From Candidatus Scalindua japonica (GTDB lineage: Bacteria > Planctomycetota > Brocadiia > Brocadiales > Scalinduaceae): a stretch of DNA of 64,000 bases. This document shows, one piece after another, positions 1-64,000 of this stretch. The stretch is taken from NCBI RefSeq assembly GCF_002443295.1, contig NZ_BAOS01000007.1, positions 1-64,000 on the forward strand, given 5' to 3'. The notes below the pieces were generated by a model that saw only the letters and a list, made by a program, of their open reading frames with translations, had not been told where the DNA came from and made no database searches. A program made the position numbers and the translations under genes. How positions within the stretch are numbered: position 1 is the first letter of the stretch; the number at the start of each line of letters is the position of its first letter.

Positions 1-18
1 CTGGAAATTCAAGGTATA

Positions 19-94
19 GACTCTTCGGTCGTTTCTCCCTCAGAATGACATGCTGATCTATTATTCTGAATGAAACAAAGTGGAATGAAGAATC
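19..94. repeat. Imperfect inverted repeat, dispersed-repeat type
   Basis: A left arm (about 19-50, reading toward CAGAATGACA) and a right arm (about 61-94, starting ATTCTGAATGAA and ending GAAGAATC) are imperfect reverse complements. This resembles the TTCTTCG...CAGAATGACA palindromes dispersed through many bacterial genomes. It lies just beyond the stop codon of the isocitrate dehydrogenase gene and holds no ORF. Whether it folds or ends transcription is unknown. Confidence 0.5.
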
Positions 95-110
95 AAATTT
101 TAGAAAACCG

Positions 111-2345
111 TTATTTGAATGCAGCATTTAAGGTAGCACTTGGACGCGTTGCTCTTGCTACTTTCTCAGGGTCAGGATGGTAGTAGCCTCCCAGGTCGAC
201 TTTCTTACCCTGCATATCATTCAACTCCCTTATAATCTGTTCTTCTCCTGATGCCAGCGCTTTTGCAAGTGGACAGAAATATTCCTGAAGTTCGGGATCT
301 TCCTCTTGTTCTGCCAGTGCCTGTGCCCAGTAGAGCGTGAGGTAAAACTGGCTTCCCCTGTTATCCAGTTCACCCACCTTGTTGGATGGTGACTGGTTGT
401 TGATCAGAAGCCTTGCTGTTGCCTGGTCCAATGCCTTTGCTACAATACCGGCCTTCACGTTTTTGCGTGCAGCACTGAGATGCTGGAGTGAGGCGGCAAT
501 AGCCGCAAACTCGCCAACGGAATCCCACCGTAGATGCCCCTCTTCCAGAAACTGTTGTACATGCTTGGGCGCTGAGCCTCCCGCGCCTGTTTCAAACAGG
601 CCGCCGCCATTTAACAGACCAACGATTGAGAGCATTTTGGCACTGGTATTGAGTTCAAGAATGGGAAACAGGTCTGTCAAATAATCACGTAAAACATTTC
701 CCGTAACTGAAATCGTATCTCTACCATCTTTCACACGCTGAAGTGTGTAGCGTATCGCATCAACCGGTGACATAATTTTAATATCCAGATCACCATTTGG
801 ATCAAGATTATCCAGAAAATGATTTACCTTGTCAATAAGTTGCGCATCGTGGGCTCTCTCTTTGTCTAACCAGAAAACAGCCGGTGAACCGGTTATTCTA
901 ACTCTTTTAACCCCCAACTCCACCCAGTTCCTGACCGGCTCGTCCTTCACCCGGCACATACGCCAGACATCGCCTTTTTCAATACTATGTTCGTGTAGTG
1001 TTACACCCTCCGCATCAGCAACGCGAATTACTCCATCCGCAGACACTTTAAATGTTTGATCATGGGAACCATATTCTTCGGCTTTTCCAGCCATAAGACC
1101 GACATTGGCCACACTACCCATAGTCTCCGGGTCAAACGCACCATTTTCTTTACAGAATTTTATTGTTTCATCATAAATAACGGCATAGCTGGAATCAGGG
1201 ATTACAGCCTTAACATCATGTGCTTTTCCGTCTGGCCCCCAGGCTTTTCCACCATCACGAATGATCGGCGGCATAGATGCGTCAATAATTACGTTGCTTG
1301 GAACATGTAGATTCGTTATACCCTTATCTGAATTTACCATATATAGATCAGCTTGTGTATCAATACAGGCCTGTATATCATCTTCAATTTCCTCTCTTTG
1401 TGCTTCCGGTAAATTCTGTATCCTGGCATACACATCACCCAGACCATTATTGGGATTAACACCCAATTCTTCAAAAACAGCCATGTGTTTATCAAACACA
1501 TCTGCAAAAAACACTTCAACTGCCTGTCCAAATATAATCGGATCAGACACCTTCATCATTGTTGCTTTCAGATGTAGAGAGAATAAAACACCCTTCTCTT
1601 TCGCGTCCTCTATTTGTTCAGCAAGAAACTTGCGCAAGTCCTTCCGGCTCATGAATGTAGCATCAACAATCTCTCCTTCCTGCAGCGTTATACTGTCTTT
1701 CAGGACCGTGAGTTGATTGTCTTCACTAAAAAACTCAATTCTGGCATTACCAACAGACAAACCTGAGATAGTAACAGATCTTTCGTTGGAAAAGAAGTCT
1801 CCGTCGTCCATATGGGTAACATGAGTTTTTGAATCTGAACGCCATTCACCCATTTTATGCGGATGTTTCCTGGCAAACTCTTTCACAGCCGCGGGGGGCC
1901 TGCGGTCTGAATTGCCATCTCTCAAAACGGGGTTTACAGCACTTCCCAAAATTTTTTTATATCTTGCCTGAATATCTCTCTGTGCTTCGTTCGAGGGGGC
2001 TTCCGGATAATCCGGTATATCATATCCCTTCTCCTGTAATTCAGAAATAGCAGCTTTTAGCTGCGGTATAGATGCGCTGATATTTGGAAGTTTGATTATA
2101 TTTGCAGTAGGTCTTTTAACCAGCTCACCCAACTCAAACAGAGCATCAGGTTGTTTCTGCTCTGGGGTCAGGCTGTCCGGAAATTTTGCAATAATGCGGC
2201 CTGCCAGTGAAATATCCCTGGTACTTACTGTAACTCCCGCAGCTGTTAAAAAATATTTTACTATAGGAAGAAAGGATGAAGTAGCCAGTGCGGGCGCTTC
2301 ATCAGTAATGGTATAGATAATATCCGGTTGTTCTTGTTCTGACAT
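111..2345 (-). CDS. icd: Monomeric NADP-dependent isocitrate dehydrogenase
   Basis: Oxidatively decarboxylates isocitrate to 2-oxoglutarate, or runs the reverse carboxylation, with NADP(H) in the cytoplasm. The 744-residue product matches the roughly 740 residues of the monomeric IDH family, which is unrelated in length to dimeric IDH. The substrate-binding stretch RDGNSDRR, with the Ser/Asn/Arg residues of this family, lies near residue 140. The ATG at 2345 is preferred over an ATG 22 codons upstream because it begins with the family's usual N-terminus (MSEQ...[10 protein letters not shown]) and has AGGAA seven bases ahead. It lies directly downstream of an ATP-citrate lyase remnant in the same orientation, so the two may once have formed a carbon-metabolism unit. 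Confidence 0.95.
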
Positions 2346-2394
2346 GGTTTTATTCCTAATATTTATTATGTTTTTAAATAAATAACGAAAGATC

Positions 2395-2468
2395 TCCCTT
2401 TCCCCTGACAAAAAACGCCGAGGGCTTTAATCTCCTCATTGGCAAGAAGGGGAAAAGGGGTGGTTATA
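2395..2468. repeat. C/G-tract palindromic repeat (degenerate copy)
   Basis: The stretch ends in AAGAAGGGGAAAAGGGGTGG, which resembles the right arm of the CCCCTCCTT/AAGGAGGGG palindromes found at 20461-20510 and 21157-21204. It separates the icd start from the aclA remnant and appears to cut off the 3' end of that pseudogene. Only one arm is convincing. Confidence 0.4.
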
Positions 2469-3075
2469 ATTTAATACATCGTTCCGTGGAAGTGTTTTAA
2501 ATACCCACTCGTTCAGAAGCTTGACGCGAACATCCGGTTTTGAACACTTTTTATCCTGTGGCCTATTCCCGGTATGTTCTTTTCTTTAACCTTCATCTCA
2601 TCCACGAACGCCCTTGGAGTCAATCCCCTGTCTAAAGAGCTTTTGAAATATTTTGCAGCATCGTCAATAGCACCACCAAATCTTGGGCCGATTGTCAACA
2701 TGCCTGACGCTACTGATGTTGGAAAGTCCTTCCCCGCTCTGGCAGCTACAATCGTAGATTTTTTCAGCGTACTCTTCCAGTGCACTTATTTATTCCATCA
2801 AAGGTCTTAGCAACGTCAGTAAAGTTTACAATTTCACTGCCAATAATAAACACCTTACCCCCTCTACTTTCTCCCTTGACATGAGGTCGAGAAATGTTTT
2901 TGTGTACTCACACGTTTCATCGGTACTTGGGTTACCGTTGTACTCTCCGTAGTTCGCGAGCTCATCTCCGCATCCAAGGTCAACCACCGTAGCTGAACCT
3001 TCCATTTGACAGTTGGCCAATATGTTGTGCTAACAATTTCTTAGCATCGAACTGCCGTATACCTTTTTGTGCCAT
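2469..3075 (-). pseudogene. aclB/aclA: Decayed ATP-citrate lyase (aclB 5' part joined to aclA 3' part)
   Basis: Intact ATP-citrate lyase splits citrate with CoA and ATP into acetyl-CoA and oxaloacetate, the key step of the reductive TCA cycle. Here an ATG at 3075 with a good AGAGAGGAAT ribosome site starts an AclB-like N-terminus ([18 protein letters not shown]). The frame then breaks and jumps to a later AclB segment ([19 protein letters not shown], ending [10 protein letters not shown]). After another frame break ([19 protein letters not shown]) it joins the C-terminal AclA segment (TIVAARAGKDF, then SGMLTIGPRFGGAIDDAAKY, then GIGHRIKSVQ) and, in a third frame, PDVRVKLLNEW. At least three frameshifts and two large deletions are visible, so it cannot be functional. 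The AclB-then-AclA order fits an ancestral aclBA operon. Confidence 0.85.
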
Positions 3076-3180
3076 ACCAATTCCTCTCTGTGTGGGGCCA
3101 GATATCAACTTTCAACAATCAGTTTTACTTTCATTTGCATCTGTCCGTCTTCCTGGTTGAAGCAATTATAAACAGTTGAA

Positions 3181-3564
3181 TCAGTGTCCATAGTTTCCGA
3201 TTCCCACAATCTTTTGCAACATAAGAAAGTGTCTATCTAAAGAGTAAATACTACAACTGTTTTGTCTTGAATTCTGCGCAATAATTAAATCAGGTATTCC
3301 AACCCCACTGATACCGGACTTCAAACATTTTACCTGAAGTTGTATAATCTCCTCCCAATCAATCTTGAGAGGAAATTTCATAATTTCGCTTAATAATTGG
3401 ATAATCTTGTTCTGTCTCTTTACTTTTAAGTATGGAATCAGTTCGGCAATGATAATGTCATTAGTTACAATAAGATTTTCATCTATCAAAATACTCAGCT
3501 CACTGGATTTAATACCACTTCTAAAATAATCTACCCAGATAGATGTATCTACAAGCACCTGCAT
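3181..3564 (-). CDS. vapC: VapC-type PIN-domain ribonuclease toxin
   Basis: Probable Mg-dependent endoribonuclease toxin of a type II toxin-antitoxin pair. The 127-residue protein has the four acidic PIN positions: D6 (VDTSIW), E41 (IAELIP), D92 (GIPDLIIA) and D110 (SLDRHF). Its ATG overlaps the stop codon of the upstream antitoxin (TAATG), so the two are translationally coupled. The length is typical of VapC. The RNA target cannot be read from sequence. Confidence 0.9.
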   Translation of the reverse strand: MQVLVDTSIWVDYFRSGIKSSELSILIDENLIVTNDIIIAELIPYLKVKRQNKIIQLLSEIMKFPLKIDWEEIIQLQVKCLKSGISGVGIPDLIIAQNSRQNSCSIYSLDRHFLMLQKIVGIGNYGH

Positions 3565-3755
3565 TAACGCCCCCTGAGCAGATCCAGATCAATATTCAGA
3601 TCAACTTTTCCTTTGAATTTCTTCAGATCAGAAATTTTTGACTTCCTGATCAATTCTGTGAGTGCAAGGATAATTACATTTGTCTTTGTCTTAACATGAG
3701 CAACTTCCATTGCTTCCTGAACTAATTCTTCCGGTAAATCAAGCGTGGTTCTCAT
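3564..3755 (-). CDS. vapB: VapB-type antitoxin
   Basis: Small antitoxin expected to bind its own promoter and neutralise the PIN toxin encoded directly downstream. It begins MRTTLDLPEELVQEAMEVA and continues with a KTKTNVIILALTELIR helix. This is the ribbon-helix-helix type common in VapB proteins of the 'MRTTLDLPEELL' group. An AGGAG lies just ahead. The ATG at 3755 gives the better spacing (6 bases), and a second ATG directly before it (3758) is possible. The C-terminal half (KKFKGKVDLNIDLDLLRGR) is the presumed toxin-binding tail. Confidence 0.85.
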   Translation of the reverse strand: MRTTLDLPEELVQEAMEVAHVKTKTNVIILALTELIRKSKISDLKKFKGKVDLNIDLDLLRGR

Positions 3756-3848
3756 CATTGTCTCCTTATGCACAATATTACTATTTTATGCATATTTTGT
3801 CTATCGTTTTTTAAGAAACAGAAAACCATATCGACCTTAGTATAACCT

Positions 3849-4316
3849 TTACTGAAACATCAGTTTCTCAATAACTTTTTTGAGTTTCTTCTCAAGTTCT
3901 TTCCTGGGATATGAAGAAGTACTGATGATCCTGGACATATAACGATCACCATCAAGCCCGTCTTTGCCAATCCCGATTCGTTCAACAGTACCATCTCCAG
4001 ATACTACGTGAAATGCCCATAACTGATCAATATTATTTACTCTGTAGTTGAAGACAACAAAGTATTCTGATTCGTCCACGTCTATTGCTTCCCAACCTAC
4101 AGGAGTAAATACCGGCTCTTTCTCCCATAATGCAATTGCATCTCGCGCATTCATTTTTACACCACTGACTTCTTCATCAACCACAATACACGTTAATGCC
4201 AACTCGATGGCATACTCCTCAGGCGAGGCAGCTTCTTGCACAACATCCCTGATACACGCGGTGACGCTTAATAACCCAGCTATTATTACGATGTAAACAC
4301 AATGTTTATTATTCAT
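3849..4316 (-). CDS. Predicted lipoprotein of unknown function
   Basis: A 155-residue protein with a short hydrophobic signal and a lipobox-like SVTAC at residues 17-21, so Cys21 is the likely acylated residue and the protein should sit in the envelope. The rest is soluble and mixed alpha/beta, with no family I recognise. Its ATG overlaps the folK stop codon (ATGA), so it is the last gene of the pterin/folate operon by position. No functional link to folate synthesis is evident. Confidence 0.7.
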   Translation of the reverse strand: MNNKHCVYIVIIAGLLSVTACIRDVVQEAASPEEYAIELALTCIVVDEEVSGVKMNARDAIALWEKEPVFTPVGWEAIDVDESEYFVVFNYRVNNIDQLWAFHVVSGDGTVERIGIGKDGLDGDRYMSRIISTSSYPRKELEKKLKKVIEKLMFQ

Positions 4317-4840
4317 ACGTTAACCACCCTTCTCAGGTTTTCAGTAAATGTCATCTCCGGTATCATATTTTCTTTTGATAGTTTGCTCAATATTTCAGTA
4401 AGCGGAATTTTTGTATCCGGTAAAATCAAATCCGGGTTTAATTCAGAGAGTGGAATGGCAATAAATTCACGCTTGTAAATATCAGGGTCCGGTATGACAA
4501 CATTTTCATCATGTATTACAAGGTCTCCAAAAAGCAGCAGGTCCAGATCTATTGTTCTTGGCGCGTATCTATCAGATTCTCTGTTACGATGCAACTCCTT
4601 TTCTATCGTCCTCAGCACGCGGAATTTCAGTTCCTCTGGAGGAATTGAAGTACTTATCCTCCACACACCATTTAAAAAATCATCCTGATCCGGCCTTAAC
4701 AGCGGCGTGGTCCTATAAAAAACGGAAATCCCTCTTACACATACATGTTTACTTAAGCATGCAAGTGCATCGGGTATATTCCGTTCCGGATCTATATTGC
4801 TGCCAACACCTATAAATACTTCATCCACATTATTGCCCAT
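4313..4840 (-). CDS. folK: 6-hydroxymethyl-7,8-dihydropterin pyrophosphokinase
   Basis: Transfers pyrophosphate from ATP to 6-hydroxymethyl-dihydropterin in folate synthesis. The HPPK signature is clear: GVGSNIDPERNI near the start, YRTTPL and DFLNGVWRI in the middle, and the RYAPRTIDLDLLLFGD metal/ATP motif. The ATG at 4840 gives the usual family start (VFIGVGSN). An in-frame TTG at 4867 is an alternative but weaker. The gene overlaps folB by 11 bases and the downstream lipoprotein gene by 4, so expression is likely coupled. Length, about 175 residues, is normal. Confidence 0.93.
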   Translation of the reverse strand: MGNNVDEVFIGVGSNIDPERNIPDALACLSKHVCVRGISVFYRTTPLLRPDQDDFLNGVWRISTSIPPEELKFRVLRTIEKELHRNRESDRYAPRTIDLDLLLFGDLVIHDENVVIPDPDIYKREFIAIPLSELNPDLILPDTKIPLTEILSKLSKENMIPEMTFTENLRRVVNV

Positions 4841-5216
4841 AGCATTTTCTGGTACGCATAATTTCAACTGCTACAGAACGGGTATATCTTAAAGCACCGG
4901 GCTTATCAACAGTAACATTTACTTTTTGTACTCTCAAATTATCAAGGCAAACTTTTGCAATCTCTTCAGCAAGTCTTTCAATCAATAAAAACTCCGAGCA
5001 TTCTACCAGAGCCAGGATGGTTTTTTTTACCGTTTTATAATCAACCGAATCTCCAAGGCTATCTGTCTGTCCTGCTATCCTGGTATCAGTGAACAAAACA
5101 ACGTTGATAATAACGTCCTGCTTCTCTGTCCGTTCTTCAGGATTAATACCAATTATACAGCGCAATGCAAGGTCACGGATATGAATCTTATCATTGTACT
5201 CTGAGACCTCATTCAT
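4830..5216 (-). CDS. folB: Dihydroneopterin aldolase
   Basis: Cleaves dihydroneopterin to 6-hydroxymethyl-dihydropterin and glycolaldehyde, the step before FolK. The 128-residue product carries the family pattern: KIHIRDLALRCIIGINPEER at the N-terminus, DSVDYKTVKKTI in the middle, LIERLAEEIAKVCL (with the catalytic-helix Glu) and VTVDKPGALRYTRSVAVEI at the end. The ATG at 5216 has an AGGAG seven bases upstream and overlaps the end of the upstream reductase gene by eight bases. It lies in an operon with a PTR1-like reductase and folK. Confidence 0.93.
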   Translation of the reverse strand: MNEVSEYNDKIHIRDLALRCIIGINPEERTEKQDVIINVVLFTDTRIAGQTDSLGDSVDYKTVKKTILALVECSEFLLIERLAEEIAKVCLDNLRVQKVNVTVDKPGALRYTRSVAVEIMRTRKCYGQ

Positions 5217-5964
5217 ATAACTCTCCTTTGAGATTCTGGCCACCGTCTATAAACAGGACTTCCCCTGTAACAAACGTATTTGTTAAAAGAAAAAGTACGG
5301 CATCAGTTATCTCAGACTGTTTACCGGAACGATTAAACAGGTTTCTATGGCTTAGTTTCCGGATATATGATTCGTCCTTTCCGTCCGGAGGTAAAATTAT
5401 ACCGGGAGCAATACCGTTAACCCGAAGTTGAGGTGCAAACTCCACCGCCATCATTTCAGTCATATGGTACAACATATTCTTGCTTATTTGATAGGCAGCA
5501 TGGCCCAGATCATATCGTTTTACACGGCTGTCTAATATATTAATGATGCATCCGTCATGTTTCTGTTTTGCCATATGCTGTGAAAGCCTGAACGGTGCTA
5601 TTGAGTTTACCGTCAATGTATTGCTCAACTCTTTTATCGAAAGTGTTGAAAGCTTTGAAGAAGAGAATATTGACGCATTATTAATCAGAATGTCAACAGT
5701 GCCTATCATATTCCGTATCTCTTCAAAAAAAATATCAACATTATCAATATTGGAAAAATCAGACTTAAATTTCCAGATCTCGACACCGGGTACTTTGATA
5801 TCTGTCAGGGCTTCCTCTACATCATCGTCACTGGAAAAACAATAATGCACAATAACATTTACATGGTTTTGGGCCAATACGCGGGCAATTTCTTTGCCAA
5901 TACGTTTTGCAGCACCGGTAACAAGAGCTGTTTTTCCCTTTAACTCATTATTATTTATATTCAG
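5209..5964 (-). CDS. folM: PTR1/FolM-like pteridine reductase (SDR), probable CTG start
   Basis: Short-chain dehydrogenase that probably reduces dihydro- to tetrahydro-pterin, folate or monapterin with NADPH. The N-terminal motif reads TGAAKRIG, the TGxxxRxG variant typical of pteridine reductases rather than the usual TGxxxGxG. The active-site region has Asp in place of the classical Ser (NILDS), then YQISK, matching the Asp-Tyr-Lys set of PTR1. No ATG, GTG or TTG lies between the upstream stop and the TGAAKRIG motif. A CTG at 5964 has AAGGA at ideal spacing and gives about 251 residues, the usual length. Starting at an internal ATG (5877) would delete the nucleotide-binding loop. Position before folB and folK supports a pterin role. 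Confidence 0.8.
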   Translation of the reverse strand: MNINNNELKGKTALVTGAAKRIGKEIARVLAQNHVNVIVHYCFSSDDDVEEALTDIKVPGVEIWKFKSDFSNIDNVDIFFEEIRNMIGTVDILINNASIFSSSKLSTLSIKELSNTLTVNSIAPFRLSQHMAKQKHDGCIINILDSRVKRYDLGHAAYQISKNMLYHMTEMMAVEFAPQLRVNGIAPGIILPPDGKDESYIRKLSHRNLFNRSGKQSEITDAVLFLLTNTFVTGEVLFIDGGQNLKGELYE

Positions 5965-6129
5965 TTTGTATCCTTAAGTGTAAGGTTTGAAAAAAACAAC
6001 TCTCACCAATTTGAACGGTATCAGTAAAAAAACCCGTCCGGCCTGCTCGATTTTTCCTTCAGGCGTAGAAACGGGTATTACCTATCAGAACTGCAATAAT
6101 ACATTGCGTATTATTATAACATTTGAAAC

Positions 6130-6168
6130 CAAAAAGAAGCAAGTTAGAACAAGGCACTATTGCTTCTT
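6130..6168 (-). terminator. Hairpin downstream of the pseudouridine synthase gene
   Basis: AAGAAGCAA (6134-6142) and TTGCTTCTT (6160-6168) form a perfect 9-bp stem with a 17-base loop. On the minus strand the stem runs into TTTTTGG. It sits 20 bases after the stop of the gene at 6188, as expected for an intrinsic terminator, though the stem is AT-rich. The rest of 5965-6187 shows nothing else I can support except a weak ACCCGT/ACGGGT pairing. Confidence 0.5.
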
Positions 6169-6187
6169 GAGATAATAGTTTATTGTA

Positions 6188-6811
6188 TCAGCGATTTGTT
6201 TTTCGACCTTTTCGTCCTTTTCGTCTTGACAGGGTTGTACCATTTATTAGAGCATTCTCCTCTTCATGTGTAAGGAACCGCCACTGAGATGATGGTATAT
6301 CAAGCTTGACAGTACCTATCTGTGTCCGCTTCAAATCAAGCACCTTCAGAGAATTATGGAATTGCTGGTCTTGAAGAGCTCCGAAAACACGTCGAATATG
6401 CCGGTTCTTCCCTTCTGACAACTCTACTATCAACCGGGTCCTGGGACCTGCATATCCTGAAGTCTTTATTCCCTTGAATCTCAACATACCTATTGGAGTT
6501 TTAACACCATCCAGTGTCTGTTGAAGTTGTTCATTTGTGATTCGTCCACGAATCCACACCTCATAAAACTTTGAAAATTTTCCTGGTTTTGTCAGAAGAT
6601 CACTCAATCCACCTTCACGAGTAAAAAGTAACAAACCTCTCGAATCTCTATCCAGACGGCCTACAGGTATCCACCTGTCTTCAAGTATAAATCTGGGCAG
6701 AATATCATACACTGTTTTTCGACTGTTTTCATCGGATAGCGTAACAATCGCTCCTTTCGGTTTGTGAAACATTATGAGTCTGCGGGGCTTTGATGTGGAA
6801 CGGATATTCAT
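6188..6811 (-). CDS. RsuA/RluB/RluE-family pseudouridine synthase, no S4 domain
   Basis: Isomerises a specific uridine to pseudouridine in rRNA (possibly tRNA). The catalytic motif GRLDRDSRGLLLFT gives Asp54 as the nucleophile, and KNRHIRRVFGAL and DLKRTQIG are the later family motifs. The protein begins directly with the catalytic fold (PRRLIMFHKPKGAIVT) and has no N-terminal S4 RNA-binding domain, as in RluE. A basic tail (SRRKGRKGRKTNR) may substitute in RNA contact. It follows the molybdoenzyme gene by six bases on the same strand. The exact target nucleotide cannot be assigned. Confidence 0.85.
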   Translation of the reverse strand: MNIRSTSKPRRLIMFHKPKGAIVTLSDENSRKTVYDILPRFILEDRWIPVGRLDRDSRGLLLFTREGGLSDLLTKPGKFSKFYEVWIRGRITNEQLQQTLDGVKTPIGMLRFKGIKTSGYAGPRTRLIVELSEGKNRHIRRVFGALQDQQFHNSLKVLDLKRTQIGTVKLDIPSSQWRFLTHEEENALINGTTLSRRKGRKGRKTNR

Positions 6812-6817
6812 TGTAAT

Positions 6818-9610
6818 TTAATCAAAATCAAATCTGTTTTCCTGAGTTCTTTCATATATCTCTTCTATCATGTCAAAGAAAAGGTCGTAGCATTTCTGCA
6901 TAACGTATTGTGCTGTCTCCGCTTCTTCAGTCGTCAATGTCTGGCTCTCAAACTTCTCAGGATCACATCCATGCAAGTGACCCGGTTCATATTCCAGGTG
7001 TACTTTACCGAAGTAATTGCTCTCGATTGCCCCGACCGCACATTTATGTGAAACAAGAAAGAATGTATTACCCAGCTCTTCTATAACACGAATAAGACAG
7101 TACCGTACCAATGGATTTGATGCCATCTGCGTAAGATTTGCTATACCATAGGAAACCAGCCTGCTTTTTTTTATATTATCATTCCACAAAAATTCAAGGC
7201 AATCGGCAAATGTAAAATCCTTAAGCTTCTCCTGTAGATTACGTATATCCCTGTTAATTAGAGAATTATGCTCAGCATCCGTAGCTGCATGGCTGTTAAT
7301 CTGCTCTTCTAATTCATCAGCAGGTTTTTCATAAGGAAGTATATAGTTGTTGATGTCAGAAAATGAGTTGGCAAAATATGTAAAGTATGGAAGCCAGTTC
7401 AACCTTTTAGAAGCAGGAATACTCTCATCCTCCATATACTTAATAAGCCGACTCTGTTTGAAATCTTCCCTCATTTGAAAAACAGTTGAAACAACGTCTT
7501 TTACAAGCACTGAATCTTCTTTCATTATACTTACCTCCTTTATTGAACACGAAATCTTCACTCTTTCTATCTGAACTAAATTAGTATTGTATGTAGACCC
7601 TCCACCCATGTCTGCCAGTCTATCCGGTGTTGTCTGGTTACTGTTGCATCCTCCCGGGCTTAAACTATTCCACCAGATTCCTTTATTTATTGCAATACCC
7701 TCTCTCAGATAATCTCCTACAGAAGCCATGAGAACACACTCACCCCGATTATTAAAAACCCTGACCATATCTCCGGTTTTTATCCCGCGTTTCTCGGCAT
7801 CCAGTATGTTTAATTCCAGTATTGGCTTATCTTTTTCTCTCCCCGTATTACCGAGATTTGCAAAGTTAGAATTCAGAAATGATTTTGCCGAAGGCGTGAG
7901 GAGATATATCGGATATTTCCTGTACAGGTCTGGTGAGGTTAGAGGCCCTTCTGCAATTGGCATATGAACAGGCAGAGGGCTATGACCATCCTGTTTCATT
8001 TTATCGGAATAAAACTCTATCTTTCCGGTAGGTGTGTAGAATTTAAGATCTTTATATGGCATATGAAACTCACCGGGCATATTAAGACGGATTGCACCCT
8101 CACTTCGTAAACGCTCTAACGTTATTCCCTGTAAATAGCTGCTGTCAATTTTCAGTGCGCTGTTAATTATATCAATCGAAGTATCATCAAAGCATCTATC
8201 CTGATAACCCATTGATTTTGCCAATGTATTAAACGTATCGAGATTAGACCTGCTTTCCCCCAATGGTTCTATTACCGGTTCATTCAACTGGAGTGATAGA
8301 TGGAAGTATGAGTAGTGTAGGTCCATATGCTCAAATTCAGTAGTGGCAGGCAACACAATATCCGCGTAACGCGCGGTGTCGGTAAGTAACTGCTCATGCA
8401 CCACAGTAAACAGATCTTCTCTCTTCAAGCCGGAAATAACCTTTCCTTGATTAAAGAGTACGGCAGCAGGGTTAGAGTTGTATACATATAAGCCATTAAT
8501 TGCGGGATCCACACTTAAGAGTACCTGTCCCAATTGATTCATATTGATTGATCTGGAAGAGCCGGGACAGAGATCATTTTCTTCAAGCAAGTTCCACTGG
8601 ATCGGAAACGCTTCACTGGTAGGATAAAACATTCCGCCACCGGGATATTTCCACGCCCCGACCAGACCGGGAAGGCAGGAGATTGTACGTATCATCATGC
8701 CACCGTTTGTATGATGCTGCATACCTGATCCCGCATAAATGAACGATGGTTTACGGTCCGCATAGATGGCAGCAAACTCTTTAATAGTTTCTTTATCTAC
8801 GCCGCTAATCGCTTCTACATTTTCCGGTGAATACTCCTGTACCTGTTCTGACAATGCATTAAAGCCCTCCGTATATTTTTCAACAAAATCACAATCATAC
8901 AGAGATTCATTAATAATTACGTTCATTATCCCTAACGCAAGTGCGGCATCACTCCCGGGTGTTGGTTGAATAAACAAGTCTGCTATTTCAACAGACTTGA
9001 TTTTATCAGGATTGATGACTATATGTAAAGCGCCTCTCTTTTTTGCTTCCTTTATCAATGGTATCTGATGAATATTCGTATAATACGGGTTTGTACCCCA
9101 GGATATTATCAGTTTTGATTGTGGTATGGCTAATGGATCAGCGCCAAAGGAAGCACCCAAAGTATATTTATATCCAATCCTTCCTCCCTTGGAGCATATA
9201 GTCCTATCCAGACCTGAAGCACCCATGCGATTAAAGAGACGTTTGCCGGCAACATCACCATTAACCAGCCCCAATGTACCCGAACCACTGAATGGCAGGA
9301 TCGATTCAGCACCGTGTCTGCTTATGATATCCTTAAACCGTGATGTGACTGTACCAACCGCCTCATCCCACGATATTCTCTCAAATTTGCCTGCACCCTT
9401 CTCACCAACTCTTTTAAGAGGATAGAGAACTCTGTCAGGACTATAGACCCTTGCCGGATAGTGCATTACTTTCCTGCAGAGAAAACCTCTGGTTACAAAA
9501 TGGGCCGGATCACCTTTGACCTTGACCAATTTACCGTCTTTTACGTACGAAATTATTCCACAGGTATCAGGACAATCATGTGGGCATACACTTCTCAATT
9601 CCTTAATCAT
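6818..9610 (-). CDS. Molybdopterin oxidoreductase fused to a heme-oxygenase-like helical domain
   Basis: The first ~690 residues are a DMSO-reductase-superfamily molybdopterin enzyme. A [4Fe-4S] site is formed by C9, C13, C17 and C45 (CPHDCPDTC...GFLCRK). Further parts are the core domain (IISWGTNPYYTNIHQIPLI; DIVLPATTEFEHMD) and a C-terminal cofactor-binding domain ending in NQTTPDRLADMGGG. The electron-transfer partner and substrate are unknown, and no Tat signal is visible, so it may be cytoplasmic. The last ~235 residues form a separate helical domain containing HAATDAEH and HLEYEPGH. This pattern recalls heme-oxygenase-like di-iron proteins, not a TorD chaperone. A strong internal ribosome site precedes an in-frame ATG at 7525, so the second domain could also be made alone. 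It lies divergent from cysQ. Confidence 0.85.
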   Translation of the reverse strand: MIKELRSVCPHDCPDTCGIISYVKDGKLVKVKGDPAHFVTRGFLCRKVMHYPARVYSPDRVLYPLKRVGEKGAGKFERISWDEAVGTVTSRFKDIISRHGAESILPFSGSGTLGLVNGDVAGKRLFNRMGASGLDRTICSKGGRIGYKYTLGASFGADPLAIPQSKLIISWGTNPYYTNIHQIPLIKEAKKRGALHIVINPDKIKSVEIADLFIQPTPGSDAALALGIMNVIINESLYDCDFVEKYTEGFNALSEQVQEYSPENVEAISGVDKETIKEFAAIYADRKPSFIYAGSGMQHHTNGGMMIRTISCLPGLVGAWKYPGGGMFYPTSEAFPIQWNLLEENDLCPGSSRSINMNQLGQVLLSVDPAINGLYVYNSNPAAVLFNQGKVISGLKREDLFTVVHEQLLTDTARYADIVLPATTEFEHMDLHYSYFHLSLQLNEPVIEPLGESRSNLDTFNTLAKSMGYQDRCFDDTSIDIINSALKIDSSYLQGITLERLRSEGAIRLNMPGEFHMPYKDLKFYTPTGKIEFYSDKMKQDGHSPLPVHMPIAEGPLTSPDLYRKYPIYLLTPSAKSFLNSNFANLGNTGREKDKPILELNILDAEKRGIKTGDMVRVFNNRGECVLMASVGDYLREGIAINKGIWWNSLSPGGCNSNQTTPDRLADMGGGSTYNTNLVQIERVKISCSIKEVSIMKEDSVLVKDVVSTVFQMREDFKQSRLIKYMEDESIPASKRLNWLPYFTYFANSFSDINNYILPYEKPADELEEQINSHAATDAEHNSLINRDIRNLQEKLKDFTFADCLEFLWNDNIKKSRLVSYGIANLTQMASNPLVRYCLIRVIEELGNTFFLVSHKCAVGAIESNYFGKVHLEYEPGHLHGCDPEKFESQTLTTEEAETAQYVMQKCYDLFFDMIEEIYERTQENRFDFD
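7525..7540 (-). promoter_or_regulatory. Internal Shine-Dalgarno and in-frame ATG inside the fusion gene
   Basis: On the minus strand the bases 7540-7532 read AAGGAGGTA and are followed eight bases later by an ATG (7525-7523). The ATG is in frame with the long reading frame and starts the helical C-terminal domain (MKEDSVLVKDVV). It is much stronger than the ribosome site of the long gene itself. This suggests that two adjacent genes lost the stop codon between them, or that both a fusion and a free 235-residue protein are produced. Confidence 0.65.
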
Positions 9611-9777
9611 CTTTACTTTAAATCAATATGACAACTTACCATTTTTAACAGAATACGAACCTACAATTTTAATAATAACAATTAACTGTCCACAAGTAAA
9701 CAGAACATGTTTGCTTTTCATGATTATTAATATTATTATTTTGTTGAAATTAAAATATTTTCCAAGATAATTGTGTG
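9611..9777. other. Divergent promoter region, molybdoenzyme and cysQ
   Basis: About 165 bases of AT-rich DNA separate the molybdoenzyme gene (minus) from cysQ (plus). It must hold both promoters. I see no convincing -35/-10 pair or operator dyad. Ribosome sites of both flanking genes are weak. Confidence 0.4.
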
Positions 9778-10632
9778 ATGGAGAACATTAAATACGATAA
9801 ACTTATTCTTACTACTATTCTTGCCGCAAAGCGTGCTGGAGAGGCGATACTTGATGTATACGACTCAGACTTCGCAGTTGAGCAGAAAGATGACAAATCA
9901 CCACTGACTCTTGCAGATAAAAGATCACACGAAATTATTGCGGATGTACTGGAACAAACCATAACCGTCAATAACTCCACAGTACCTGTTTTAAGTGAAG
10001 AGGGAAAAGAAACTCCTTATGACGAAAGAAAAAAGCGGGAATATTTCTGGTTAGTTGACCCTCTTGACGGAACAAAAGAGTTTGTTAAAAGAAATGGAGA
10101 ATTCACAGTAAATATTGCGCTAATCCACAAACATAAACCTGTCCTCGGTATTATCTATATACCCGTTAAGGACACCTTCTACTTTGCAGCCACCAATTTT
10201 GGTGCATATAAATTAGAAGGCAGCAGAATCTTAACAAGTAATATATCAATAAAAGAGTTGACAGACAAATCACAAAGACTACCCCTCAACAAGAACAACA
10301 AAACGTCTCTTACAATTGTTGGTAGCCGATCACACACCTCAGAAGAACTCTCTGAATTTGTAAAACAATTAAGTAAAAAGTATGAAAACATTGAGTTTAT
10401 CTCTTCTGGTAGTTCACTGAAACTCTGTCTCGTAGCCGAAGGTAAAGCTGACGCCTATCCAAGGTTTGGACCTACAATGGAATGGGACACAGCAGCAGGA
10501 CAGGCAATCGCCGAACAGGCTGAATGCACGGTAATCAACACACAAACCAATGAACCGCTAAGTTATAATAAAGAAAGTCTTCTCAACCCTTTCTTCATAG
10601 TGAGCAGACAAGGTCTAAGTTTTAATTTATGA
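9778..10632 (+). CDS. cysQ: 3'(2'),5'-bisphosphate nucleotidase CysQ
   Basis: Inositol-monophosphatase-fold phosphatase that hydrolyses 3'-phosphoadenosine 5'-phosphate (PAP) to AMP, clearing the by-product of PAPS-dependent sulfate transfer. Metal-binding motifs are in order: LSEEG near residue 80, WLVDPLDGTKEF near 105, and EWDTAAGQAI near 240. The length of 284 residues is normal. A GTG one codon earlier is an alternative start. The stop overlaps the next gene's ATG (ATGA), so it is coupled to the protease gene downstream. The window also holds a PAPS-type sulfotransferase domain in the polyketide synthase at its far end, a possible source of PAP. Confidence 0.9.
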   Translation: MENIKYDKLILTTILAAKRAGEAILDVYDSDFAVEQKDDKSPLTLADKRSHEIIADVLEQTITVNNSTVPVLSEEGKETPYDERKKREYFWLVDPLDGTKEFVKRNGEFTVNIALIHKHKPVLGIIYIPVKDTFYFAATNFGAYKLEGSRILTSNISIKELTDKSQRLPLNKNNKTSLTIVGSRSHTSEELSEFVKQLSKKYENIEFISSGSSLKLCLVAEGKADAYPRFGPTMEWDTAAGQAIAEQAECTVINTQTNEPLSYNKESLLNPFFIVSRQGLSFNL

Positions 10633-11648
10633 TGTATAAATATAAGCTTAAAACCATTCAGGTACAAACAATGCTATCCATGGTTTTATCAGTTTCTATT
10701 TTGATAAATGGATGTGTAAACACTAACACCGGCCCACCTCTTTCACAAAATGAATTAAAAAAACTGGAGGAAAATATTGAACTGCTGGCGACAGAAATTT
10801 ATCTCAATGATCTGGTCAGAGTATGGAAAGTGGGACTTAAAGTCCTGAATATTTTACCGGAAGGTGTAGTTAAAAAACGTGCGGTAACAGGTATGTTAAT
10901 TGTAGACAACACAGAAGATATTGCCAGGTATTATAGGCTGTCTACAGAAGAGGGATGTGTTGTGGTTAGTGTAGTTGACAATTATATCGCAGACCATGCA
11001 GGCATCAGAGATGGTGATATCATAAAAGAGATAGATGGTAAAGAGATCAGGAAGAGTCGTGATATTGCTTTTGAAAATGGAGAGTCCTCAACAGTGGTAG
11101 TAGAAAGAGATAATACAAGGCTTTCCTTAGACGTAAAGCCAGAAGAGAAACCATACGTACGAATCTGCCTTAATGAGACAGGCAGGATCAACGCATACGC
11201 TAAATTTTCCGGAATAGAATTTACTTCCGGAATGGTACATTTTGTAGAAGATGATAACGAACTTGCTGTAATAATGGGACATGAGTTGGCACATCTTACC
11301 GCCAGACACCTGCCAAGGAATATCAGGATGGCCGCATTGTACGGAACGCTTGGTTGTCTAACCGGACCATTTGCTCCTCTTACCACAAAGGCATTGTACG
11401 CGCCATACAGCAGAGAAAATGAACGCGAAGCAGATTATCTCGGCCTTATCTATGCACACAATGCAGGCTATGATATAGAAAAAGGAGTGGATCTCTGGAA
11501 ACGCTTTGCACTGGAAATCCCAAAAAGCAGATCAAAGAGCTTTCTTCGCGGTCATCCGGCAAGCCCTGAAAGGATCCTGCGGGTAAAGAGAGTTGTAGAG
11601 CTAATAAAAGCAGGCAATAATCCTCTGGAGGATTTTATACTCAACTAG
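10629..11648 (+). CDS. M48-family zinc metalloprotease lipoprotein with PDZ domain
   Basis: Envelope protease, likely for quality control of outer-membrane or periplasmic proteins (BepA/LoiP-like group). A signal peptide ends in ILINGC, making Cys29 the acylated residue. A PDZ-like domain covers roughly residues 100-170 (VVVSVVDNYIADHAGIRDGD). The zinc site is HELAH at 218-222 with E267 in ENEREADYLG as third ligand. The C-terminal HPASPERI motif is typical of M48B/C proteins. The ATG overlaps the cysQ stop. Which substrate it cleaves is not evident. Confidence 0.88.
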   Translation: MMYKYKLKTIQVQTMLSMVLSVSILINGCVNTNTGPPLSQNELKKLEENIELLATEIYLNDLVRVWKVGLKVLNILPEGVVKKRAVTGMLIVDNTEDIARYYRLSTEEGCVVVSVVDNYIADHAGIRDGDIIKEIDGKEIRKSRDIAFENGESSTVVVERDNTRLSLDVKPEEKPYVRICLNETGRINAYAKFSGIEFTSGMVHFVEDDNELAVIMGHELAHLTARHLPRNIRMAALYGTLGCLTGPFAPLTTKALYAPYSRENEREADYLGLIYAHNAGYDIEKGVDLWKRFALEIPKSRSKSFLRGHPASPERILRVKRVVELIKAGNNPLEDFILN

Positions 11649-11664
11649 TTGACAAAATGGTACC

Positions 11665-12684
11665 ATGCATTTCAAAAACCGACTCATTAAAGGCCTGATC
11701 GCTACTCTTATTGCGATTACTGCGGGTACAGCAGGATATAAGTTCCTTGGTGGTACAGAATGGTCTCTTCTCGATTCTATTTATATGACCATTATAACGA
11801 TTACGACAGTCGGATTTGGGGAAATACAAGACCTGTCAGGTAATCCATATGCCAGAATACTCACCATTTTCATCATCTTTTTTGGAATGGGAAGTATCCT
11901 TTTTGTGGTGAGTACTGTCACTGGATTTATAGTAGAGGGTGAATTGACTAACGTTTTTGGGAGACGGAGAATGCTTAAAGAGATATCAGTCCTAAAGAAC
12001 CACTTTATCGTATGCGGCATTGGCGATATTGGCAGCACGGTCGTGAAGGAATTGAAACGGACTAAGAGGGATTTTGTTGTAGTTGATACAGATTCTGAAA
12101 AACTTGAAAAACTGAATGAAACGGAGAAAATACTATTTATCAACGATGATGCGACCAATGACGATGTCCTGATTAATGCGGGGATTCATAAGGCCCATGG
12201 CCTCATCACAATCCTTCCGGATGACAAAGATAATCTGTTTGTCACATTGACAGCAAAACAGCTGAATCCTGATTTAAGAATAGTATCAAAGGGGTTGGAT
12301 AAAATCACAATTAAAAAACTGAAGATGGCAGGCGCTGATTCTGTAGTATTACCAAACTTTATTGGTGGCCTGAGGATGGTATCAGAGCTGGTCAGACCTG
12401 CCGCTGTCAGCTTTCTCGATAAGATGTTACGGACACAAGATGGTAAGACTTACAGAATTGAAGAGTTTACTATACCGGCAAACTCAAAACTTATTGGCAA
12501 AACCTTGTCTGAAGCAAATTTATTACGAAATACCAGGGTACTGATAGTCGCAATGAAAGGAAAAGAAGAAGATTTTATATACAATCCAGAGAGCACATCT
12601 ATTATCAAAGATGAAACGGTAATTGTAGTACTGGGAGAGAGCCTGGAGACGAAAAGAGTAAGAGAATTGGTAGAAAATCAATAA
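11665..12684 (+). CDS. Two-TM potassium channel with RCK (TrkA-N/TrkA-C) domains
   Basis: Inner-membrane K+ channel gated by cytosolic RCK domains. TM1 spans about residues 7-27, and the pore helix with filter TTVGFGE lies near 47-53. TM2 spans about 65-90. The RCK Rossmann fold begins at HFIVCGIGDIGSTVV, near 112, with the acidic residue D140 (VVVDTD) for ligand binding. A TrkA-C domain follows (IPANSKLIGKTLSEANLL). The order matches MthK/Kch-like channels. It starts 16 bases after the protease stop without a clear ribosome site, so coupling is likely. Confidence 0.92.
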   Translation: MHFKNRLIKGLIATLIAITAGTAGYKFLGGTEWSLLDSIYMTIITITTVGFGEIQDLSGNPYARILTIFIIFFGMGSILFVVSTVTGFIVEGELTNVFGRRRMLKEISVLKNHFIVCGIGDIGSTVVKELKRTKRDFVVVDTDSEKLEKLNETEKILFINDDATNDDVLINAGIHKAHGLITILPDDKDNLFVTLTAKQLNPDLRIVSKGLDKITIKKLKMAGADSVVLPNFIGGLRMVSELVRPAAVSFLDKMLRTQDGKTYRIEEFTIPANSKLIGKTLSEANLLRNTRVLIVAMKGKEEDFIYNPESTSIIKDETVIVVLGESLETKRVRELVENQ

Positions 12685-12717
12685 CAATGTCATTATGATT
12701 TTATCCTCAATCAGTCC

Positions 12718-13086
12718 CTATTTTGGTGACCAGATCTCAATCCGATGTCCCTCTGGGTCGAAGAAATAGAAAACATGAGCACCCCAGGCGTGTTCTCTTA
12801 CCGGATCTAATTCCAAACCGGTATCACGAAGAAATTGCCAGGCTTCAGTAATATTTTCAACCCGCAACGCCAATGTGATGCCAGCACCGCCACTGCTCTT
12901 GATAGACGCCTTCCGCTCATCTGCAATACTTATGCAGGCAGTATCCGTCAATTTAAACTCTATAAACCAATTAGAGTCATGGGTAATCGGCAGCTTTAAA
13001 TGATGCTTATAAAAGTCAACAGTTTCCTGCCATTTTTTACAATAGAGGATAGTGTTAGCATTTTTTGAAGGAAAAGTATTTGTCAT
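12718..13086 (-). CDS. VOC (glyoxalase/dioxygenase superfamily) protein
   Basis: A single-domain, 122-residue vicinal-oxygen-chelate protein. The beta-alpha-beta-beta-beta pattern is visible in both halves: NANTILYCKKWQETVDFYKH at the start, and a second half containing GITLALRV and ending in AHVFYFFDPEGHRIEIWSP. Members include glyoxalase I, fosfomycin-resistance and bleomycin-binding proteins. The DPEGHRIEIW end is generic and does not reveal the substrate. It converges with the K+ channel gene across a 33-base gap. No partner genes are evident. Confidence 0.85.
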   Translation of the reverse strand: MTNTFPSKNANTILYCKKWQETVDFYKHHLKLPITHDSNWFIEFKLTDTACISIADERKASIKSSGGAGITLALRVENITEAWQFLRDTGLELDPVREHAWGAHVFYFFDPEGHRIEIWSPK

Positions 13087-13209
13087 TTTCTAAAATCTTC
13101 AGTCTAAGTTATATGAAAGCAGGAAAATCAGGTACTGTTTATATTTCTGCTATTCAATCAGTTGTCCATTCTATGATAAAATCAGAGTATGTTCCAGTCG
13201 ATAATTACA

Positions 13210-14137
13210 TTAATTTTTCTCTCCGTTTTTACCTGACTTTCTAAAACTCCAATACCCTGCCAGGAATGAACCGGATAGATTGTGCCATATACTGAAAATC
13301 GCTCCTGGGATTGCCGCCATTACAGAGAAATGCTTGACAGCCAATGCAACACTCAACCCTGAGTTCTGCATGCCGACCTCTATGCTGAGAGTACGGCATG
13401 TACAATTATCATATCCCAGTAACCTTGGGAGCCAGTATCCAATCAAGAGCCCGCTCATATTATGCAGCATAACAGCAGAAACAATACTAAGCCCAACCTC
13501 CATAAGCTTTGATTGATTAAGACCGACGATTATAGCAATTATAACGACAATAGCAATAGTAGAAAAAAAGGTAAAACCGGACCGATTTTTTTATCCCGGC
13601 CCCTAATAAAGTATTCAGGGTTGTACCGGCAAGTACCGGTATAAGGACCATCTGTAATATGCTGAGCAGCATATTTAAGAAGGGAACATGTACAATCTGG
13701 TGCAGGTAGAGCAGAGAAAAGACCGGCATCGCGAATACTGCAATGAGTGTAGACGCCATTGTTAAAGTGATTGATAACGCGACATTACCCTTTGCTAAAT
13801 AACAGATTACATTAGATGCGGTTCCACCTGCACTACTTCCTACCAACACCATACCCGCAACAAACTCAGGCGACAGGCCCAATGATCTGGATATTAGAAA
13901 TGCGGATAAAGGCATCACAAAATATTGAAGCAAGACACCAATTAAAATAATTTTTGGAGACTTGACTATCTCCTTGAAATCAGGCCATTTCAATGTCATC
14001 CCCATGCAGAACATAACTACTGATAACAGAGGTATAATTGCCGGCCTTAACTCTGAGAACATGTTTGGAAAGAAAAATGCAGTTACAGATAAAAGAATTG
14101 CCCAGACAGGGAAAAGCCTTGTTGATAGATGAATCAT
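13210..14137 (-). pseudogene. Bile acid:sodium symporter family protein, split by a frameshift
   Basis: Na+-coupled organic-anion transporter of the BASS family, about 10 TM helices. The first frame (14137 to about 13590) covers the N-terminal helices with the conserved GSSAGGTASNVICYLAKGN sodium-site motif. The C-terminal helices (IEVGMQNSGLSVALAVKHF; PGAIFSIWHNLSGS) continue in another frame down to 13210. Removing one base from the A7 run (13586-13592, minus strand), or an equivalent change in the T7 run at 13563-13569, restores one continuous 300-residue protein. It may be a genuine inactivation, polymerase slippage on the run, or a sequencing error in a homopolymer. All key motifs are otherwise intact. 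Confidence 0.8.
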
Positions 14138-14214
14138 ATTTTATTTTCCTGTAATATTATATTCTTATTATTCCTTCCTGTAATTCCTGCCTTCCTAAGC
14201 AGTATTATCTTTTT

Positions 14215-14835
14215 TTATATCTTATTCGCAACACCAATATAATTGAAACCGGCAATTCTGGGAGTTTTTGGCAAGTAAAGGGTGTTCATCGTTTTGATAC
14301 TGAAACCGCCCTCTTGAAGATATTCCGGTATTGGCCTGTTCAAGTTACAACCACCACCGATTATTTTCCAAACCGGGTTGATTCTATTCTGCCATGTTAG
14401 AATAGACTTATCAGGTGCAGCACCATGCTCACAAAACAGCAGTTTGCCGGATGGCTTTATTACACGGTGTATCTGCTGTAATGCAGTATGCCAATCAGAA
14501 ATGGTACAGAGAGTATAAGTCAACACCACGGTATCTACGCTGTCATTCTCTAATGACAACTCCTCGCCGGGAAGATCCAGCCACTTTACTTCAACACCAG
14601 ACCGATTTAAATTTCTTTTTGCCTTTCTACGCATACCATCTGAAGGTTCCAGCCCCCAGACAAAATCTACTCTTTCAGCATCATAAAATGGAATGTTCAG
14701 TCCTGAGCCAATTCCAATCTCCAATACACGTCCCACTGCGAGAGGAACTATCTTCCCCCGTTGTATCTCAATAGCCTTAGATCCGCAGCCCTTATCTATA
14801 ATGTGAGGCAAAATATACTGTTCATAAAGACCCAT
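14215..14835 (-). CDS. Class I SAM-dependent methyltransferase
   Basis: A 206-residue methyltransferase. Motif I is GRVLEIGIGSGLNIPFY near residue 37-50, motif II VWGLEPSDGMRRKAK, and motif IV DTVVLTYTLCTISD. The overall layout, with LLFCEHGAAPDKSILTWQNRINPVWKIIGGGCNLNR, resembles METTL7/UbiE-like methyltransferases that act on lipids or small thiols. AAGGA six bases ahead supports the ATG at 14835. The substrate is not predictable. It sits after a terminator hairpin, so it is probably transcribed on its own. Confidence 0.85.
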   Translation of the reverse strand: MGLYEQYILPHIIDKGCGSKAIEIQRGKIVPLAVGRVLEIGIGSGLNIPFYDAERVDFVWGLEPSDGMRRKAKRNLNRSGVEVKWLDLPGEELSLENDSVDTVVLTYTLCTISDWHTALQQIHRVIKPSGKLLFCEHGAAPDKSILTWQNRINPVWKIIGGGCNLNRPIPEYLQEGGFSIKTMNTLYLPKTPRIAGFNYIGVANKI

Positions 14836-14904
14836 TCTTTATCCTTGCATTTTATAACATAATTAAACATCTATTTTGCTCCAGCAGCATCCGGCAAATT
14901 TCAC

Positions 14905-14950
14905 AAAAAAAAAAGGAGTGCAGATTATATATCAAACATCTGCACACCTT
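14905..14950 (-). terminator. Rho-independent terminator after the phosphohexomutase gene
   Basis: GTGCAGAT (14918-14925) pairs with ATCTGCAC (14938-14945), and the stem extends past an A-A mismatch with AGG/CCT. On the minus strand it is followed by TCC and ten Ts. It lies 44 bases beyond the stop codon at 14994, the expected place for a terminator. Confidence 0.85.
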
Positions 14951-14993
14951 TGTATACAACCAAAAGAAGACAATTTCCTTATAATTCAACAAC

Positions 14994-17111
14994 TTAGCTT
15001 ACACCTAAGTACTCCCGTATTCCTGCACCAAATTTATTACTGAATGCCTTATCAACCTTTTCAATCGGATCACTGCCGAGAAATTCGAAAAGTTTTTCGA
15101 GCCTCTCTTCTCTTTCTCCCTTATCAGAGATACTTTTCAGCGCGACAATATCGTCTTCTATTTCAAAATATTTTATCTTTACATCAAGGGGGAGCTGCCA
15201 GAATAGCAGAAATCCTCTTTCAGGAAAGTCCACATCTAATATCTTATAGCAATACCGCATAAAGGTTTTTTCTATGCTCTCTCTGATTGCAGAGATCTTT
15301 TCTCTTTCACTCTGTAAGGTATCCAAATTACACGGTTTACCAACAACCTCAATATATACTTTTACCTTTGGCTCTGTTCCTGAAGGACGGACAATTATTC
15401 GTATGCTTTGCGTATCAGGCGTACTATCAAGATTGAATAGTATTACATTTCTTGATGCTTTATCTGTAGGAGACAAAAACGGCTCACCGTCCCATCTGTC
15501 AACCTTTTCATTCACAACAAAATCACTCAATGACCCAACATCGTTCTTTCTCAAATGGTCCATGATGAGGGCAATCTGCTCCATTCCTTTTGCACCCGTT
15601 AACCGAATTTCAGTCAGATAATTATGACAATATCCGTACTGCGAGTATATCTCATCAAGATAGTCCATTAACGTTTTGCTATCTCTTTTAAGTTCGGCCG
15701 CAAGTTCAGACAACCATACTGCGGCACACGCGGCATCTTTATCCCTCGAATAATTTCCCACAATAAATCCGTGACTCTCTTCAGTCCCCAAAATAAACTT
15801 CTGCATCTTACCGGATTTTTCCATTCTGTTCATCTCAGCGCCTATATATTTGAAACCGACCAGAAGATCCGGGATACATTGAATACTGTTTTCCTTTGTT
15901 ATTTTCTCAATCAGTGAGTTGGTCACGCCTGTTTTTATAACGATGCAATCTTCGCTCAATATATTTTTATCTCGATATTTTGAAATGCCGTATTGGGTCA
16001 ATATAATTCCAATCTCGTTTCCATTGAGAAACATCCATGAACCATTATGTTTTACCATGATACCGATTCTGTCTGCATCAGGGTCCGTACTGATGATGAC
16101 ATCAGCATTCACCTCTTCAGCAGCCGATAAAGAAGTGTCAAATGATTCTCTTACTTCAGGATTAGGAATATTGAATGTAACATTTTCAAACGCGCCGCTC
16201 AAATTTGACGTCTTTGGATCAAGCACAACATCAAAGTTCATCTGCTCTAATATCGGATGAACAGATGTCAGTCCTGTCCCATGTAGTGGAGAATAGAGTA
16301 TCTTCAACTCTCTTTCCTGAGAAAGTGACAGTGATGAGACAGTGTTCCAGAATGCTTCATCAACCTCTTTACCAATATACTCAATCAGCCCATTTTCTTC
16401 AGATACACCAAGATCCATAGTCTTGATCTCTTGAACGTTCTTTGTCACTTCATTGACCAGATTCTGATCATCGGGAGGTATTAACTGACCTCCAAATTCA
16501 TCATACACCTTTTTCCCATTATCTGTCGGCTGGTTGTGACTGGCGCTGATCATAATACCTGAAATCGCTTTAAGGTGACGGATTGCAAAAGAAAGTTCCG
16601 GAGTGCTTCTTACTCCGTCGAACATTAACACTTTTATCCCGTTTGCCGTGTACACTTCTGCACATGCTATGGCCAACTGCTTACAATTGAGATTCATTAC
16701 GGGGTTATCAATAGTGTCATTATAAACTCCCTTTTGTATATACTCTCTGACGTCATAGGAAATAACAATCCCTCTTCTCTTTGCTTCTTCTCCATACTGT
16801 TTGTAAAGATATTGCGAATGTCCCTGTGCTGATGCCTTTATTGTCCAGAGATTTATTCTATTTGGCCCAATCCCCACCGGCCCCCTTCTGCCTCCTGTCC
16901 CAAATGGAATAACCTGATAAAAAGAGTCTAACAGAAAATCCCATTTCCCGGAATTAATCAAATATGCTATTTGAGTCGCATAACTGCTGAACATCTCATC
17001 AGTCAACCATTCCTCAAGGTTCTCTAAAGCGGAATCTACATACTGTCTTCCAATATCTAATGTATTGAAACCATCTCTGGCCTTTTCAAGCAATTGACTA
17101 CTGTCTATCAT
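14994..17111 (-). CDS. Alpha-D-phosphohexomutase (phosphoglucomutase/phosphomannomutase)
   Basis: Interconverts hexose 1- and 6-phosphates for sugar-nucleotide and polysaccharide synthesis. The active-site loop GIMISASHNQPTDNG places the phosphoserine at S191. The metal-binding loop is DPDADRIG (342-349), the sugar-binding loop GTEESHGF, and the phosphate-binding loop RPSGTEPK near the C terminus. At 705 residues it is longer than the usual 450-580. There is an N-terminal extension of about 65 residues and about 90 residues after the phosphate loop without a domain I recognise. GGAG seven bases ahead supports the ATG. Confidence 0.9.
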   Translation of the reverse strand: MIDSSQLLEKARDGFNTLDIGRQYVDSALENLEEWLTDEMFSSYATQIAYLINSGKWDFLLDSFYQVIPFGTGGRRGPVGIGPNRINLWTIKASAQGHSQYLYKQYGEEAKRRGIVISYDVREYIQKGVYNDTIDNPVMNLNCKQLAIACAEVYTANGIKVLMFDGVRSTPELSFAIRHLKAISGIMISASHNQPTDNGKKVYDEFGGQLIPPDDQNLVNEVTKNVQEIKTMDLGVSEENGLIEYIGKEVDEAFWNTVSSLSLSQERELKILYSPLHGTGLTSVHPILEQMNFDVVLDPKTSNLSGAFENVTFNIPNPEVRESFDTSLSAAEEVNADVIISTDPDADRIGIMVKHNGSWMFLNGNEIGIILTQYGISKYRDKNILSEDCIVIKTGVTNSLIEKITKENSIQCIPDLLVGFKYIGAEMNRMEKSGKMQKFILGTEESHGFIVGNYSRDKDAACAAVWLSELAAELKRDSKTLMDYLDEIYSQYGYCHNYLTEIRLTGAKGMEQIALIMDHLRKNDVGSLSDFVVNEKVDRWDGEPFLSPTDKASRNVILFNLDSTPDTQSIRIIVRPSGTEPKVKVYIEVVGKPCNLDTLQSEREKISAIRESIEKTFMRYCYKILDVDFPERGFLLFWQLPLDVKIKYFEIEDDIVALKSISDKGEREERLEKLFEFLGSDPIEKVDKAFSNKFGAGIREYLGVS

Positions 17112-17342
17112 TTTAATTTCTCCATTTTTATACTAACATCACTTTTAAGTGCAAAACACTGCACATCATCAGAAGGCTTACCTGAGATTGCAACAGGTTT
17201 GGTTACTTCAGGGTGAACAAAATTTCTGTGACTTCCCTTACCTCACTTATTTACAAAACCTGCATTTTTCAATTCTTTTACAAAGTACCTTATCTTACGA
17301 GGCATTATACTATTTTTCTATTTAAAGAACTAACACTTTTAG
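17112..17342. other. Intergenic region, no feature seen
   Basis: This 231-base AT-rich gap lies between the 5'-nucleotidase stop and the mutase start. Both strands lack ORFs with ribosome sites, hairpins or recognisable repeats. It presumably contains the mutase promoter. Confidence 0.4.
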
Positions 17343-18857
17343 TTACCTGTTACCACCATACATTTTCTTCAATATAGCTATCAAGGCTTTACGCATATCA
17401 CCATGGTTACCCACATCAGAAATATCCTTATTCTCTTCAGTCAAATAATCTAAGCCGATTTCTTTACCCGTAAGCAGAAAATCATTAATTGCAACATTGT
17501 ATATCTTCTCCGGTTTTAATTTTATCCCGGTTATCTGCCATGTGGAACCATCATTACTGAGAATTACATTTATGGTCTGAAGGTATCCGCCGGTACCTCG
17601 ATTCTTTCGACCCTGATCAAGGACGCGTTTCAGCAAGCTACCCTTCATCTTAACTGATAACACGTCACCTCCAAACGGCATGATCCTGAGAATATCATAC
17701 TCCGTTACTTTTCCAGGAGGAATAACATCATCTATCCTGACCGAACCTCCATTGAAAATGGCCAATTCTGCTCCAGGAGACACTTCCTGCATTCCTTCAC
17801 CAATCAATTCTGTAAGCCTGGTAGAGTTGTTTCTAACGCTCGACTCAAGTCCGTCCAGTGATTCTGTAGTCATAACTACCATATTCTCAGGTTCAAAGCC
17901 TGCTCTCCTGAATCCTTTATACCCGGCATCACGCCATCTCTTAATGACCTTTGCCGTTTTCGGATCGTCGGGTATCTCACTGGTAATAAACCGGATTCGG
18001 GATACAATTTCCAGATCCATTTTGTCTGTATTAAAGAACAATTCATGAACATAAACCGTACGGGCATTGGCATCAGCTTTGGATATCGGTGTGAAATTCA
18101 GACCACGCCATACCTGAATATTTTCGTGCTCATGCCCACCTAAAATCAAGTCAATATCAGGAAGTTCTTTTGCAATCCGCATGTCCTCTTCAATAGCAAG
18201 ATGAGTGACCGCTATCAGGATATCCACCTTGCTTCGCAACCTCTCTACCATTTTCCTGGCAGTATCAATGGGGTTTTTGTAGGAAACATAAGGTTTCTGG
18301 TTACCTGCTAATGTTACACCAAACAGACCGATGCGTACCTTCTTGCCTGAATCATCAGTAACAACAATAATCTTATTCTCAGAGACTCCGGGGAATGAAT
18401 TCCCTTTTTCATCAAACACATTGCTTGATATCCAGGTAGCATTGGATTCACTTAATCTTTTATAGAATGAATCTTTATTAAGATCAAATTCGTGGTTTCC
18501 AAAAGTGACAAAATCGAGTCCAAGTGTATTCAATGTTGCCACCATCTGGCGACCATCCAGACGTCCACCCTTATATGGAGCTGTTCCCAAAGCAGATGGG
18601 CTGAACAGATCTCCGGCAAGTATTGCATAGGTATTCGGGTTCTCTTTCAGAAACCGCTTCTTCAAGGTAGCGACACGTGCAAGACCGCCTTGTGTCCCTC
18701 CGCTGACTGGGTCAATCTCATAGACATCGTTGAAATGAAGCAGTGTTATTTTAACAACATCTCCGGCTGAGAGTCCTGGCATTGCAGCAAAGAGTGATAA
18801 CAAAAAGCAGACAAATGTTGCTGCAAGTGATATATTAAAAACTCTCATTTTCTTCAT
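17343..18857 (-). CDS. Secreted 5'-nucleotidase / metallophosphoesterase (UshA/YfkN family)
   Basis: Periplasmic two-domain nucleotidase releasing nucleosides and phosphate from nucleotides. A signal peptide of about 31 residues ends GLSAGD. The metallophosphatase domain shows LLHFNDVYEID, LAGDLFSPS, FGNHEFDL, VTHLAIEEDM and GGHEHE, the five metal-ligand blocks of this family in order. The C-terminal 5'-nucleotidase domain (AIFNGGSVRIDDVIPPG; MPFGGDVLSVKMKG; GTGGYLQ) provides substrate binding. Full length, 504 residues. AAGGAG seven bases ahead supports the start. Confidence 0.93.
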   Translation of the reverse strand: MKKMRVFNISLAATFVCFLLSLFAAMPGLSAGDVVKITLLHFNDVYEIDPVSGGTQGGLARVATLKKRFLKENPNTYAILAGDLFSPSALGTAPYKGGRLDGRQMVATLNTLGLDFVTFGNHEFDLNKDSFYKRLSESNATWISSNVFDEKGNSFPGVSENKIIVVTDDSGKKVRIGLFGVTLAGNQKPYVSYKNPIDTARKMVERLRSKVDILIAVTHLAIEEDMRIAKELPDIDLILGGHEHENIQVWRGLNFTPISKADANARTVYVHELFFNTDKMDLEIVSRIRFITSEIPDDPKTAKVIKRWRDAGYKGFRRAGFEPENMVVMTTESLDGLESSVRNNSTRLTELIGEGMQEVSPGAELAIFNGGSVRIDDVIPPGKVTEYDILRIMPFGGDVLSVKMKGSLLKRVLDQGRKNRGTGGYLQTINVILSNDGSTWQITGIKLKPEKIYNVAINDFLLTGKEIGLDYLTEENKDISDVGNHGDMRKALIAILKKMYGGNR

Positions 18858-18965
18858 ATAGGTTCTCCTTATGTTGTATTTCTGTTCAACAGTTCCACTG
18901 CTGAGCGCCAGGATATCAGGGTTTTACTTTTAGAATACATCCTTAGCTGCCTCTCAAAACGTTAG

Positions 18966-19075
18966 TAGTAGAACCACCGGATAGCAGCAAAGACAGACCT
19001 CTCTTAGGAAAGGATTCCCGTTAAATGCAGGGTGAATTAAGCGAAGCGAGTCTGCCTTTACACTGGTGGTTTCTA
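18966..19075. repeat. Nested inverted-repeat element of about 110 bases
   Basis: The outer arms TAGAACCACC (18969-18978) and GGTGGTTTCTA (19065-19075) pair with one bulge. Inside them CAAAGACAGAC (about 18988-18998) pairs with GTCTGCCTTTA (19050-19060) with a wobble. The central ~50 bases contain GCGAAGCGAG. It abuts the stop codon of the glycosyltransferase gene and lies upstream of the nucleotidase gene. It may be a small non-autonomous mobile element or a structured RNA, and I cannot choose between them. Confidence 0.5.
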
Positions 19076-20023
19076 TTACGATGTTCTCTGAATTCCCATA
19101 CTATCCGGGCACATGAGCAGGTGCCATACAAATAGTTTATAGTATTTCAGCAACCTGTTCCTGAGTCCCTCTGTTTGAAAAAGTGTTATCACGTTTCCTG
19201 AAATATTCAATATTAGGTTTACGAATATCTTACACGGTTTCAAAATACGAACTATAAGGTACACTATCGTAGTTCTGTTCTTTCTGAAAAATTTGTATAG
19301 AGATTTGTAATATTCAATCTGTGATCTCCAGGGATTCTTCTTCTTACTATGACCTGAAAGGTGAAAAACCTCAGCATCGGGCACATGATACACTTTCCAC
19401 CCTTTCTTATACATTCTGAAACACCAGTCAGTCTCTTCAAGGAAAATAAAATAATCCTCATCAAACATTCCAACCTCTTCCATGGCCTCTTTCCTGACAA
19501 TCATGCATGCGCCTATAACTGAATCTACCTCTATCGGCTCCTGATAACTCCTGTTCTTACTCGGGTATTTGTTCGGAAAGAAGAGACGCAAAATATTTTT
19601 ATTAAATATTTCTGTCTCTATGGAAGGAAAGTTGTCTATTGAATTCTGCCTTGATCCGTCATCGTTCAAAAGTTGAACTCCGGCTATTCCAGCGCGGGGA
19701 GTCCCTGTCATAAAGGCTAGTAGTTTCTCTATCGAGTGCTCCTTCAGGACGGCATCTGAGTTGAGGAGTACAGCAAACCTTCCCCGCATTATGTTGAATG
19801 CCTGGTTATTTGCATGAGCAAATCCGGTATTAACTTCATTCTCTATGAGCTTTACATCGGGAAATTCCTTTTTTACTGCCATCTGACTCCCGTCTTTTGA
19901 ATTGTTATCAACAACATGAATCTCAAAATTTATATCTGTAACGGTCTTATAAATTGAGTGCAGACAATCCATAAGGATTTTGCGGGTATTCCAGTTTACA
20001 ATTATGAATGATATATCTACCAA
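19076..20023 (-). CDS. GT2-family glycosyltransferase (rhamnosyltransferase-like)
   Basis: Inverting GT-A glycosyltransferase, probably building LPS core, O-antigen or another surface glycan at the cytoplasmic face. It opens with DISFIIVNWNTRKILMDCL, has the nucleotide-binding VDNNSKDGS and the variant DxD region LLNSDAVL, and later ACMIVRKEAMEEVGMFDEDY and EETDWCFRMYKKGWKV, typical of WbbL-like enzymes. About 80 C-terminal residues are basic and hydrophobic and may touch the membrane. The start is a TTG that overlaps the upstream kinase stop codon (TTGGTAG), so translation is coupled. Confidence 0.88.
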   Translation of the reverse strand: MVDISFIIVNWNTRKILMDCLHSIYKTVTDINFEIHVVDNNSKDGSQMAVKKEFPDVKLIENEVNTGFAHANNQAFNIMRGRFAVLLNSDAVLKEHSIEKLLAFMTGTPRAGIAGVQLLNDDGSRQNSIDNFPSIETEIFNKNILRLFFPNKYPSKNRSYQEPIEVDSVIGACMIVRKEAMEEVGMFDEDYFIFLEETDWCFRMYKKGWKVYHVPDAEVFHLSGHSKKKNPWRSQIEYYKSLYKFFRKNRTTIVYLIVRILKPCKIFVNLILNISGNVITLFQTEGLRNRLLKYYKLFVWHLLMCPDSMGIQRTS

Positions 20024-21975
20024 TCTTCTGTCACATCTCCCCGGGATGAAACGTAGAGTATTTTTTCTCCCCCGCTGAGGTTTACAATTTTCCTCAGTAT
20101 GTTTTTCTTTTCATGCATTATACCGCACTGATCAAGGTATGCATTTAAGAATCTTAATCGGTCCGTCAAAGTAAACAGTCTCGGTGTTGACAGGTTTATC
20201 TGTGACAGATTCTTCACCCTTTTTCTGACAGTAATCTCATCCCTGAAAGAGACCTTATCGAAATCCAGAAATATGAAACCAAAAGAGCCGTCCTTCTCCT
20301 TCACCATGATATTACACGTCTTCAGATCATGATGGAAGATTTTGTAATTGTGCATCATCCCCAGAGTTTTTGCAAAATCATTTATAAACAACCTTTTCTT
20401 TTTCACCATTTCACGTGATGGACGATACTTTTGATTAGTTTCTGTAAGGTATATGCCATCATTCTTTACCTCCCCTTTTTCCCCTCCTTTAGAAGGAGTG
20501 GATGAGACGGTAGTTGAAATATATTTTTTTGAATCTAATCCTTGATAAGGTGGGGTTATGTGGTTGCTTACTTTATTCAGAGTAGATTCCATTTGATTAT
20601 TGAAATGCTTTAATATGTACCTATCCATCTCCAGACTATCTTTGACCTCTTCCATGATAACATAACTACCAGTAGGTATTCCTGATATACTTTTCTCAAC
20701 TAAAGCCAGTGGTAACGGCGTTTTGAAGCCGTATACCCTTAAACCGTTACCAGCCACCCATGCCTTCCTGCCAGCTGTGCCACGGAATATATTTTTAAGA
20801 ATGCATCCCAGGCATCCTACCCTATACTGTTTTACTACAACATTTCGAACCGTTTTGTCATTAAGAATGTTCTTAGTTAATACCGTCCTGGAATCACGTT
20901 TTATGATTGCTTTACTGTCATTATTAACCAAAGCATTATTATGCTTTTCAATCAAATTCAGAAGATTGCCCGTATTATAACCTTTTCTGTAATATATTTT
21001 CACACCAGCAAACCTTTTCCTTGAGAACACACTCGTCTCTTTCTGGCATCTTTTCAGTCTGCTTCGGTAATGGATGCTTCTTATTCTGGATGATTGATCA
21101 TCTATTTGTCTAATGAGTGATTGTTCAGCGCCAGGCAATATTCTATAATATTTTACAACCACTCCTCTTTCCCCTCCTTGAGAAGGAGGGGCTATGGGAT
21201 GGTTGTCTTTTTGAGATTGAATATATTCATTCTTATTGCTTATAAAAGCATCAGTACCATATGAGCGTATAAAATTTTCTTTATCAGCCATTGTCATTAT
21301 TGATGATAGTGAGTTGAAAATCTGTGCGAGATTGAATATTCTCTTTCTTGTAGACATGTTCTTAAATATTTTTACACGATGCAGGTCCATTAAGTACAAA
21401 TCAGAATCAGATACAGTATGTTCCTTCTTGAATTTTATCAAAATATTGCCTGCATGAAGATCATAGTGACAAAATCCCTTCTCATGAATATCTCTAATAA
21501 ACAGTGCCAGTTTGTTCAGAAGCGCTATCTTTTCAGACTCCTTTTCCACTGACAAATTGCCTGCTAAATTGTCCTGGCAAAATTCCAGGAAATCTTCACT
21601 ATTTGTAACCGTCTCTGTAACCATAAGGAGAGATCTATTTCCCTCTGATATTGCAAGAGGCAGTGCAGTATTGACACCTTTACCTAACAATGCATTTGCC
21701 ACCATCCACTCTGTTCTGGCTTTAGTTGGTACAAAAAGATGCTTTATATAATCTTTATAGTCACCTTTTTTGAAATACTTAATGTATATTCCTTTTTCAC
21801 TTATGTCCGATCCCGACATTGAAATTACCGATCGCACCCTGTTTTCTTTTATTAATGTATAGTCCTTACCATTTAAGTCTGAAAGAAAATTATCAGGATC
21901 AAACCTGTTAGGAATCTTTTCATACCCTTCCCTTACCATCCAATCGTTTCCATTTTTGATGGTTTTTATTGACAT
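20017..21975 (-). CDS. Tandem LPS (Kdo/heptose-type) kinase with two kinase domains
   Basis: Two eukaryotic-like kinase folds in one 652-residue chain, of the WaaP/KdkA/InaA type that phosphorylates sugars of the LPS core. The first has HYDLHAGNILI with D172 and N177 and a metal site at D197 (YLMDLHR). The second has HHDLKTCNIMV with D550 and N555 and a metal site at D571 (FLDFD). Each is preceded by a similar 'AGRKAW...LPLAL' or 'KARTEW...LPLAI' segment, so the gene arose by duplication. Residues about 258-273 and 471-505, between and within the domains, are encoded by palindromic repeat copies and look like inserted peptides. Overlap with the GT2 gene suggests a joint role in LPS core assembly. 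Confidence 0.85.
   Translation of the reverse strand: MSIKTIKNGNDWMVREGYEKIPNRFDPDNFLSDLNGKDYTLIKENRVRSVISMSGSDISEKGIYIKYFKKGDYKDYIKHLFVPTKARTEWMVANALLGKGVNTALPLAISEGNRSLLMVTETVTNSEDFLEFCQDNLAGNLSVEKESEKIALLNKLALFIRDIHEKGFCHYDLHAGNILIKFKKEHTVSDSDLYLMDLHRVKIFKNMSTRKRIFNLAQIFNSLSSIMTMADKENFIRSYGTDAFISNKNEYIQSQKDNHPIAPPSQGGERGVVVKYYRILPGAEQSLIRQIDDQSSRIRSIHYRSRLKRCQKETSVFSRKRFAGVKIYYRKGYNTGNLLNLIEKHNNALVNNDSKAIIKRDSRTVLTKNILNDKTVRNVVVKQYRVGCLGCILKNIFRGTAGRKAWVAGNGLRVYGFKTPLPLALVEKSISGIPTGSYVIMEEVKDSLEMDRYILKHFNNQMESTLNKVSNHITPPYQGLDSKKYISTTVSSTPSKGGEKGEVKNDGIYLTETNQKYRPSREMVKKKRLFINDFAKTLGMMHNYKIFHHDLKTCNIMVKEKDGSFGFIFLDFDKVSFRDEITVRKRVKNLSQINLSTPRLFTLTDRLRFLNAYLDQCGIMHEKKNILRKIVNLSGGEKILYVSSRGDVTEDW
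20461..20565. repeat. Palindromic repeat copy inside the second kinase domain
   Basis: CCCCTCCTT (20481-20489) and AAGGAGTGG (20493-20501) flank a three-base loop. The region on to about 20565 includes a second half-copy (TTGATAAGGTGGGG). In the kinase reading frame it encodes a Pro/Gly/Lys-rich stretch (TPSKGGEKGEV) similar to that encoded by the copy at 21157. No frame is broken. Confidence 0.6.
21157..21204. repeat. 48-bp palindromic repeat encoding an in-frame insert
   Basis: CCCCTCCTT (21171-21179), GAG, AAGGAGGGG (21183-21191) form a perfect 9-bp stem. The outer ends AACCACTCC and GGGATGGTT extend the symmetry. The 48 bases equal 16 codons and insert NHPIAPPSQGGERGVV between the two kinase domains. 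This is comparable in principle to the coding palindromic elements known from Rickettsia, though the sequence is different. Confidence 0.7.
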
Positions 21976-22254
21976 AGTATTTTTACCATAATAAGTTAAA
22001 AGCGTCTAACGTTGGATGTAAGCGAAAAAAGTGAAAGTTTCTTATAAACTTTAAGCAACATTACCTGGTTATGAGATTTAAATGCAAAATAAGGATAACT
22101 CTAAGAAATGCCGAAATCAAGAAAAAACAGAAGGTTATCAATAATGAAACACGGGCTTTTGTTACTCCTTAAAGAGTAGTGAGTGAGTTCTTTCGTAACT
22201 GTTGATTGGTTGTTTTTTATTGGTTTTAATGCGCAGTCAACAAAACAGACAATA

Positions 22255-23286
22255 TTACTCCGGTATATTTTCCTCATCATAATGTGATATTTCTCTGAGG
22301 CTCATGCCCTCTCTCCATAGAAACAGCAACCCGGCAATAGTAACAGGTATGACACTTATTGCCCAGAGTAATATCGCAAAACTTTGAGCGGATGATATAC
22401 TGACATCAAATACATTTAAAGATTTCTGTGTTGCAATATGAAAAACCCCTATAAAACCAGGCGCTTGCGGCAGTGCTACGGCAAGTGCTAAACATACGAT
22501 AACGAAACAAGCACCGGCAAAAGATAAACCTATGCTGAATGAGTAGCACAATACATATACAGATGCCGCATTGAAAAACCATATAATAAGAGATAATATC
22601 CCTACCCATATCAACTTTGTTTTATGGTCAAAGATCTGAAGACCTGAAACAAATGAATGAAGCAAATTGACCAGTGTATCTCTTAGATTATGCGGAAAAA
22701 CAAAGAGCATCTTCTCAAAAACGGCTCCCGCTTTTTCAGGATACAACGACAACAAAAACATAGACGTTATCGCACATATTCCAAAAAAAGCCATGATAAC
22801 AGACCATTTTTTTAATTGGTGAATTATGCTTTGGGAATCTGTTTCTGAAGGCAGAAAATAGAAAAGCAGAGAGGCGATTACTATAATACCGAGGACATCA
22901 AATATCCTCTCCATCACTATTGTGGCAAATAAGGTTGAAATTTTTATTTTTTCCTTCCTGGCTATCATAGCCGGCCTTATAACTTCACCAAGTCTGGCAG
23001 GCAACAAATTATTTGCCATAAAGCCAATCACAACCACAGAAAACAGATTTACTATCGATATTTTCTTTACCGGTGACAGCAACACCTCCCACCTGATCGC
23101 CCTTAAATAGTAATTTACAAATAAGATAATTATAGTAGGGAAAATATAAATATATCTGGCCTCTCTAAAAGCCATTCCCAAGCTTGTCCATTCAATCTTT
23201 CTCACAAAAAGCCATGAACAAATAAAACTAATCAAAATCCCCGCAATAAACAGTATTCTTTTTTTATGTGGTTTCAATAGTTTCAC
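22255..23286 (-). CDS. Lysylphosphatidylglycerol synthase TM-region / AglD-like flippase family protein
   Basis: Integral membrane protein of about eight TM helices in 343 residues, of the UPF0104/LPG_synthase_TM family. Members move or modify lipid-linked substrates at the inner membrane. The family motifs RAIRWEVLL, FMANNLLPARLGEVIRP (residues ~90-105), VMERIFDVLGI and PQAPGFIGVFH are all present. The start is GTG. It lies upstream of the LPS kinase and GT2 genes on the same strand, which supports a role in envelope glycoconjugates. The 278 bases between it and the kinase gene show no feature. Confidence 0.88.
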   Translation of the reverse strand: MKLLKPHKKRILFIAGILISFICSWLFVRKIEWTSLGMAFREARYIYIFPTIIILFVNYYLRAIRWEVLLSPVKKISIVNLFSVVVIGFMANNLLPARLGEVIRPAMIARKEKIKISTLFATIVMERIFDVLGIIVIASLLFYFLPSETDSQSIIHQLKKWSVIMAFFGICAITSMFLLSLYPEKAGAVFEKMLFVFPHNLRDTLVNLLHSFVSGLQIFDHKTKLIWVGILSLIIWFFNAASVYVLCYSFSIGLSFAGACFVIVCLALAVALPQAPGFIGVFHIATQKSLNVFDVSISSAQSFAILLWAISVIPVTIAGLLFLWREGMSLREISHYDEENIPE

Positions 23287-23319
23287 TCCATGCGGTAGTA
23301 GTTGAACAGCTATAGTTTT

Positions 23320-23350
23320 GGCTGTCCGGCAGTAAAACTACCGGACAGTC
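23320..23350. terminator. Strong hairpin between clpB and the flippase-like gene
   Basis: GGCTGTCCGG (23320-23329) pairs with CCGGACAGTC (23341-23350), with one G-T pair, over an 11-base loop. On the plus strand a T-run follows (AGAAATTTTTTAC). On the minus strand, where both flanking genes lie, the hairpin comes 16 bases after the clpB stop but is followed by only AAAACT. It may end or slow clpB transcription or stabilise its 3' end. Confidence 0.5.
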
Positions 23351-23365
23351 AGAAATTTTTTACTA

Positions 23366-25951
23366 TTATTTTGTATGAAAAGTTAAAGACAAGCCCTCAG
23401 AGTCCACGATTATCTCATTTACTCCCTGAAATTTACCCTGAAGTATTTCTAATGAGAGAGGGTTTTCAATCAGTTGCTGAATTGTACGTTTTAATGGCCT
23501 CGCACCATAGAAAACATCATACCCCTTCTCTACCAGACACTTTTTAGCAGATTCAGTCACTGACAGTTTCAGGTTATGCTGGCTCAGTCTCTTTTTAAGT
23601 CCCTCAAGCTGTATCTCAACAATATCTCCAATTTGTTCTTTTGTCAGGCTGCTGAAAATTATTGTTTCATCAATACGGTTCAGGAATTCCGGACGAAATG
23701 TGTCTTTCAAGGTTTTTTTGATATTTGCATCCAGTTCGTCCCTGTTTCCATGACTAATAAAATCCTGGATATACTGACTTCCGATATTCGAGGTCATCGC
23801 GATTATTGTATTTCTAAAATCAACCGTTCTTCCATGACCATCAGTCAACCTTCCATCATCAAATACCTGGAGTAAAACATTAAAAATATCTCTATGTGCC
23901 TTTTCAATCTCATCAAAAAGAATTACTGAATACGGCCGACGTCTTATTGCCTCTGTCAATCTCCCTCCCTCTTCATAACCAACATATCCGGGAGGAGCGC
24001 CTATGAGCCTGGCAACAGAGTGTTGCTCCATGAACTCAGACATGTCAATCCTTACCATCGCATTTTCATCATCAAAGAGAAAAGAAGCCAACGCCTTACA
24101 TAATTCTGTCTTGCCAACACCCGTAGGGCCCAGAAAGAGAAAAGTCCCTATCGGGCGATTGGGGTCCTGCAAGCCGGCTCGTGCACGTCTGACAGAATTT
24201 GAGACTGCTTCTATTGCTTCGTCTTGTCCGATGACCCGTTCTCTTAAACGTTCTTCCATTCTGACAAGCTTCTCTTTTTCACCCTCCATCATCCTTGAGA
24301 CTGGAATACCGGTCCATTTAGATACAACCTCTGCTATATCATCAGTGTCAACTTCTTCCTTAAGCAGACATCGCTCTTTTTGAATATCCTGTAATCTTTC
24401 ATGCTTTTCTTTAAGTTTACTGTCATATTCACTGAGCAAACTATATCTTATTTCCGCTACTTTTTCCAGATCACCATTTCTCTGGGCAGTCTGCTCGTTT
24501 ACCCTTGCCTGATCAATTTTTGCATTTAAGTCCTGAATCTCTTTTATTACCTGTTTCTCATTTTCCCAGTGCAGTCTTAATGCGCGGCCATCTTCTTTGA
24601 GCCCAGATAGTTGACGCTCCAGCTTTTCAACCCTTTTCCCTGACTCCTCATCACTCTCTTTTTTTAACGCTTTTCTTTCAATTTCCAGTTGCGTTATCTT
24701 CCGCTCTACTTCATCCAGCTCAGTTGGCATACTGTCTATTTCCATCCTCAACTTTGAAGCAGCTTCATCTATCAGATCTATAGCTTTATCAGGTAGAAAT
24801 CTATCGGAAATATATCTATGTGAAAGTGTTGCCGCTGCAACCAGTGCAGCATCCTTAATCCGGACACCATGATGTAAATCATAACGTTCCTTTAAACCAC
24901 GCAGGATCGCAATAGCATCTTCAACAGATGGTTCATCGATATATACCGGCTGAAATCTTCTTTCCAACGCCGCATCTTTTTCAATATACTTCCTATATTC
25001 ATCTAAAGTTGTTGCACCAATACAATGAAGTTCCCCACGAGCCAGAGCAGGTTTCAGGAGGTTGGATGCATCCACCGCCCCCTCCGCAGCCCCCGCACCA
25101 ACAACCGTATGCAACTCATCAATAAAAATGATTGATTGCCCTTCAGAGGCATCAATGTCTTTTAAAACAGCCTTTAAACGATCCTCAAACTCTCCTCTAA
25201 ATTTTGCACCGGCAATCAGAGCTCCCATATCGAGAGACATCACCCTTTTGTTTTTAAGTCCTTCCGGGACATCACCGTTAATAATCCTGAGGGCCAGGCC
25301 CTCAGCAATAGCCGTCTTACCAACACCTGGTTCTCCAATTAATACAGGATTATTTTTTGTCCTTCGAGATAGTACCTGGATTGTACGCCTGATTTCATCA
25401 TCACGCCCAATGACAGGATCTAATTTACCCTTAGACGCCAGTTCTACAAGATCTTTGCAGTAGCGCTCAAGAGCCTGATATTTTTCCTCCGGGTTCTGGT
25501 CAGTAACTCTCTGACTTCCCCTTATATCCTTTAATGCCGAAAAAATTTCAGATCTGTTAACACCTGATTCAAGCAGTATTTTGCCTGCAGTGCTTTGTTT
25601 GTTATCTGTTATGGATATTAAAAGATGCTCGGTGCTTACGTAGTCATCCTTTAATCTACCGGCTTCAGCAGTAGCATTGTTGAATATATCCTTCAATTCA
25701 TTACTGATATATTGCCCCTGCACTCCACTCACCTGCGGTAAAGATTCTACGGATTTATTGGCTTTGGCAAGAACCGTACTACTATCCACTCCCAGTTTCT
25801 TCATAATAGGAACCACTACTCCCTGTTGCTGCTGAAGAAGGCTGACAAGAAGATGTAATGGATCTACCTGTTGGTGTCCTTTTGTAGCTGCAAACTGCTG
25901 GGCGTCCTGTATTGCTTCCTGAGCCTTTATTGTAAATTTATCTAATCTCAT
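23366..25951 (-). CDS. clpB: ATP-dependent protein disaggregase ClpB
   Basis: Hexameric AAA+ chaperone that pulls proteins out of aggregates together with DnaK. The N domain covers residues 1-145, and NBD1 has Walker [14 protein letters not shown] and Walker [15 protein letters not shown]. The coiled-coil middle domain that marks ClpB rather than ClpA/C spans about 400-525. NBD2 has [13 protein letters not shown] and [11 protein letters not shown], and ends [16 protein letters not shown]. Full length at 861 residues. It lies downstream of dnaK on the same strand but beyond a strong terminator, so it can be regulated separately. Confidence 0.97.
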
Positions 25952-25975
25952 TTTTTAATCCTCATAACGTATGAA

Positions 25976-26008
25976 ACAAAAAAAGCCGGGGGAAACCCGG
26001 CTTTTCTT
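25976..26008 (-). terminator. Rho-independent terminator between dnaK and clpB
   Basis: AAAAGCCGGG (25981-25990) and CCCGGCTTTT (25996-26005) form a 10-bp stem with a 5-base loop. On the minus strand it is followed by TTTTTTT. It lies about 55 bases after the dnaK stop. Confidence 0.9.
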
Positions 26009-26059
26009 TATTAAAAATGCTCACTTTCTCCAGTGAAAAGTGGAATAAATAATGATATT

Positions 26060-28000
26060 TTACTCCTTAACCTCATAATCAGCATCAATAACATCATCAC
26101 CTTCTTTGCCTTTTTTAGAATCTTTTTCTTCTGAAGGTTTCTCTCCGGCAGAAGCCCCTTCCGTTGATGCTTCCTGACCGGCGGCTGCCTGTTGCTCTTT
26201 GGCTGCTGCTTCATACATAGCCTGCGACAATTTGTGAGATTTCTCCTGTAGCTCATCTATAGCCTTCTTGATCTCTTCAACATTTTTTCCTTCTTTAGCT
26301 GTTTTCAGTTTTTCCAATGCCTGATTAATGTTGTTTTTTTCAGTCTCATCAACCTTATCACCATGCTCTTTCAGGGTGTTCTCTGTCGAATAAATTACCT
26401 GGTCAGCCTGGTTTAGTACATCTATGACCTCCCTGTTCTTTTTATCTTCTTCTGCATGCAGTTCTGCTTCCTTTGTCATCTTATCGATTTCTGCCTCAGA
26501 TAAGCCGGAAGAAGATTTTATCTGTATAGATTGCTCTTTACCGGTCCCAAGATCTTTAGCTGACACATGAAGAATACCATTTGCATCAATATCAAAAGAT
26601 ACCTCAACCTGTGGAATACCTCTGGGCGCAGAAGGAATTCCGGTTAACTGAAATCTCCCAAGTGTACGATTATCAGTCGCCATTGAACGTTCACCCTGTA
26701 TTACATGTATATCTACTGCCGTCTGGTTATCCGCAGCAGTCGAGAAAATTTCCTTTTTGTTAGTAGGTATCGTTGTATTACGAGGAATTAAAACAGTGCT
26801 GACACTGCCTAATGTTTCAATACCTAATGAAAGTGGAGTAACATCCAACAGCAAGACATCATGGACTTCACCCGCAAGAACCGCCCCCTGTATAGCAGCG
26901 CCCAGTGCAACAACTTCATCAGGATTTACACTTTTATTCGGTTCTTTATTAAAGACCTCTTTTACCAGCTTTTGAACAATGGGAGACCTTGTTGTTCCTC
27001 CAACAAGTATTACCTCGTTTATGTCACTAGAGCTGATTTTTGCGTCTTTCATGGCCAGTTCACATGGTTTACGACACTTTTCTACAAGGCTGACAATCAG
27101 TTGTTCGAACTTTGCTCTTGTCAAGCTCATGGTCAAATGTTTAGGTCCGGACTGGTCTGCTGTTATAAAAGGGAGATTAATCTCAGTGGTTGTTGAAGTT
27201 GAAAGTTCACATTTCGCCTTTTCCGCAGCCTCTCTGAGGCGCTGCAAAGCCATATGGTCCTGCCGAAGTTCTATGCCCTGCTCTTTCTTAAACTCATCAG
27301 CAATATGATTCAATAAAACCTGGTCAATATCGTCTCCACCAAGATGAGTATTGCCATTTGTAGAGAGTACCTCAAAAACTCCTTCACCGACTTCTAATAT
27401 AGATACATCAAATGTACCGCCACCAAGGTCAAAAACAGCTATTTTTTCGTTTTTCTTCTTATCAATGCCATATGCCAGGGATGCCGCTGTCGGTTCATTA
27501 ATAATACGAACTACATCCAACCCAGCAATTGAGCCGGCATCTTTTGTTGCCTGTCTCTGGCTATCATTAAAATAAGCAGGGACTGTAATAACTGCTTTCT
27601 TGACTTCCGTGCCCAGGTAATCTTCAGCGGTTTTCTTAAGATTTTGAAGCACCATTGCAGAGATTTCCGGAGGTGTAAAACTATTCCCCCTTGCCTCTAC
27701 CTTTACTAATTCTTCAGGACCACCTACTATTTCATACGGTACCAGTTTTTCTTCCTCAGCGACTTCATTATGCCTCCTACCCATAAAACGTTTAATAGAA
27801 AACACCGTATTTTTTGGATTTATAACAGCCTGGCGCTTGGCAAGCTGCCCAACCAGACGCTCATCTTTATCAGTAAAAGCCACAACAGAAGGAGTAATCC
27901 TGTTCCCTTCGGAATTTGTTATTACTTTGGGCTGATCACCTTCCATTATAGCCACTACTGAATTAGTAGTTCCCAAGTCTATTCCAATAATTTTTTCCAT
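26060..28000 (-). CDS. dnaK: Hsp70 chaperone DnaK
   Basis: ATP-driven chaperone for nascent and misfolded proteins. The nucleotide-binding domain begins with [16 protein letters not shown] and contains [13 protein letters not shown] and [14 protein letters not shown]. The substrate domain ([13 protein letters not shown] onwards) and helical lid are complete, and the C-terminal tail ends [11 protein letters not shown], close to the EEVD/EVK-type ends of bacterial DnaK. Between lid and tail is an Ala/Gln/Glu/Gly/Lys-rich disordered stretch. The ATG at 28000 has GGAG six bases ahead, and an in-frame TTG one codon earlier is less likely. dnaJ and grpE are not adjacent. Confidence 0.97.
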
Positions 28001-28003
28001 CAA

Positions 28004-28419
28004 ATTCTCCTTTATAATATTAAATTATATACTTTTGCTTAAACAGTTTTATAATTGTTTTATTTTTTCTTTAAGAAGATTTTGCCTGATCCTATTTGTC
28101 AAACATATAAGGTTGAATATGAATCAAACAATCTTCTTACTTGTATCTGGAAATACGCAAAATATATACCATATATTATACAAATCTCATAAACAATTAT
28201 GATATAGAAACTTACAATATATATACAAATTTTACAATACTAGTACCTTCTTTATCTGAATCCATATTATGCCATAATGGCATATTTTTGCTGAAATCGA
28301 ATTTTGACATGACAAATGGAATTTTGCGGAAAGTTTTTGTGTGAATTGCGTAGTTGGTAGATGTAGCGACAATGGAACAATCAGGCAAACAAACATCTGA
28401 TACAACAATGATACTATTG
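28004..28419. other. AT-rich dnaK upstream region with dyads
   Basis: This 416-base gap between dapB and dnaK (both minus) contains no ORF worth calling. It holds a perfect dyad TATGCCAT-A-ATGGCATA (28268-28284) and a 10-bp inverted repeat TAAGAAGATT (28072-28081) / AATCTTCTTA (28130-28139) nearer the dnaK start. No CIRCE element (TTAGCACTC-N9-GAGTGCTAA) is present, so HrcA control of dnaK is not supported. A TTGACA on the minus strand near 28100 lacks a good -10 partner. Confidence 0.5.
28268..28284. promoter_or_regulatory. Perfect 17-bp dyad, possible operator
   Basis: TATGCCAT, one A, then ATGGCATA: an exact palindrome about 270 bases upstream of the dnaK start and 130 bases beyond the dapB stop. 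Its length and symmetry fit a homodimeric regulator site, but the regulator is unknown and it is distant from dnaK. Confidence 0.4.
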
Positions 28420-29211
28420 TCAAGAACCTAAGGCATCTTTCATATTATAATAACCGGGTGGTTTTCCAGCCAGGAATTTTGCAGCACGGAGAGAACCCAG
28501 GGCAAAAGAATCACGCGTTTGTGCTTTATGAACCAATTCAAGACGCTCTCCTGCATTACAGAACGTTACCGTATGTTCTCCTACAATATCTCCTGATCGA
28601 ATTGAGTGTATACAGATTTGATCTTGTGGCCTTTCGTCAGTAATCCCTTTACGCCCATAAATTACCACTTCATCCATTTTTCGATCTGTTGCTGAGCATA
28701 TATTTTCTGCCAGCCTTAAAGCTGTGCCACTCGGCGCATCTTTTTTATAACGATGGTGTGATTCAATTATCTCTATATCAGTTTCATTACCCAGGATTTT
28801 TGACACATACTCTGCAAGGTTAAAAAGCAAATTTACACCAACGCTCATATTTGGTGAAAAAAGGCATGGTATAGTTTGAGATGCATCTTTAAGCTGCCCC
28901 ATTTGTTTCTTATCAAGACCGGTAGTACCTGTCACAATGGCAACTCCCCTATCTACACAAGCTTTCAGCCTATTCATTGTAGAATCAGGAGAGGTAAAAT
29001 CTATTAATACCTCAGGTGAACCACTAAGCTCTTCCGATATTGTTATATCGTTATGCCCCCGGCTGATTATAGTGCTCAAATTTTTTCCGATGCATTGGTG
29101 ACCCTTCCTTTCAAGAGCAGCAACCAATTGCAAATCTTTGTCTTCTGCTACCAGCGTCGCAATCCTTAATCCCATGCGCCCGCATACACCGTTTATTGCT
29201 ACATTAATCAT
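28420..29211 (-). CDS. dapB: 4-hydroxy-tetrahydrodipicolinate reductase
   Basis: Reduces the DapA product with NAD(P)H in lysine and meso-diaminopimelate synthesis. The Rossmann motif is NGVCGRMG (residues 8-15). VTGTTGLDKKQ and FSPNMSVGVNLLF precede the catalytic segment ESHHRYKKDAPSGTAL, which has the conserved His, Lys and phosphate/carboxylate-binding SGTA. HTVTFCNAGERLELVHKAQTRDSFA closes the tetramer interface. Full length, 263 residues. Its presence supports a DAP-containing peptidoglycan or lysine pathway. Confidence 0.96.
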   Translation of the reverse strand: MINVAINGVCGRMGLRIATLVAEDKDLQLVAALERKGHQCIGKNLSTIISRGHNDITISEELSGSPEVLIDFTSPDSTMNRLKACVDRGVAIVTGTTGLDKKQMGQLKDASQTIPCLFSPNMSVGVNLLFNLAEYVSKILGNETDIEIIESHHRYKKDAPSGTALRLAENICSATDRKMDEVVIYGRKGITDERPQDQICIHSIRSGDIVGEHTVTFCNAGERLELVHKAQTRDSFALGSLRAAKFLAGKPPGYYNMKDALGS

Positions 29212-29234
29212 TATCTTACCAACTCTCTTTTTTT

Positions 29235-30119
29235 CTATTTATCACGTGTTTTTCTATATCTCTTACTTGCGTTTCTGAGAAAGTTCCTCTCTCTCCTTGT
29301 TAAACTCTTCATACCACCCTGGTTCACTTTATCTAACAAACTATCAACCTGTCCCTTAAGGTCCTCCTCTTTCTGGTACTCTTTTTCCTGTTGTTGCTTC
29401 TGCCATGACAAAAGAAAGCTGCTAAACCTGGGTTCGTAACGGATGAACAGGAAGCCATAAATAAGTCCTCCTAGATGCGCAAAATGCGCAGTATTACCAC
29501 TTGCCGGCATAATACAACTGATAACGGTGATACCTGCAAAAATCATAACAAGATATTTTGCCTTAATCGGAAACACGATGAAGATTATAGTGGAATTCGG
29601 ATAAAACATGGCAAATGCAATTTCTACGGCAAAAATCGCACCTGAAGCGCCAATGATTGGACTATAAGGAGTAAACAGACAGCAAAAGATACCTGCAAAG
29701 ATGCCTGCTGTAAAGTACATAGTCAGAAACTTCCTTGTACCCATTGCCCTTTCCACTTCACTACCGAACATCCATAAAACCAGCATATTGAATATTATAT
29801 GCCATGGGCTTGATACACTATGAAGAAACATATACGTTACAAATTGCCATAACCACAACTTTCCTATAGCAAGAGGTTGATAGAGCCAGAAAACCGTAGT
29901 AAACTGGTCTGGACCAGGCATTAACTGATGACCTATAGCATCTATATCAGTGCCGGAAGAGGCGCCTCCCCATTGTGAACTAATAGTAGAAAACAGAAGC
30001 TGGATGACAAAGACACTGACATTTATAATTATCAGTATCATTATAGCCCTTGTCCATTTACTTCCTATTGAGAGGCCAAATCCAGGCCCCGGTTTGTAAT
30101 GACTATCGTTGTATGCCAT
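29235..30119 (-). CDS. Rhomboid-family intramembrane serine protease
   Basis: Six-TM membrane protease of about 294 residues. The catalytic serine is in GASGAIFAV (TM4) and the histidine in FAHLGGLIYGFLF (TM6). The L1 loop region has HSVSSPWHIIFNMLVLWMFG, with HxxxN for oxyanion support. The C-terminal ~70 residues are charged and coiled (KQQQEKEYQKEEDLKGQVD), ending in SLTRRERNFLRNASKRYR, a cytosolic tail also seen in other rhomboids. It is 23 bases upstream of dapB on the same strand, possibly co-transcribed. Substrates are unknown. Confidence 0.93.
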   Translation of the reverse strand: MAYNDSHYKPGPGFGLSIGSKWTRAIMILIIINVSVFVIQLLFSTISSQWGGASSGTDIDAIGHQLMPGPDQFTTVFWLYQPLAIGKLWLWQFVTYMFLHSVSSPWHIIFNMLVLWMFGSEVERAMGTRKFLTMYFTAGIFAGIFCCLFTPYSPIIGASGAIFAVEIAFAMFYPNSTIIFIVFPIKAKYLVMIFAGITVISCIMPASGNTAHFAHLGGLIYGFLFIRYEPRFSSFLLSWQKQQQEKEYQKEEDLKGQVDSLLDKVNQGGMKSLTRRERNFLRNASKRYRKTRDK

Positions 30120-30267
30120 TTTCGATCGAAACCACTATTTATGAAAACTTATAACTTATTTATAGCAACTATAACCGCAGACTACGTTAACTGTTCAATA
30201 TAACTAATTCAATGGAAATGTCAAGATTGTTATAACTGTTTTACGAACTGAAAATTATAAAAAATGA

Positions 30268-31878
30268 TTACTGTGCCATTATTTTTTTAAACAAGAACAC
30301 ACTGAGAATAAGATTAACAATATTTGCCCCCCAGACTGAAGGAATAATCGGAAAGTTCATGCTCTCTGCTACAACTAACCCCGTTGCAACCAATGGATAG
30401 TAAATAAAAAGTATTAAAATAAAACTTATACCCAGACTGACAAGTATATTACTGCTCCTTGTCATTATACCTAGTGGAATCCCTATTAAAATAAACGAAA
30501 GGCTTGCAAGCGAAGGCGACAATCTCTTGTGTATGTTTACTGTTAATTCCCTTCTCATATTCTGCTTTTCTGCCATTGAAATTTGCCCAACAAGTATCAG
30601 GCGCTCTTTCTCAAGTTCTTCTTCACTGCGGTTAAGTTCCTGAATTTCCAGTGTGACTTCCTCAACTTTTTTGTTCTCTTCCTCTATTAATCTTTGAGAT
30701 ATTAATATCTTTCGCTTTGTTGTTTTAATCCTCCGCTTTTCCTTCTTTATTATTTTATTTATTAAGGCAATATTTTTAGCATACTCCTCATCCCTATCAC
30801 CTTTATGTTCCAGGTTATCCGTATCTTCTTCATTGTCCTTTTCTATAGCCAGCTTTCTAATATTTCCTTTAGCCACATTAATGTAATTTTCATAGATATT
30901 AAGATTAAATCTGGCACGTTTTATTGCACCCTCCTGCCTGGAAATATTTGCGGCTGAATCTTTTCTCTTCTTTTCCGCTCTCTGCAGTTTCATGCTGACT
31001 TCACTCTTTTTCTCGTTAATCGATGAAATCCCTCTTGTTGCACGCTTAATAGTTTTTTCAGAATTTTTAAATGGCTTGTCTAAACTGCTTAACTCATTAT
31101 TAATTTCTCCTCTTTGTTCAATAAGACGTGTCAGAGTAGTATATTTAAGGGCTGAATGACGTACTTTTTGCCTTAATGGGATTGCAAATACCGCTTCCTC
31201 GAAACTCCCCATTGTGGGAGAATCAACACTATAATCAATGTCCGGCTTAAGAAATTCACCTCGCCTTAACGTTAAGAATACCTGAGTACCGTCTTCGTCT
31301 ATCTCTATTTCACCCTCCTCTGCTAATAGTATGTTGACTATATAGTCGTCAGCGTATTCAAAAACGGCAATGTCTTTGAAGTTGTTACTTTCCACGCTAC
31401 CAATAAAAATCTGGTAAGGATGAAAATCAATCTTCTTTTTAGCCGTAATAAAGTGTGTTGCAAGAACTCGTTTAACGGCCTTCTCTTGAAGTTGTCTCAC
31501 CTTAAAATAAGATTTTGGCAAAACTTCGGCATTAAGATACAAGGTCAATACACTAAAAAAGATACCAACAATAACTATTGGTACAACTAAGTGGTAAAGG
31601 TGTATCCCTGCGGCTTTAGTTGCCGTTATTTCATTGTCAGCACTAAGTCTTCCATAAGACATAACAGTCGCCGTTAGTAACGAAGACGGTAATGCATGTG
31701 GCATGGTGTATATAGCCATATATGGCAAAACCGAAAAAAGACTTGGAACATCAAGCCCTTTATGAAGCAATTGTATGGAAAAACCCAGTAATAACACAAA
31801 TTCAAAACATAGAAGCGATGGCAAGAATGTCCTGAACAACTCTTTTACTAAATATTTATGTAATATCTGTATATTCAT
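30268..31878 (-). CDS. LptF/LptG-family LPS export permease with a coiled-coil insertion
   Basis: Inner-membrane subunit of the LptB2FG machine that extracts LPS and pushes it onto the Lpt bridge. Three N-terminal TM helices (about residues 15-115) precede a periplasmic jellyroll-like domain (about 140-245), and the last TM helices (from SPSLASLSFILIGIPLGI at about 455) follow. Between jellyroll and C-terminal helices lie about 185 residues (255-440) of highly charged heptad-like helix (for example RRIKTTKRKILISQRLIEEE), absent from the usual ~360-residue LptF/G. The ATG at 31878 follows an in-frame TTG. It is divergent from msbA, which handles the same substrate. A single copy is seen, and F or G cannot be assigned. 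Confidence 0.85.
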   Translation of the reverse strand: MNIQILHKYLVKELFRTFLPSLLCFEFVLLLGFSIQLLHKGLDVPSLFSVLPYMAIYTMPHALPSSLLTATVMSYGRLSADNEITATKAAGIHLYHLVVPIVIVGIFFSVLTLYLNAEVLPKSYFKVRQLQEKAVKRVLATHFITAKKKIDFHPYQIFIGSVESNNFKDIAVFEYADDYIVNILLAEEGEIEIDEDGTQVFLTLRRGEFLKPDIDYSVDSPTMGSFEEAVFAIPLRQKVRHSALKYTTLTRLIEQRGEINNELSSLDKPFKNSEKTIKRATRGISSINEKKSEVSMKLQRAEKKRKDSAANISRQEGAIKRARFNLNIYENYINVAKGNIRKLAIEKDNEEDTDNLEHKGDRDEEYAKNIALINKIIKKEKRRIKTTKRKILISQRLIEEENKKVEEVTLEIQELNRSEEELEKERLILVGQISMAEKQNMRRELTVNIHKRLSPSLASLSFILIGIPLGIMTRSSNILVSLGISFILILFIYYPLVATGLVVAESMNFPIIPSVWGANIVNLILSVFLFKKIMAQ

Positions 31879-32098
31879 CAAATTCGCGAATTAATTCTTT
31901 TTGTGTAAGATCTCGGATTTCAAGATCTTAAGGTTGATTATATCTATCCTGCTTTGAATTGGTCAATAACAAATATTTGACAGTGAATGTACTGTTCAAA
32001 ATACAATCTTTTCATTGACAAAAGCCTTATGTGTGATACCATCATTTTGCAAATTATCAAGCAATTTAACAATAAAACCTGTTAAAAAATATCGACAT

Positions 32099-33982
32099 AT
32101 GTCAAAAAATAACAATATGATAACAGAATGTGCCAGGCTGTTTTCATACGCTAAACCACATTGGAAGATGTTTTTTCTCACCCTGCTCTGTATGGCACTT
32201 TTCACACTGTTCATTGGCGCTCAGTTAGCATTAATTAAGCCCGTAATAGATCGATTGATAAGAGGAGAAACGGCAAAAACTTCGTCTGTGACACACAGTG
32301 TTCATAAGGAAAATAATTCTGTAGATACATTTAGCAGCTTAAAACGAAAAGCTACCTCCAGAGTAACAGGAACAGCCTTTGTATCAAAATTTGATAAATT
32401 GTTTAAGAAATATACTCATTCTTTTACTTTTATAGGAATTCTTGTGGCAATTCTGGCCCCATTCATTTTTGCCTTTAATTATCTTCAAACATACCTGAAA
32501 AACCATGTTATGTGGAGCGTACTCATGGATATACGTAATCACCTATGCGAACATATCCTGCCACAACCTCTGAGTTATTTCGATAATAGAAAAAGCGGAG
32601 AACTGATCTCCAGACTCACGAATGACATTAATGCTACACAATTTGGTCTTTCGATCCTGTTTGATAGTATTCTCCTTCAACCTATGCGCCTTATATGCGG
32701 ATTAGGACTGGCATTCTATTTCAGTTGGAAACTTTCAATGTTTACATTTGTATTATTTCCCGTTGTTATTATACCGGTGATTGTATTTGGGCGTAAAATA
32801 AAAAAGTATGGAAGGCGAAGCCTTATGCATTTGGGAGAACTTACGGATGCAATGAGAGAAATGTTTTCGGGAATAAGGACGGTGAAAGCCTTCAAGATGG
32901 AAGATGAAGAGATCGTAGAGTTTAAAGCAATAAATTCAAGACTCTTTAAAAGAGTGATGCAGACAGTTAAAGCAAAGGCATTGAATTCAAGCACTACGGA
33001 GTTTATCTATTCTATGGGATTAGCCGCTATAATCATCATTGGAGGTTATGTTATCTCATCCAAGACCATCTCTCCGGGTTCACTTGGAGGTTTTGTCACC
33101 GTAACGGCGTTTTTGATACTCACATCAATAAAAAGACTGGCTAAAAGCTATGGAAAACTGCAGGAATCCTTAGCAGGTGCAAGTCGTGTCTTCGAGTTAA
33201 TAGACCAACATCCTACAATCATAGATAGCCCTGATGCGATAGAACTGAAAAAAATTGAGAATGAAATAGTATTTAATAATGTAAACTTTGCATACGAGAC
33301 CATTCCAGTCCTCAAGGACATCAACTTAACAGTACAAAAAGGACAGATTATTGCTATTGTGGGAGAAAGCGGTGCCGGCAAATCTACGTTACTCGATCTG
33401 GTTCCGCGTTTTTACGATCCAACAAAGGGAAGTATCAAGATTGATGGAATAGATATTCGCCTGATAAAACGCGACTCACTTCTTGATCAAATCGCAATTG
33501 TCTGCCAGCAGACATTTCTGTTTAACAGAAGTTTTAAAGACAATATTCTGTGCGGGAGAAGAAGCGCAAGTACAGAGGAAATAGAGAATGCGGCTCAAGC
33601 GGCTAATATACATGATTTTATCATTAATCTCCCAAAGGGTTATGATACTATAGTAGGAGAGCAAGGAGTAAAGCTCTCAGGTGGACAAAAGCAGAGGGTG
33701 ACCATCGCCAGGGCAATACTGAAAAATGCGCCTATTTTAATTTTAGATGAAGCAACATCTTCCCTGGATTCTGAATCTGAAAAGCTTGTACAGGGAGCAT
33801 TGGACAATTTAATGAAGGACAAAACAACTTTCGTTATCGCACATCGTCTCTCCACTATACGTCACGCTGACCGAATTGTAGTCTTGAAAAAAGGTTGTAT
33901 CGTTGAGACAGGCACACATGGCGAACTCATAGAGATAGAGAGTGAGTATAAAAAACAATATAGGATACAGTTTGATACATAA
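32099..33982 (+). CDS. msbA: MsbA-like lipid A/lipid exporter, ABC type (fused TM and ATPase)
   Basis: Flips lipid A-core or another lipid across the inner membrane. Six TM helices occupy about residues 15-340, and the ATPase domain follows with Walker A GESGAGKSTLLD, Q-loop CQQTFLF, signature KLSGGQKQRVTIARA, Walker B PILILDEATSSLDSES and H-loop FVIAHRLST. The ATG at 32099 (MSKNNNMITE) fits family N-termini better than the far upstream one at 32015. No strong ribosome site is visible. An extra ~45-residue hydrophilic loop (about residues 55-100) lies between TM1 and TM2. rfbD follows after two bases, giving an envelope operon. Confidence 0.9.
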   Translation: MSKNNNMITECARLFSYAKPHWKMFFLTLLCMALFTLFIGAQLALIKPVIDRLIRGETAKTSSVTHSVHKENNSVDTFSSLKRKATSRVTGTAFVSKFDKLFKKYTHSFTFIGILVAILAPFIFAFNYLQTYLKNHVMWSVLMDIRNHLCEHILPQPLSYFDNRKSGELISRLTNDINATQFGLSILFDSILLQPMRLICGLGLAFYFSWKLSMFTFVLFPVVIIPVIVFGRKIKKYGRRSLMHLGELTDAMREMFSGIRTVKAFKMEDEEIVEFKAINSRLFKRVMQTVKAKALNSSTTEFIYSMGLAAIIIIGGYVISSKTISPGSLGGFVTVTAFLILTSIKRLAKSYGKLQESLAGASRVFELIDQHPTIIDSPDAIELKKIENEIVFNNVNFAYETIPVLKDINLTVQKGQIIAIVGESGAGKSTLLDLVPRFYDPTKGSIKIDGIDIRLIKRDSLLDQIAIVCQQTFLFNRSFKDNILCGRRSASTEEIENAAQAANIHDFIINLPKGYDTIVGEQGVKLSGGQKQRVTIARAILKNAPILILDEATSSLDSESEKLVQGALDNLMKDKTTFVIAHRLSTIRHADRIVVLKKGCIVETGTHGELIEIESEYKKQYRIQFDT

Positions 33983-33984
33983 TA

Positions 33985-34842
33985 ATGAAAATATTAATTA
34001 CCGGTTCAAACGGGATGCTTGGAACAGACCTTGTCGACCTGTTTAAGAACAGAAAGGCTTCGCTTGATCCCAATCCGCAAGTGATAGAAGCCCCGTATGA
34101 AGTGCTCGACATCACACTTGAAGATAAAGTATCAGGCTTTATATCTACACAGAAGCCGGATATCATTGTAAATTGCGCGGCCTTTACAAATGTTGATAAA
34201 TGCGAAACAGAAAGAGGAACAGCATTCAATGTTAATGCCGTGGGGCCAAAATATATCGTGGCCGCTGCAAAAGAGTGCGGCGCCAGGCTCATTCACATCA
34301 GCACTGATTTTGTATTTGACGGAAATGGTGACAGACCATATACCGAAGAAGACCAGACCAATCCGTTGTCAGAATATGGCAGAACAAAACTTGAAGGTGA
34401 AAAAAATATACAGAGCCACTGCAATTCGTATCTTATAGTAAGGACATCCTGGTTGTTCGGACATAAAGGGATCAACTTTGCTGCAACAATGTTAGAATTG
34501 TCATCGAAGTATAAAGAGCTGTCCATTGTTACTGATGAAATCGGTTCCCCGACGTTTACTCCTGACCTGGCAAAAGCACTTTTGACATTAATAAATCATA
34601 AATGTGAAGGTATTATAAATGTCTCTAACTACGGAAGCTGCTCACGATATGAATGGGCAGAGTATATCTTTAAAGTAATGGGCTGCAAAATTCAAATCAA
34701 ACCTATAAAATCCTCTGAATATAAACGTCTCGCAAGTGTCCCCCTGAACTCAACCTTGAACTGTCAAAAGTTCACTACAATTACCGGTATGAAAATGAGG
34801 CACTGGCAGGAAGCGGTGGAGTCGTATCTGAAGAAACAATAA
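33985..34842 (+). CDS. rfbD: dTDP-4-dehydrorhamnose reductase
   Basis: NADPH-dependent SDR making dTDP-L-rhamnose, the donor for rhamnosyltransferases. It starts KILITGSNGMLGTDL, has the DITLEDKV segment, VNCAAFTNVDKCE, and HISTDFVFDG. The catalytic YGRTKLEGE (Tyr/Lys) is followed by RTSWLFG, then VTDEIGSPTFTPDLA. Full length, 285 residues. Two bases after msbA, so co-transcribed. The rhamnosyltransferase-like GT2 gene at 19-20 kb could be a user of its product. rfbA, rfbB and rfbC are not in the window. Confidence 0.9.
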   Translation: MKILITGSNGMLGTDLVDLFKNRKASLDPNPQVIEAPYEVLDITLEDKVSGFISTQKPDIIVNCAAFTNVDKCETERGTAFNVNAVGPKYIVAAAKECGARLIHISTDFVFDGNGDRPYTEEDQTNPLSEYGRTKLEGEKNIQSHCNSYLIVRTSWLFGHKGINFAATMLELSSKYKELSIVTDEIGSPTFTPDLAKALLTLINHKCEGIINVSNYGSCSRYEWAEYIFKVMGCKIQIKPIKSSEYKRLASVPLNSTLNCQKFTTITGMKMRHWQEAVESYLKKQ

Positions 34843-34844
34843 TC

Positions 34845-35483
34845 TTACATCTGAAGGCCTGATCCATTTGCGTTAAAGTCCTTAACAGCATCTTCGGAAT
34901 GTTCGTGATATGTTAACCCACTTAAGACATCAAAAGGCAGGGTTATATGATCAGCGCCTGAAAGAATAGCCGAACTTGCCTCCACCGGAGACTTGAGACT
35001 TGCAGCAAGTAGCTGGGTCCGGCTTCCCTGGAGTACACTGCTGATTTCTGTAATGAGTGATAGTCCGTCACCTGACAATTTTGTTACCCTGCTGACATAA
35101 ACAGCTATATACCGAACACCTGACTCTCTTGCAACCAGAGCCTGCGCAACGCTGTAAACAGCGGTAATGCAACATGGAATCTCCTGAGGAAGATACCGTA
35201 TTATTTGAAATCCCAATTTTGTAGGGGGAATCTTAAGTACAAGCTGCTCTCCTGCAATCTCCTTTGCAAACTGTGCTTCTTCCAGCATCTCTTCTTTGCT
35301 CGTTGCTATGAGCTGGTAAAATAACAAACCCATATTTATTTCTGTAAGCAGCCGCAGTGTATCAGCAACAGAAGGATTTGAGTTTGCCAAAAGGATTGGG
35401 TTAGTGGTAATTCCCTGGACCCAGCCTGATCCTTTTGCCTCTTTTGCCTGTTCAACATCTGCAGTATCTAAGAATATTGACAT
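34845..35483 (-). CDS. Transaldolase / fructose-6-phosphate aldolase family protein
   Basis: Class I aldolase of the small transaldolase (TalC/FSA) subfamily, 212 residues. ITTNPILL binds the sugar phosphate region, and the Schiff-base lysine is K84 in LVLKIPPT. Later parts are ITAVYSVAQALVA, then AVYVSRVTKLSGDGL and LAASLKSPVEASSAILSGADHITLPFDVL in separate strands. It cannot be told from sequence whether it transfers dihydroxyacetone (transaldolase) or acts as a fructose-6-phosphate aldolase. It converges on rfbD with only two bases between. Confidence 0.88.
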   Translation of the reverse strand: MSIFLDTADVEQAKEAKGSGWVQGITTNPILLANSNPSVADTLRLLTEINMGLLFYQLIATSKEEMLEEAQFAKEIAGEQLVLKIPPTKLGFQIIRYLPQEIPCCITAVYSVAQALVARESGVRYIAVYVSRVTKLSGDGLSLITEISSVLQGSRTQLLAASLKSPVEASSAILSGADHITLPFDVLSGLTYHEHSEDAVKDFNANGSGLQM

Positions 35484-35490
35484 AGTTTTT

Positions 35491-35958
35491 TCAATCTTTT
35501 AAACGTGTAGTTAATCCTTTTAAAAAATTTCTGAGTATCTGGTCACCACACTCCTTATAGTGCCTCTGTCCCTCTTTTCTAAACAGCGCTGATAACTCCG
35601 ATTTTGAAAGGACCATTCCCGCCAGTTTTAACGTGCTGAGCATCTCATCCTCTCTGAACTTCAGCGCAATTCTCAGTTTTTTCAATATGCTATTATTTGT
35701 CAAAGGCAGGTCCGGTGTTGTCACATTCCCCGGCATATTCTCTCTCTTGCCTCTTTTATGAATAATTAAACCATCCAGAAAACATTCAAGAATATTATCA
35801 CCACACTCTACATACCCCTCTTCCTCTTCCTTCTTGAGTAGATTGATTAAATCAGGTCTGGCAATTTCATATTCAGATAGTTTAAAAATCTCTATCATTT
35901 TCGAATCTTTAATGTCCAGAGCGTATCGTAAACGTCTTAAAATATCATTATTAGTCAT
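35491..35958 (-). CDS. YehS-like protein, duplicated DUF1456 domain
   Basis: A 155-residue protein made of two homologous repeats: NNDILRRLRYALDIKDSKM to about residue 65, and NNSILKKLRIALKFREDEM from about 87. Each ends with a Cys-Gly-Asp segment (ECGDNILECFLDGL; ECGDQILRNFLKGL). This is the DUF1456/YehS architecture. The function is not established. The duplicated helical fold suggests a regulatory or binding role. It lies between recQ and the aldolase gene, all on the minus strand with short gaps. Confidence 0.8.
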   Translation of the reverse strand: MTNNDILRRLRYALDIKDSKMIEIFKLSEYEIARPDLINLLKKEEEEGYVECGDNILECFLDGLIIHKRGKRENMPGNVTTPDLPLTNNSILKKLRIALKFREDEMLSTLKLAGMVLSKSELSALFRKEGQRHYKECGDQILRNFLKGLTTRLKD

Positions 35959-35979
35959 TATTAACCCCTAAGGTCTAAA

Positions 35980-37398
35980 TTACCCGTACGGCAATCCAAA
36001 ATACTCATGGATGAACGCCTTTCGATCACCTTCATACTTTGTATATTGTACTAGCGTGTAAAGTTTTTGCTGGTCCCGCTTGAGTTTAGTGTCCAGATAA
36101 TTCTGATCAATTAATTGAGGATGAATGCCAGAAAGAATTTCAATCTTTAACGGCTCAACGTTTAGTTCGATTACTCCATATCGGTCAAACATATTCAGGG
36201 CTGTTTCCAGTCTGAAATCATGTCCGCTTCTGTAATGAATATTTTCCTTAAGCCAGTCCAGACCAAATGCCGATACTTTTTCCATATTCTCTTCCAGAAT
36301 GTGATATACCCTCTGATAATATTCGGCAGCAGGATTGTTCCACCTGATAAAATTCATATGGGTTAACAAATCGTGTTCGTCGTATAGCAGAGTACATAAA
36401 GAGTCCCTGCCGTCGCGGCCGGCACGGCCGATTTCCTGGTAATATGATTCAATAGAGCCAGGTATATCCGCATGAACAACAAAGCGAATATCTTCTTTGT
36501 CAATGCCCATTCCAAACGCGTTTGTTGCCAAAACCAGCGTATCCTTCCCTCTCATAAACTGCTCCTGCACTTTAGAGCGCTGCACTCGCTCAAGACTGCC
36601 ATGGTAGCAGAGATGTGCAATCCCTTCTTTGTTTAACAGGTCACTGAAATTATCAAGTTGTTTGATAAGGGTAAAATAGACGATACCATTACCATCATAT
36701 TTATTCGTAATAGAAATAATATGTTCCAGCTTTTCGTCACTACTGAATACCTTTTCAACCTCTAAATGTAAATTAGGACGATCTATTCCGCCATGAAACA
36801 TCTTAACCTCTCCAGTATCCAGGCAGAGAGTTTTGATAATATCTTTTTGTACATCTGGTGTGGCTGTGGCAGTCAGTGCGATTGTAACAGGATTACCTAA
36901 TACCTCGCGGAACTCCTGAATCCTGGTATAGTCCGGACGGAAATCATGCCCCCATTCACTTATGCAGTGCGCCTCGTCAACTGCAAGGAGGTCAATAGAG
37001 TTCCCGGAAAGAGCCTCAATAAAATCAGGTTTACGAAAACGCTCGGGAGTAACGTAAATAATCCGGTAGTTACCGTTCTTAAGCGCCGCGTATCTTGCTT
37101 CCCTCTTCTCCCGTCCCAATGATGAGTTGATGTATGCCGCGTCAATACCCCGCCTCTTCAATGCATCTACCTGGTCCTTCATCAGCGCGATAAGAGGAGA
37201 GATTACTACGGTGAGGCCCTCATTCATAAGAGCAGGTATTTGATAGCACAGAGATTTGCCAATACCGGTAGGCGCTACTACCAGAGCGTGTTTACCAGCT
37301 AACACATGCATGATAATCTCTTCCTGTTTCCACAGAAACGATGAATAACCAAAATAATCTTCTAATACTTTTACAGGATCCTGTTCAGCTAAAAGCAA
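35980..37398 (-). CDS. recQ: Short RecQ-type ATP-dependent DNA helicase
   Basis: 3'-5' superfamily II helicase for repair and recombination intermediates. Motif I is APTGIGKSLCYQIPA (43-57), motif II DEAH (141-144), motif III LTATATPDV, and motif VI QEIGRAGRDGRDS. The helicase core is complete. The C-terminal zinc/winged-helix region is abbreviated: where longer RecQs have a Cys-containing YxxxxxCRRxFLLxYFG segment, this one reads YTKYEGDRKAFIHEYFG and ends, without the zinc cysteines and without an HRDC domain. This resembles RecS-type short RecQs. The start is TTG with GGAG eight bases ahead. Confidence 0.88.
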   Translation of the reverse strand: MLLAEQDPVKVLEDYFGYSSFLWKQEEIIMHVLAGKHALVVAPTGIGKSLCYQIPALMNEGLTVVISPLIALMKDQVDALKRRGIDAAYINSSLGREKREARYAALKNGNYRIIYVTPERFRKPDFIEALSGNSIDLLAVDEAHCISEWGHDFRPDYTRIQEFREVLGNPVTIALTATATPDVQKDIIKTLCLDTGEVKMFHGGIDRPNLHLEVEKVFSSDEKLEHIISITNKYDGNGIVYFTLIKQLDNFSDLLNKEGIAHLCYHGSLERVQRSKVQEQFMRGKDTLVLATNAFGMGIDKEDIRFVVHADIPGSIESYYQEIGRAGRDGRDSLCTLLYDEHDLLTHMNFIRWNNPAAEYYQRVYHILEENMEKVSAFGLDWLKENIHYRSGHDFRLETALNMFDRYGVIELNVEPLKIEILSGIHPQLIDQNYLDTKLKRDQQKLYTLVQYTKYEGDRKAFIHEYFGLPYG

Positions 37399-37443
37399 AA
37401 TAATTTCTCCATTATCAAATTAATATTCAACATGTCTATTCTA

Positions 37444-37710
37444 TTAAAAAACAAACTTTATGTCACTATGCTCCTTGAACGCAAGATAGATTTTATTACG
37501 ATATGTTTCGTCACCTACTAAAACAGTTATGTTAAAGCTTACATATTTCCCCGTTTTACTGGTATTGGAATCTTTGATATCGTAGTCGCTATCTTGTATT
37601 ATGCCTGCAACTGCATTATGAACCGACTTCTTATCGTGACCAATAACCTTGTAAACCCATTCACAGGGATAATCAACACCTGTTTCTTCATTGTCTCTTT
37701 TCTCAATCAT
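37444..37710 (-). CDS. DUF493 / YbeD-family protein
   Basis: An 88-residue ACT-like alpha/beta protein of the YbeD family: DYPCEWVYKVIGHDKKSVHNAV at the start, KYVSFNITVLVGDETYRNKIY in the middle, and a terminal SDIKFVF. E. coli YbeD sits near lipB, and a regulatory role has been suggested but not proven. Its start overlaps the end of an hsdR remnant upstream. Confidence 0.85.
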   Translation of the reverse strand: MIEKRDNEETGVDYPCEWVYKVIGHDKKSVHNAVAGIIQDSDYDIKDSNTSKTGKYVSFNITVLVGDETYRNKIYLAFKEHSDIKFVF

Positions 37711-37858
37711 CTAACGTCCTTTTATCTTTGAGTATATCAGTAAAAATATTGAAGGATTCATCCCAGACAGCATCTTGTAATGAGAGATATTGATAACCCA
37801 GGCGAGTCAGGTGCAATATCGAGGGGATTTTTACCCTTGTATCTTCATTAAACTTCAT
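37703..37858 (-). pseudogene. hsdR: Type I restriction endonuclease HsdR, N-terminal stump
   Basis: A 51-codon frame beginning MKFNEDTRVKIPSILHLTRL and containing WDESFNIFTDILKD. These are the first residues of a type I restriction enzyme R subunit, a protein of about 1000 residues. The stop overlaps the DUF493 gene (ATGATTGA). No nuclease, helicase, hsdM or hsdS sequence is nearby, so this is a deletion scar. Whether the short peptide is made is unknown. Confidence 0.7.
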
Positions 37859-37943
37859 GGTTTTCTTTTTATTTTATGAGCAGTAGACAGTGTGTATCTG
37901 AAACAGGATTGTTTACTATAAATTTGTTCGATCTGTTCCCTGC

Positions 37944-37968
37944 CTTCACAAAACCCATTTTTGTGAAG
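37944..37968. repeat. Perfect 10-bp hairpin upstream of uvrA
   Basis: CTTCACAAAA (37944-37953) and TTTTGTGAAG (37959-37968) form a perfect stem over a five-base loop, in the 290-base divergent gap between the hsdR stump and uvrA. It lacks a following T-run on either strand. It could be an operator or cruciform. No SOS box (CTGT-N8-ACAG) is visible upstream of uvrA. Confidence 0.4.
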
Positions 37969-38149
37969 ACAAGCATTAAAACATCTTTCTTTATAGCAAA
38001 GTTAATTTGTGTAAATTCGTGTCTTAAATGCGCATACCAGCAATATACAAAAATAGTAATTGTAAGACAATGGTAAATTCTGTTAGAGTGTTATAGTTGC
38101 AAAGCAGATTATTTAAATTTTTATTTAGTCATTCCGTCTGAATAACATA

Positions 38150-41062
38150 TTGAAAAAATCCATTATTGCCCGCGGCATCAGGGTACACAACCTTAAGAAT
38201 ATTGATATCGAAATACCTTTACGCAAACTGGCAGTAATAACCGGTGTCAGCGGATCAGGTAAATCGAGCCTGGCATTTGATACCTTGTACGCCGAGGGAC
38301 AAAGGAGATATGTTGAGTCTTTCTCTGCATATGCCCGTCAGTTCCTTGAGAGAGTAGACAAGCCTGACCTGGACCATATAGAAGGCATACCTCCCGCAAT
38401 TGCAATTGAGCAGAAGAATCCGGTAAAAAACCGCAGATCTACTGTCGGGACTGCAACGGAAATAAATGATTATCTGAGACTTCTTTTCGCGCGCATCGGC
38501 AAGACATACTGTACAAAATGCGGAGAGATCGTCCAAAACGATACAATATTCCATATCACAGAGTGTGTACTATCGCTTCCGGAAAAAACTAAATTTCTGG
38601 TCACGTTTCCTCTTAGAATCAGCAAAAAAATATCAAGTGAAATGCAGGTTTCAGCGTTAAGGGAAAGGGGCATAATCAGAATCCTTGCAGATAGTACTAT
38701 TATTGATATCTCTTCGATATCTGATGACTTTGATATACGTCAACATAAATCTGTCGCAGGAATAGTAGATAGATTAGTTGTGGGAAAAATGATAAAGGAC
38801 CGCCTGACAGATAGCCTGGAAACTGCGTTTAGATTGGGATCAGGATATATAGGTATTCTCTATTCAGGCAGCAATCCTGAGGAAAGCAGAATAGAGGCCG
38901 GTAAAAAAAGAAAGTCCTCTAAAAAGACTATTACAAACAAGAAACTTAAAACTATATCAATAAATAATTCAGAATGGATTGAGATGTCATTCAGCAGTCA
39001 CTTCCGTTGTAACAGTTGTACTATTGAATACATGACCCCAACTCACCATATGTTCTCATTTAATAACCCCCTGGGTGCATGCACGAAATGTCAGGGGTTC
39101 GGCCACACCATAGAAATAGATATGGATCTCGTAGTACCGGACAAAACAAAAACACTAAATGAAGGTGCGATAGGTGTCTGGAATTCACCGGCATATAGAG
39201 ATTTACTTGTAGAGTTGCAGCAAGCGGCGCCGGCTCATAATATTCCACTTGATACACCTTTCAATAAATTAACAAAGAACCAGATAAAATTAATCAATAA
39301 AGGGGCAGAAGATTTCTGTGGTATCAGCGAATTTTTTAACCTGCTGGAGGAAAAGAAATATAAAATGCACGTCAGGGTGTTACTTAGTAAATATCGCTGC
39401 TATTCCATATGTTCTGATTGTAATGGCACCAGACTGAACCCCTCAGCACATAATGTTAAAATCAACCAACATAATATAATAGACGTGTGCAGTATGTCTA
39501 TTGATGAAGCATACAGTTTATTCGAGAAAATAAAACTCTCAAAATACGAAGAAGAGGTCGGCAGGCTTTTGTTGCTGGAGATAAAGAAAAGACTGGGGTA
39601 CATGGTCAAAGTCGGATTGGAATATTTGACACTGGACAGGATGACAAGAACCCTGTCAGGTGGCGAGGCACAGAGAGTCAACCTGACCACTTCACTCGGT
39701 TCATCTCTTGTTAACACATTATATATTCTGGATGAACCAAGTATTGGCCTCCACCCAAGGGACACCAAACGTCTGATAGACATACTCGTACGATTGAGGG
39801 ATATAGGAAACACTGTAGTAGTAGTTGAACATGACAAAGATATGATTAAGTCTGCGGATTATCTTATAGACATCGGTCCAGGGGCCGGTGAAAATGGCGG
39901 CAACGTGGTTTATGCCGGAGATGTTAAAAAAATAGCCTCCGGAAACGGTTCGTTAACCGGACAGTACCTGAAGGGCAAAAAACAGATAGAACTACCTTCG
40001 GCAAGGAGAAAGACCACTCAAAATTATATTGAAATAATAGGTGCAGCTGAAAACAACTTGAAAAAGATTGATGTACGTTTTCCTCTCAATGTATTTACCT
40101 GTGTAACCGGTGTATCGGGCTCCGGCAAAAGCACTCTGATACAGGACACACTATACGGAGCTCTGAAAAGAAGAATGGGGATTTATCCCGGCCATATAGG
40201 CAGTCATAAGGATTTAAATATCAACGGGTACATAGATGAGGTAATCATGGTAGATCAATCACCAATCGGGAGGACTCCCAGATCAAATCCGCTTACTTAT
40301 GTAAAAGTATTCGATTATATCAGGAAGATATTTGCTTCAACCAGGGAAGCGAGGCTGCATGGCTATACTCAAGGATCTTTCTCTTTTAATGTCAAAGGAG
40401 GTAGATGTGATTATTGTGAAGGCTGTGGTTACATAAAGGTAGATATGCAGTTTCTTGCTGATGTCTATGTAACCTGTGATCAGTGCCATGGTAAGCGTTT
40501 CAGAAAGGATGTTCTGGAAGTCTGTTACAGGAATAAAAATATACATGAAGTCCTGGAAATGACGGTCAGCGAGGCAATGACATTCTTTTCTAACCATAGT
40601 AAGTATAGACTATCACCGGAAATGAACAGCAGTTTAACCAAAGCGACCTCACATATCAAAAAGGGATTAAAGTACCTGGAAGACACAGGCCTGGGATACC
40701 TGAGATTGGGGCAACCTGCAACCACACTATCTGGTGGAGAAGCCCAACGATTGAAACTGGCAACTTATATGGCAAAAGGAAAACATGAAAAAATACTCTT
40801 CATCTTTGACGAACCTACAACGGGCCTGCATTTTGATGATATTAGAAAACTACTTGACTGTTTCCAGAAGCTGATCAATAACGGACATTCCGTGATTGTC
40901 ATAGAGCATAACCTTGAAATTCTAAAATGTGCTGACCATATCATCGACCTTGGGCCGGAAGGCGGAAAAGGAGGAGGATATGTGTTAGGATATGGAACAC
41001 CGGAAAAAATTGTTAAATTAAAAAGCTCATATACCGGAAAATTTCTGAAAGAGTATATATGA
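38150..41062 (+). CDS. uvrA: UvrABC excision nuclease subunit A
   Basis: DNA-damage sensor ATPase of nucleotide excision repair. The two ABC modules have Walker A GVSGSGKSSLAFD and GVSGSGKSTLIQD, signatures TLSGGEAQRVNL and TLSGGEAQRLKL, and Walker B YILDEPSIGLHPRD and FDEPTTGLHFDD. Three zinc modules have their CxxC pairs (CTKC...; CNSC...CTKC; CDYC...CDQC). At 970 residues it is slightly longer than typical, with a Lys-rich insert (GKKRKSSKKTITNKKLK) near residue 250. The start is TTG at 38150, giving the normal N-terminus (IIARGIRVHNLKNIDIEIP). Confidence 0.96.
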   Translation: MKKSIIARGIRVHNLKNIDIEIPLRKLAVITGVSGSGKSSLAFDTLYAEGQRRYVESFSAYARQFLERVDKPDLDHIEGIPPAIAIEQKNPVKNRRSTVGTATEINDYLRLLFARIGKTYCTKCGEIVQNDTIFHITECVLSLPEKTKFLVTFPLRISKKISSEMQVSALRERGIIRILADSTIIDISSISDDFDIRQHKSVAGIVDRLVVGKMIKDRLTDSLETAFRLGSGYIGILYSGSNPEESRIEAGKKRKSSKKTITNKKLKTISINNSEWIEMSFSSHFRCNSCTIEYMTPTHHMFSFNNPLGACTKCQGFGHTIEIDMDLVVPDKTKTLNEGAIGVWNSPAYRDLLVELQQAAPAHNIPLDTPFNKLTKNQIKLINKGAEDFCGISEFFNLLEEKKYKMHVRVLLSKYRCYSICSDCNGTRLNPSAHNVKINQHNIIDVCSMSIDEAYSLFEKIKLSKYEEEVGRLLLLEIKKRLGYMVKVGLEYLTLDRMTRTLSGGEAQRVNLTTSLGSSLVNTLYILDEPSIGLHPRDTKRLIDILVRLRDIGNTVVVVEHDKDMIKSADYLIDIGPGAGENGGNVVYAGDVKKIASGNGSLTGQYLKGKKQIELPSARRKTTQNYIEIIGAAENNLKKIDVRFPLNVFTCVTGVSGSGKSTLIQDTLYGALKRRMGIYPGHIGSHKDLNINGYIDEVIMVDQSPIGRTPRSNPLTYVKVFDYIRKIFASTREARLHGYTQGSFSFNVKGGRCDYCEGCGYIKVDMQFLADVYVTCDQCHGKRFRKDVLEVCYRNKNIHEVLEMTVSEAMTFFSNHSKYRLSPEMNSSLTKATSHIKKGLKYLEDTGLGYLRLGQPATTLSGGEAQRLKLATYMAKGKHEKILFIFDEPTTGLHFDDIRKLLDCFQKLINNGHSVIVIEHNLEILKCADHIIDLGPEGGKGGGYVLGYGTPEKIVKLKSSYTGKFLKEYI

Positions 41063-41097
41063 AGACCAGTATCCTGCTTCTATCTTTGATATACCCA

Positions 41098-41336
41098 TTA
41101 CAAATATAATTCAATCCAACCTGAAGTATCAATTACTATCATCTCAATCTTTTCTCATATAGCCAGGATTACCATCCCAATGAACTTTGCCTTTAAGTTT
41201 TTTTAGTGTTGCCAATTAATTTGAATAAAAAGCTTTAATCCTTTTTCTATAGTAGCCTTGCTGGTCTTTACCCCCCCCCACACATTCTTACGGCAGTATT
41301 CATCAGCGAATCATCAATTACTATATCTGTACCCAT
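41098..41336 (-). pseudogene. Broken vapBC pair with a nine-G tract
   Basis: An AAAGGAGGT ribosome site precedes ATG 41336 and MGTDIVIDDSLMNTAVRM, a VapB antitoxin start. The frame then enters nine consecutive Gs (41271-41279) and stops. After the tract, another frame continues VKTSKATIEKGLKLFIQI, and after a second shift LKKLKGKVHWDGNPGYMRKD ends at 41144. Two bases later ATG 41142 begins MIVIDTSGWIELYL and stops at 41098, the first residues of a PIN toxin. Changing the tract to seven or ten Gs would rejoin the first two parts. The toxin is lost. The remaining 41063-41097 and 41337-41496 show nothing. Confidence 0.7.
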
Positions 41337-41496
41337 TTTGCACCTCCTTTATGTGTATACACAATGCACTTAACTATTGTTTTGACAACAACGATTTCAA
41401 AAGCGGGAAAAGTTTGCAGGTACTCTTCGAACTTGAGATTTACGCATGGAGTTTAAGTCACAATTTATATTTCACACTGGCGATAGCCATACAATA

Positions 41497-42426
41497 CTAT
41501 GACAGATCCAGCATTCTCTGAATGGCTTTTCTTGCCTCAACCGCTATATCTTCCGGTACGGTTACCACAAACTGAAAATCTTCCAGGGACCACAACAGTT
41601 TTTCCAATGTATTTAATTTCATATTTGGACAATCCGATAAAGGCGTCACAGGCATAAATGTTTTATCAGGATTTTCTTTCTTCATCCTGTGCAGGATCCC
41701 TATTTCAGTCCCTATGACAAACTCCCTGGAATTACTGCTCTGCACATAATTCAGGATACCTGTTGTACTTGCGACATGATCTGCAAGTGCAATCACATCG
41801 GGAGTACACTCAGGATGAACAACAACCTCAGCCTCAGGATGATCAGACTTCATTTTTACTATCTGCTCCGCAAGAATCCTGTGGTGAGTGGGACAATAAC
41901 CCTCCCAATAGATCATCTCCCTGCCCAGGCACGATGATACATACGCACCGAGACTCTTATCAGGAACAAAGATTATCTCCGCATCTTCAGGTAAAGACGA
42001 GACGATCTTCACTGCATTTGACGATGTACAACATATATCGCTTTCCGCTTTAACCGCCGCCGTTGTATTCACGTAACACACCACTTTCGCATTGGGGTAG
42101 AGTTTCTTCTTCTCTTTTAATTCCCTGGCTGTGATCATTGACGCCATTGGACATCCTGCATGTTCATCCGGCATGATAACGGTCTTATCCGGAGATAATA
42201 AGGCTGCAGTCTCTGCCATAAAATGCACGCCACAGAATACGATCAAGTCCGCATCAGTCTTGGCTGCCTGCTGAGACAAACCCAGGGAATCACCTACAAA
42301 ATCTGCAACATCCTGAATTTCGCCACGTTGGTAATTGTGCGCCAGAATAACTGCATTATTTTTTTTCTTCAGCTCAGAAATCTTTTCAATAATCAGATCA
42401 GACACTGCCTTATACTCCAATCTCAT
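41497..42426 (-). CDS. nadA: Quinolinate synthase A
   Basis: [4Fe-4S] enzyme condensing iminoaspartate with dihydroxyacetone phosphate to quinolinate in NAD synthesis. Family motifs: AVILAHNYQRGEIQDVADF near the start, FCGVHFMAETAALLSP (first cluster Cys), PDEHAGCPMA, EGYCPTHHRI (second Cys) and LSDCPNMKLNTLEKL (third). The ATG at 42426 gives about 309 residues, the usual length. An upstream ATG would add a non-conserved hydrophobic leader. nadB and nadC are not adjacent, so it is a lone gene here. Confidence 0.94.
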   Translation of the reverse strand: MRLEYKAVSDLIIEKISELKKKNNAVILAHNYQRGEIQDVADFVGDSLGLSQQAAKTDADLIVFCGVHFMAETAALLSPDKTVIMPDEHAGCPMASMITARELKEKKKLYPNAKVVCYVNTTAAVKAESDICCTSSNAVKIVSSLPEDAEIIFVPDKSLGAYVSSCLGREMIYWEGYCPTHHRILAEQIVKMKSDHPEAEVVVHPECTPDVIALADHVASTTGILNYVQSSNSREFVIGTEIGILHRMKKENPDKTFMPVTPLSDCPNMKLNTLEKLLWSLEDFQFVVTVPEDIAVEARKAIQRMLDLS

Positions 42427-42768
42427 GGGTATCCATGAAAATATGTCAAATAATAAGTGAAAAATATTAAACAACAAAAAACCATTACCTTACCATGCGA
42501 CTATCACCCTTTATTTACGGAAGGCAGGTATCTAAAAATAAAAATTTAAACCATATTATCATTTAAAAAATTATTTTACAACAACTTTTTATTCTTAGGT
42601 GAGAGTACTACATCTTAACAGAGAACATCATCCATCATGAATTCATCCGGAAAACCGTGTCCGATATATCACCGGTAGGTAATAATCGAACAACAGGAAA
42701 TGGTATGAGCGGGGGTTGTTGTGAATAAAGCAAATATCAGACTACAGAGTAAGCGGGCAAAACAATGG
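42427..42768. other. Intergenic region, no feature seen
   Basis: About 340 AT-rich bases between the LON-domain gene and nadA, both on the minus strand. I see no ORF with a ribosome site, no clear terminator and no repeat. It presumably carries the nadA promoter. Confidence 0.4.
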
Positions 42769-43308
42769 TTAAATAGACTCCAAAAGCGTTATTAAGGCGG
42801 GTACAATTTTCTCATTGGACAATTCTAATATTTTTTGGTTTTCAGCAGAATGTACTGCTATCATTTCGCACAATAACCCTAATAATTCGTTGTTATCTTC
42901 CGGAATTTCACATCTATCTTTAACAACATCAGTTATTATGTTACGTAATCTGGTGTAATCACCGGGAAAACCAGGAACTACACCATCCAACCACTCTATT
43001 TCTGCTACTATATGGGGTTGCTCATGCACTATATAATCTATTCTGAACCTTCTTTCTCCCTGTACTACTATGTAGAATAAATTTTCAGCTACCTCGGTAA
43101 ATTCTCTAATTACCACAGAGGTCCCAATGATAAAAGGTATCGCAGGTGCTCCGACATCTTTACCCTCTTTAATCAGACAGATACCAAATGGTCGCTCATC
43201 CCGATGGCACATTTCTATCAAATTGATATATCTTGGTTCAAATATTCGTAGTGACAATCTCTGATGTGGAAAAACGACAGTATTGAGTGGAAATATATCT
43301 AATAGCAT
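42769..43308 (-). CDS. LON substrate-binding domain protein (Lon N-terminal-like)
   Basis: A 179-residue stand-alone LON N-terminal domain without ATPase or protease parts. It opens LLDIFPLNTVVFPHQRLSLR, has IFEPRYINLIEMC, FGICLIKEG, IGTSVVIREFTEV and VVQGERRFRIDYI, the regular block order of the family. Stand-alone members are common in proteobacteria and planctomycetes and are thought to bind unfolded peptides, but function is unproven. No partner protease gene is adjacent. Confidence 0.88.
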   Translation of the reverse strand: MLLDIFPLNTVVFPHQRLSLRIFEPRYINLIEMCHRDERPFGICLIKEGKDVGAPAIPFIIGTSVVIREFTEVAENLFYIVVQGERRFRIDYIVHEQPHIVAEIEWLDGVVPGFPGDYTRLRNIITDVVKDRCEIPEDNNELLGLLCEMIAVHSAENQKILELSNEKIVPALITLLESI

Positions 43309-43530
43309 TATTCAGTTTACAATTATAATCAACTTATGGCGACACATAATCAGATATTACTTTTAATGCTGTATTATACTTCGGAAATATGAATTAATAC
43401 ACTGGAATTATGTTATTGTTGAACAATATGGAGAGATAAGCGCTCAGCTAAAAGTTGCCATTCTGAGAAAGATATACATAAAGTACTATTATAGAAATGA
43501 GGATAAACAGTTATGATCCGGAATAATGTA
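43309..43530. other. Intergenic region, no feature seen
   Basis: Some 222 AT-rich bases between two minus-strand genes. No hairpin terminator, ORF or repeat could be supported. Confidence 0.35.
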
Positions 43531-44850
43531 TTAACCGAATTTCGCCTCGGATAGCTGCATTGTCTTTTTATAAAGTCCTACCCATTCCGGTAACTTTTCT
43601 GCCAACCCGAGTTTTTTTAAATATGGCATATCTATTTCAGGGAAGGAAGTTGTTTCAGAAGTGCAATTCTCCTGCATTGCCAAAGCATTTGCCACATGCA
43701 CTGCGGTTAATGTCGCGAACCCGGATGTATATTGTTCTATTGATCCTGAGTTTGAATTAATATCTTCAGTTTTTGTTTCAGAGGATTCCTCCTTAGAGAC
43801 ATCTTTTTGTGTTTCAAACATATTATTTATTAACTTTGATGGATTATGGTGGAATGTAACCGTTTCAACAATACTACCGGAAAGCCCCCAAAGCCCCAGC
43901 AGATAAGCTCCTAATTCTGCATGAGAGGTTTTCATTACCGTGTACTCCGCCTCTGAATGACTGCAACCAGTCGTCTCAACAAGACTCATTACCTCATTGT
44001 ATCTCACGGGCAGTTTCAGTAATACCAGCTTCCCTATGTCATGTAACATTCCGGCTATCATAGCTTCTTCTGCTGCTTTTCTATCGGATTTTTCAGCACG
44101 CGCAATATCCTTAGCAAGCCTGCTGGTCTTCAAGCTATGCTTCCACATTTTCAACAGAGAGAAACCACACGAGTCCGCATCGTCTTCTAAAGAAGAAAAA
44201 ACATGAAAAGAGAGTACAAGTGATTTCAAAGTCTCTATCCCCACATACACCACTGCTTGTTGTGGACTGGTAATTTTCTGTGGAAGACCAAAAAGTGCGG
44301 AATTGACAAGCTGTAAGATTTTTGCTGACATAGAAATATCCTGTGAAATTAAGTCACCAACCTTCTTAAGCGATGGTTCCGGAGCGTGCATTTCTTCAAC
44401 GATCAAATTATATAAAACAGGAAGACTGGGCAAAGTCCGGATCCTTGCAATTGTCTTTTTTAAAATTTCATTTCCCAGTAAATCCCGAAGTATGCATGTG
44501 CGTTCTATAGTATTCTTCATCGTCTCCACACTACAAGGTTTCATCAAAAACTGGTGTACTGTATTTTTTGACTTTAAAACTATCTCCGGCTCGGTAAACG
44601 TTGAATGTATTATCCGCACAGTATCAGGATAACGATCATTAACAAAATCAAGCAATTTTACACCATCCATTCCTGGTATCAGTATGTCTGAGATGACAGC
44701 ATCAAATTGTGTATCAGACATGATGTTCATCGCTGCATTTCCATTCACAACACTCTCCACCATCCACTCTCGACAGACTGAACTAAGTGTTTCCTTAAAT
44801 TCACGGGATGTATTCGAATTATTGTCTACAAACAGAATCCTTCTGATCAT
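43531..44850 (-). CDS. Response regulator with REC and HDOD domains
   Basis: Signal-transduction protein. The N-terminal receiver has the acidic pair DN near residue 9, the phospho-acceptor Asp in DAVISDILIPGMDG, and the Lys in FLMKPCS. An HDOD domain (about 140-330) follows with LPSLPVLYNLIVEEM, SMSAKILQLVNSALFGLP, YVGIETLKSLVLS and GMLHDIGKLVLL. The latter retains an HD pair. HDOD proteins regulate motility, stress or second-messenger responses. The ATG at 44850 has a purine-rich site seven bases ahead, and an in-frame GTG two codons earlier is possible. No cognate kinase is adjacent. Confidence 0.88.
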   Translation of the reverse strand: MIRRILFVDNNSNTSREFKETLSSVCREWMVESVVNGNAAMNIMSDTQFDAVISDILIPGMDGVKLLDFVNDRYPDTVRIIHSTFTEPEIVLKSKNTVHQFLMKPCSVETMKNTIERTCILRDLLGNEILKKTIARIRTLPSLPVLYNLIVEEMHAPEPSLKKVGDLISQDISMSAKILQLVNSALFGLPQKITSPQQAVVYVGIETLKSLVLSFHVFSSLEDDADSCGFSLLKMWKHSLKTSRLAKDIARAEKSDRKAAEEAMIAGMLHDIGKLVLLKLPVRYNEVMSLVETTGCSHSEAEYTVMKTSHAELGAYLLGLWGLSGSIVETVTFHHNPSKLINNMFETQKDVSKEESSETKTEDINSNSGSIEQYTSGFATLTAVHVANALAMQENCTSETTSFPEIDMPYLKKLGLAEKLPEWVGLYKKTMQLSEAKFG

Positions 44851-44984
44851 GAACACACTCTTTCTTTTGAAGATTATATAAATTCTATTATTCTATTATC
44901 GTCATAATCTCATTTAACTTTACAAAATATCTGTAGCGTACGGTCAGGTTTTTGCTTAATACACATTTATGTTCCAAAACTATT

Positions 44985-45009
44985 ATTCCCGGATGCTTTG
45001 TGCGGGAAT
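44985..45009. repeat. Short palindromic dispersed-repeat motif
   Basis: ATTCCCG (44985-44991) and CGGGAAT (45003-45009) followed by CCAG. This is the TTCCCG...CGGGAATCCAG motif widespread as an intergenic repeat in many bacterial genomes. It lies in the 350-base gap between the HDOD gene and mlaC, with no gene I can support. Confidence 0.4.
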
Positions 45010-45102
45010 CCAGATTGAATGTGCCATCCGGATACCTGATAAGCTTGTCCTCGTGAAAACGGTGAAAAATTCGAGTATGACAAAAGCGGTAACCGCAAAA
45101 TC

Positions 45103-45150
45103 TATAAAAAAAGGGCATAGCAGTTTAACTGCTAATGCCCTTTTTTTATA
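45103..45150. terminator. Bidirectional rho-independent terminator
   Basis: AAAAAAAGGGCATAGCAG pairs with CTGCT-A-ATGCCCTTTTTTT over a TTTAA loop, with a T-run on both strands. On the minus strand it lies about 55 bases beyond the mlaC stop and is its likely terminator. Confidence 0.92.
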
Positions 45151-45203
45151 GAAATTATAATCACAATCACATATCGTCTTGCCCGACACTTATCTTGAGA
45201 AAC

Positions 45204-45848
45204 CTATTCAACATACTCAGTTGACTGTTCAGAGACAAGGAGGCCGCGTTCATTAGAATAGAATTTCCGATCTTGCTTGTTCTTTATCTTGCGCAGCAAT
45301 TCATCATATGAAGCGTTGACCATGGTATTAATAATCTGACTACGGTAATTATTGACCATGCTTACGCCTTCTACAACCATATCACAGATTTTCCATTCTC
45401 CATTTTTGCGGAGTAAATAAAAATCCGTTGAAATCTCTTTACCAGACTGTACCAGAAGAATGGTTTGCACTTTAGCAAAATTATTGATCTGTTTTTCTTT
45501 GAGCGAAATAATTTTCTTACCAAGGAGAGGGTTCACCTTATTAACATAAGCGTGTTTAAGATGATCAGTAAACAACTCCACAAATTCACGTTTTTCATCA
45601 TGGAGGCACTCCGCCCAGTACTCACCCATAACTCTTTCAGATATAACTTCAAAATTGAGAGAAGGTGAAATCAACTCCCACTGTTTTATTTTTCGTTCAC
45701 GAATATCTTCTATTTCATCAAAGGAAGATTCATTAAGTACAACCTCTTCGACAAGTACACTCGGCTCTCCCGACCACAGAAAAGATTGTTTAACCGTAAT
45801 TGCTAAAGTACTAATTAATACGACAAACATAATTTTTCTATATTTCAT
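45204..45848 (-). CDS. mlaC: MlaC/Ttg2D-like periplasmic phospholipid-binding protein
   Basis: Soluble shuttle of the Mla pathway that carries phospholipids between outer and inner membrane. A signal peptide or N-terminal anchor spans about residues 5-25. The Tol_Tol_Ttg2 fold shows NFEVISERVMGEYWAEC, KREFVELFTDHLKHAYVNK, the strand region VQTILLVQSGKEISTDFYLL, WKICDMVVEGVSMVNNYRSQ and a final helix. Length, 214 residues, is normal. mlaA, B, D, E and F are not adjacent, which is unusual. Confidence 0.85.
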   Translation of the reverse strand: MKYRKIMFVVLISTLAITVKQSFLWSGEPSVLVEEVVLNESSFDEIEDIRERKIKQWELISPSLNFEVISERVMGEYWAECLHDEKREFVELFTDHLKHAYVNKVNPLLGKKIISLKEKQINNFAKVQTILLVQSGKEISTDFYLLRKNGEWKICDMVVEGVSMVNNYRSQIINTMVNASYDELLRKIKNKQDRKFYSNERGLLVSEQSTEYVE

Positions 45849-46153
45849 ATGCTTTGCCCCCCAAATAAATTATAAAGGCATACCACTATTAATATTAATT
45901 TTGCCCTTCATGAGTCATTATGGATATATGTCTTCTTCATCGCGCCTTTAGCAACTTAGACCCACAAGGGGCGGCAACGACATAACTTTTAGTAAGATAA
46001 TCAGTGGGTAGTGGGTGGTATAAAGATAGCACGCAATATGCCATATCTCGTATTAAAATAATAAATTTTGCTTTAAATTTAATATGTATTAATTGTACCT
46101 TAGTAAAATCTATTAAAAAGAATTTAATACCAATTAAGGAGCCGTTAACATTC

Positions 46154-46195
46154 CAATATATGATATATTTACATTTTTAAATATATCATATATTG
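46154..46195. repeat. Perfect 18-bp inverted repeat, AT-rich
   Basis: CAATATATGATATATTTA (46154-46171) is exactly repeated in inverse at 46178-46195 around a six-base CATTTT loop. There is no T-run typical of a terminator and no ORF on either side. It could be a cruciform, a small-RNA hairpin or an element end. Confidence 0.7.
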
Positions 46196-46340
46196 TATAC
46201 AAAAAAGACATTAAGTCATCTATCTTGTCTACTTCTTAAACAACCTATTGCTTCAATCATTTAAAAGTATTTTTAATTACAAACCACTCACTTTTACTAC
46301 ATAGACCATATTTGCCAAAAGACTAGACAACAATGTAGAT

Positions 46341-46373
46341 ATATTGGACAATTTGAGACAAATTGTCCAATAT
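46341..46373. repeat. Perfect 15-bp inverted repeat with 3-base loop
   Basis: ATATTGGACAATTTG (46341-46355), AGA, CAAATTGTCCAATAT (46359-46373). This exact dyad is long enough for a stable hairpin or a strong dimeric operator. It lies about 560 bases upstream of the small plus-strand gene and is not next to a start codon. Confidence 0.7.
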
Positions 46374-46644
46374 TATGGCTGAAATCAGCATATATGAATT
46401 ATTAAACAAAGTAAAGTAAAGTATAAACAAAATGGTGAGATCGTCCCTCATTGTACTTTGTGTCTTATCAGCTCTTTTACAGTATTCAGGTTAAAAGCGG
46501 ATATCTCCTGCTCTAACGCAAGCTACCTCAATAAAACTCTTGCCTGCCAGCAACAATAATATATAATCTATACTTACTGCAAAGCGGATTTTATAAAAAC
46601 TTTAAATAAAATACAATTTAAGTCGCTTCGCAGCGAAAGGTTAT

Positions 46645-46702
46645 CCTTCGACTCTCAGTACAATCCAACTCAGGATGCCGTCGCGCTGAGCAAAGCCGAA
46701 GT
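46645..46702. repeat. Dispersed TTCGACT...CTCAGG palindromic repeat
   Basis: CCTTCGACTCTCAG near 46645 and CTGAGCAAAGCCGAAG near 46687 are imperfect inverse copies. The sequence type (TTCGACT-CTCAGGATG / GCTGAGC-GCCGAAG) is a frequent intergenic repeat in many genomes. No coding content. Confidence 0.5.
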
Positions 46703-46931
46703 GTTATAACATTAAATTTCCTATGCGTTTACATAAAACACCTTTATGCCATCAAACGCTGGATATACTTATATATGTATAGATTCTTAAAGGTTAGATT
46801 TGTGCCTGTACTGTCACTATCATGTTGAATCAGAATGGAGCTGCCGAATTTTAGTTACAGCAGAATTGCAGGCGTAAAGGGATCTAAGCTAAATCAATAT
46901 ACACAATACACAGGAAGGGAAGGCAAAATAA

Positions 46932-47201
46932 ATGAATATATATAAGCTGAAACCAAGAAATCCGGGTTCTGATGTTTGGGACGGAAGCAATTTCAAGGGT
47001 TCATTAATCGTTCGGGCAAAAGAGTCGGACAACGCTCTAAGGATGGCAAGGTTAAAATACAAGAGAACGCAAATGCATAAGATAGAATCACAAGAAACAG
47101 CATACGGTCCCTGGACCGGCGCTAACACTGACTTCGAATATGTGACCGATTCGAAATATTCCATTGATGGTGACGAAGAAATATTAGAGGAGATCTCTTA
47201 A
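46932..47201 (+). CDS. Small hypothetical protein
   Basis: An 89-residue acidic protein (MNIYKLKPRNPGSDVWDGSN at the start, VTDSKYSIDGDEEILEEIS at the end). AAGGGAAGG ahead of the ATG is a good ribosome site, and the reading frame has normal codon use, so I take it as real. The antisense frame over the same bases is a shadow. No signal peptide, TM segment or known family. It stands alone after a long gap and converges on the next gene, with its stop 9 bases from that gene's end. Confidence 0.65.
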   Translation: MNIYKLKPRNPGSDVWDGSNFKGSLIVRAKESDNALRMARLKYKRTQMHKIESQETAYGPWTGANTDFEYVTDSKYSIDGDEEILEEIS

Positions 47202-47209
47202 AAGAAGGG

Positions 47210-47803
47210 TTAGTAATAAGTTGCAATTTTCTTATAATCTACAGTATTAGCGTATGCTATTATATCTCCTTTGGAAACATTTGTTCCATTTAATGTAATT
47301 AGTATTCTCCCAGCCACTATTATTTTTATTTCTCCCTGTTTGTCTTTTGGTTTATAAGTAACAATAGCTTTTTGTCCTTTTATTATTTCCAGTTTTCCTC
47401 CGCTTGCTGTTGCAATAAGAGGTATATTAAACAACGACATTATACTTTGTAAAAAAGGAGAATCTGCGATAATCCCAATAGTAATTACACTTGAACCTTT
47501 GTAATAACTCCGTTGTACCGTAGTGCCGCCAATCAACATTGCAGTCCCATCTGCCTGATTGGCTTCATCTTCCGACCTCCAACCATCGAGAGGTTGTGGC
47601 AGGGAGAACAGTAACTTATCTTGCTTTTTCTGACGTATCAGCTGAGAAGCATATTCAAGATTATTTGTAGACTCAACATAATCACCATTTTTATATTGCT
47701 TTAATGCTTCCTTGATTAAACTTGTTACTTCATCTGCAAATCCGGAAATAGTAAAACAAGTAGATAATATCAAGGCCAGGAATAGTACTTTTAATTTATT
47801 CAC
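47210..47803 (-). CDS. Exported hypothetical protein
   Basis: A 197-residue protein with a clear signal peptide (about residues 1-23, cut near SGFADE). A TPR-like helical start (LIKEALKQYKNGDYVESTNNLEYASQLI) is followed by a compact beta-rich domain containing LPQPLDGWRSEDE and ending in a conserved-looking ILITLNGTNVSKGDIIAYANTVDYKKIA. A GGAG seven bases ahead supports the ATG. Likely periplasmic. No family name can be given with confidence. Confidence 0.7.
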   Translation of the reverse strand: MNKLKVLFLALILSTCFTISGFADEVTSLIKEALKQYKNGDYVESTNNLEYASQLIRQKKQDKLLFSLPQPLDGWRSEDEANQADGTAMLIGGTTVQRSYYKGSSVITIGIIADSPFLQSIMSLFNIPLIATASGGKLEIIKGQKAIVTYKPKDKQGEIKIIVAGRILITLNGTNVSKGDIIAYANTVDYKKIATYY

Positions 47804-48285
47804 TTCTTCTCCTAACTAATCTGTTTTAAAAAGTATATACTTATTTAATAATATATCTGTCAGTGAGAAAATCAAGGACAAAGCATATTTATAAATAACC
47901 CGGCTTGTAGCAACCGGAAAACAAACCTTATCTTCACCAAACCTCTCTGGATTGCATAAAGATGTTGTTGATTGTAATGGACAGTTTAGTTAAGGTTAGT
48001 GTGGTTTGAGAAAATCCAGATTAATATCGAAATTACACAATTTGTGATTAACAATTACGGAAGAATTAGTAGTTTAACAAAAAATATTTTCAATAATTGA
48101 TTACAAGGTGGAAGCAAACAATATAAAATACTCAAAGAACATCGGTCATATTCAGAGTCATCCGGTTAAGTATTTGCGTAAGCAAAATCTTTTTTTTGTT
48201 TTTTGGTATTACTTGAATCTATTATAGATCACACCATGCAGGATTTTACCACCTACCGCTTGTCCTAAGCCCTTATATATCAATA

Positions 48286-48335
48286 TGGGCGATACTGAAC
48301 TCGAACCAGTGACCCCTTGCTTGTCGAACAAGCGA
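48286..48335 (-). other. 3' tRNA fragment, probable attachment-site scar
   Basis: On the minus strand the sequence reads as a tRNA 3' half. The anticodon-side helix GCTTG...CAAGC is followed by AAGGGGTC, a T-arm ACTGG-TTCGAGT-TCAGT, and then ATCGCCC-A as the 3' acceptor strand. No 5' half with a GGGCGAT acceptor strand is nearby and no CCA is encoded. Isolated 3' tRNA ends are the usual footprint of tyrosine-recombinase integration. The isotype is uncertain (an Arg TCG anticodon is one reading). Confidence 0.6.
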
Positions 48336-48356
48336 AATAAGAGTTAGAGTTTTTTT

Positions 48357-48465
48357 GTTTAGTTGTAATTTGTTTAGTTGTAACTGGTTTGGTTTGTTTA
48401 GGTTTAAGGCCAGAATGGGGAGGCAAATTTACTCTCTGTTTTTCCTACTTGACAATTACTTGACA
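48357..48465. repeat. Direct repeats next to the tRNA fragment (integrase arm-site like)
   Basis: GTTTAGTTGTAA occurs at 48357-48368 and 48372-48383 (15-base period), followed by a related GGTTTGTTTAGG. ACTTGACA occurs at 48447-48454 and 48458-48465 (11-base period). Short direct repeats at helical spacing beside a tRNA 3' end are typical of recombinase binding sites. No integrase gene is in the window. The wider gap 47804-48549 has no gene. Confidence 0.5.
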
Positions 48466-48530
48466 GCAAGTCTTATCCCATTCATCCTCCCTATCTCTTG
48501 TTATATACAAATAAACTTCATCTCCTAAAG

Positions 48531-50202
48531 CCTAAATGGGAGAAAAAAGTTAATAACTATGCAATGTGTCTTCCTGGATGCCGAAAGCATCAAAAATAAT
48601 TTTTTGTCTTTTGGATAATTCGCTGAGAATCGGATCGTTTTTCTCTATGTGAGTGATTTTTAATTTTTTGAGTTCAGCAAATAATTCTTTTACTGTGTAT
48701 TTGTTAAATAACTTCTTTTCCTTCATAACTCTTGATGCTTCTGCATAGATAATCAACGCAACAAATTTTATAAATAAACGGCCATCGACATTATATTGAC
48801 TATGTGCTCGCAACCTATCTCCATTCATTTCATTTTTGTATATATCAAACATTTTTTCAACCTGATCTTTTTGGCGATAAAGATTTAATACTTCCGCTTT
48901 GTCCATTTGTTGTTTGTTTGTTATTAACACAAAGCTTCCCATTTTATAAATAAACGATTTTATCTTTTTTGCATTTTTTTCTATCCGCAATGTCGTTTTA
49001 TTCCATTTAAAATAATCTCTGTATTTTTCTGGAATATTTAACTTTCTATATTTCAGGTATTCCTTAAGCACTTTAAAACTTTTATCCTTAAACTTCTCCT
49101 CGTATTCGAATAATACTGAGAAAAAATTATGTTTTTGTTCTACTTCAGATTTTTCATTGAAAAAAATATGTGCGTCAAATTCGTTTCCATCAAATTCAAA
49201 AGGTCTTTGCTGGTAATGCAGTATCTCTTCATTGAATTTAAAGGCACTGGAAAGATCTGACAATAATCGTTTATTTTTTTTTATTAAAGTCTTTACTTTT
49301 TTTAAGCTAAAAGGCAGTGGCTGAACAAAGGACACTTTGCTTTTGCTGTTATTCATTTCCAATACATTTGCTTTACTAAAGAAACCTCTATCCAGCACAA
49401 ACAAAATGTCTTTTAGCTTGAATACTTTCAAATACTCAACGCAGTTCTTTAAGGTAGTAACATCTACAATACTTCCAGGGTATAAATTGTAATAAATGGG
49501 TAAAGAGTGATTGTGGCAAAATGTTACTCCCATATTTAATTGAGGTAGATTCTCTTTATCACGATTGTAACCCCATTCTATAAAATCAACGTTTGTAGAG
49601 TAGCTGGAAATAGAAGTTATATCGTAAAATATCCCGCTGATTGGCTTTAAATGTTCTATCCATTTTTGAACAAACTCTACCCTTTGTGATTGCGATCTTC
49701 CCAAAATATCACACAGTTTTGATATGTCAGGAGAATACATCTTTTTAACTCTCGGCAAATTATGCTCATCAAGCCAATAAGGAAACAGGTACAAGGCCGA
49801 GGCTTCTATAATTTCATAAAATGCTAATGCTAATATCTCTTGATAGTTATCAGGAAAGAGAGATTTTAAAATCTCCGTCAATCCAAGCTTGTCTGATAAA
49901 AATCTTAGCAAAAAGACGTTGCCTTGTCCTTTTGAGACCAAACTGGAACGGATTTGCTTGGTTTTATCCTTATTTACGTTCCGTTTTGGACCGATATAGG
50001 TTCTTCGTTGACGTGATTGCTTTTTTGCTTTATCCCAGTAACTTTCTACCTTGTAGAGGTATATCCTACCTTTTATTTTCTGCTCTACAGTATAAGCCAT
50101 AGTATTAACTATTTAATAACTAGTAAATAGCCGTATAGTACGGTATATACAGTATTAATGCAAATATTAATTCATGGTTATTAACTATTTCTCCAATTCA
50201 GG
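48531..50202. mobile_element. Insertion sequence, IS1634-like (IS4 superfamily)
   Basis: The ends are imperfect inverted repeats: left CCTAAATGGGAGAAAAAAG, right (inverse) CCTGAATTGGAGAAATAG, both continuing GTTAATAAC. They are flanked by a 6-bp direct repeat CTAAAG (48525-48530 and 50203-50208), the target duplication. The 1672-bp unit carries one transposase gene. Intact ends and target duplication indicate a recent, possibly still mobile, insertion. Confidence 0.85.
48550..50100 (-). CDS. IS1634-family DDE transposase
   Basis: A 516-residue DDE transposase filling the insertion sequence. D160 (GIFYDITSIS) and D237 (LFVLDRGFFS) are the first two catalytic residues, and the E is in RQKDQVEKMFDIYKNEMNGDR. 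The conserved WGYNRDKENLPQLNMGV stretch between the two Asp residues matches the family's GxSRDxRPDLPQ motif. The reading frame is unbroken. It runs from just inside the right repeat to just inside the left, with no strong ribosome site, as is common in insertion sequences. Confidence 0.93.
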   Translation of the reverse strand: MAYTVEQKIKGRIYLYKVESYWDKAKKQSRQRRTYIGPKRNVNKDKTKQIRSSLVSKGQGNVFLLRFLSDKLGLTEILKSLFPDNYQEILALAFYEIIEASALYLFPYWLDEHNLPRVKKMYSPDISKLCDILGRSQSQRVEFVQKWIEHLKPISGIFYDITSISSYSTNVDFIEWGYNRDKENLPQLNMGVTFCHNHSLPIYYNLYPGSIVDVTTLKNCVEYLKVFKLKDILFVLDRGFFSKANVLEMNNSKSKVSFVQPLPFSLKKVKTLIKKNKRLLSDLSSAFKFNEEILHYQQRPFEFDGNEFDAHIFFNEKSEVEQKHNFFSVLFEYEEKFKDKSFKVLKEYLKYRKLNIPEKYRDYFKWNKTTLRIEKNAKKIKSFIYKMGSFVLITNKQQMDKAEVLNLYRQKDQVEKMFDIYKNEMNGDRLRAHSQYNVDGRLFIKFVALIIYAEASRVMKEKKLFNKYTVKELFAELKKLKITHIEKNDPILSELSKRQKIIFDAFGIQEDTLHSY

Positions 50203-50331
50203 CTAAAGTCCAAGAAAACATAATCAAAACGATCCTCTTCTGACAAATTATTATTAAAATTAGATATTATGAAATGAATATTTGCGAGGGACAACACTAT
50301 TTACCTCATTACCAGACGAATTTGAGAACCA

Positions 50332-50541
50332 TCAGACCGAGGTATGCGGATTCTGGAACGTTTCGCTCTCCATCAACGAGAATTTGTCCTGCCGTTGACA
50401 CATCGAGGATTCGGAGCGCCGCACTCTGAATCGAAGACGGGAGTTTGATCCGTTACCCATCAACTCGAAGATGTAGAGCTCTGTACGTACCAGATCCTCA
50501 AAGTCCGCATCTATAGAATATGTGTTCTGATAGCAAGCCAT
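50332..50541 (-). CDS. Short ORF of unknown function, possibly degenerate
   Basis: A 69-codon frame (start MACYQNTYSIDADFEDLVRT) whose ATG overlaps the stop of a 35-codon frame upstream (TAATG). In the second half another frame reads a more protein-like LPSSIQSAALRILDVSTAGQ and later NVPESAYLGLMVLKFVW with a stop near 50290. This suggests a frameshifted gene rather than two genuine small proteins. GC content is higher than in the surroundings. I do not recognise the family. Confidence 0.35.
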   Translation of the reverse strand: MACYQNTYSIDADFEDLVRTELYIFELMGNGSNSRLRFRVRRSESSMCQRQDKFSLMESETFQNPHTSV

Positions 50542-50648
50542 TACTCACCCTTGTTTTGCTTCGAATATACCATGCAGGTGCCATAGTCCCAGGAGCTTTC
50601 CTGGGCAATGGCTCCAATGATCTTCTTGTTAGCCCAGGTTACTTTCAT
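50541..50648 (-). CDS. Very short ORF of unknown function
   Basis: A 35-codon frame starting MKVTWANKKIIGAIAQESSW at 50648. Its stop overlaps the next short frame. No convincing ribosome site. It may be the N-terminal part of the same decayed gene as the 50332-50541 frame. Nothing can be said of function. Confidence 0.3.
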   Translation of the reverse strand: MKVTWANKKIIGAIAQESSWDYGTCMVYSKQNKGE

Positions 50649-50679
50649 GCTGGTCTTTTAGTTGTTTTTACATAAAACG

Positions 50680-51117
50680 GATAGCTACTCCAGAAGACCC
50701 TAAGAAACTAATGAGTTTTTCTGAATAATAAGGATAGCATCCTTCACTCCAAAAGTATTTTTTACACCGCCTACCGATACTATGAGAAAATCAAACTGAT
50801 AGATTTTTTGCCTGCTCTGTAACTAATTGCTTACAATCGGGGTCTATAGACGTAACCGATTTGTTGCAGAAAGTATGCCCCAATTGGAGCAACCGTCCTT
50901 CCAGAGAGAACTGCAGATCACATTCCCGCTTCATACCTGAAACTAATTCATGAATATCTGGCAACCAGTTAAATTTTTTCTTCTGGTCAAATAAGGTAAC
51001 GCAAAACCTTGATGCATTCAAGTTTAAGGCTGCTGTCAACCCACCATACCCTCCACTAATGATGCCAACTCGATAGTGATCATTAACATATTTATTCTTT
51101 ATAAACTTTTTAATCAT
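50680..51117 (-). pseudogene. FAD-dependent pyridine nucleotide oxidoreductase (NDH-2/SQR-like) fragment
   Basis: The N-terminal FAD-binding motif is YRVGIISGGYGGLTAALNL (the first Gly of GxGxxG replaced by Ser), followed by FDQKKKFNWLPDIHELVSG and QLGHTFCNKSVTSIDPDCKQ. This is the layout of type II NADH dehydrogenases and sulfide:quinone reductases. The first frame stops at 50791. FDFLIVSVGGVKNTFGV and then GCYPYYSEKLISFLGSSGVA continue in two other frames, after which similarity is lost. The C-terminal two-thirds is missing. It is therefore a decayed gene. Confidence 0.75.
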
Positions 51118-51516
51118 AGATTATGTGTATAACATTTAATCTCCTCCCGCCTGTTTCCTAGACACATACACTTACCATGTACATTTAATACATGGTAAGT
51201 GTATGATAAAGTCATGTTGACTATAAAACAATTTTGTTTAAATTAGGTATTTTTAAACATTTATTTTTCTGCAATGAGATATAATATTCAAAGTTTAATT
51301 CCATGGAGTATTGTAATGAGAAGCAACAATTACCTTACTTTAATTTCTCCCTTTTACCTTCCAGAAACTTCATTTAACAAAAATCGTAATTTTTATGCAG
51401 TGACACTGTGTATTAATGGTCAACTAAATCTTCAAACAAAATTAATTATCTTACTAAGTGTAAAAATTTTTAATGTTAATATCTTTTAATTCAAACTAAA
51501 GGTAACACACTCTCAG
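51118..51516. other. Gene-free divergent region with hairpin and repeat fragment
   Basis: About 400 AT-rich bases between the flavoprotein remnant and the kinase locus. They contain a perfect 17-bp inverted repeat (listed separately) and a stretch (51140-51165) resembling the nucleotide sequence of the REP-transposase remnant at 56122-56298 (ACAGGCGGGAGGA). No ORF has a credible ribosome site. Confidence 0.45.
51165..51205. repeat. Perfect 17-bp inverted repeat
   Basis: CATACACTTACCATGTA (51165-51181) and its exact inverse (51189-51205) flank a 7-base CATTTAA loop. Nearby on the left, bases 51140-51165 resemble the start of a REP-associated transposase gene. It may be an operator, a hairpin element, or a REP-like relict. 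Confidence 0.7.
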
Positions 51517-51633
51517 ATGAAAAAAATGGCTAATACCATAATGATAGTAGATGATGGATCAAACCTTACATTTCTTGATAAGTTCGTTACAAAAGAAAAA
51601 TTACTAAAGAAAATTACAGCAAAGACAGGATAG
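51517..51633 (+). pseudogene. Internally deleted response-regulator receiver fragment
   Basis: A 38-codon frame. It starts MKKMANTIMIVDDGSNLTFL, the beta-1 strand and acidic pair of a receiver domain. It continues directly to DKFVTKEKLLKKITAKTG, which resembles the last strand/helix region with the Lys. The phospho-acceptor and most of the fold are gone. It lies 60 bases ahead of a histidine kinase gene on the same strand and may be the remains of that kinase's partner. Confidence 0.5.
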
Positions 51634-51693
51634 AAAGCAATAGTTTCGTAATTATTCTTTTCTACACATTATGGATATCTGCGAGTCACAATA

Positions 51694-54462
51694 ATGAACA
51701 TAAAAAACAAAATATTATCCAGATTTTTATTTCCTTCTATTTTAACCATAATTGTTTTGATAGTATTTTGTTATATTTATTCCTATAAAGTGGTAAGAAA
51801 AAATACCTATTATCAATTAGAGATAACCGCCGAAGATCTGTACAATAATGTAAAGATTTTTTTGTCAGGAAAACAAGTCTTTACGTTTGCCTTTAGTTCT
51901 GATGGACTGATAAGAAACTTTACAGAAGAAATTGCCCGAAATAATGATAACAAGATAGAATATTATACCAATTCCTTAAATAATCATCTTGTTACAAGCA
52001 AGAAACCCCTTGACCCTGATATTCTCGACATATTTATCATTGACCTTGACGGTATGGTGATCAGTTCAACAGATTCCAGCATATTAGGTAGTAATGTCTC
52101 TAATGAAACATATTTTTCAGAGACAATCAGAAGCGGATCTAACATAACTGATATACGTTGCTCTTCAGAAGACGTACACAATGCGTTCTTTGATGTAGCC
52201 AGGATCATTTTAAGAAATGGAGGAGAGGAACCAATTGGCATAATTGTTAATAGATATAACGGCCAGTGTCTCGATAGCGCTATCAGTTTAAGGAAAAAAG
52301 AAGGGTCTGTAGAGAACAAACGACTGGATGGATTAGGTGAAAGTGGAGAGATGTATATAGTAAATAAAGATAAAGTAATGATTACTGGATCAAGATTCAT
52401 AAAAGATGCCATGTATAAACAGGTTGTTAATACGGAAGGTGTTAGCGAGGCACTCAATAATAGAATGGTTATGACCGGTATATACTCTGACTACAGAAAT
52501 ATACCAGTGCTCGGGGTCTATAAATACTTTGAAGAGATGGATTGGGTTTTAGTGGCAAGCAAAAGTGTCTCTGAAGCCTTTGCTCCGACTTCATATTTAA
52601 GAAACGTTGCAATCATTATTGGAGCTACCGGCATTATAGCTATTGTACTGGTTGCCGTCTTTAGTTCTAAAGGAGTTACTGCCTCTTTAGCGAAAGCGAC
52701 AGAAGTAACCAGGAGAATTGCAAGAGATGATTTAGCGGGTCCGATAATGGACTATAAAAGTATGGATAATATTAAGAAACTGGGAACGCTGATTAATTCA
52801 GAGTTGAATAAACACTTGAAAGCAAGTTCTTATAACATCCGTTCCATTAAGAATGACGATATGCCTTTATTTAAGTTAAAAAGGAGTAGTGAAGAATGGA
52901 CAATAACCTTTGATGCAATTCCTGATATTATTACAATCCATGACAAGAATTCTAAAATTGTCAGGGCAAATAAAGCATTTTACGAAGAGTTTAACATAGA
53001 TGAAAAACATCTATATGACAAAAAATGCTCTGAGATATTTCGTTGCACAGACAAAGCATTACATCATTGTTCAATTACAAAATGCATGAGGAATTTAAAA
53101 CCTGTATATGAAGAATTTGATGATCCCATTACTGGAGGAATTCACCTCCTGCTGATATACCCTCTTCTTGATGAGGAAGGTTTATTTCAAGGTGCCATTA
53201 GACAACAGAAAAATATAACAGAAAAGAAAAAAATTGATCTAGAGTTAAAAAGAGCAAAAGAATTTTCAGAAAACATGATAGAGACTGCCCAGGATGCCAT
53301 TGTCTCTATTTCCGAAGAAGGAATAGTTAGAGTCTGGAATCGCTCCGCAGAAAAGATTTTCGGATATTCAAGGAGTGAGATAATAGGTCAACCGATAACA
53401 ACCATTATTCCAGAAAGATATAGAAAAAGACATGAGAATGGAATAAAACGTTTTCTGCACACTGGCCAATTCAAATTCATTAACAAGCCATTTGAGGCTT
53501 TTGGAAAGACAAAAGAGGGAAAGGAAATCCCGATAGAATTATCTTTGTCTACTCAGAAACTTGAAAACAAACAATATTCTTTTACGGGAATAATCAGGGA
53601 TAGAACCTTTGAAATGAACATAAAAAATGAATTGATAGCACAGGCAAAAAAATTAAAGGAGTACAGCCTTTTACTGGAAGAAAAAGTAGATGTGAGAACT
53701 ATTGAGTTAAGAGAAGCAAATAAGAAACTTCAAGAAAAAGATCAACGGAAGACAGAATTTTTATCCGTAGCATCACACGAATTAAGAACACCCCTTGCTG
53801 CGGTTTTAGGCTATGCAGCGATTATAAACAATAGACTTCGAGATACAGTTTTCCCAAATGTTAAAACTGAGGACAACAAGGTTATACAGTCAATAAGAAA
53901 AGTGAAAAGAGGCCTTGACACCATAATATTAGAGGGTAAAAGGTTGACAGATCTTATAAACGATCTTCTTGATATAGAAAAAATAGAAAGCGGAGAAATG
54001 GAGTGGAAAATGGCACACGTTTCAGTGACTGAGCTTATGCAACGAGCAAAAACTCTCACTCATAGTTATTTTGAAGAAAACAGTTGTGAGTTAATAATTG
54101 ATATCGAGGACGAATTGCCTGAAGTTGTGGTTGACAAGAACAGACTGGAACAGGTTGTTCTTAATCTGATTTCAAATGCAATTAAGTTCACAGAGAATGG
54201 GTCCATTACATGCAAGGCAAGGAAGCTAAATAACGAAATAACCGTAAGTGTAATAGATACAGGTAAGGGTATACCTGAAGGTGACCATGAGAAGATATTT
54301 GATAAATTCAAACAATCTGGCACAGCTATTAAAGGAAAGCAGAAAGGAACAGGTCTTGGGTTACCAATCTGTAAAGAAATTGTAAAGCATCATGGTGGCA
54401 GGATATGGGTAGAAAGTAAACCGGGAAAGGGAAGTACATTCTCGTTTACCCTGCCTCTGTAA
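51694..54462 (+). CDS. Membrane histidine kinase with Cache, HAMP-like, two PAS, HisKA and HATPase domains
   Basis: A 922-residue sensor kinase. TM1 lies at about 10-32, followed by a periplasmic double-Cache-like domain (about 35-295: IIDLDGMVISSTDSSILGS; GESGEMYIVNKDKVMIT) and TM2 at about 304-326. A HAMP-like linker (TEVTRRIARDDLAGPI) precedes a PAS domain carrying Cys-rich CSEIFRCTD...HHCSITKC, and a second PAS (TAQDAIVSISEEGIVRVWN). Further parts are a coiled coil, HisKA with the phospho-His in SVASHELRTPLAAVL, and an ATPase with N-box NLISNAIKFT, G1 DTGKGIPEGD and G2 GTGLGLPICK. The cysteines could bind metal or sense redox. A bacteriohemerythrin gene follows closely. Confidence 0.93.
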   Translation: MNIKNKILSRFLFPSILTIIVLIVFCYIYSYKVVRKNTYYQLEITAEDLYNNVKIFLSGKQVFTFAFSSDGLIRNFTEEIARNNDNKIEYYTNSLNNHLVTSKKPLDPDILDIFIIDLDGMVISSTDSSILGSNVSNETYFSETIRSGSNITDIRCSSEDVHNAFFDVARIILRNGGEEPIGIIVNRYNGQCLDSAISLRKKEGSVENKRLDGLGESGEMYIVNKDKVMITGSRFIKDAMYKQVVNTEGVSEALNNRMVMTGIYSDYRNIPVLGVYKYFEEMDWVLVASKSVSEAFAPTSYLRNVAIIIGATGIIAIVLVAVFSSKGVTASLAKATEVTRRIARDDLAGPIMDYKSMDNIKKLGTLINSELNKHLKASSYNIRSIKNDDMPLFKLKRSSEEWTITFDAIPDIITIHDKNSKIVRANKAFYEEFNIDEKHLYDKKCSEIFRCTDKALHHCSITKCMRNLKPVYEEFDDPITGGIHLLLIYPLLDEEGLFQGAIRQQKNITEKKKIDLELKRAKEFSENMIETAQDAIVSISEEGIVRVWNRSAEKIFGYSRSEIIGQPITTIIPERYRKRHENGIKRFLHTGQFKFINKPFEAFGKTKEGKEIPIELSLSTQKLENKQYSFTGIIRDRTFEMNIKNELIAQAKKLKEYSLLLEEKVDVRTIELREANKKLQEKDQRKTEFLSVASHELRTPLAAVLGYAAIINNRLRDTVFPNVKTEDNKVIQSIRKVKRGLDTIILEGKRLTDLINDLLDIEKIESGEMEWKMAHVSVTELMQRAKTLTHSYFEENSCELIIDIEDELPEVVVDKNRLEQVVLNLISNAIKFTENGSITCKARKLNNEITVSVIDTGKGIPEGDHEKIFDKFKQSGTAIKGKQKGTGLGLPICKEIVKHHGGRIWVESKPGKGSTFSFTLPL

Positions 54463-54474
54463 TATTAAAGAATA

Positions 54475-54915
54475 ATGCATGGAAGGCCACTTATATTTTT
54501 AATGGATAACCATATGATTGAATGGAATGACAAATATAGTGTGAACATATCTCTAATCGATGAACAGCACAAAAAACTTTTTGAGATTATCAATAAGGCG
54601 ATTATAGCGAAAAAACACGGTAGGACGACAAAAGATGTATTGGAAATATTAGATGAAATGACTGAATATGCTCTTGAACATTTTGAACTTGAAGAACGTT
54701 ATATGAAAGAGTTTAATTTTACCGGGTATAAGACTCATAGAAATGAGCACATCGATTTTACCAACAATAGTTTAGATTATAAAAACAGGGTAGTTGGCGG
54801 TGATTCTGAAATTATCAATGAAATCCTTGAATATTTAAAGCAATGGTTAGTTAAACACATTCAAGTAACTGACAAGAAATACATAAGATGTTTTAAGGAA
54901 AACGGTATTAAGTAA
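54475..54915 (+). CDS. Bacteriohemerythrin
   Basis: Four-helix di-iron protein binding O2, possibly NO. The iron ligands appear in order: a His/Asp in the start region (IEWNDKYSVNISLIDEQHKKLFE), HFELEERYM, HRNEHIDF, and HIQVTDKKYI. Length and order match the family. The true start may be one of the ATGs at 54502 or 54514, nearer the usual MIEWND start. None has a strong ribosome site. Only 12 bases follow the kinase stop, so it is co-transcribed and may supply oxygen sensing or protection to the same regulatory unit. Confidence 0.92.
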   Translation: MHGRPLIFLMDNHMIEWNDKYSVNISLIDEQHKKLFEIINKAIIAKKHGRTTKDVLEILDEMTEYALEHFELEERYMKEFNFTGYKTHRNEHIDFTNNSLDYKNRVVGGDSEIINEILEYLKQWLVKHIQVTDKKYIRCFKENGIK

Positions 54916-55132
54916 ATCAATACAGGTATTTTGTATAACAACGTAACAATAATCTGGAATTTTAATTGTAAAAAATTATGAAAAAAGTAAATTGGATTAA
55001 TAATGACGAGTCGCATTAATCCGGTTTGAAATAAACTAAAAACGATGAAACAACTTTCCTTTCGAAACCAGAGTTAATGTTTTTGTGATTAATGGCAGGA
55101 GTGTGATGCCGGGCATCATTTGAGAGATCAAC

Positions 55133-56074
55133 ATGCAAAATCAATCAGACGACAGTATTAAGGCAACTAACAAATATCTGGAACAACGTGTGCTAAGGAG
55201 TTCAGACAATCTGTTAAACGTAAACAGAATACTACAAAAAGAACTTGACAAACGTAAACTTTTGGAACAAGAGCTACTTATAAGCAAGAAGACTTTGGGA
55301 GCGGTTTTTAACGGAATACAAGATGGTATATGTATTATAGACTTAGAATATAATATTATAAAAGCAAACAGGACAATGGAAAAATGGTATTCTCACAGTT
55401 TGCCACTCGTCAAACAAAAATGTCACAATGTATTTTACGGGAAATCCGAGCCTTGCTTAGACTGCCCTGTTATTAGAACATTTAACAATGACACATATGA
55501 GTATGAATTGATAACGTATACAGGACCAAAAGAGGGAATTAATTTTCTTGAGAGGCATACTTTTCCTTTAAAAGATGACAAGAATAATATTACCGGCCTT
55601 GTTGAATACGTTCGTGACATAACAAAGTATAAAAAAGCGGAGAAGACGCTGGAGGAACAGAAAAAGGATTTAGAACTAAAGAATAATGCCATGAGAGAAG
55701 TTCTTGGACAAATTGAGATTGAAAAGAAACAGATGGAAGACAATATAATAGTCAATGCAGAAAATCTACTATTACCAATAATTCAAAAACTTAAACTAAA
55801 AGGAGAATTAAGCAAGTATATTGATTTATTACAAAAAAACATACGGGAGTTAACCTCTTCTTTTGGAATAAAACTAACTGAAATAGAATCAAAATTAACG
55901 TCTAGAGAAATAGAGATTTGCGATATGATAAGAAATGGTCTTACAAGCAAAGAAATTGCAGGCCTTTTAAATATAACCTATGGAACTGCAGAAAGGCATC
56001 GCGCCAATATTAGAAATAAATTAGGTATTGTTGGTAAAAATGTTAACCTCTCGTCTTTTCTGAAAACGCTATAA
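55133..56074 (+). CDS. PAS-domain LuxR-type transcriptional regulator
   Basis: A 313-residue protein without a receiver domain. An N-terminal coiled coil (about 10-55) precedes a PAS domain (about 55-165) containing KCHNVFYGKSEPCLDCPV, a Cys-x2-Cys pattern like that in the kinase's first PAS. A further coiled coil leads to a GerE/LuxR helix-turn-helix at the C terminus (LTSREIEICDMIRNGLTSKE, then TYGTAERHRANIRNKLGI). It probably senses a redox or ligand signal directly and controls transcription. It lies 218 bases after the hemerythrin gene in the same direction. Confidence 0.9.
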   Translation: MQNQSDDSIKATNKYLEQRVLRSSDNLLNVNRILQKELDKRKLLEQELLISKKTLGAVFNGIQDGICIIDLEYNIIKANRTMEKWYSHSLPLVKQKCHNVFYGKSEPCLDCPVIRTFNNDTYEYELITYTGPKEGINFLERHTFPLKDDKNNITGLVEYVRDITKYKKAEKTLEEQKKDLELKNNAMREVLGQIEIEKKQMEDNIIVNAENLLLPIIQKLKLKGELSKYIDLLQKNIRELTSSFGIKLTEIESKLTSREIEICDMIRNGLTSKEIAGLLNITYGTAERHRANIRNKLGIVGKNVNLSSFLKTL

Positions 56075-56095
56075 CGTAACAGGCAACAGTCTAAA

Positions 56096-56121
56096 GATGG
56101 GCACGCTTCGCTTTGCCCATC
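56096..56121. repeat. REP hairpin
   Basis: GATGGGCA (56096-56103) and TGCCCATC (56114-56121) form a perfect 8-bp stem around CGCTTCGCTT, followed by CTAC. This is the GGATGGGCAAAGCGAAGC type of repetitive extragenic palindrome often found beside REP-associated tyrosine transposase genes, and a remnant of one follows immediately. Confidence 0.75.
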
Positions 56122-56298
56122 CTACATAAAACCGTCTTTATGAATGCATCTTTTAGGTAAATCCATAATCTCATGACTCACTTTATCCAGGTCCGCATCA
56201 AACTCCCTTAAATCACGGTAAATTTCCTCCCGCCTGTTTTTTTCTCGACACATTACATGATATACTGATCCGTCATATTCAATTCGTGGCTTCCCTGG
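56122..56298 (-). pseudogene. REP-associated tyrosine transposase (TnpA-REP/RAYT) remnant
   Basis: The frame from ATG 56298 starts MPGKPRIEYDGSVYHVMCRE, then KNRREEIYRDL. This is the characteristic N-terminus of Y1/RAYT transposases (PRxxR/KPRIEYxGxxYHVxxRGNxRxxIF). After about 35 residues the similarity ends, and an unrelated tail (SHEIMDLPKRCIHKDGFM) runs to the stop. The HUH motif and catalytic Tyr are absent. It abuts a REP hairpin, as expected of this family. Confidence 0.75.
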
Positions 56299-56367
56299 CA
56301 TAAATAAAAATATAGCAATATCAAGAAACACTGCCAATGCTTATTTGCAATGACTGACCCTGATCCA

Positions 56368-57855
56368 TTAATTATTTTCAACAATCTTTGACCCATCTCT
56401 GCTTATAACTGGACGAAGTAACTCTTTAGGAATCTTTACCTTCTGTAATAGTAAAAACTTGACATTTAAGAGGTAAGCGGCACTATACATTATGATTTCA
56501 GCTATTTCATCTACATGCCTGTTTCTCCATTTCTCTAATTTACTCCCTTTTACCCATTGATTAAATGACCCTAATGCGGGGCTACAATGTACTTGATAAT
56601 CAACTCTATTCTCAGGATCTCCTTCAAAAGCAAGTTTAGTTGTATGATAGAAATACCAACGGAAGATTAAAGCCATTTTATGTTTAGGGTTTTTTTCTGC
56701 TTTTTCAATTTCTAAAGGCGCTATTTTACTAAAATATTCTTTTGTTTCTTCATATACCTGATCGAAACTTCTCTTGAAGTAGTTGTTTTCAATCTGTTTC
56801 TTTGTTTTTGCGTCTATCTCATCTACGCTGTTACAAAACTTATACAACTGAAATAATTTATTTGCCCTGGCGGGGAAAAATACCCCTTTTTTCAGTACCT
56901 GCACCTTTGCCCCTAACTCAAACATATCTCCAGCCGGTGCAAATTCAGTATCCTGAATATTCATATCAGCCAGCAAGTCTTTCACCTGATCGCTGATTCC
57001 TGCCTCAACAGTGCATTGGTTTATAGAACCGGTAACCACATAATCAACCCCCATCATAAAAGCAGCAAGAATTGCATGTGGTGTTCCCAGCCCACCAGCA
57101 GCCCCAACACGTATTTCTTCGGGATATCCGTGCTGTTCCATCGCTCCATCTCTCATCGTCATAATAGCAGGGATCAATGCATAAGCAACACCATTATCAG
57201 TATGCCCGCCGGAATTGGCTTCTGCGGTAATATCAGAGGCCATGGGGATTTTAGCAGATAATTCAGCTTCTTGTTTGGTTATCTTACCGGATTGTACAAG
57301 TATTTTTACTAATTTTTCAGGTGGAGGACTTAAGAACTGTACGGCAACTTCCGGACGTGACAGCTTGGCAATTATTTTATTAGGTACTGTTATGCTCCCA
57401 TCTTCATTTTGTCTGGTACCTTTTACACGATAGTAGACAAGATGTTCGGTAACTTGAAGGTAAGCGGCCGCCTCAATTATAGTAATGCCATGCTTAAGAT
57501 AGAGATCAACCGTCTGCTCCTCAAGCCTGGGGCTTACAAGATTACATAAAAGGTTCATGCCAAAAGGTTCACCATTCGGCAGGTTTTCTTTTATCGCCAA
57601 GATAGCAGTTTGTATCTGGTCTAACTGGCATCCCCCGGTGCCGTAAAATCCCAGGATCCCAGCTTTTGCGGCTGCTGTAATCATTTCTACCGAAGAGATG
57701 CCCCGCACCATTCCGCCTACCACATAGGCAAATTTCAGGTTGTGCTCTTTTATGAACCTTTGACTACCCAAGCCCTCCGGAGATAACAATGTTAGTTGTT
57801 TTGCAAGCCCTTTGAGCTTATCATTCTGGAGAGTGATCATTTCAGCAATATTCAT
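56368..57855 (-). CDS. pfaD: PfaD-family trans-acting enoyl reductase (FMN, nitronate-monooxygenase fold)
   Basis: A 495-residue TIM-barrel flavoprotein used in trans by polyunsaturated fatty acid and polyketide synthases to reduce enoyl-ACP intermediates. The PfaD order is seen: GLGSQRFIKEHNLKFAYVVG, MVRGISSVEMITAAAKAGIL, GFYGTGG, NLLCNLVSPRLEEQTVDLYL, EANSGGHTDNGVAYALIPAI, RVGAAGGLGTPHAI and GVDYVVTGSINQCTVEAG, which are flavin and substrate loops. Both the N-terminal lid and the extra C-terminal ~110 residues of PfaD are present. It follows the acyltransferase gene by eight bases on the same strand, so it is part of the same biosynthetic operon. Confidence 0.93.
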   Translation of the reverse strand: MNIAEMITLQNDKLKGLAKQLTLLSPEGLGSQRFIKEHNLKFAYVVGGMVRGISSVEMITAAAKAGILGFYGTGGCQLDQIQTAILAIKENLPNGEPFGMNLLCNLVSPRLEEQTVDLYLKHGITIIEAAAYLQVTEHLVYYRVKGTRQNEDGSITVPNKIIAKLSRPEVAVQFLSPPPEKLVKILVQSGKITKQEAELSAKIPMASDITAEANSGGHTDNGVAYALIPAIMTMRDGAMEQHGYPEEIRVGAAGGLGTPHAILAAFMMGVDYVVTGSINQCTVEAGISDQVKDLLADMNIQDTEFAPAGDMFELGAKVQVLKKGVFFPARANKLFQLYKFCNSVDEIDAKTKKQIENNYFKRSFDQVYEETKEYFSKIAPLEIEKAEKNPKHKMALIFRWYFYHTTKLAFEGDPENRVDYQVHCSPALGSFNQWVKGSKLEKWRNRHVDEIAEIIMYSAAYLLNVKFLLLQKVKIPKELLRPVISRDGSKIVENN

Positions 57856-57863
57856 GATTTTTA

Positions 57864-58706
57864 TTATTTAATCTGTGCTATCAGTCTGGATAATACATTA
57901 CCAGGGCCTGTTTCTTCAAACTCCGGTGCAGTCTGCTGCTTTAGATATTGAATAGATTCTACCCAACGTACCGGGTTGCTGATTTGCTGAATCATGTTAT
58001 TCATTATTTCATCGTTTTGGTAAGGTTTAGCAGTGTAGTTGGCAATGACTGGAATTTCCAATGGTTTAAATTCAATTTGTCTCAGGAAATCGGCAAACTC
58101 ATTTTGTGCTGCTTGCATGTAACGTGAATGAAAAGCCCCACTCACTTTTAATGGAATAAACATTCTAGCTCCTGCATTTTCAAAAACAGTCTTAACACTA
58201 TCAATATCCTCTTTAAGCCCTGATATAACAGTCTGTGTTGGAGAGTTATAATTAGCAACATCAATTTCGTCAAATCCTGAACCTTCTAAAACCTGCTTAA
58301 TTCTATCCGATTCCATACCTATAACGGCAGCCATCCCTCCTCCACTCGCTTTTACCATAATTTGCCCTCTTCTTTGTACTATTTTTAAACCTGTAACAAA
58401 GTCAAATACTCCAGCAGCAAAAAGGGCATCATACTCACCAAGGCTATGCCCGGCAGCAAAATCAGGACGTAAACTGGCTTGCTCCGTTTTACTCAAATAT
58501 GTAAGTGCATTTACAATATACAAAGCCGGTTGTGTATAATCTGTTTGGCCCATTTTTTTTTCAGGGTCCTCAAGGCAAAGATCCTTTATTGAGTACCCCA
58601 ACACATCATCGGCCTGTTTCACTAATTCAGGAAATTGATCAAACAAATCGCCTCCCATACCAACAGACTGAGACCCTTGACCAGGAAAGACATATATCTT
58701 CGTCAT
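57864..58706 (-). CDS. fabD: Discrete malonyl-CoA:ACP acyltransferase
   Basis: Loads malonyl (or related) units onto acyl carrier proteins. FPGQGSQSVGMGGDL is at the start, the nucleophile is S88 in GHSLGEYDALFAAG, Arg-containing IVQRRGQIM follows, then the catalytic His of SGAFHSRYM, and the family's final blocks. At 280 residues it is a stand-alone AT. Placed beside pfaD and a modular synthase, it probably works in trans for that synthase rather than in general fatty acid synthesis, but this is inference. Directly before the ribosome site there is a run of eight Gs (58713-58720). Confidence 0.9.
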   Translation of the reverse strand: MTKIYVFPGQGSQSVGMGGDLFDQFPELVKQADDVLGYSIKDLCLEDPEKKMGQTDYTQPALYIVNALTYLSKTEQASLRPDFAAGHSLGEYDALFAAGVFDFVTGLKIVQRRGQIMVKASGGGMAAVIGMESDRIKQVLEGSGFDEIDVANYNSPTQTVISGLKEDIDSVKTVFENAGARMFIPLKVSGAFHSRYMQAAQNEFADFLRQIEFKPLEIPVIANYTAKPYQNDEIMNNMIQQISNPVRWVESIQYLKQQTAPEFEETGPGNVLSRLIAQIK

Positions 58707-58881
58707 ACTCCACCCCCCCCTACTAAATGTTCAAATTAGCCACCACTCCAGCTTATCTATTTATTCAAGCAGAAGACCCCAAATTCAGATGCTTAAGTAG
58801 CCGTATATTATACGCTAAATTACACAATATAGTAAAATAGATTATATTAATACAGATAGAAAGTCAGAAATTTATAATCTC

Positions 58882-59823
58882 TCAGATTTTCTGTATAACT
58901 TTACACTGAATTTTTTTTGAAGAGGTGGCGGATTCAACCTCATTTTTGTAGACCACTCTTATTAAGTAATATCCATCACAAGGAACAGTTTGACTCAGAT
59001 AACCTGTTTGATCAATCCTAATCCAAAATACCGGAAAACTGCATGTATTATAATAAGCGAGGTAGATATATGCTCTATCTAATACATCTGCCTCAAAATC
59101 TACATGGAGAGAGTTCCCTTTTGTCAGACAACCGTATTCAAATAACGTCTCAGGGTTTCCAACTGGTAAAAATTCGCTCGTAACAAGAGAGGCCGAAAAA
59201 AACTTGTTCCATCTTAGCATGTGGAACATGTAATAGTGCAGACAGTAATAAAAAAAACCACGTTTGTTTTCTATTTGTTTTAAATATGTCTGGTACTCTT
59301 GCATTTCATTATTCATTGAACGGCAAGAAACTCTTTCAATATTGTCCACTCTGACCGCTGGAAATTTTACATCATGACTGCAATTATAATAACGTAAACC
59401 AATACTATACAGGCCCTCTTCCAGATTTACCTTCTGCCATTCTGTTCCTTCTGCCGTATTCATAGAACCGACATAAGCAACAGTCTGATGGCATTCATTG
59501 TAAATAACTAACGTCCACTGTTTTGCCGACCGATTGGCAGCTTCTATTTGTATATCAATACTTGACTCAACCTTTAACGACCCGCCTAAAACACCGATAA
59601 CGGCACTACAGTTCCATCGTGGTCCGGTAACCATGATGTATACCAGACCCATAGGTTGTTTCAATGCTTCGGACAATCCCAACCAATGTACAGGTTCACC
59701 TAAGCTGGACCGACGTCTGACCTCTTTTCTTACAACTTTCTGTAAGCAGAATCTGACAATCCGATAGAAAAAAAATGATAAAACAGACAACGGTAATCGC
59801 CATACGAGACAAATACTTTCCAA
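58882..59823 (-). CDS. DUF6208-like protein of the polyketide locus
   Basis: A 313-residue protein with an N-terminal hydrophobic segment (LPLSVLSFFFYRIVRF), then GPRWNCSAVIGVLG, NRSAKQWTLVIY, LEEGLYSIGLRYYNCSHDVKFPAV and FFYYCLHYYMFHMLRW, followed by VTSEFLPVGNPETLFEYG. I match this from memory to the DUF6208 family found in cyanobacterial loci with glycolipid-type polyketide/fatty-acid synthases. No function is established. The membrane segment and beta-sandwich-like remainder suggest a membrane-bound accessory protein. It lies between the synthase and the acyltransferase gene on the same strand. Confidence 0.65.
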   Translation of the reverse strand: MESICLVWRLPLSVLSFFFYRIVRFCLQKVVRKEVRRRSSLGEPVHWLGLSEALKQPMGLVYIMVTGPRWNCSAVIGVLGGSLKVESSIDIQIEAANRSAKQWTLVIYNECHQTVAYVGSMNTAEGTEWQKVNLEEGLYSIGLRYYNCSHDVKFPAVRVDNIERVSCRSMNNEMQEYQTYLKQIENKRGFFYYCLHYYMFHMLRWNKFFSASLVTSEFLPVGNPETLFEYGCLTKGNSLHVDFEADVLDRAYIYLAYYNTCSFPVFWIRIDQTGYLSQTVPCDGYYLIRVVYKNEVESATSSKKIQCKVIQKI

Positions 59824-59975
59824 ATCTTGCTCCTACCAAACGTAAATATTTCCTATGTATCAAATCAGGCCTTCAACGACTTTTTTGCTAATATGCAACC
59901 CTATAGTTTCAAAAACTTTAAAATTCCTAAACATGTACTCAACCAGGTAATTCATGTGGCTACGATGACCACTTA

Positions 59976-62900
59976 TCAAGGATTATGCTTTTTGTGACTA
60001 TCGAAACTATCTTTAATTATCAGCTTTGTCATCTGCATCCATTCGCTGACTAATTTTTTTATTGTAATGTGCCGATATTTATTCCTGGAATATCTAGCAA
60101 TCAATACAAGATGATCTTTTCTCATTCTTACTATCAAATCCAATAAATAAAGACGATCATGGCCAGGTGATTCAAAAATATGGGTTTCAACATTTTTAAT
60201 ATTCGAAGTATTGATCTCAGGCTGATAATTCAAGCGAACAGGCCCAATCTCATGAGCATAAGGCAGCAATCCCTGGTTCGAAAGGATTTCATAGGTCACA
60301 CCTCCCATCGGTATTTGCCGATATTTTTCCTTAAAATCCTGAATAAGCCCCCTAACCGATGTTTCTTGTTCAAACGCTAAAGAGATAGGAACATCTCCGG
60401 CAAACCATCCCATAGCATTATGATATTGTCCATTCAAGCCTGTGTCTCTGCGGTGGAGACGATGAGTAATTACGAGCTTTTTCTGTTTCGACCACTTAGA
60501 CAGACAGTGATATAGCCCCACAGACAGATAATCAAAAAAACTACTTTTTTGCCTTGAATCCTCGACACCTAATTCAGCAAATGAATATCTGGCGCTATAT
60601 TCTTTCTCTGAAGCAATATTATTAGGCCCATTGTTAAAATCAACGGGGAATTTCCTCTGTATACCTTCTATTCGTTTACTCCAAAACTTTTCATGGTCTA
60701 CAATTACTCCATTTCTCTCTAACTGGAATAGTTCATCAACATATTTTGCATATTGACGATCTATCTCTCCAATATTCATTTCAGGATTTTGATAGAATTC
60801 AAATAACTCTTTACGCACTAACTCAATGGACGCACCATCGGCTATTAGATGATGTATGACAAAAATAACCTGATATTGCCCCTCCCCCAATGCAGCAACT
60901 CCACACGATAATAAAGGCGCAGTATGGATCTTTAACATTCTATTCAATTTCCGTTCAATATCTTTGAACCGTTTCCGCTTCGCATTATCATCAAGGTTTG
61001 ATACGTCTTCGTAAATAACAGAAGGTTCCGTGTTTTCCTGTTCATACTGTGTCCATTTTCCCTTCTCCAATAAGAAAGTATTTCGTAAGACTGCATGTTT
61101 GTTAACAACCCTCTGAAGGCTGTCTTTAAATCGCCCAATTTCAAACCCTTCATTAAAATGTGTTTTATAGCTTTGTACGATATACCAGACCGGGTCTGGA
61201 CCAAAACGGTCCAGAAATGATGTCTGCGATGGGGAAAGTCTTATACCTTTTGAAGTATTAATTTTATAATTTAATTCTTCAGCTAGCCGAATTGTTTGAG
61301 GACTAAGCTGGTTTGATTTATCTAAATGTTTCTCCCAAATATTTGCAAATTTTGACTCAATCTTACGGTGCTTTGTAAAATTAGGGTCTCCTATTTGAAT
61401 TGAAACTCCGTGAATGCCTTTTGTCATCTTATTCCCATCATATGGAGACAACATCGACTTTTCAAATTCTATATTCAAATAAGAACACAAGGATTTCATG
61501 GTCTTTTCAGGATTTCTGACAAGATCTTCATAACGTATTTCTGCCCATCTGTTTTGAGGTTTTGTTGATAGAAAAGACCGTATATTTGCATTCATCTCTC
61601 TCCACATCTTTTCCGAGAACAACCAGGGATCCTCTTTAATACCTAACATTTTATCAAACCGATTACGCACAAACGATTCCATAACCGCAAGAGGATGACG
61701 TACCAGATAGATGTAAAAAGGATTTTGACTAATCTCTTCTGCTCTTTCCAGTATTGACTTATCCATTGCATAAGAAGGAGATTTGTCCACAACATAACGG
61801 TCACCTGCAAGTTTTTGCAGGTATTGGTAACTTTCTGAAATAGTCAGGTTTTTCGTTTCTAACTCCTGCATTCTCTCCTTTGCCTTTTCTAAAGACAACC
61901 CTTCTAAATCCTTAATCGCCTCAATGAACCCTTCTCTGAAATATATTTGATTGCTTTTAGTCAGCAAACCTTTCCTTTTTTCCAATGTATCAAATGGCAA
62001 GAGATACAATTCCGGAGGAGCAAATAGTTTTGAATGCCCCATCATCATTACCCGTAGTAAGGTAGATCCGGATCTAGGAGTACTTAATATGTATATGAGA
62101 GGTTTTTCACGCTTTGCCCCATTGTCATTTGCTTTTTCCTGAATAGTTACAGGTTGTAATTGTGTCAGTTCCTTTTCCAGATAGCTTGTTAACTTTTCAA
62201 TAGTATTATATTCCAGTAATTCTCGTGGATATAGTTTCAATCCGTAATATGACTCTATTTCCTGCACAATCTGCATTCCAAGGATAGAATCTATTCCCAG
62301 ATCATGCAGATCTGCATCAGGATCAATCCTATCCATGTCAATATTCATAATTCCAGAGATAGTTTTCAGTAAAAACATACTGATATCTTCTTTCTTACCA
62401 GCCACGACATTCAACGTTTTCTCATTTTCACATTTTAAATCCCGGGCAACAGCGACCGTATCAGAGGTGATAATATTTTTTTCCGTATGCTGCACCTGTA
62501 GTAACTTATCTACCTTGTCCTTTTCACCATCAATAACAATAACTTGTGGTTGTTCTGAGACTAATGCGCTCTCAAATGCCTTTACCCCTTGTGCACTGTT
62601 TAGCACTCTTATCCCATATGAATTGAGCATCATCTGTTCTGCTTCAACGCTCAAAGCCATTCCACCCTCTTTCCATAACGGCCAATTGATAGATAGACTA
62701 ATCCCCTTCCTCTTACCTTCTGCCCTTAATAACTCCCTCGTCTCCACATAACTATCCATAAAGCTATTTCCGCTTGAATAATCACACTGCCCTATGTTCC
62801 CTATTACTGAAGAAAGTGAAGAAAATAATACAAAGAAATCTAAATCTTCGTCCTTTGTCACTTGATCAAGGTTTAGCAATCCATAAAGCTTCGGACTAAT

Positions 62901-64000
62901 GACATTCTCAAACGAATCTCGCTCTTTCTTTATAATTAATGTGTCATCAATTACCCCGGCACTGTGTATTACCCCATCAAGTTTCTTGAATCTTTCCCTG
63001 GTGGCCCTAATGACTCTTTCCATATCATCCGACTTGCATATATCTGATTGTACATATATAACTTCTCCTCCTGATTTCTCTATCTCTCTTATCTTCTCCT
63101 GCTTCTCTTTACTAAGATGGGACCTTCCGGTTAAGACTAACCTGGCTTGATATCTATCACCCAAATATTTTGCAAAGATTAAGCCAATGCCTCCGGTCCC
63201 GCCAGTGATCAAATACACACCTTTTTCTCTGAGAGGAATTTGTTTATCTCCTATATCTTCTTTGATATCTAATTCTGAAACCCTCCTGACAAATCGTTTA
63301 TTATTCTTGTATAATATTTCGGTTTGGTCATTATTCTCAACAGAATGCAACTCCCTGATTGCAATATTTAATACTTCTGTATCCGTCTCCTTACGATCAA
63401 CCTGGATTACTTTGAAATCATACCCCGGATGTTCCAGCTTTATTGTTTTCGCATATCCGGATACGGCAGCATCCTGTGGCTGGGTAATCTTTTTGGAACG
63501 GTGAAATAGATATAATACTCTTAATCCTTTCTCGAATTTAAGTCCAATAATCGCCTTGCTGAGATAAAATATTGAAAATAGACCTCTGTTAAGATCCTCT
63601 TTTATATCATCTTTGCATAATTCAGAAATGTCTACTGATAAATAGTTCCATAGATGAATAATACTGACTGGGCCGGGTTTTTGGCAACACGTCTCTTCCA
63701 ACAATCTCAGATAATCTCCCTGATTTTCAGGATTTATTTGATATTCAGTTTCAGAAAGCCTACTAAACCGGGGACCCGGACTTACATAAACCGCATCTTC
63801 CAAACTATCTATTTCATTTGTAACAGGTCCTGCATTATGGACACTCTCCTCTCCCTTCTGAAAAATGAGAACACTACCTGTTTCTCTTTTAACTTCAGAC
63901 CCTGTAAGATTTAATCTCTTCCATATTGGCTGGTAATATAAAATATTTCCATAACCGCTATTAAGTGGGACCGTATCGACTGTATCCTTAACTGATGATA
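59976..64000 (-). CDS. Type I polyketide/fatty-acid synthase C-terminal part: KR-ACP-sulfotransferase-condensation (5' end beyond window)
   Basis: The reading frame stays open to the window edge (it reads SVKDTVDTVPLNS at the start, then YYQPIWKRL), so the TTG at 63803 is not the start and the gene is longer. Residues counted from that TTG: ketoreductase with GGTGGIG at 201-207, K305, the Ser of FSSLSS and Y342 (QCDYSSGN). An ACP follows, with the phosphopantetheine Ser506 in DLGIDSILG. Next is a PAPS-dependent sulfotransferase (phosphate loop STPRSGSTLL at 574-583; VRHPLAVMESF). The C-terminal NRPS condensation-type domain has an intact HHLIADG at 984-990. Upstream modules are unseen. Trans AT, PfaD and a DUF6208-like protein follow in the same direction. 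Confidence 0.92.
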   Translation of the reverse strand, partial: SSVKDTVDTVPLNSGYGNILYYQPIWKRLNLTGSEVKRETGSVLIFQKGEESVHNAGPVTNEIDSLEDAVYVSPGPRFSRLSETEYQINPENQGDYLRLLEETCCQKPGPVSIIHLWNYLSVDISELCKDDIKEDLNRGLFSIFYLSKAIIGLKFEKGLRVLYLFHRSKKITQPQDAAVSGYAKTIKLEHPGYDFKVIQVDRKETDTEVLNIAIRELHSVENNDQTEILYKNNKRFVRRVSELDIKEDIGDKQIPLREKGVYLITGGTGGIGLIFAKYLGDRYQARLVLTGRSHLSKEKQEKIREIEKSGGEVIYVQSDICKSDDMERVIRATRERFKKLDGVIHSAGVIDDTLIIKKERDSFENVISPKLYGLLNLDQVTKDEDLDFFVLFSSLSSVIGNIGQCDYSSGNSFMDSYVETRELLRAEGKRKGISLSINWPLWKEGGMALSVEAEQMMLNSYGIRVLNSAQGVKAFESALVSEQPQVIVIDGEKDKVDKLLQVQHTEKNIITSDTVAVARDLKCENEKTLNVVAGKKEDISMFLLKTISGIMNIDMDRIDPDADLHDLGIDSILGMQIVQEIESYYGLKLYPRELLEYNTIEKLTSYLEKELTQLQPVTIQEKANDNGAKREKPLIYILSTPRSGSTLLRVMMMGHSKLFAPPELYLLPFDTLEKRKGLLTKSNQIYFREGFIEAIKDLEGLSLEKAKERMQELETKNLTISESYQYLQKLAGDRYVVDKSPSYAMDKSILERAEEISQNPFYIYLVRHPLAVMESFVRNRFDKMLGIKEDPWLFSEKMWREMNANIRSFLSTKPQNRWAEIRYEDLVRNPEKTMKSLCSYLNIEFEKSMLSPYDGNKMTKGIHGVSIQIGDPNFTKHRKIESKFANIWEKHLDKSNQLSPQTIRLAEELNYKINTSKGIRLSPSQTSFLDRFGPDPVWYIVQSYKTHFNEGFEIGRFKDSLQRVVNKHAVLRNTFLLEKGKWTQYEQENTEPSVIYEDVSNLDDNAKRKRFKDIERKLNRMLKIHTAPLLSCGVAALGEGQYQVIFVIHHLIADGASIELVRKELFEFYQNPEMNIGEIDRQYAKYVDELFQLERNGVIVDHEKFWSKRIEGIQRKFPVDFNNGPNNIASEKEYSARYSFAELGVEDSRQKSSFFDYLSVGLYHCLSKWSKQKKLVITHRLHRRDTGLNGQYHNAMGWFAGDVPISLAFEQETSVRGLIQDFKEKYRQIPMGGVTYEILSNQGLLPYAHEIGPVRLNYQPEINTSNIKNVETHIFESPGHDRLYLLDLIVRMRKDHLVLIARYSRNKYRHITIKKLVSEWMQMTKLIIKDSFDSHKKHNP

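Follow-up and report, generated by a model that had tools for sequence, protein, structure and literature searches.

Sulfotransferase-thioesterase (ST-TE) chain ends are known from curacin, Ols and haliamide (PMC3903477, PMC6274090), and the Ols synthase has the domain order FAAL-ACP-KS-AT-KR-ACP-ST-TE (PMC3903477). In the open literature, to which our search was confined (subscription papers, MIBiG and antiSMASH lay outside its scope), we found no description of a sulfotransferase followed by a condensation-type domain (ST-C), also when looking for ST ends in trans-AT assembly lines, and nothing on DUF6208 or CurN. An ST-C end of this kind is encoded in the window, i.e. the whole stretch of 64,000 nucleotides from Candidatus Scalindua japonica that was analysed here. 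The presence of a hydrazine synthase alpha homologue identifies the window genome as that of an anammox planctomycete.

The ORF of the window synthase is still open at position 65394, where the contig ends, so the protein is cut upstream and its N-terminus is missing. In the 1805 residues that are visible, Pfam detected a partial KS followed by ketoreductase (KR), acyl carrier protein (ACP), ST and C domains in this order, all above the cut-off; neither an acyltransferase (AT) in the module nor a thioesterase or other domain after the C domain was found in this chain. A module without AT and a free-standing AT in the cluster mark the system as a trans-AT polyketide synthase (PKS). The first-pass annotation had placed ACP, ST and a condensation-type domain in one chain, with the last of them standing where a TE would be expected after an ACP-ST of the CurM/Ols kind, and both statements were confirmed. 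The DUF6208 gene is located between the synthase and the downstream AT and PfaD-type reductase genes (Table 1). A DDE transposase gene (window 48550-50100) lies between the PKS end of the contig and housekeeping-like genes to the left. A pseudogene reading of the synthase was rejected, since the frame continues uninterrupted to the end of the contig.

Table 1. Features of the synthase region (window coordinates) and further loci encoding DUF6208
Feature	Position	Strand	Basis or remark
Synthase ORF	59976..63998	-	
KR structural half, Pfam Beta-ketacyl_N PF21394	63351..63875	-	residues 507-681 of the synthase
Ketoreductase KR	62667..63221	-	residues 725-909, 180 bits
Acyl carrier protein, GIDS attachment motif	62169..62378	-	residues 1006-1075; PP-binding 59 bits
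Sulfotransferase, CurM/Ols type	61251..62102	-	263 bits to 4gbm, 240 bits to 4gox; Sulfotransfer_3 87 bits
PAPS loop STPRSGSTLLR	starts at 62084	-	
Terminal condensation-superfamily, epimerization-like domain	59979..61244	-	Pfam Condensation 152 bits; profile, tree, fold
HHLIADG motif of terminal domain	60854-60834	-	
HRLHRR motif of terminal domain	about 60464-60447	-	
DUF6208 gene, next after synthase	58882..59823	-	440 bits
Free-standing acyltransferase (trans-AT)	57864..58706	-	Acyl_transf_1 120 bits
PfaD-type enoyl reductase (NMO + FabD helical insertion domain)	56368..57855	-	
Further DUF6208 loci	L032 3418-4356; L037; L038; L047; L048		

Altogether six ST-C ends were found in three genomes, two of them in the window genome, three in G130 from the same phylum and one in Desulfocucumis palustris (Bacillota). 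The second copy of the window genome terminates a long trans-AT cluster, located on contig C1. Since the order recurs in six genes, with 52% identity over ACP-ST-C within the same genome and 41% in the D. palustris protein from a different phylum, chance and an artefactual assembly join were rejected as its source. No more ST-C ends were seen among the ST matches in 392 genomes of the window phylum and in 399 from the phylum of D. palustris, each set being a sample of a larger group (a contig-edge Bacillota match, G731, was left out), and a scan of genome contigs with short conserved peptides returned D. palustris only. The D. palustris protein is a single chain of 2702 residues with the order FAAL-ACP-KS-KR-ACP-ST-C. 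Its gene is followed by a DUF6208 gene (L010 12197-13222) and then by a gene for APS kinase, the enzyme making PAPS; two genes for hydrolases of the metallo-beta-lactamase fold are also located downstream, and no AT was seen in the flank examined (locus L010). A KS-KR-ACP-ST module, which implies a beta-hydroxy substrate, is present in the window, in the contig C1 copy and in D. palustris, and the last module of the G130 copies has no KR in cis. DH domains occur elsewhere in the ST-C assembly lines.

The surroundings of these copies show some additional features. The second ST-C gene of the window genome is directly followed (contig C1, 113200-118432, L009) by three genes for radical SAM proteins of the B12-binding type and one for a methyltransferase, all assigned by eye. 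The trans-AT cluster that this gene terminates also contains, at about 69861-73068 (L062), a BcrAD/BadFG-type ATPase gene and two genes resembling the D-component of 2-hydroxyglutaryl-CoA dehydratase; an oxygen-sensitive radical dehydratase of this type is unusual within a polyketide cluster. Apparent frameshifts, due to sequencing error or decay, interrupt two KS domains of this cluster, one at about 106112 and the other at about 63400 of contig C1. In G130, contig C82 (L035 6201-20000) encodes a mid-line ST related to the sulfotransferases of the ST-C ends, followed by ACP-KS-ACP and a terminal divergent E-like domain (HHLASDG), which perhaps represents an intermediate arrangement.

Among solved structures, the window ST matched those of CurM (4gbm) and Ols (4gox) over the full length with the scores given in Table 1, and the next family followed at 24 bits. 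Its PAPS loop is intact, as had been noted in the first-pass annotation, and the 5' PAPS loop PR[SA]GSTLLR is kept in all six ST-C members. The window ST is of the CurM/Ols type, and its sequence predicts the transfer of a sulfo group to a beta-hydroxyacyl-ACP. In the ST tree, the sulfotransferases of the ST-C proteins form their own group, separate from CurM and Ols. The GxH motif was dropped as a catalytic marker of the ST, since it is not invariant even within the CurM-type enzymes.

The terminal domain groups with epimerization (E) domains of non-ribosomal peptide synthetases (NRPS). When solved structures were searched, both the single domain and a six-member profile had chains with epimerization domains as their top matches (BacC, PvdL E2, TycB3, TycA, GrsA). 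In trees calculated with FastTree and IQ-TREE, for which E, DCL and LCL domains of bacillomycin synthetase (types assigned from module order) and other loci served as references, the six ST-C terminal domains formed one clade with full support, located on the E side of the split from ordinary C domains (split support 100). The AlphaFold model of the domain is of moderate quality (pLDDT 65.7, pTM 0.55), and its best PDB matches in Foldseek were again E domains, with the enacyloxin C domain (6cgo) also among the matches. The E-domain motif EGHGRE is replaced by HRxHRR in all six ST-C domains, which puts a His at the position of the catalytic Glu of epimerases, and the E-domain model TIGR01720 scores 23.6 bits, far below its cut-off of 74.2. 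By its sequence, the ST-C terminal domain looks epimerase-derived, and its motif is not that of an epimerase. The HHxxxDG motif, previously noted as intact, is present in the window and, as HHL[IV][AT]DG, in five of the six members; the D. palustris domain has HMLIADG without the second His, so that the motif is not strictly kept among ST-C domains. The first-pass annotation had named a loss of HHxxxDG residues in close relatives as evidence against its reading, and the D. palustris domain provides this in part. Its Met shows either that not every member requires the usual catalytic His or that this member works differently. H131, D136, G137, HRxHRR and FAGDxP belong to the most conserved residues of the six diverse domains and are located around the expected active site.

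Chain ends with a sulfotransferase repeatedly have DUF6208 as their partner, an association that emerged from the present analysis and not from published criteria. DUF6208 was detected in four of 392 genomes of the window phylum, which all belong to the nine genomes carrying a CurM-type ST (hypergeometric 1.3e-7, a value that ignores relatedness), and in one of 300 genomes of the D. palustris phylum, namely D. palustris itself. The DUF6208 gene is the next gene after ST-C in the window, in D. palustris and at one G130 locus, and the next gene after ST-TE in two further genomes, G121 and G098, where the first match of the G121 TE is the decarboxylating TE of CurM (3qit, 220 bits) and that of G098 scores 193 bits against the Calothrix TE. 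Out of 72,556 plasmids, DUF6208 was found in those of Calothrix brevissima NIES-22 and Aulosira laxa NIES-50, the same two that gave the best ST matches. In both, it is located directly 3' of a synthase ending in ST-TE; the Calothrix TE has 3qit as its first match with 491 bits, and further genes upstream in this region include one for adenylylsulfate kinase. DUF6208 was not found anywhere on the Agrobacterium vitis plasmid or in the whole genome G224, where an ST is combined with an ordinary TE, nor in the genomes where the ST precedes NRPS C domains (G001) or has nothing after it (G254, G205). The A. vitis plasmid pRvVAT039a encodes another kind of ST-using pathway that lacks DUF6208 (L060 13042-16689), with a short NRPS that has ST and an ordinary TE at its end and is located beside cysD, cysN and ectB. 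Within the sampled genomes and plasmids, DUF6208 adjoins only an ST with a CurM-type decarboxylating TE, or ST-C, apart from one G130 copy beside a C remnant. There, on contig C30 (L036 2754-4614), a degraded C-domain remnant is located just upstream of the intact second DUF6208 gene of G130. Next door to the contig C1 copy and to two G130 ST-C copies, DUF6208 is absent. The restriction of DUF6208 to decarboxylating ST ends, together with its presence at ST-C ends, favours the same alkene outcome for ST-C.

The predicted structure of DUF6208 (pLDDT 84, pTM 0.80) shows a long helix at the N-terminus, and its similarities, all of them weak, are confined to proteins of unknown function (6ans and VPA0735, 2p3y; TM 0.44-0.48). 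An alignment prepared for structure prediction comprised the window and selected loci, without plasmid rows. That DUF6208 is itself the missing release enzyme is unlikely, since it is also found beside ST and TE and is absent next to three ST-C copies.

These data led us to lean slightly towards reading the window as the terminal module of a trans-AT PKS that forms a terminal alkene by the logic of CurM and Ols, with an epimerization-like domain in place of the decarboxylating TE. KS and KR would build a beta-hydroxyacyl-ACP, and the ST would move the sulfo group from PAPS onto the beta-hydroxyl. The E-like domain would then take the role of the TE and free the beta-sulfooxy acid from the ACP, and the freed acid would lose CO2 and sulfate together, leaving the terminal alkene. 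The basic HRxHRR at the position of the epimerase Glu could bind the sulfate, which is our guess. Epimerization domains act on one carrier-bound substrate; the E-like ancestry thus fits a one-substrate reaction better than a transfer to an acceptor. The Met in HMLIADG of D. palustris, the three copies without an adjoining DUF6208, the separate ST group and the lack of a KR in cis in G130 speak against the alkene reading, and so does the epimerization fold itself, which to our knowledge has not been assigned a hydrolytic role. A broader evolutionary proposal can be put forward only tentatively: a descendant of an E domain with a new HRxHRR active site might have replaced the decarboxylating TE, giving a second, independently evolved sulfate-driven decarboxylative release that occurs in anaerobes, and DUF6208 might accompany sulfate-dependent alkene formation in general.

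It is less likely that the terminal domain is a true condensation catalyst, which would release the beta-sulfooxyacyl chain by coupling it to an alcohol or amine, with a sulfated ester or amide as the stable product, or would join two acyl chains. The HHxxxDG motif of five of the six members would suit such a catalyst, and the transfer of a trans-AT polyketide to an acceptor by a terminal C domain has a precedent in enacyloxin (6cgo). However, the closest kin of the domain are E domains and not acceptor-using C domains, no acceptor-making gene is common to the ST-C clusters, D. palustris has HMLIADG, and DUF6208 is shared with the decarboxylating ST-TE ends. Release by ester or amide formation and the joining of two acyl chains had both been proposed in the first-pass annotation; neither is supported, as the domain groups with the one-substrate E domains and the common DUF6208 points to the same outcome as in the ST-TE ends.

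Quite improbable is a sulfate-driven dehydration, in which the terminal domain would keep an epimerase-like chemistry and remove the alpha proton of the beta-sulfooxyacyl-ACP, so that sulfate leaves, an enoyl-ACP is formed and another protein releases the chain. The position in an E-like clade, the placement right after the carrier-ST unit and the chemistry of sulfate as a good leaving group are consistent with this reaction, but the His that replaces the epimerase Glu in all six members argues against it, the same result would be obtained without PAPS from a DH domain, a type that these lines contain at other places, and no release enzyme common to the clusters follows. Very improbable is a non-catalytic scaffold, e.g. 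one on which a separate hydrolase or DUF6208 docks: such a role would agree with HMLIADG and the two metallo-beta-lactamase-fold hydrolase genes of D. palustris and has a precedent in the X domain of glycopeptide synthetases, an E-like relative that lost catalysis and recruits P450s, but the residues near the expected active site rank with the best conserved ones of the six diverse members, unlike a decayed site, no hydrolase is common to the clusters, and DUF6208 is absent beside three copies.

Since off-loading decides the product of an assembly line, the alkene-forming reading of the ST-C end would have several implications. The ST-C end is probably a second, undescribed route to a terminal double bond. 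If this is true, the terminal domain would represent a new kind of off-loading domain and a non-epimerase job for the epimerization fold, and the orphan family DUF6208 would be tied to alkene formation. ACP-ST-C would then offer a compact test piece, and the D. palustris protein a one-protein 1-alkene candidate for engineering. In a rule-based annotation, the terminal domain would probably be taken for the condensation or epimerization domain of an NRPS, and the predicted product would be wrong.

Among the known systems, the releasing C domain of enacyloxin (6cgo) resembles the terminal domain of the window in that it belongs to the condensation superfamily and terminates a trans-AT PKS; it is not the nearest kin, and in the window an ST precedes the domain and no acceptor gene was recognised. 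The NRPS E domains (TycA, TycB3, GrsA, BacC and PvdL E) are the nearest by profile, tree and fold, and their HHxxxDG, GW-F and IPxxGxxYxIL motifs also occur in the terminal domain, which differs from them in HRxHRR for EGHGRE, in its TIGR01720 score below the cut-off and in its position after an ST rather than in an amino-acid module. The D. palustris protein is like Ols in its FAAL-ACP-KS-KR-ACP-ST order and in the ST family, and differs in the C-type domain for TE and in having no AT in cis. The window protein closes an assembly line that is either longer or truncated, and its starter is not visible. The alpha/beta-hydrolase TE that follows the ST in ST-TE alkene synthases is absent from the window synthase, so we did not file it as an ST-TE terminal alkene synthase. 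Compared with the terminal module of CurM (curacin A; KS-AT-KR-ACP-ST-TE), the window has its AT in trans and an epimerization-like domain of the C superfamily for the TE, but both share the ACP-ST order, the ST family and a KR-made beta-hydroxyacyl substrate, and the DUF6208 gene beside the window synthase is likewise found beside cyanobacterial relatives of the CurM TE.
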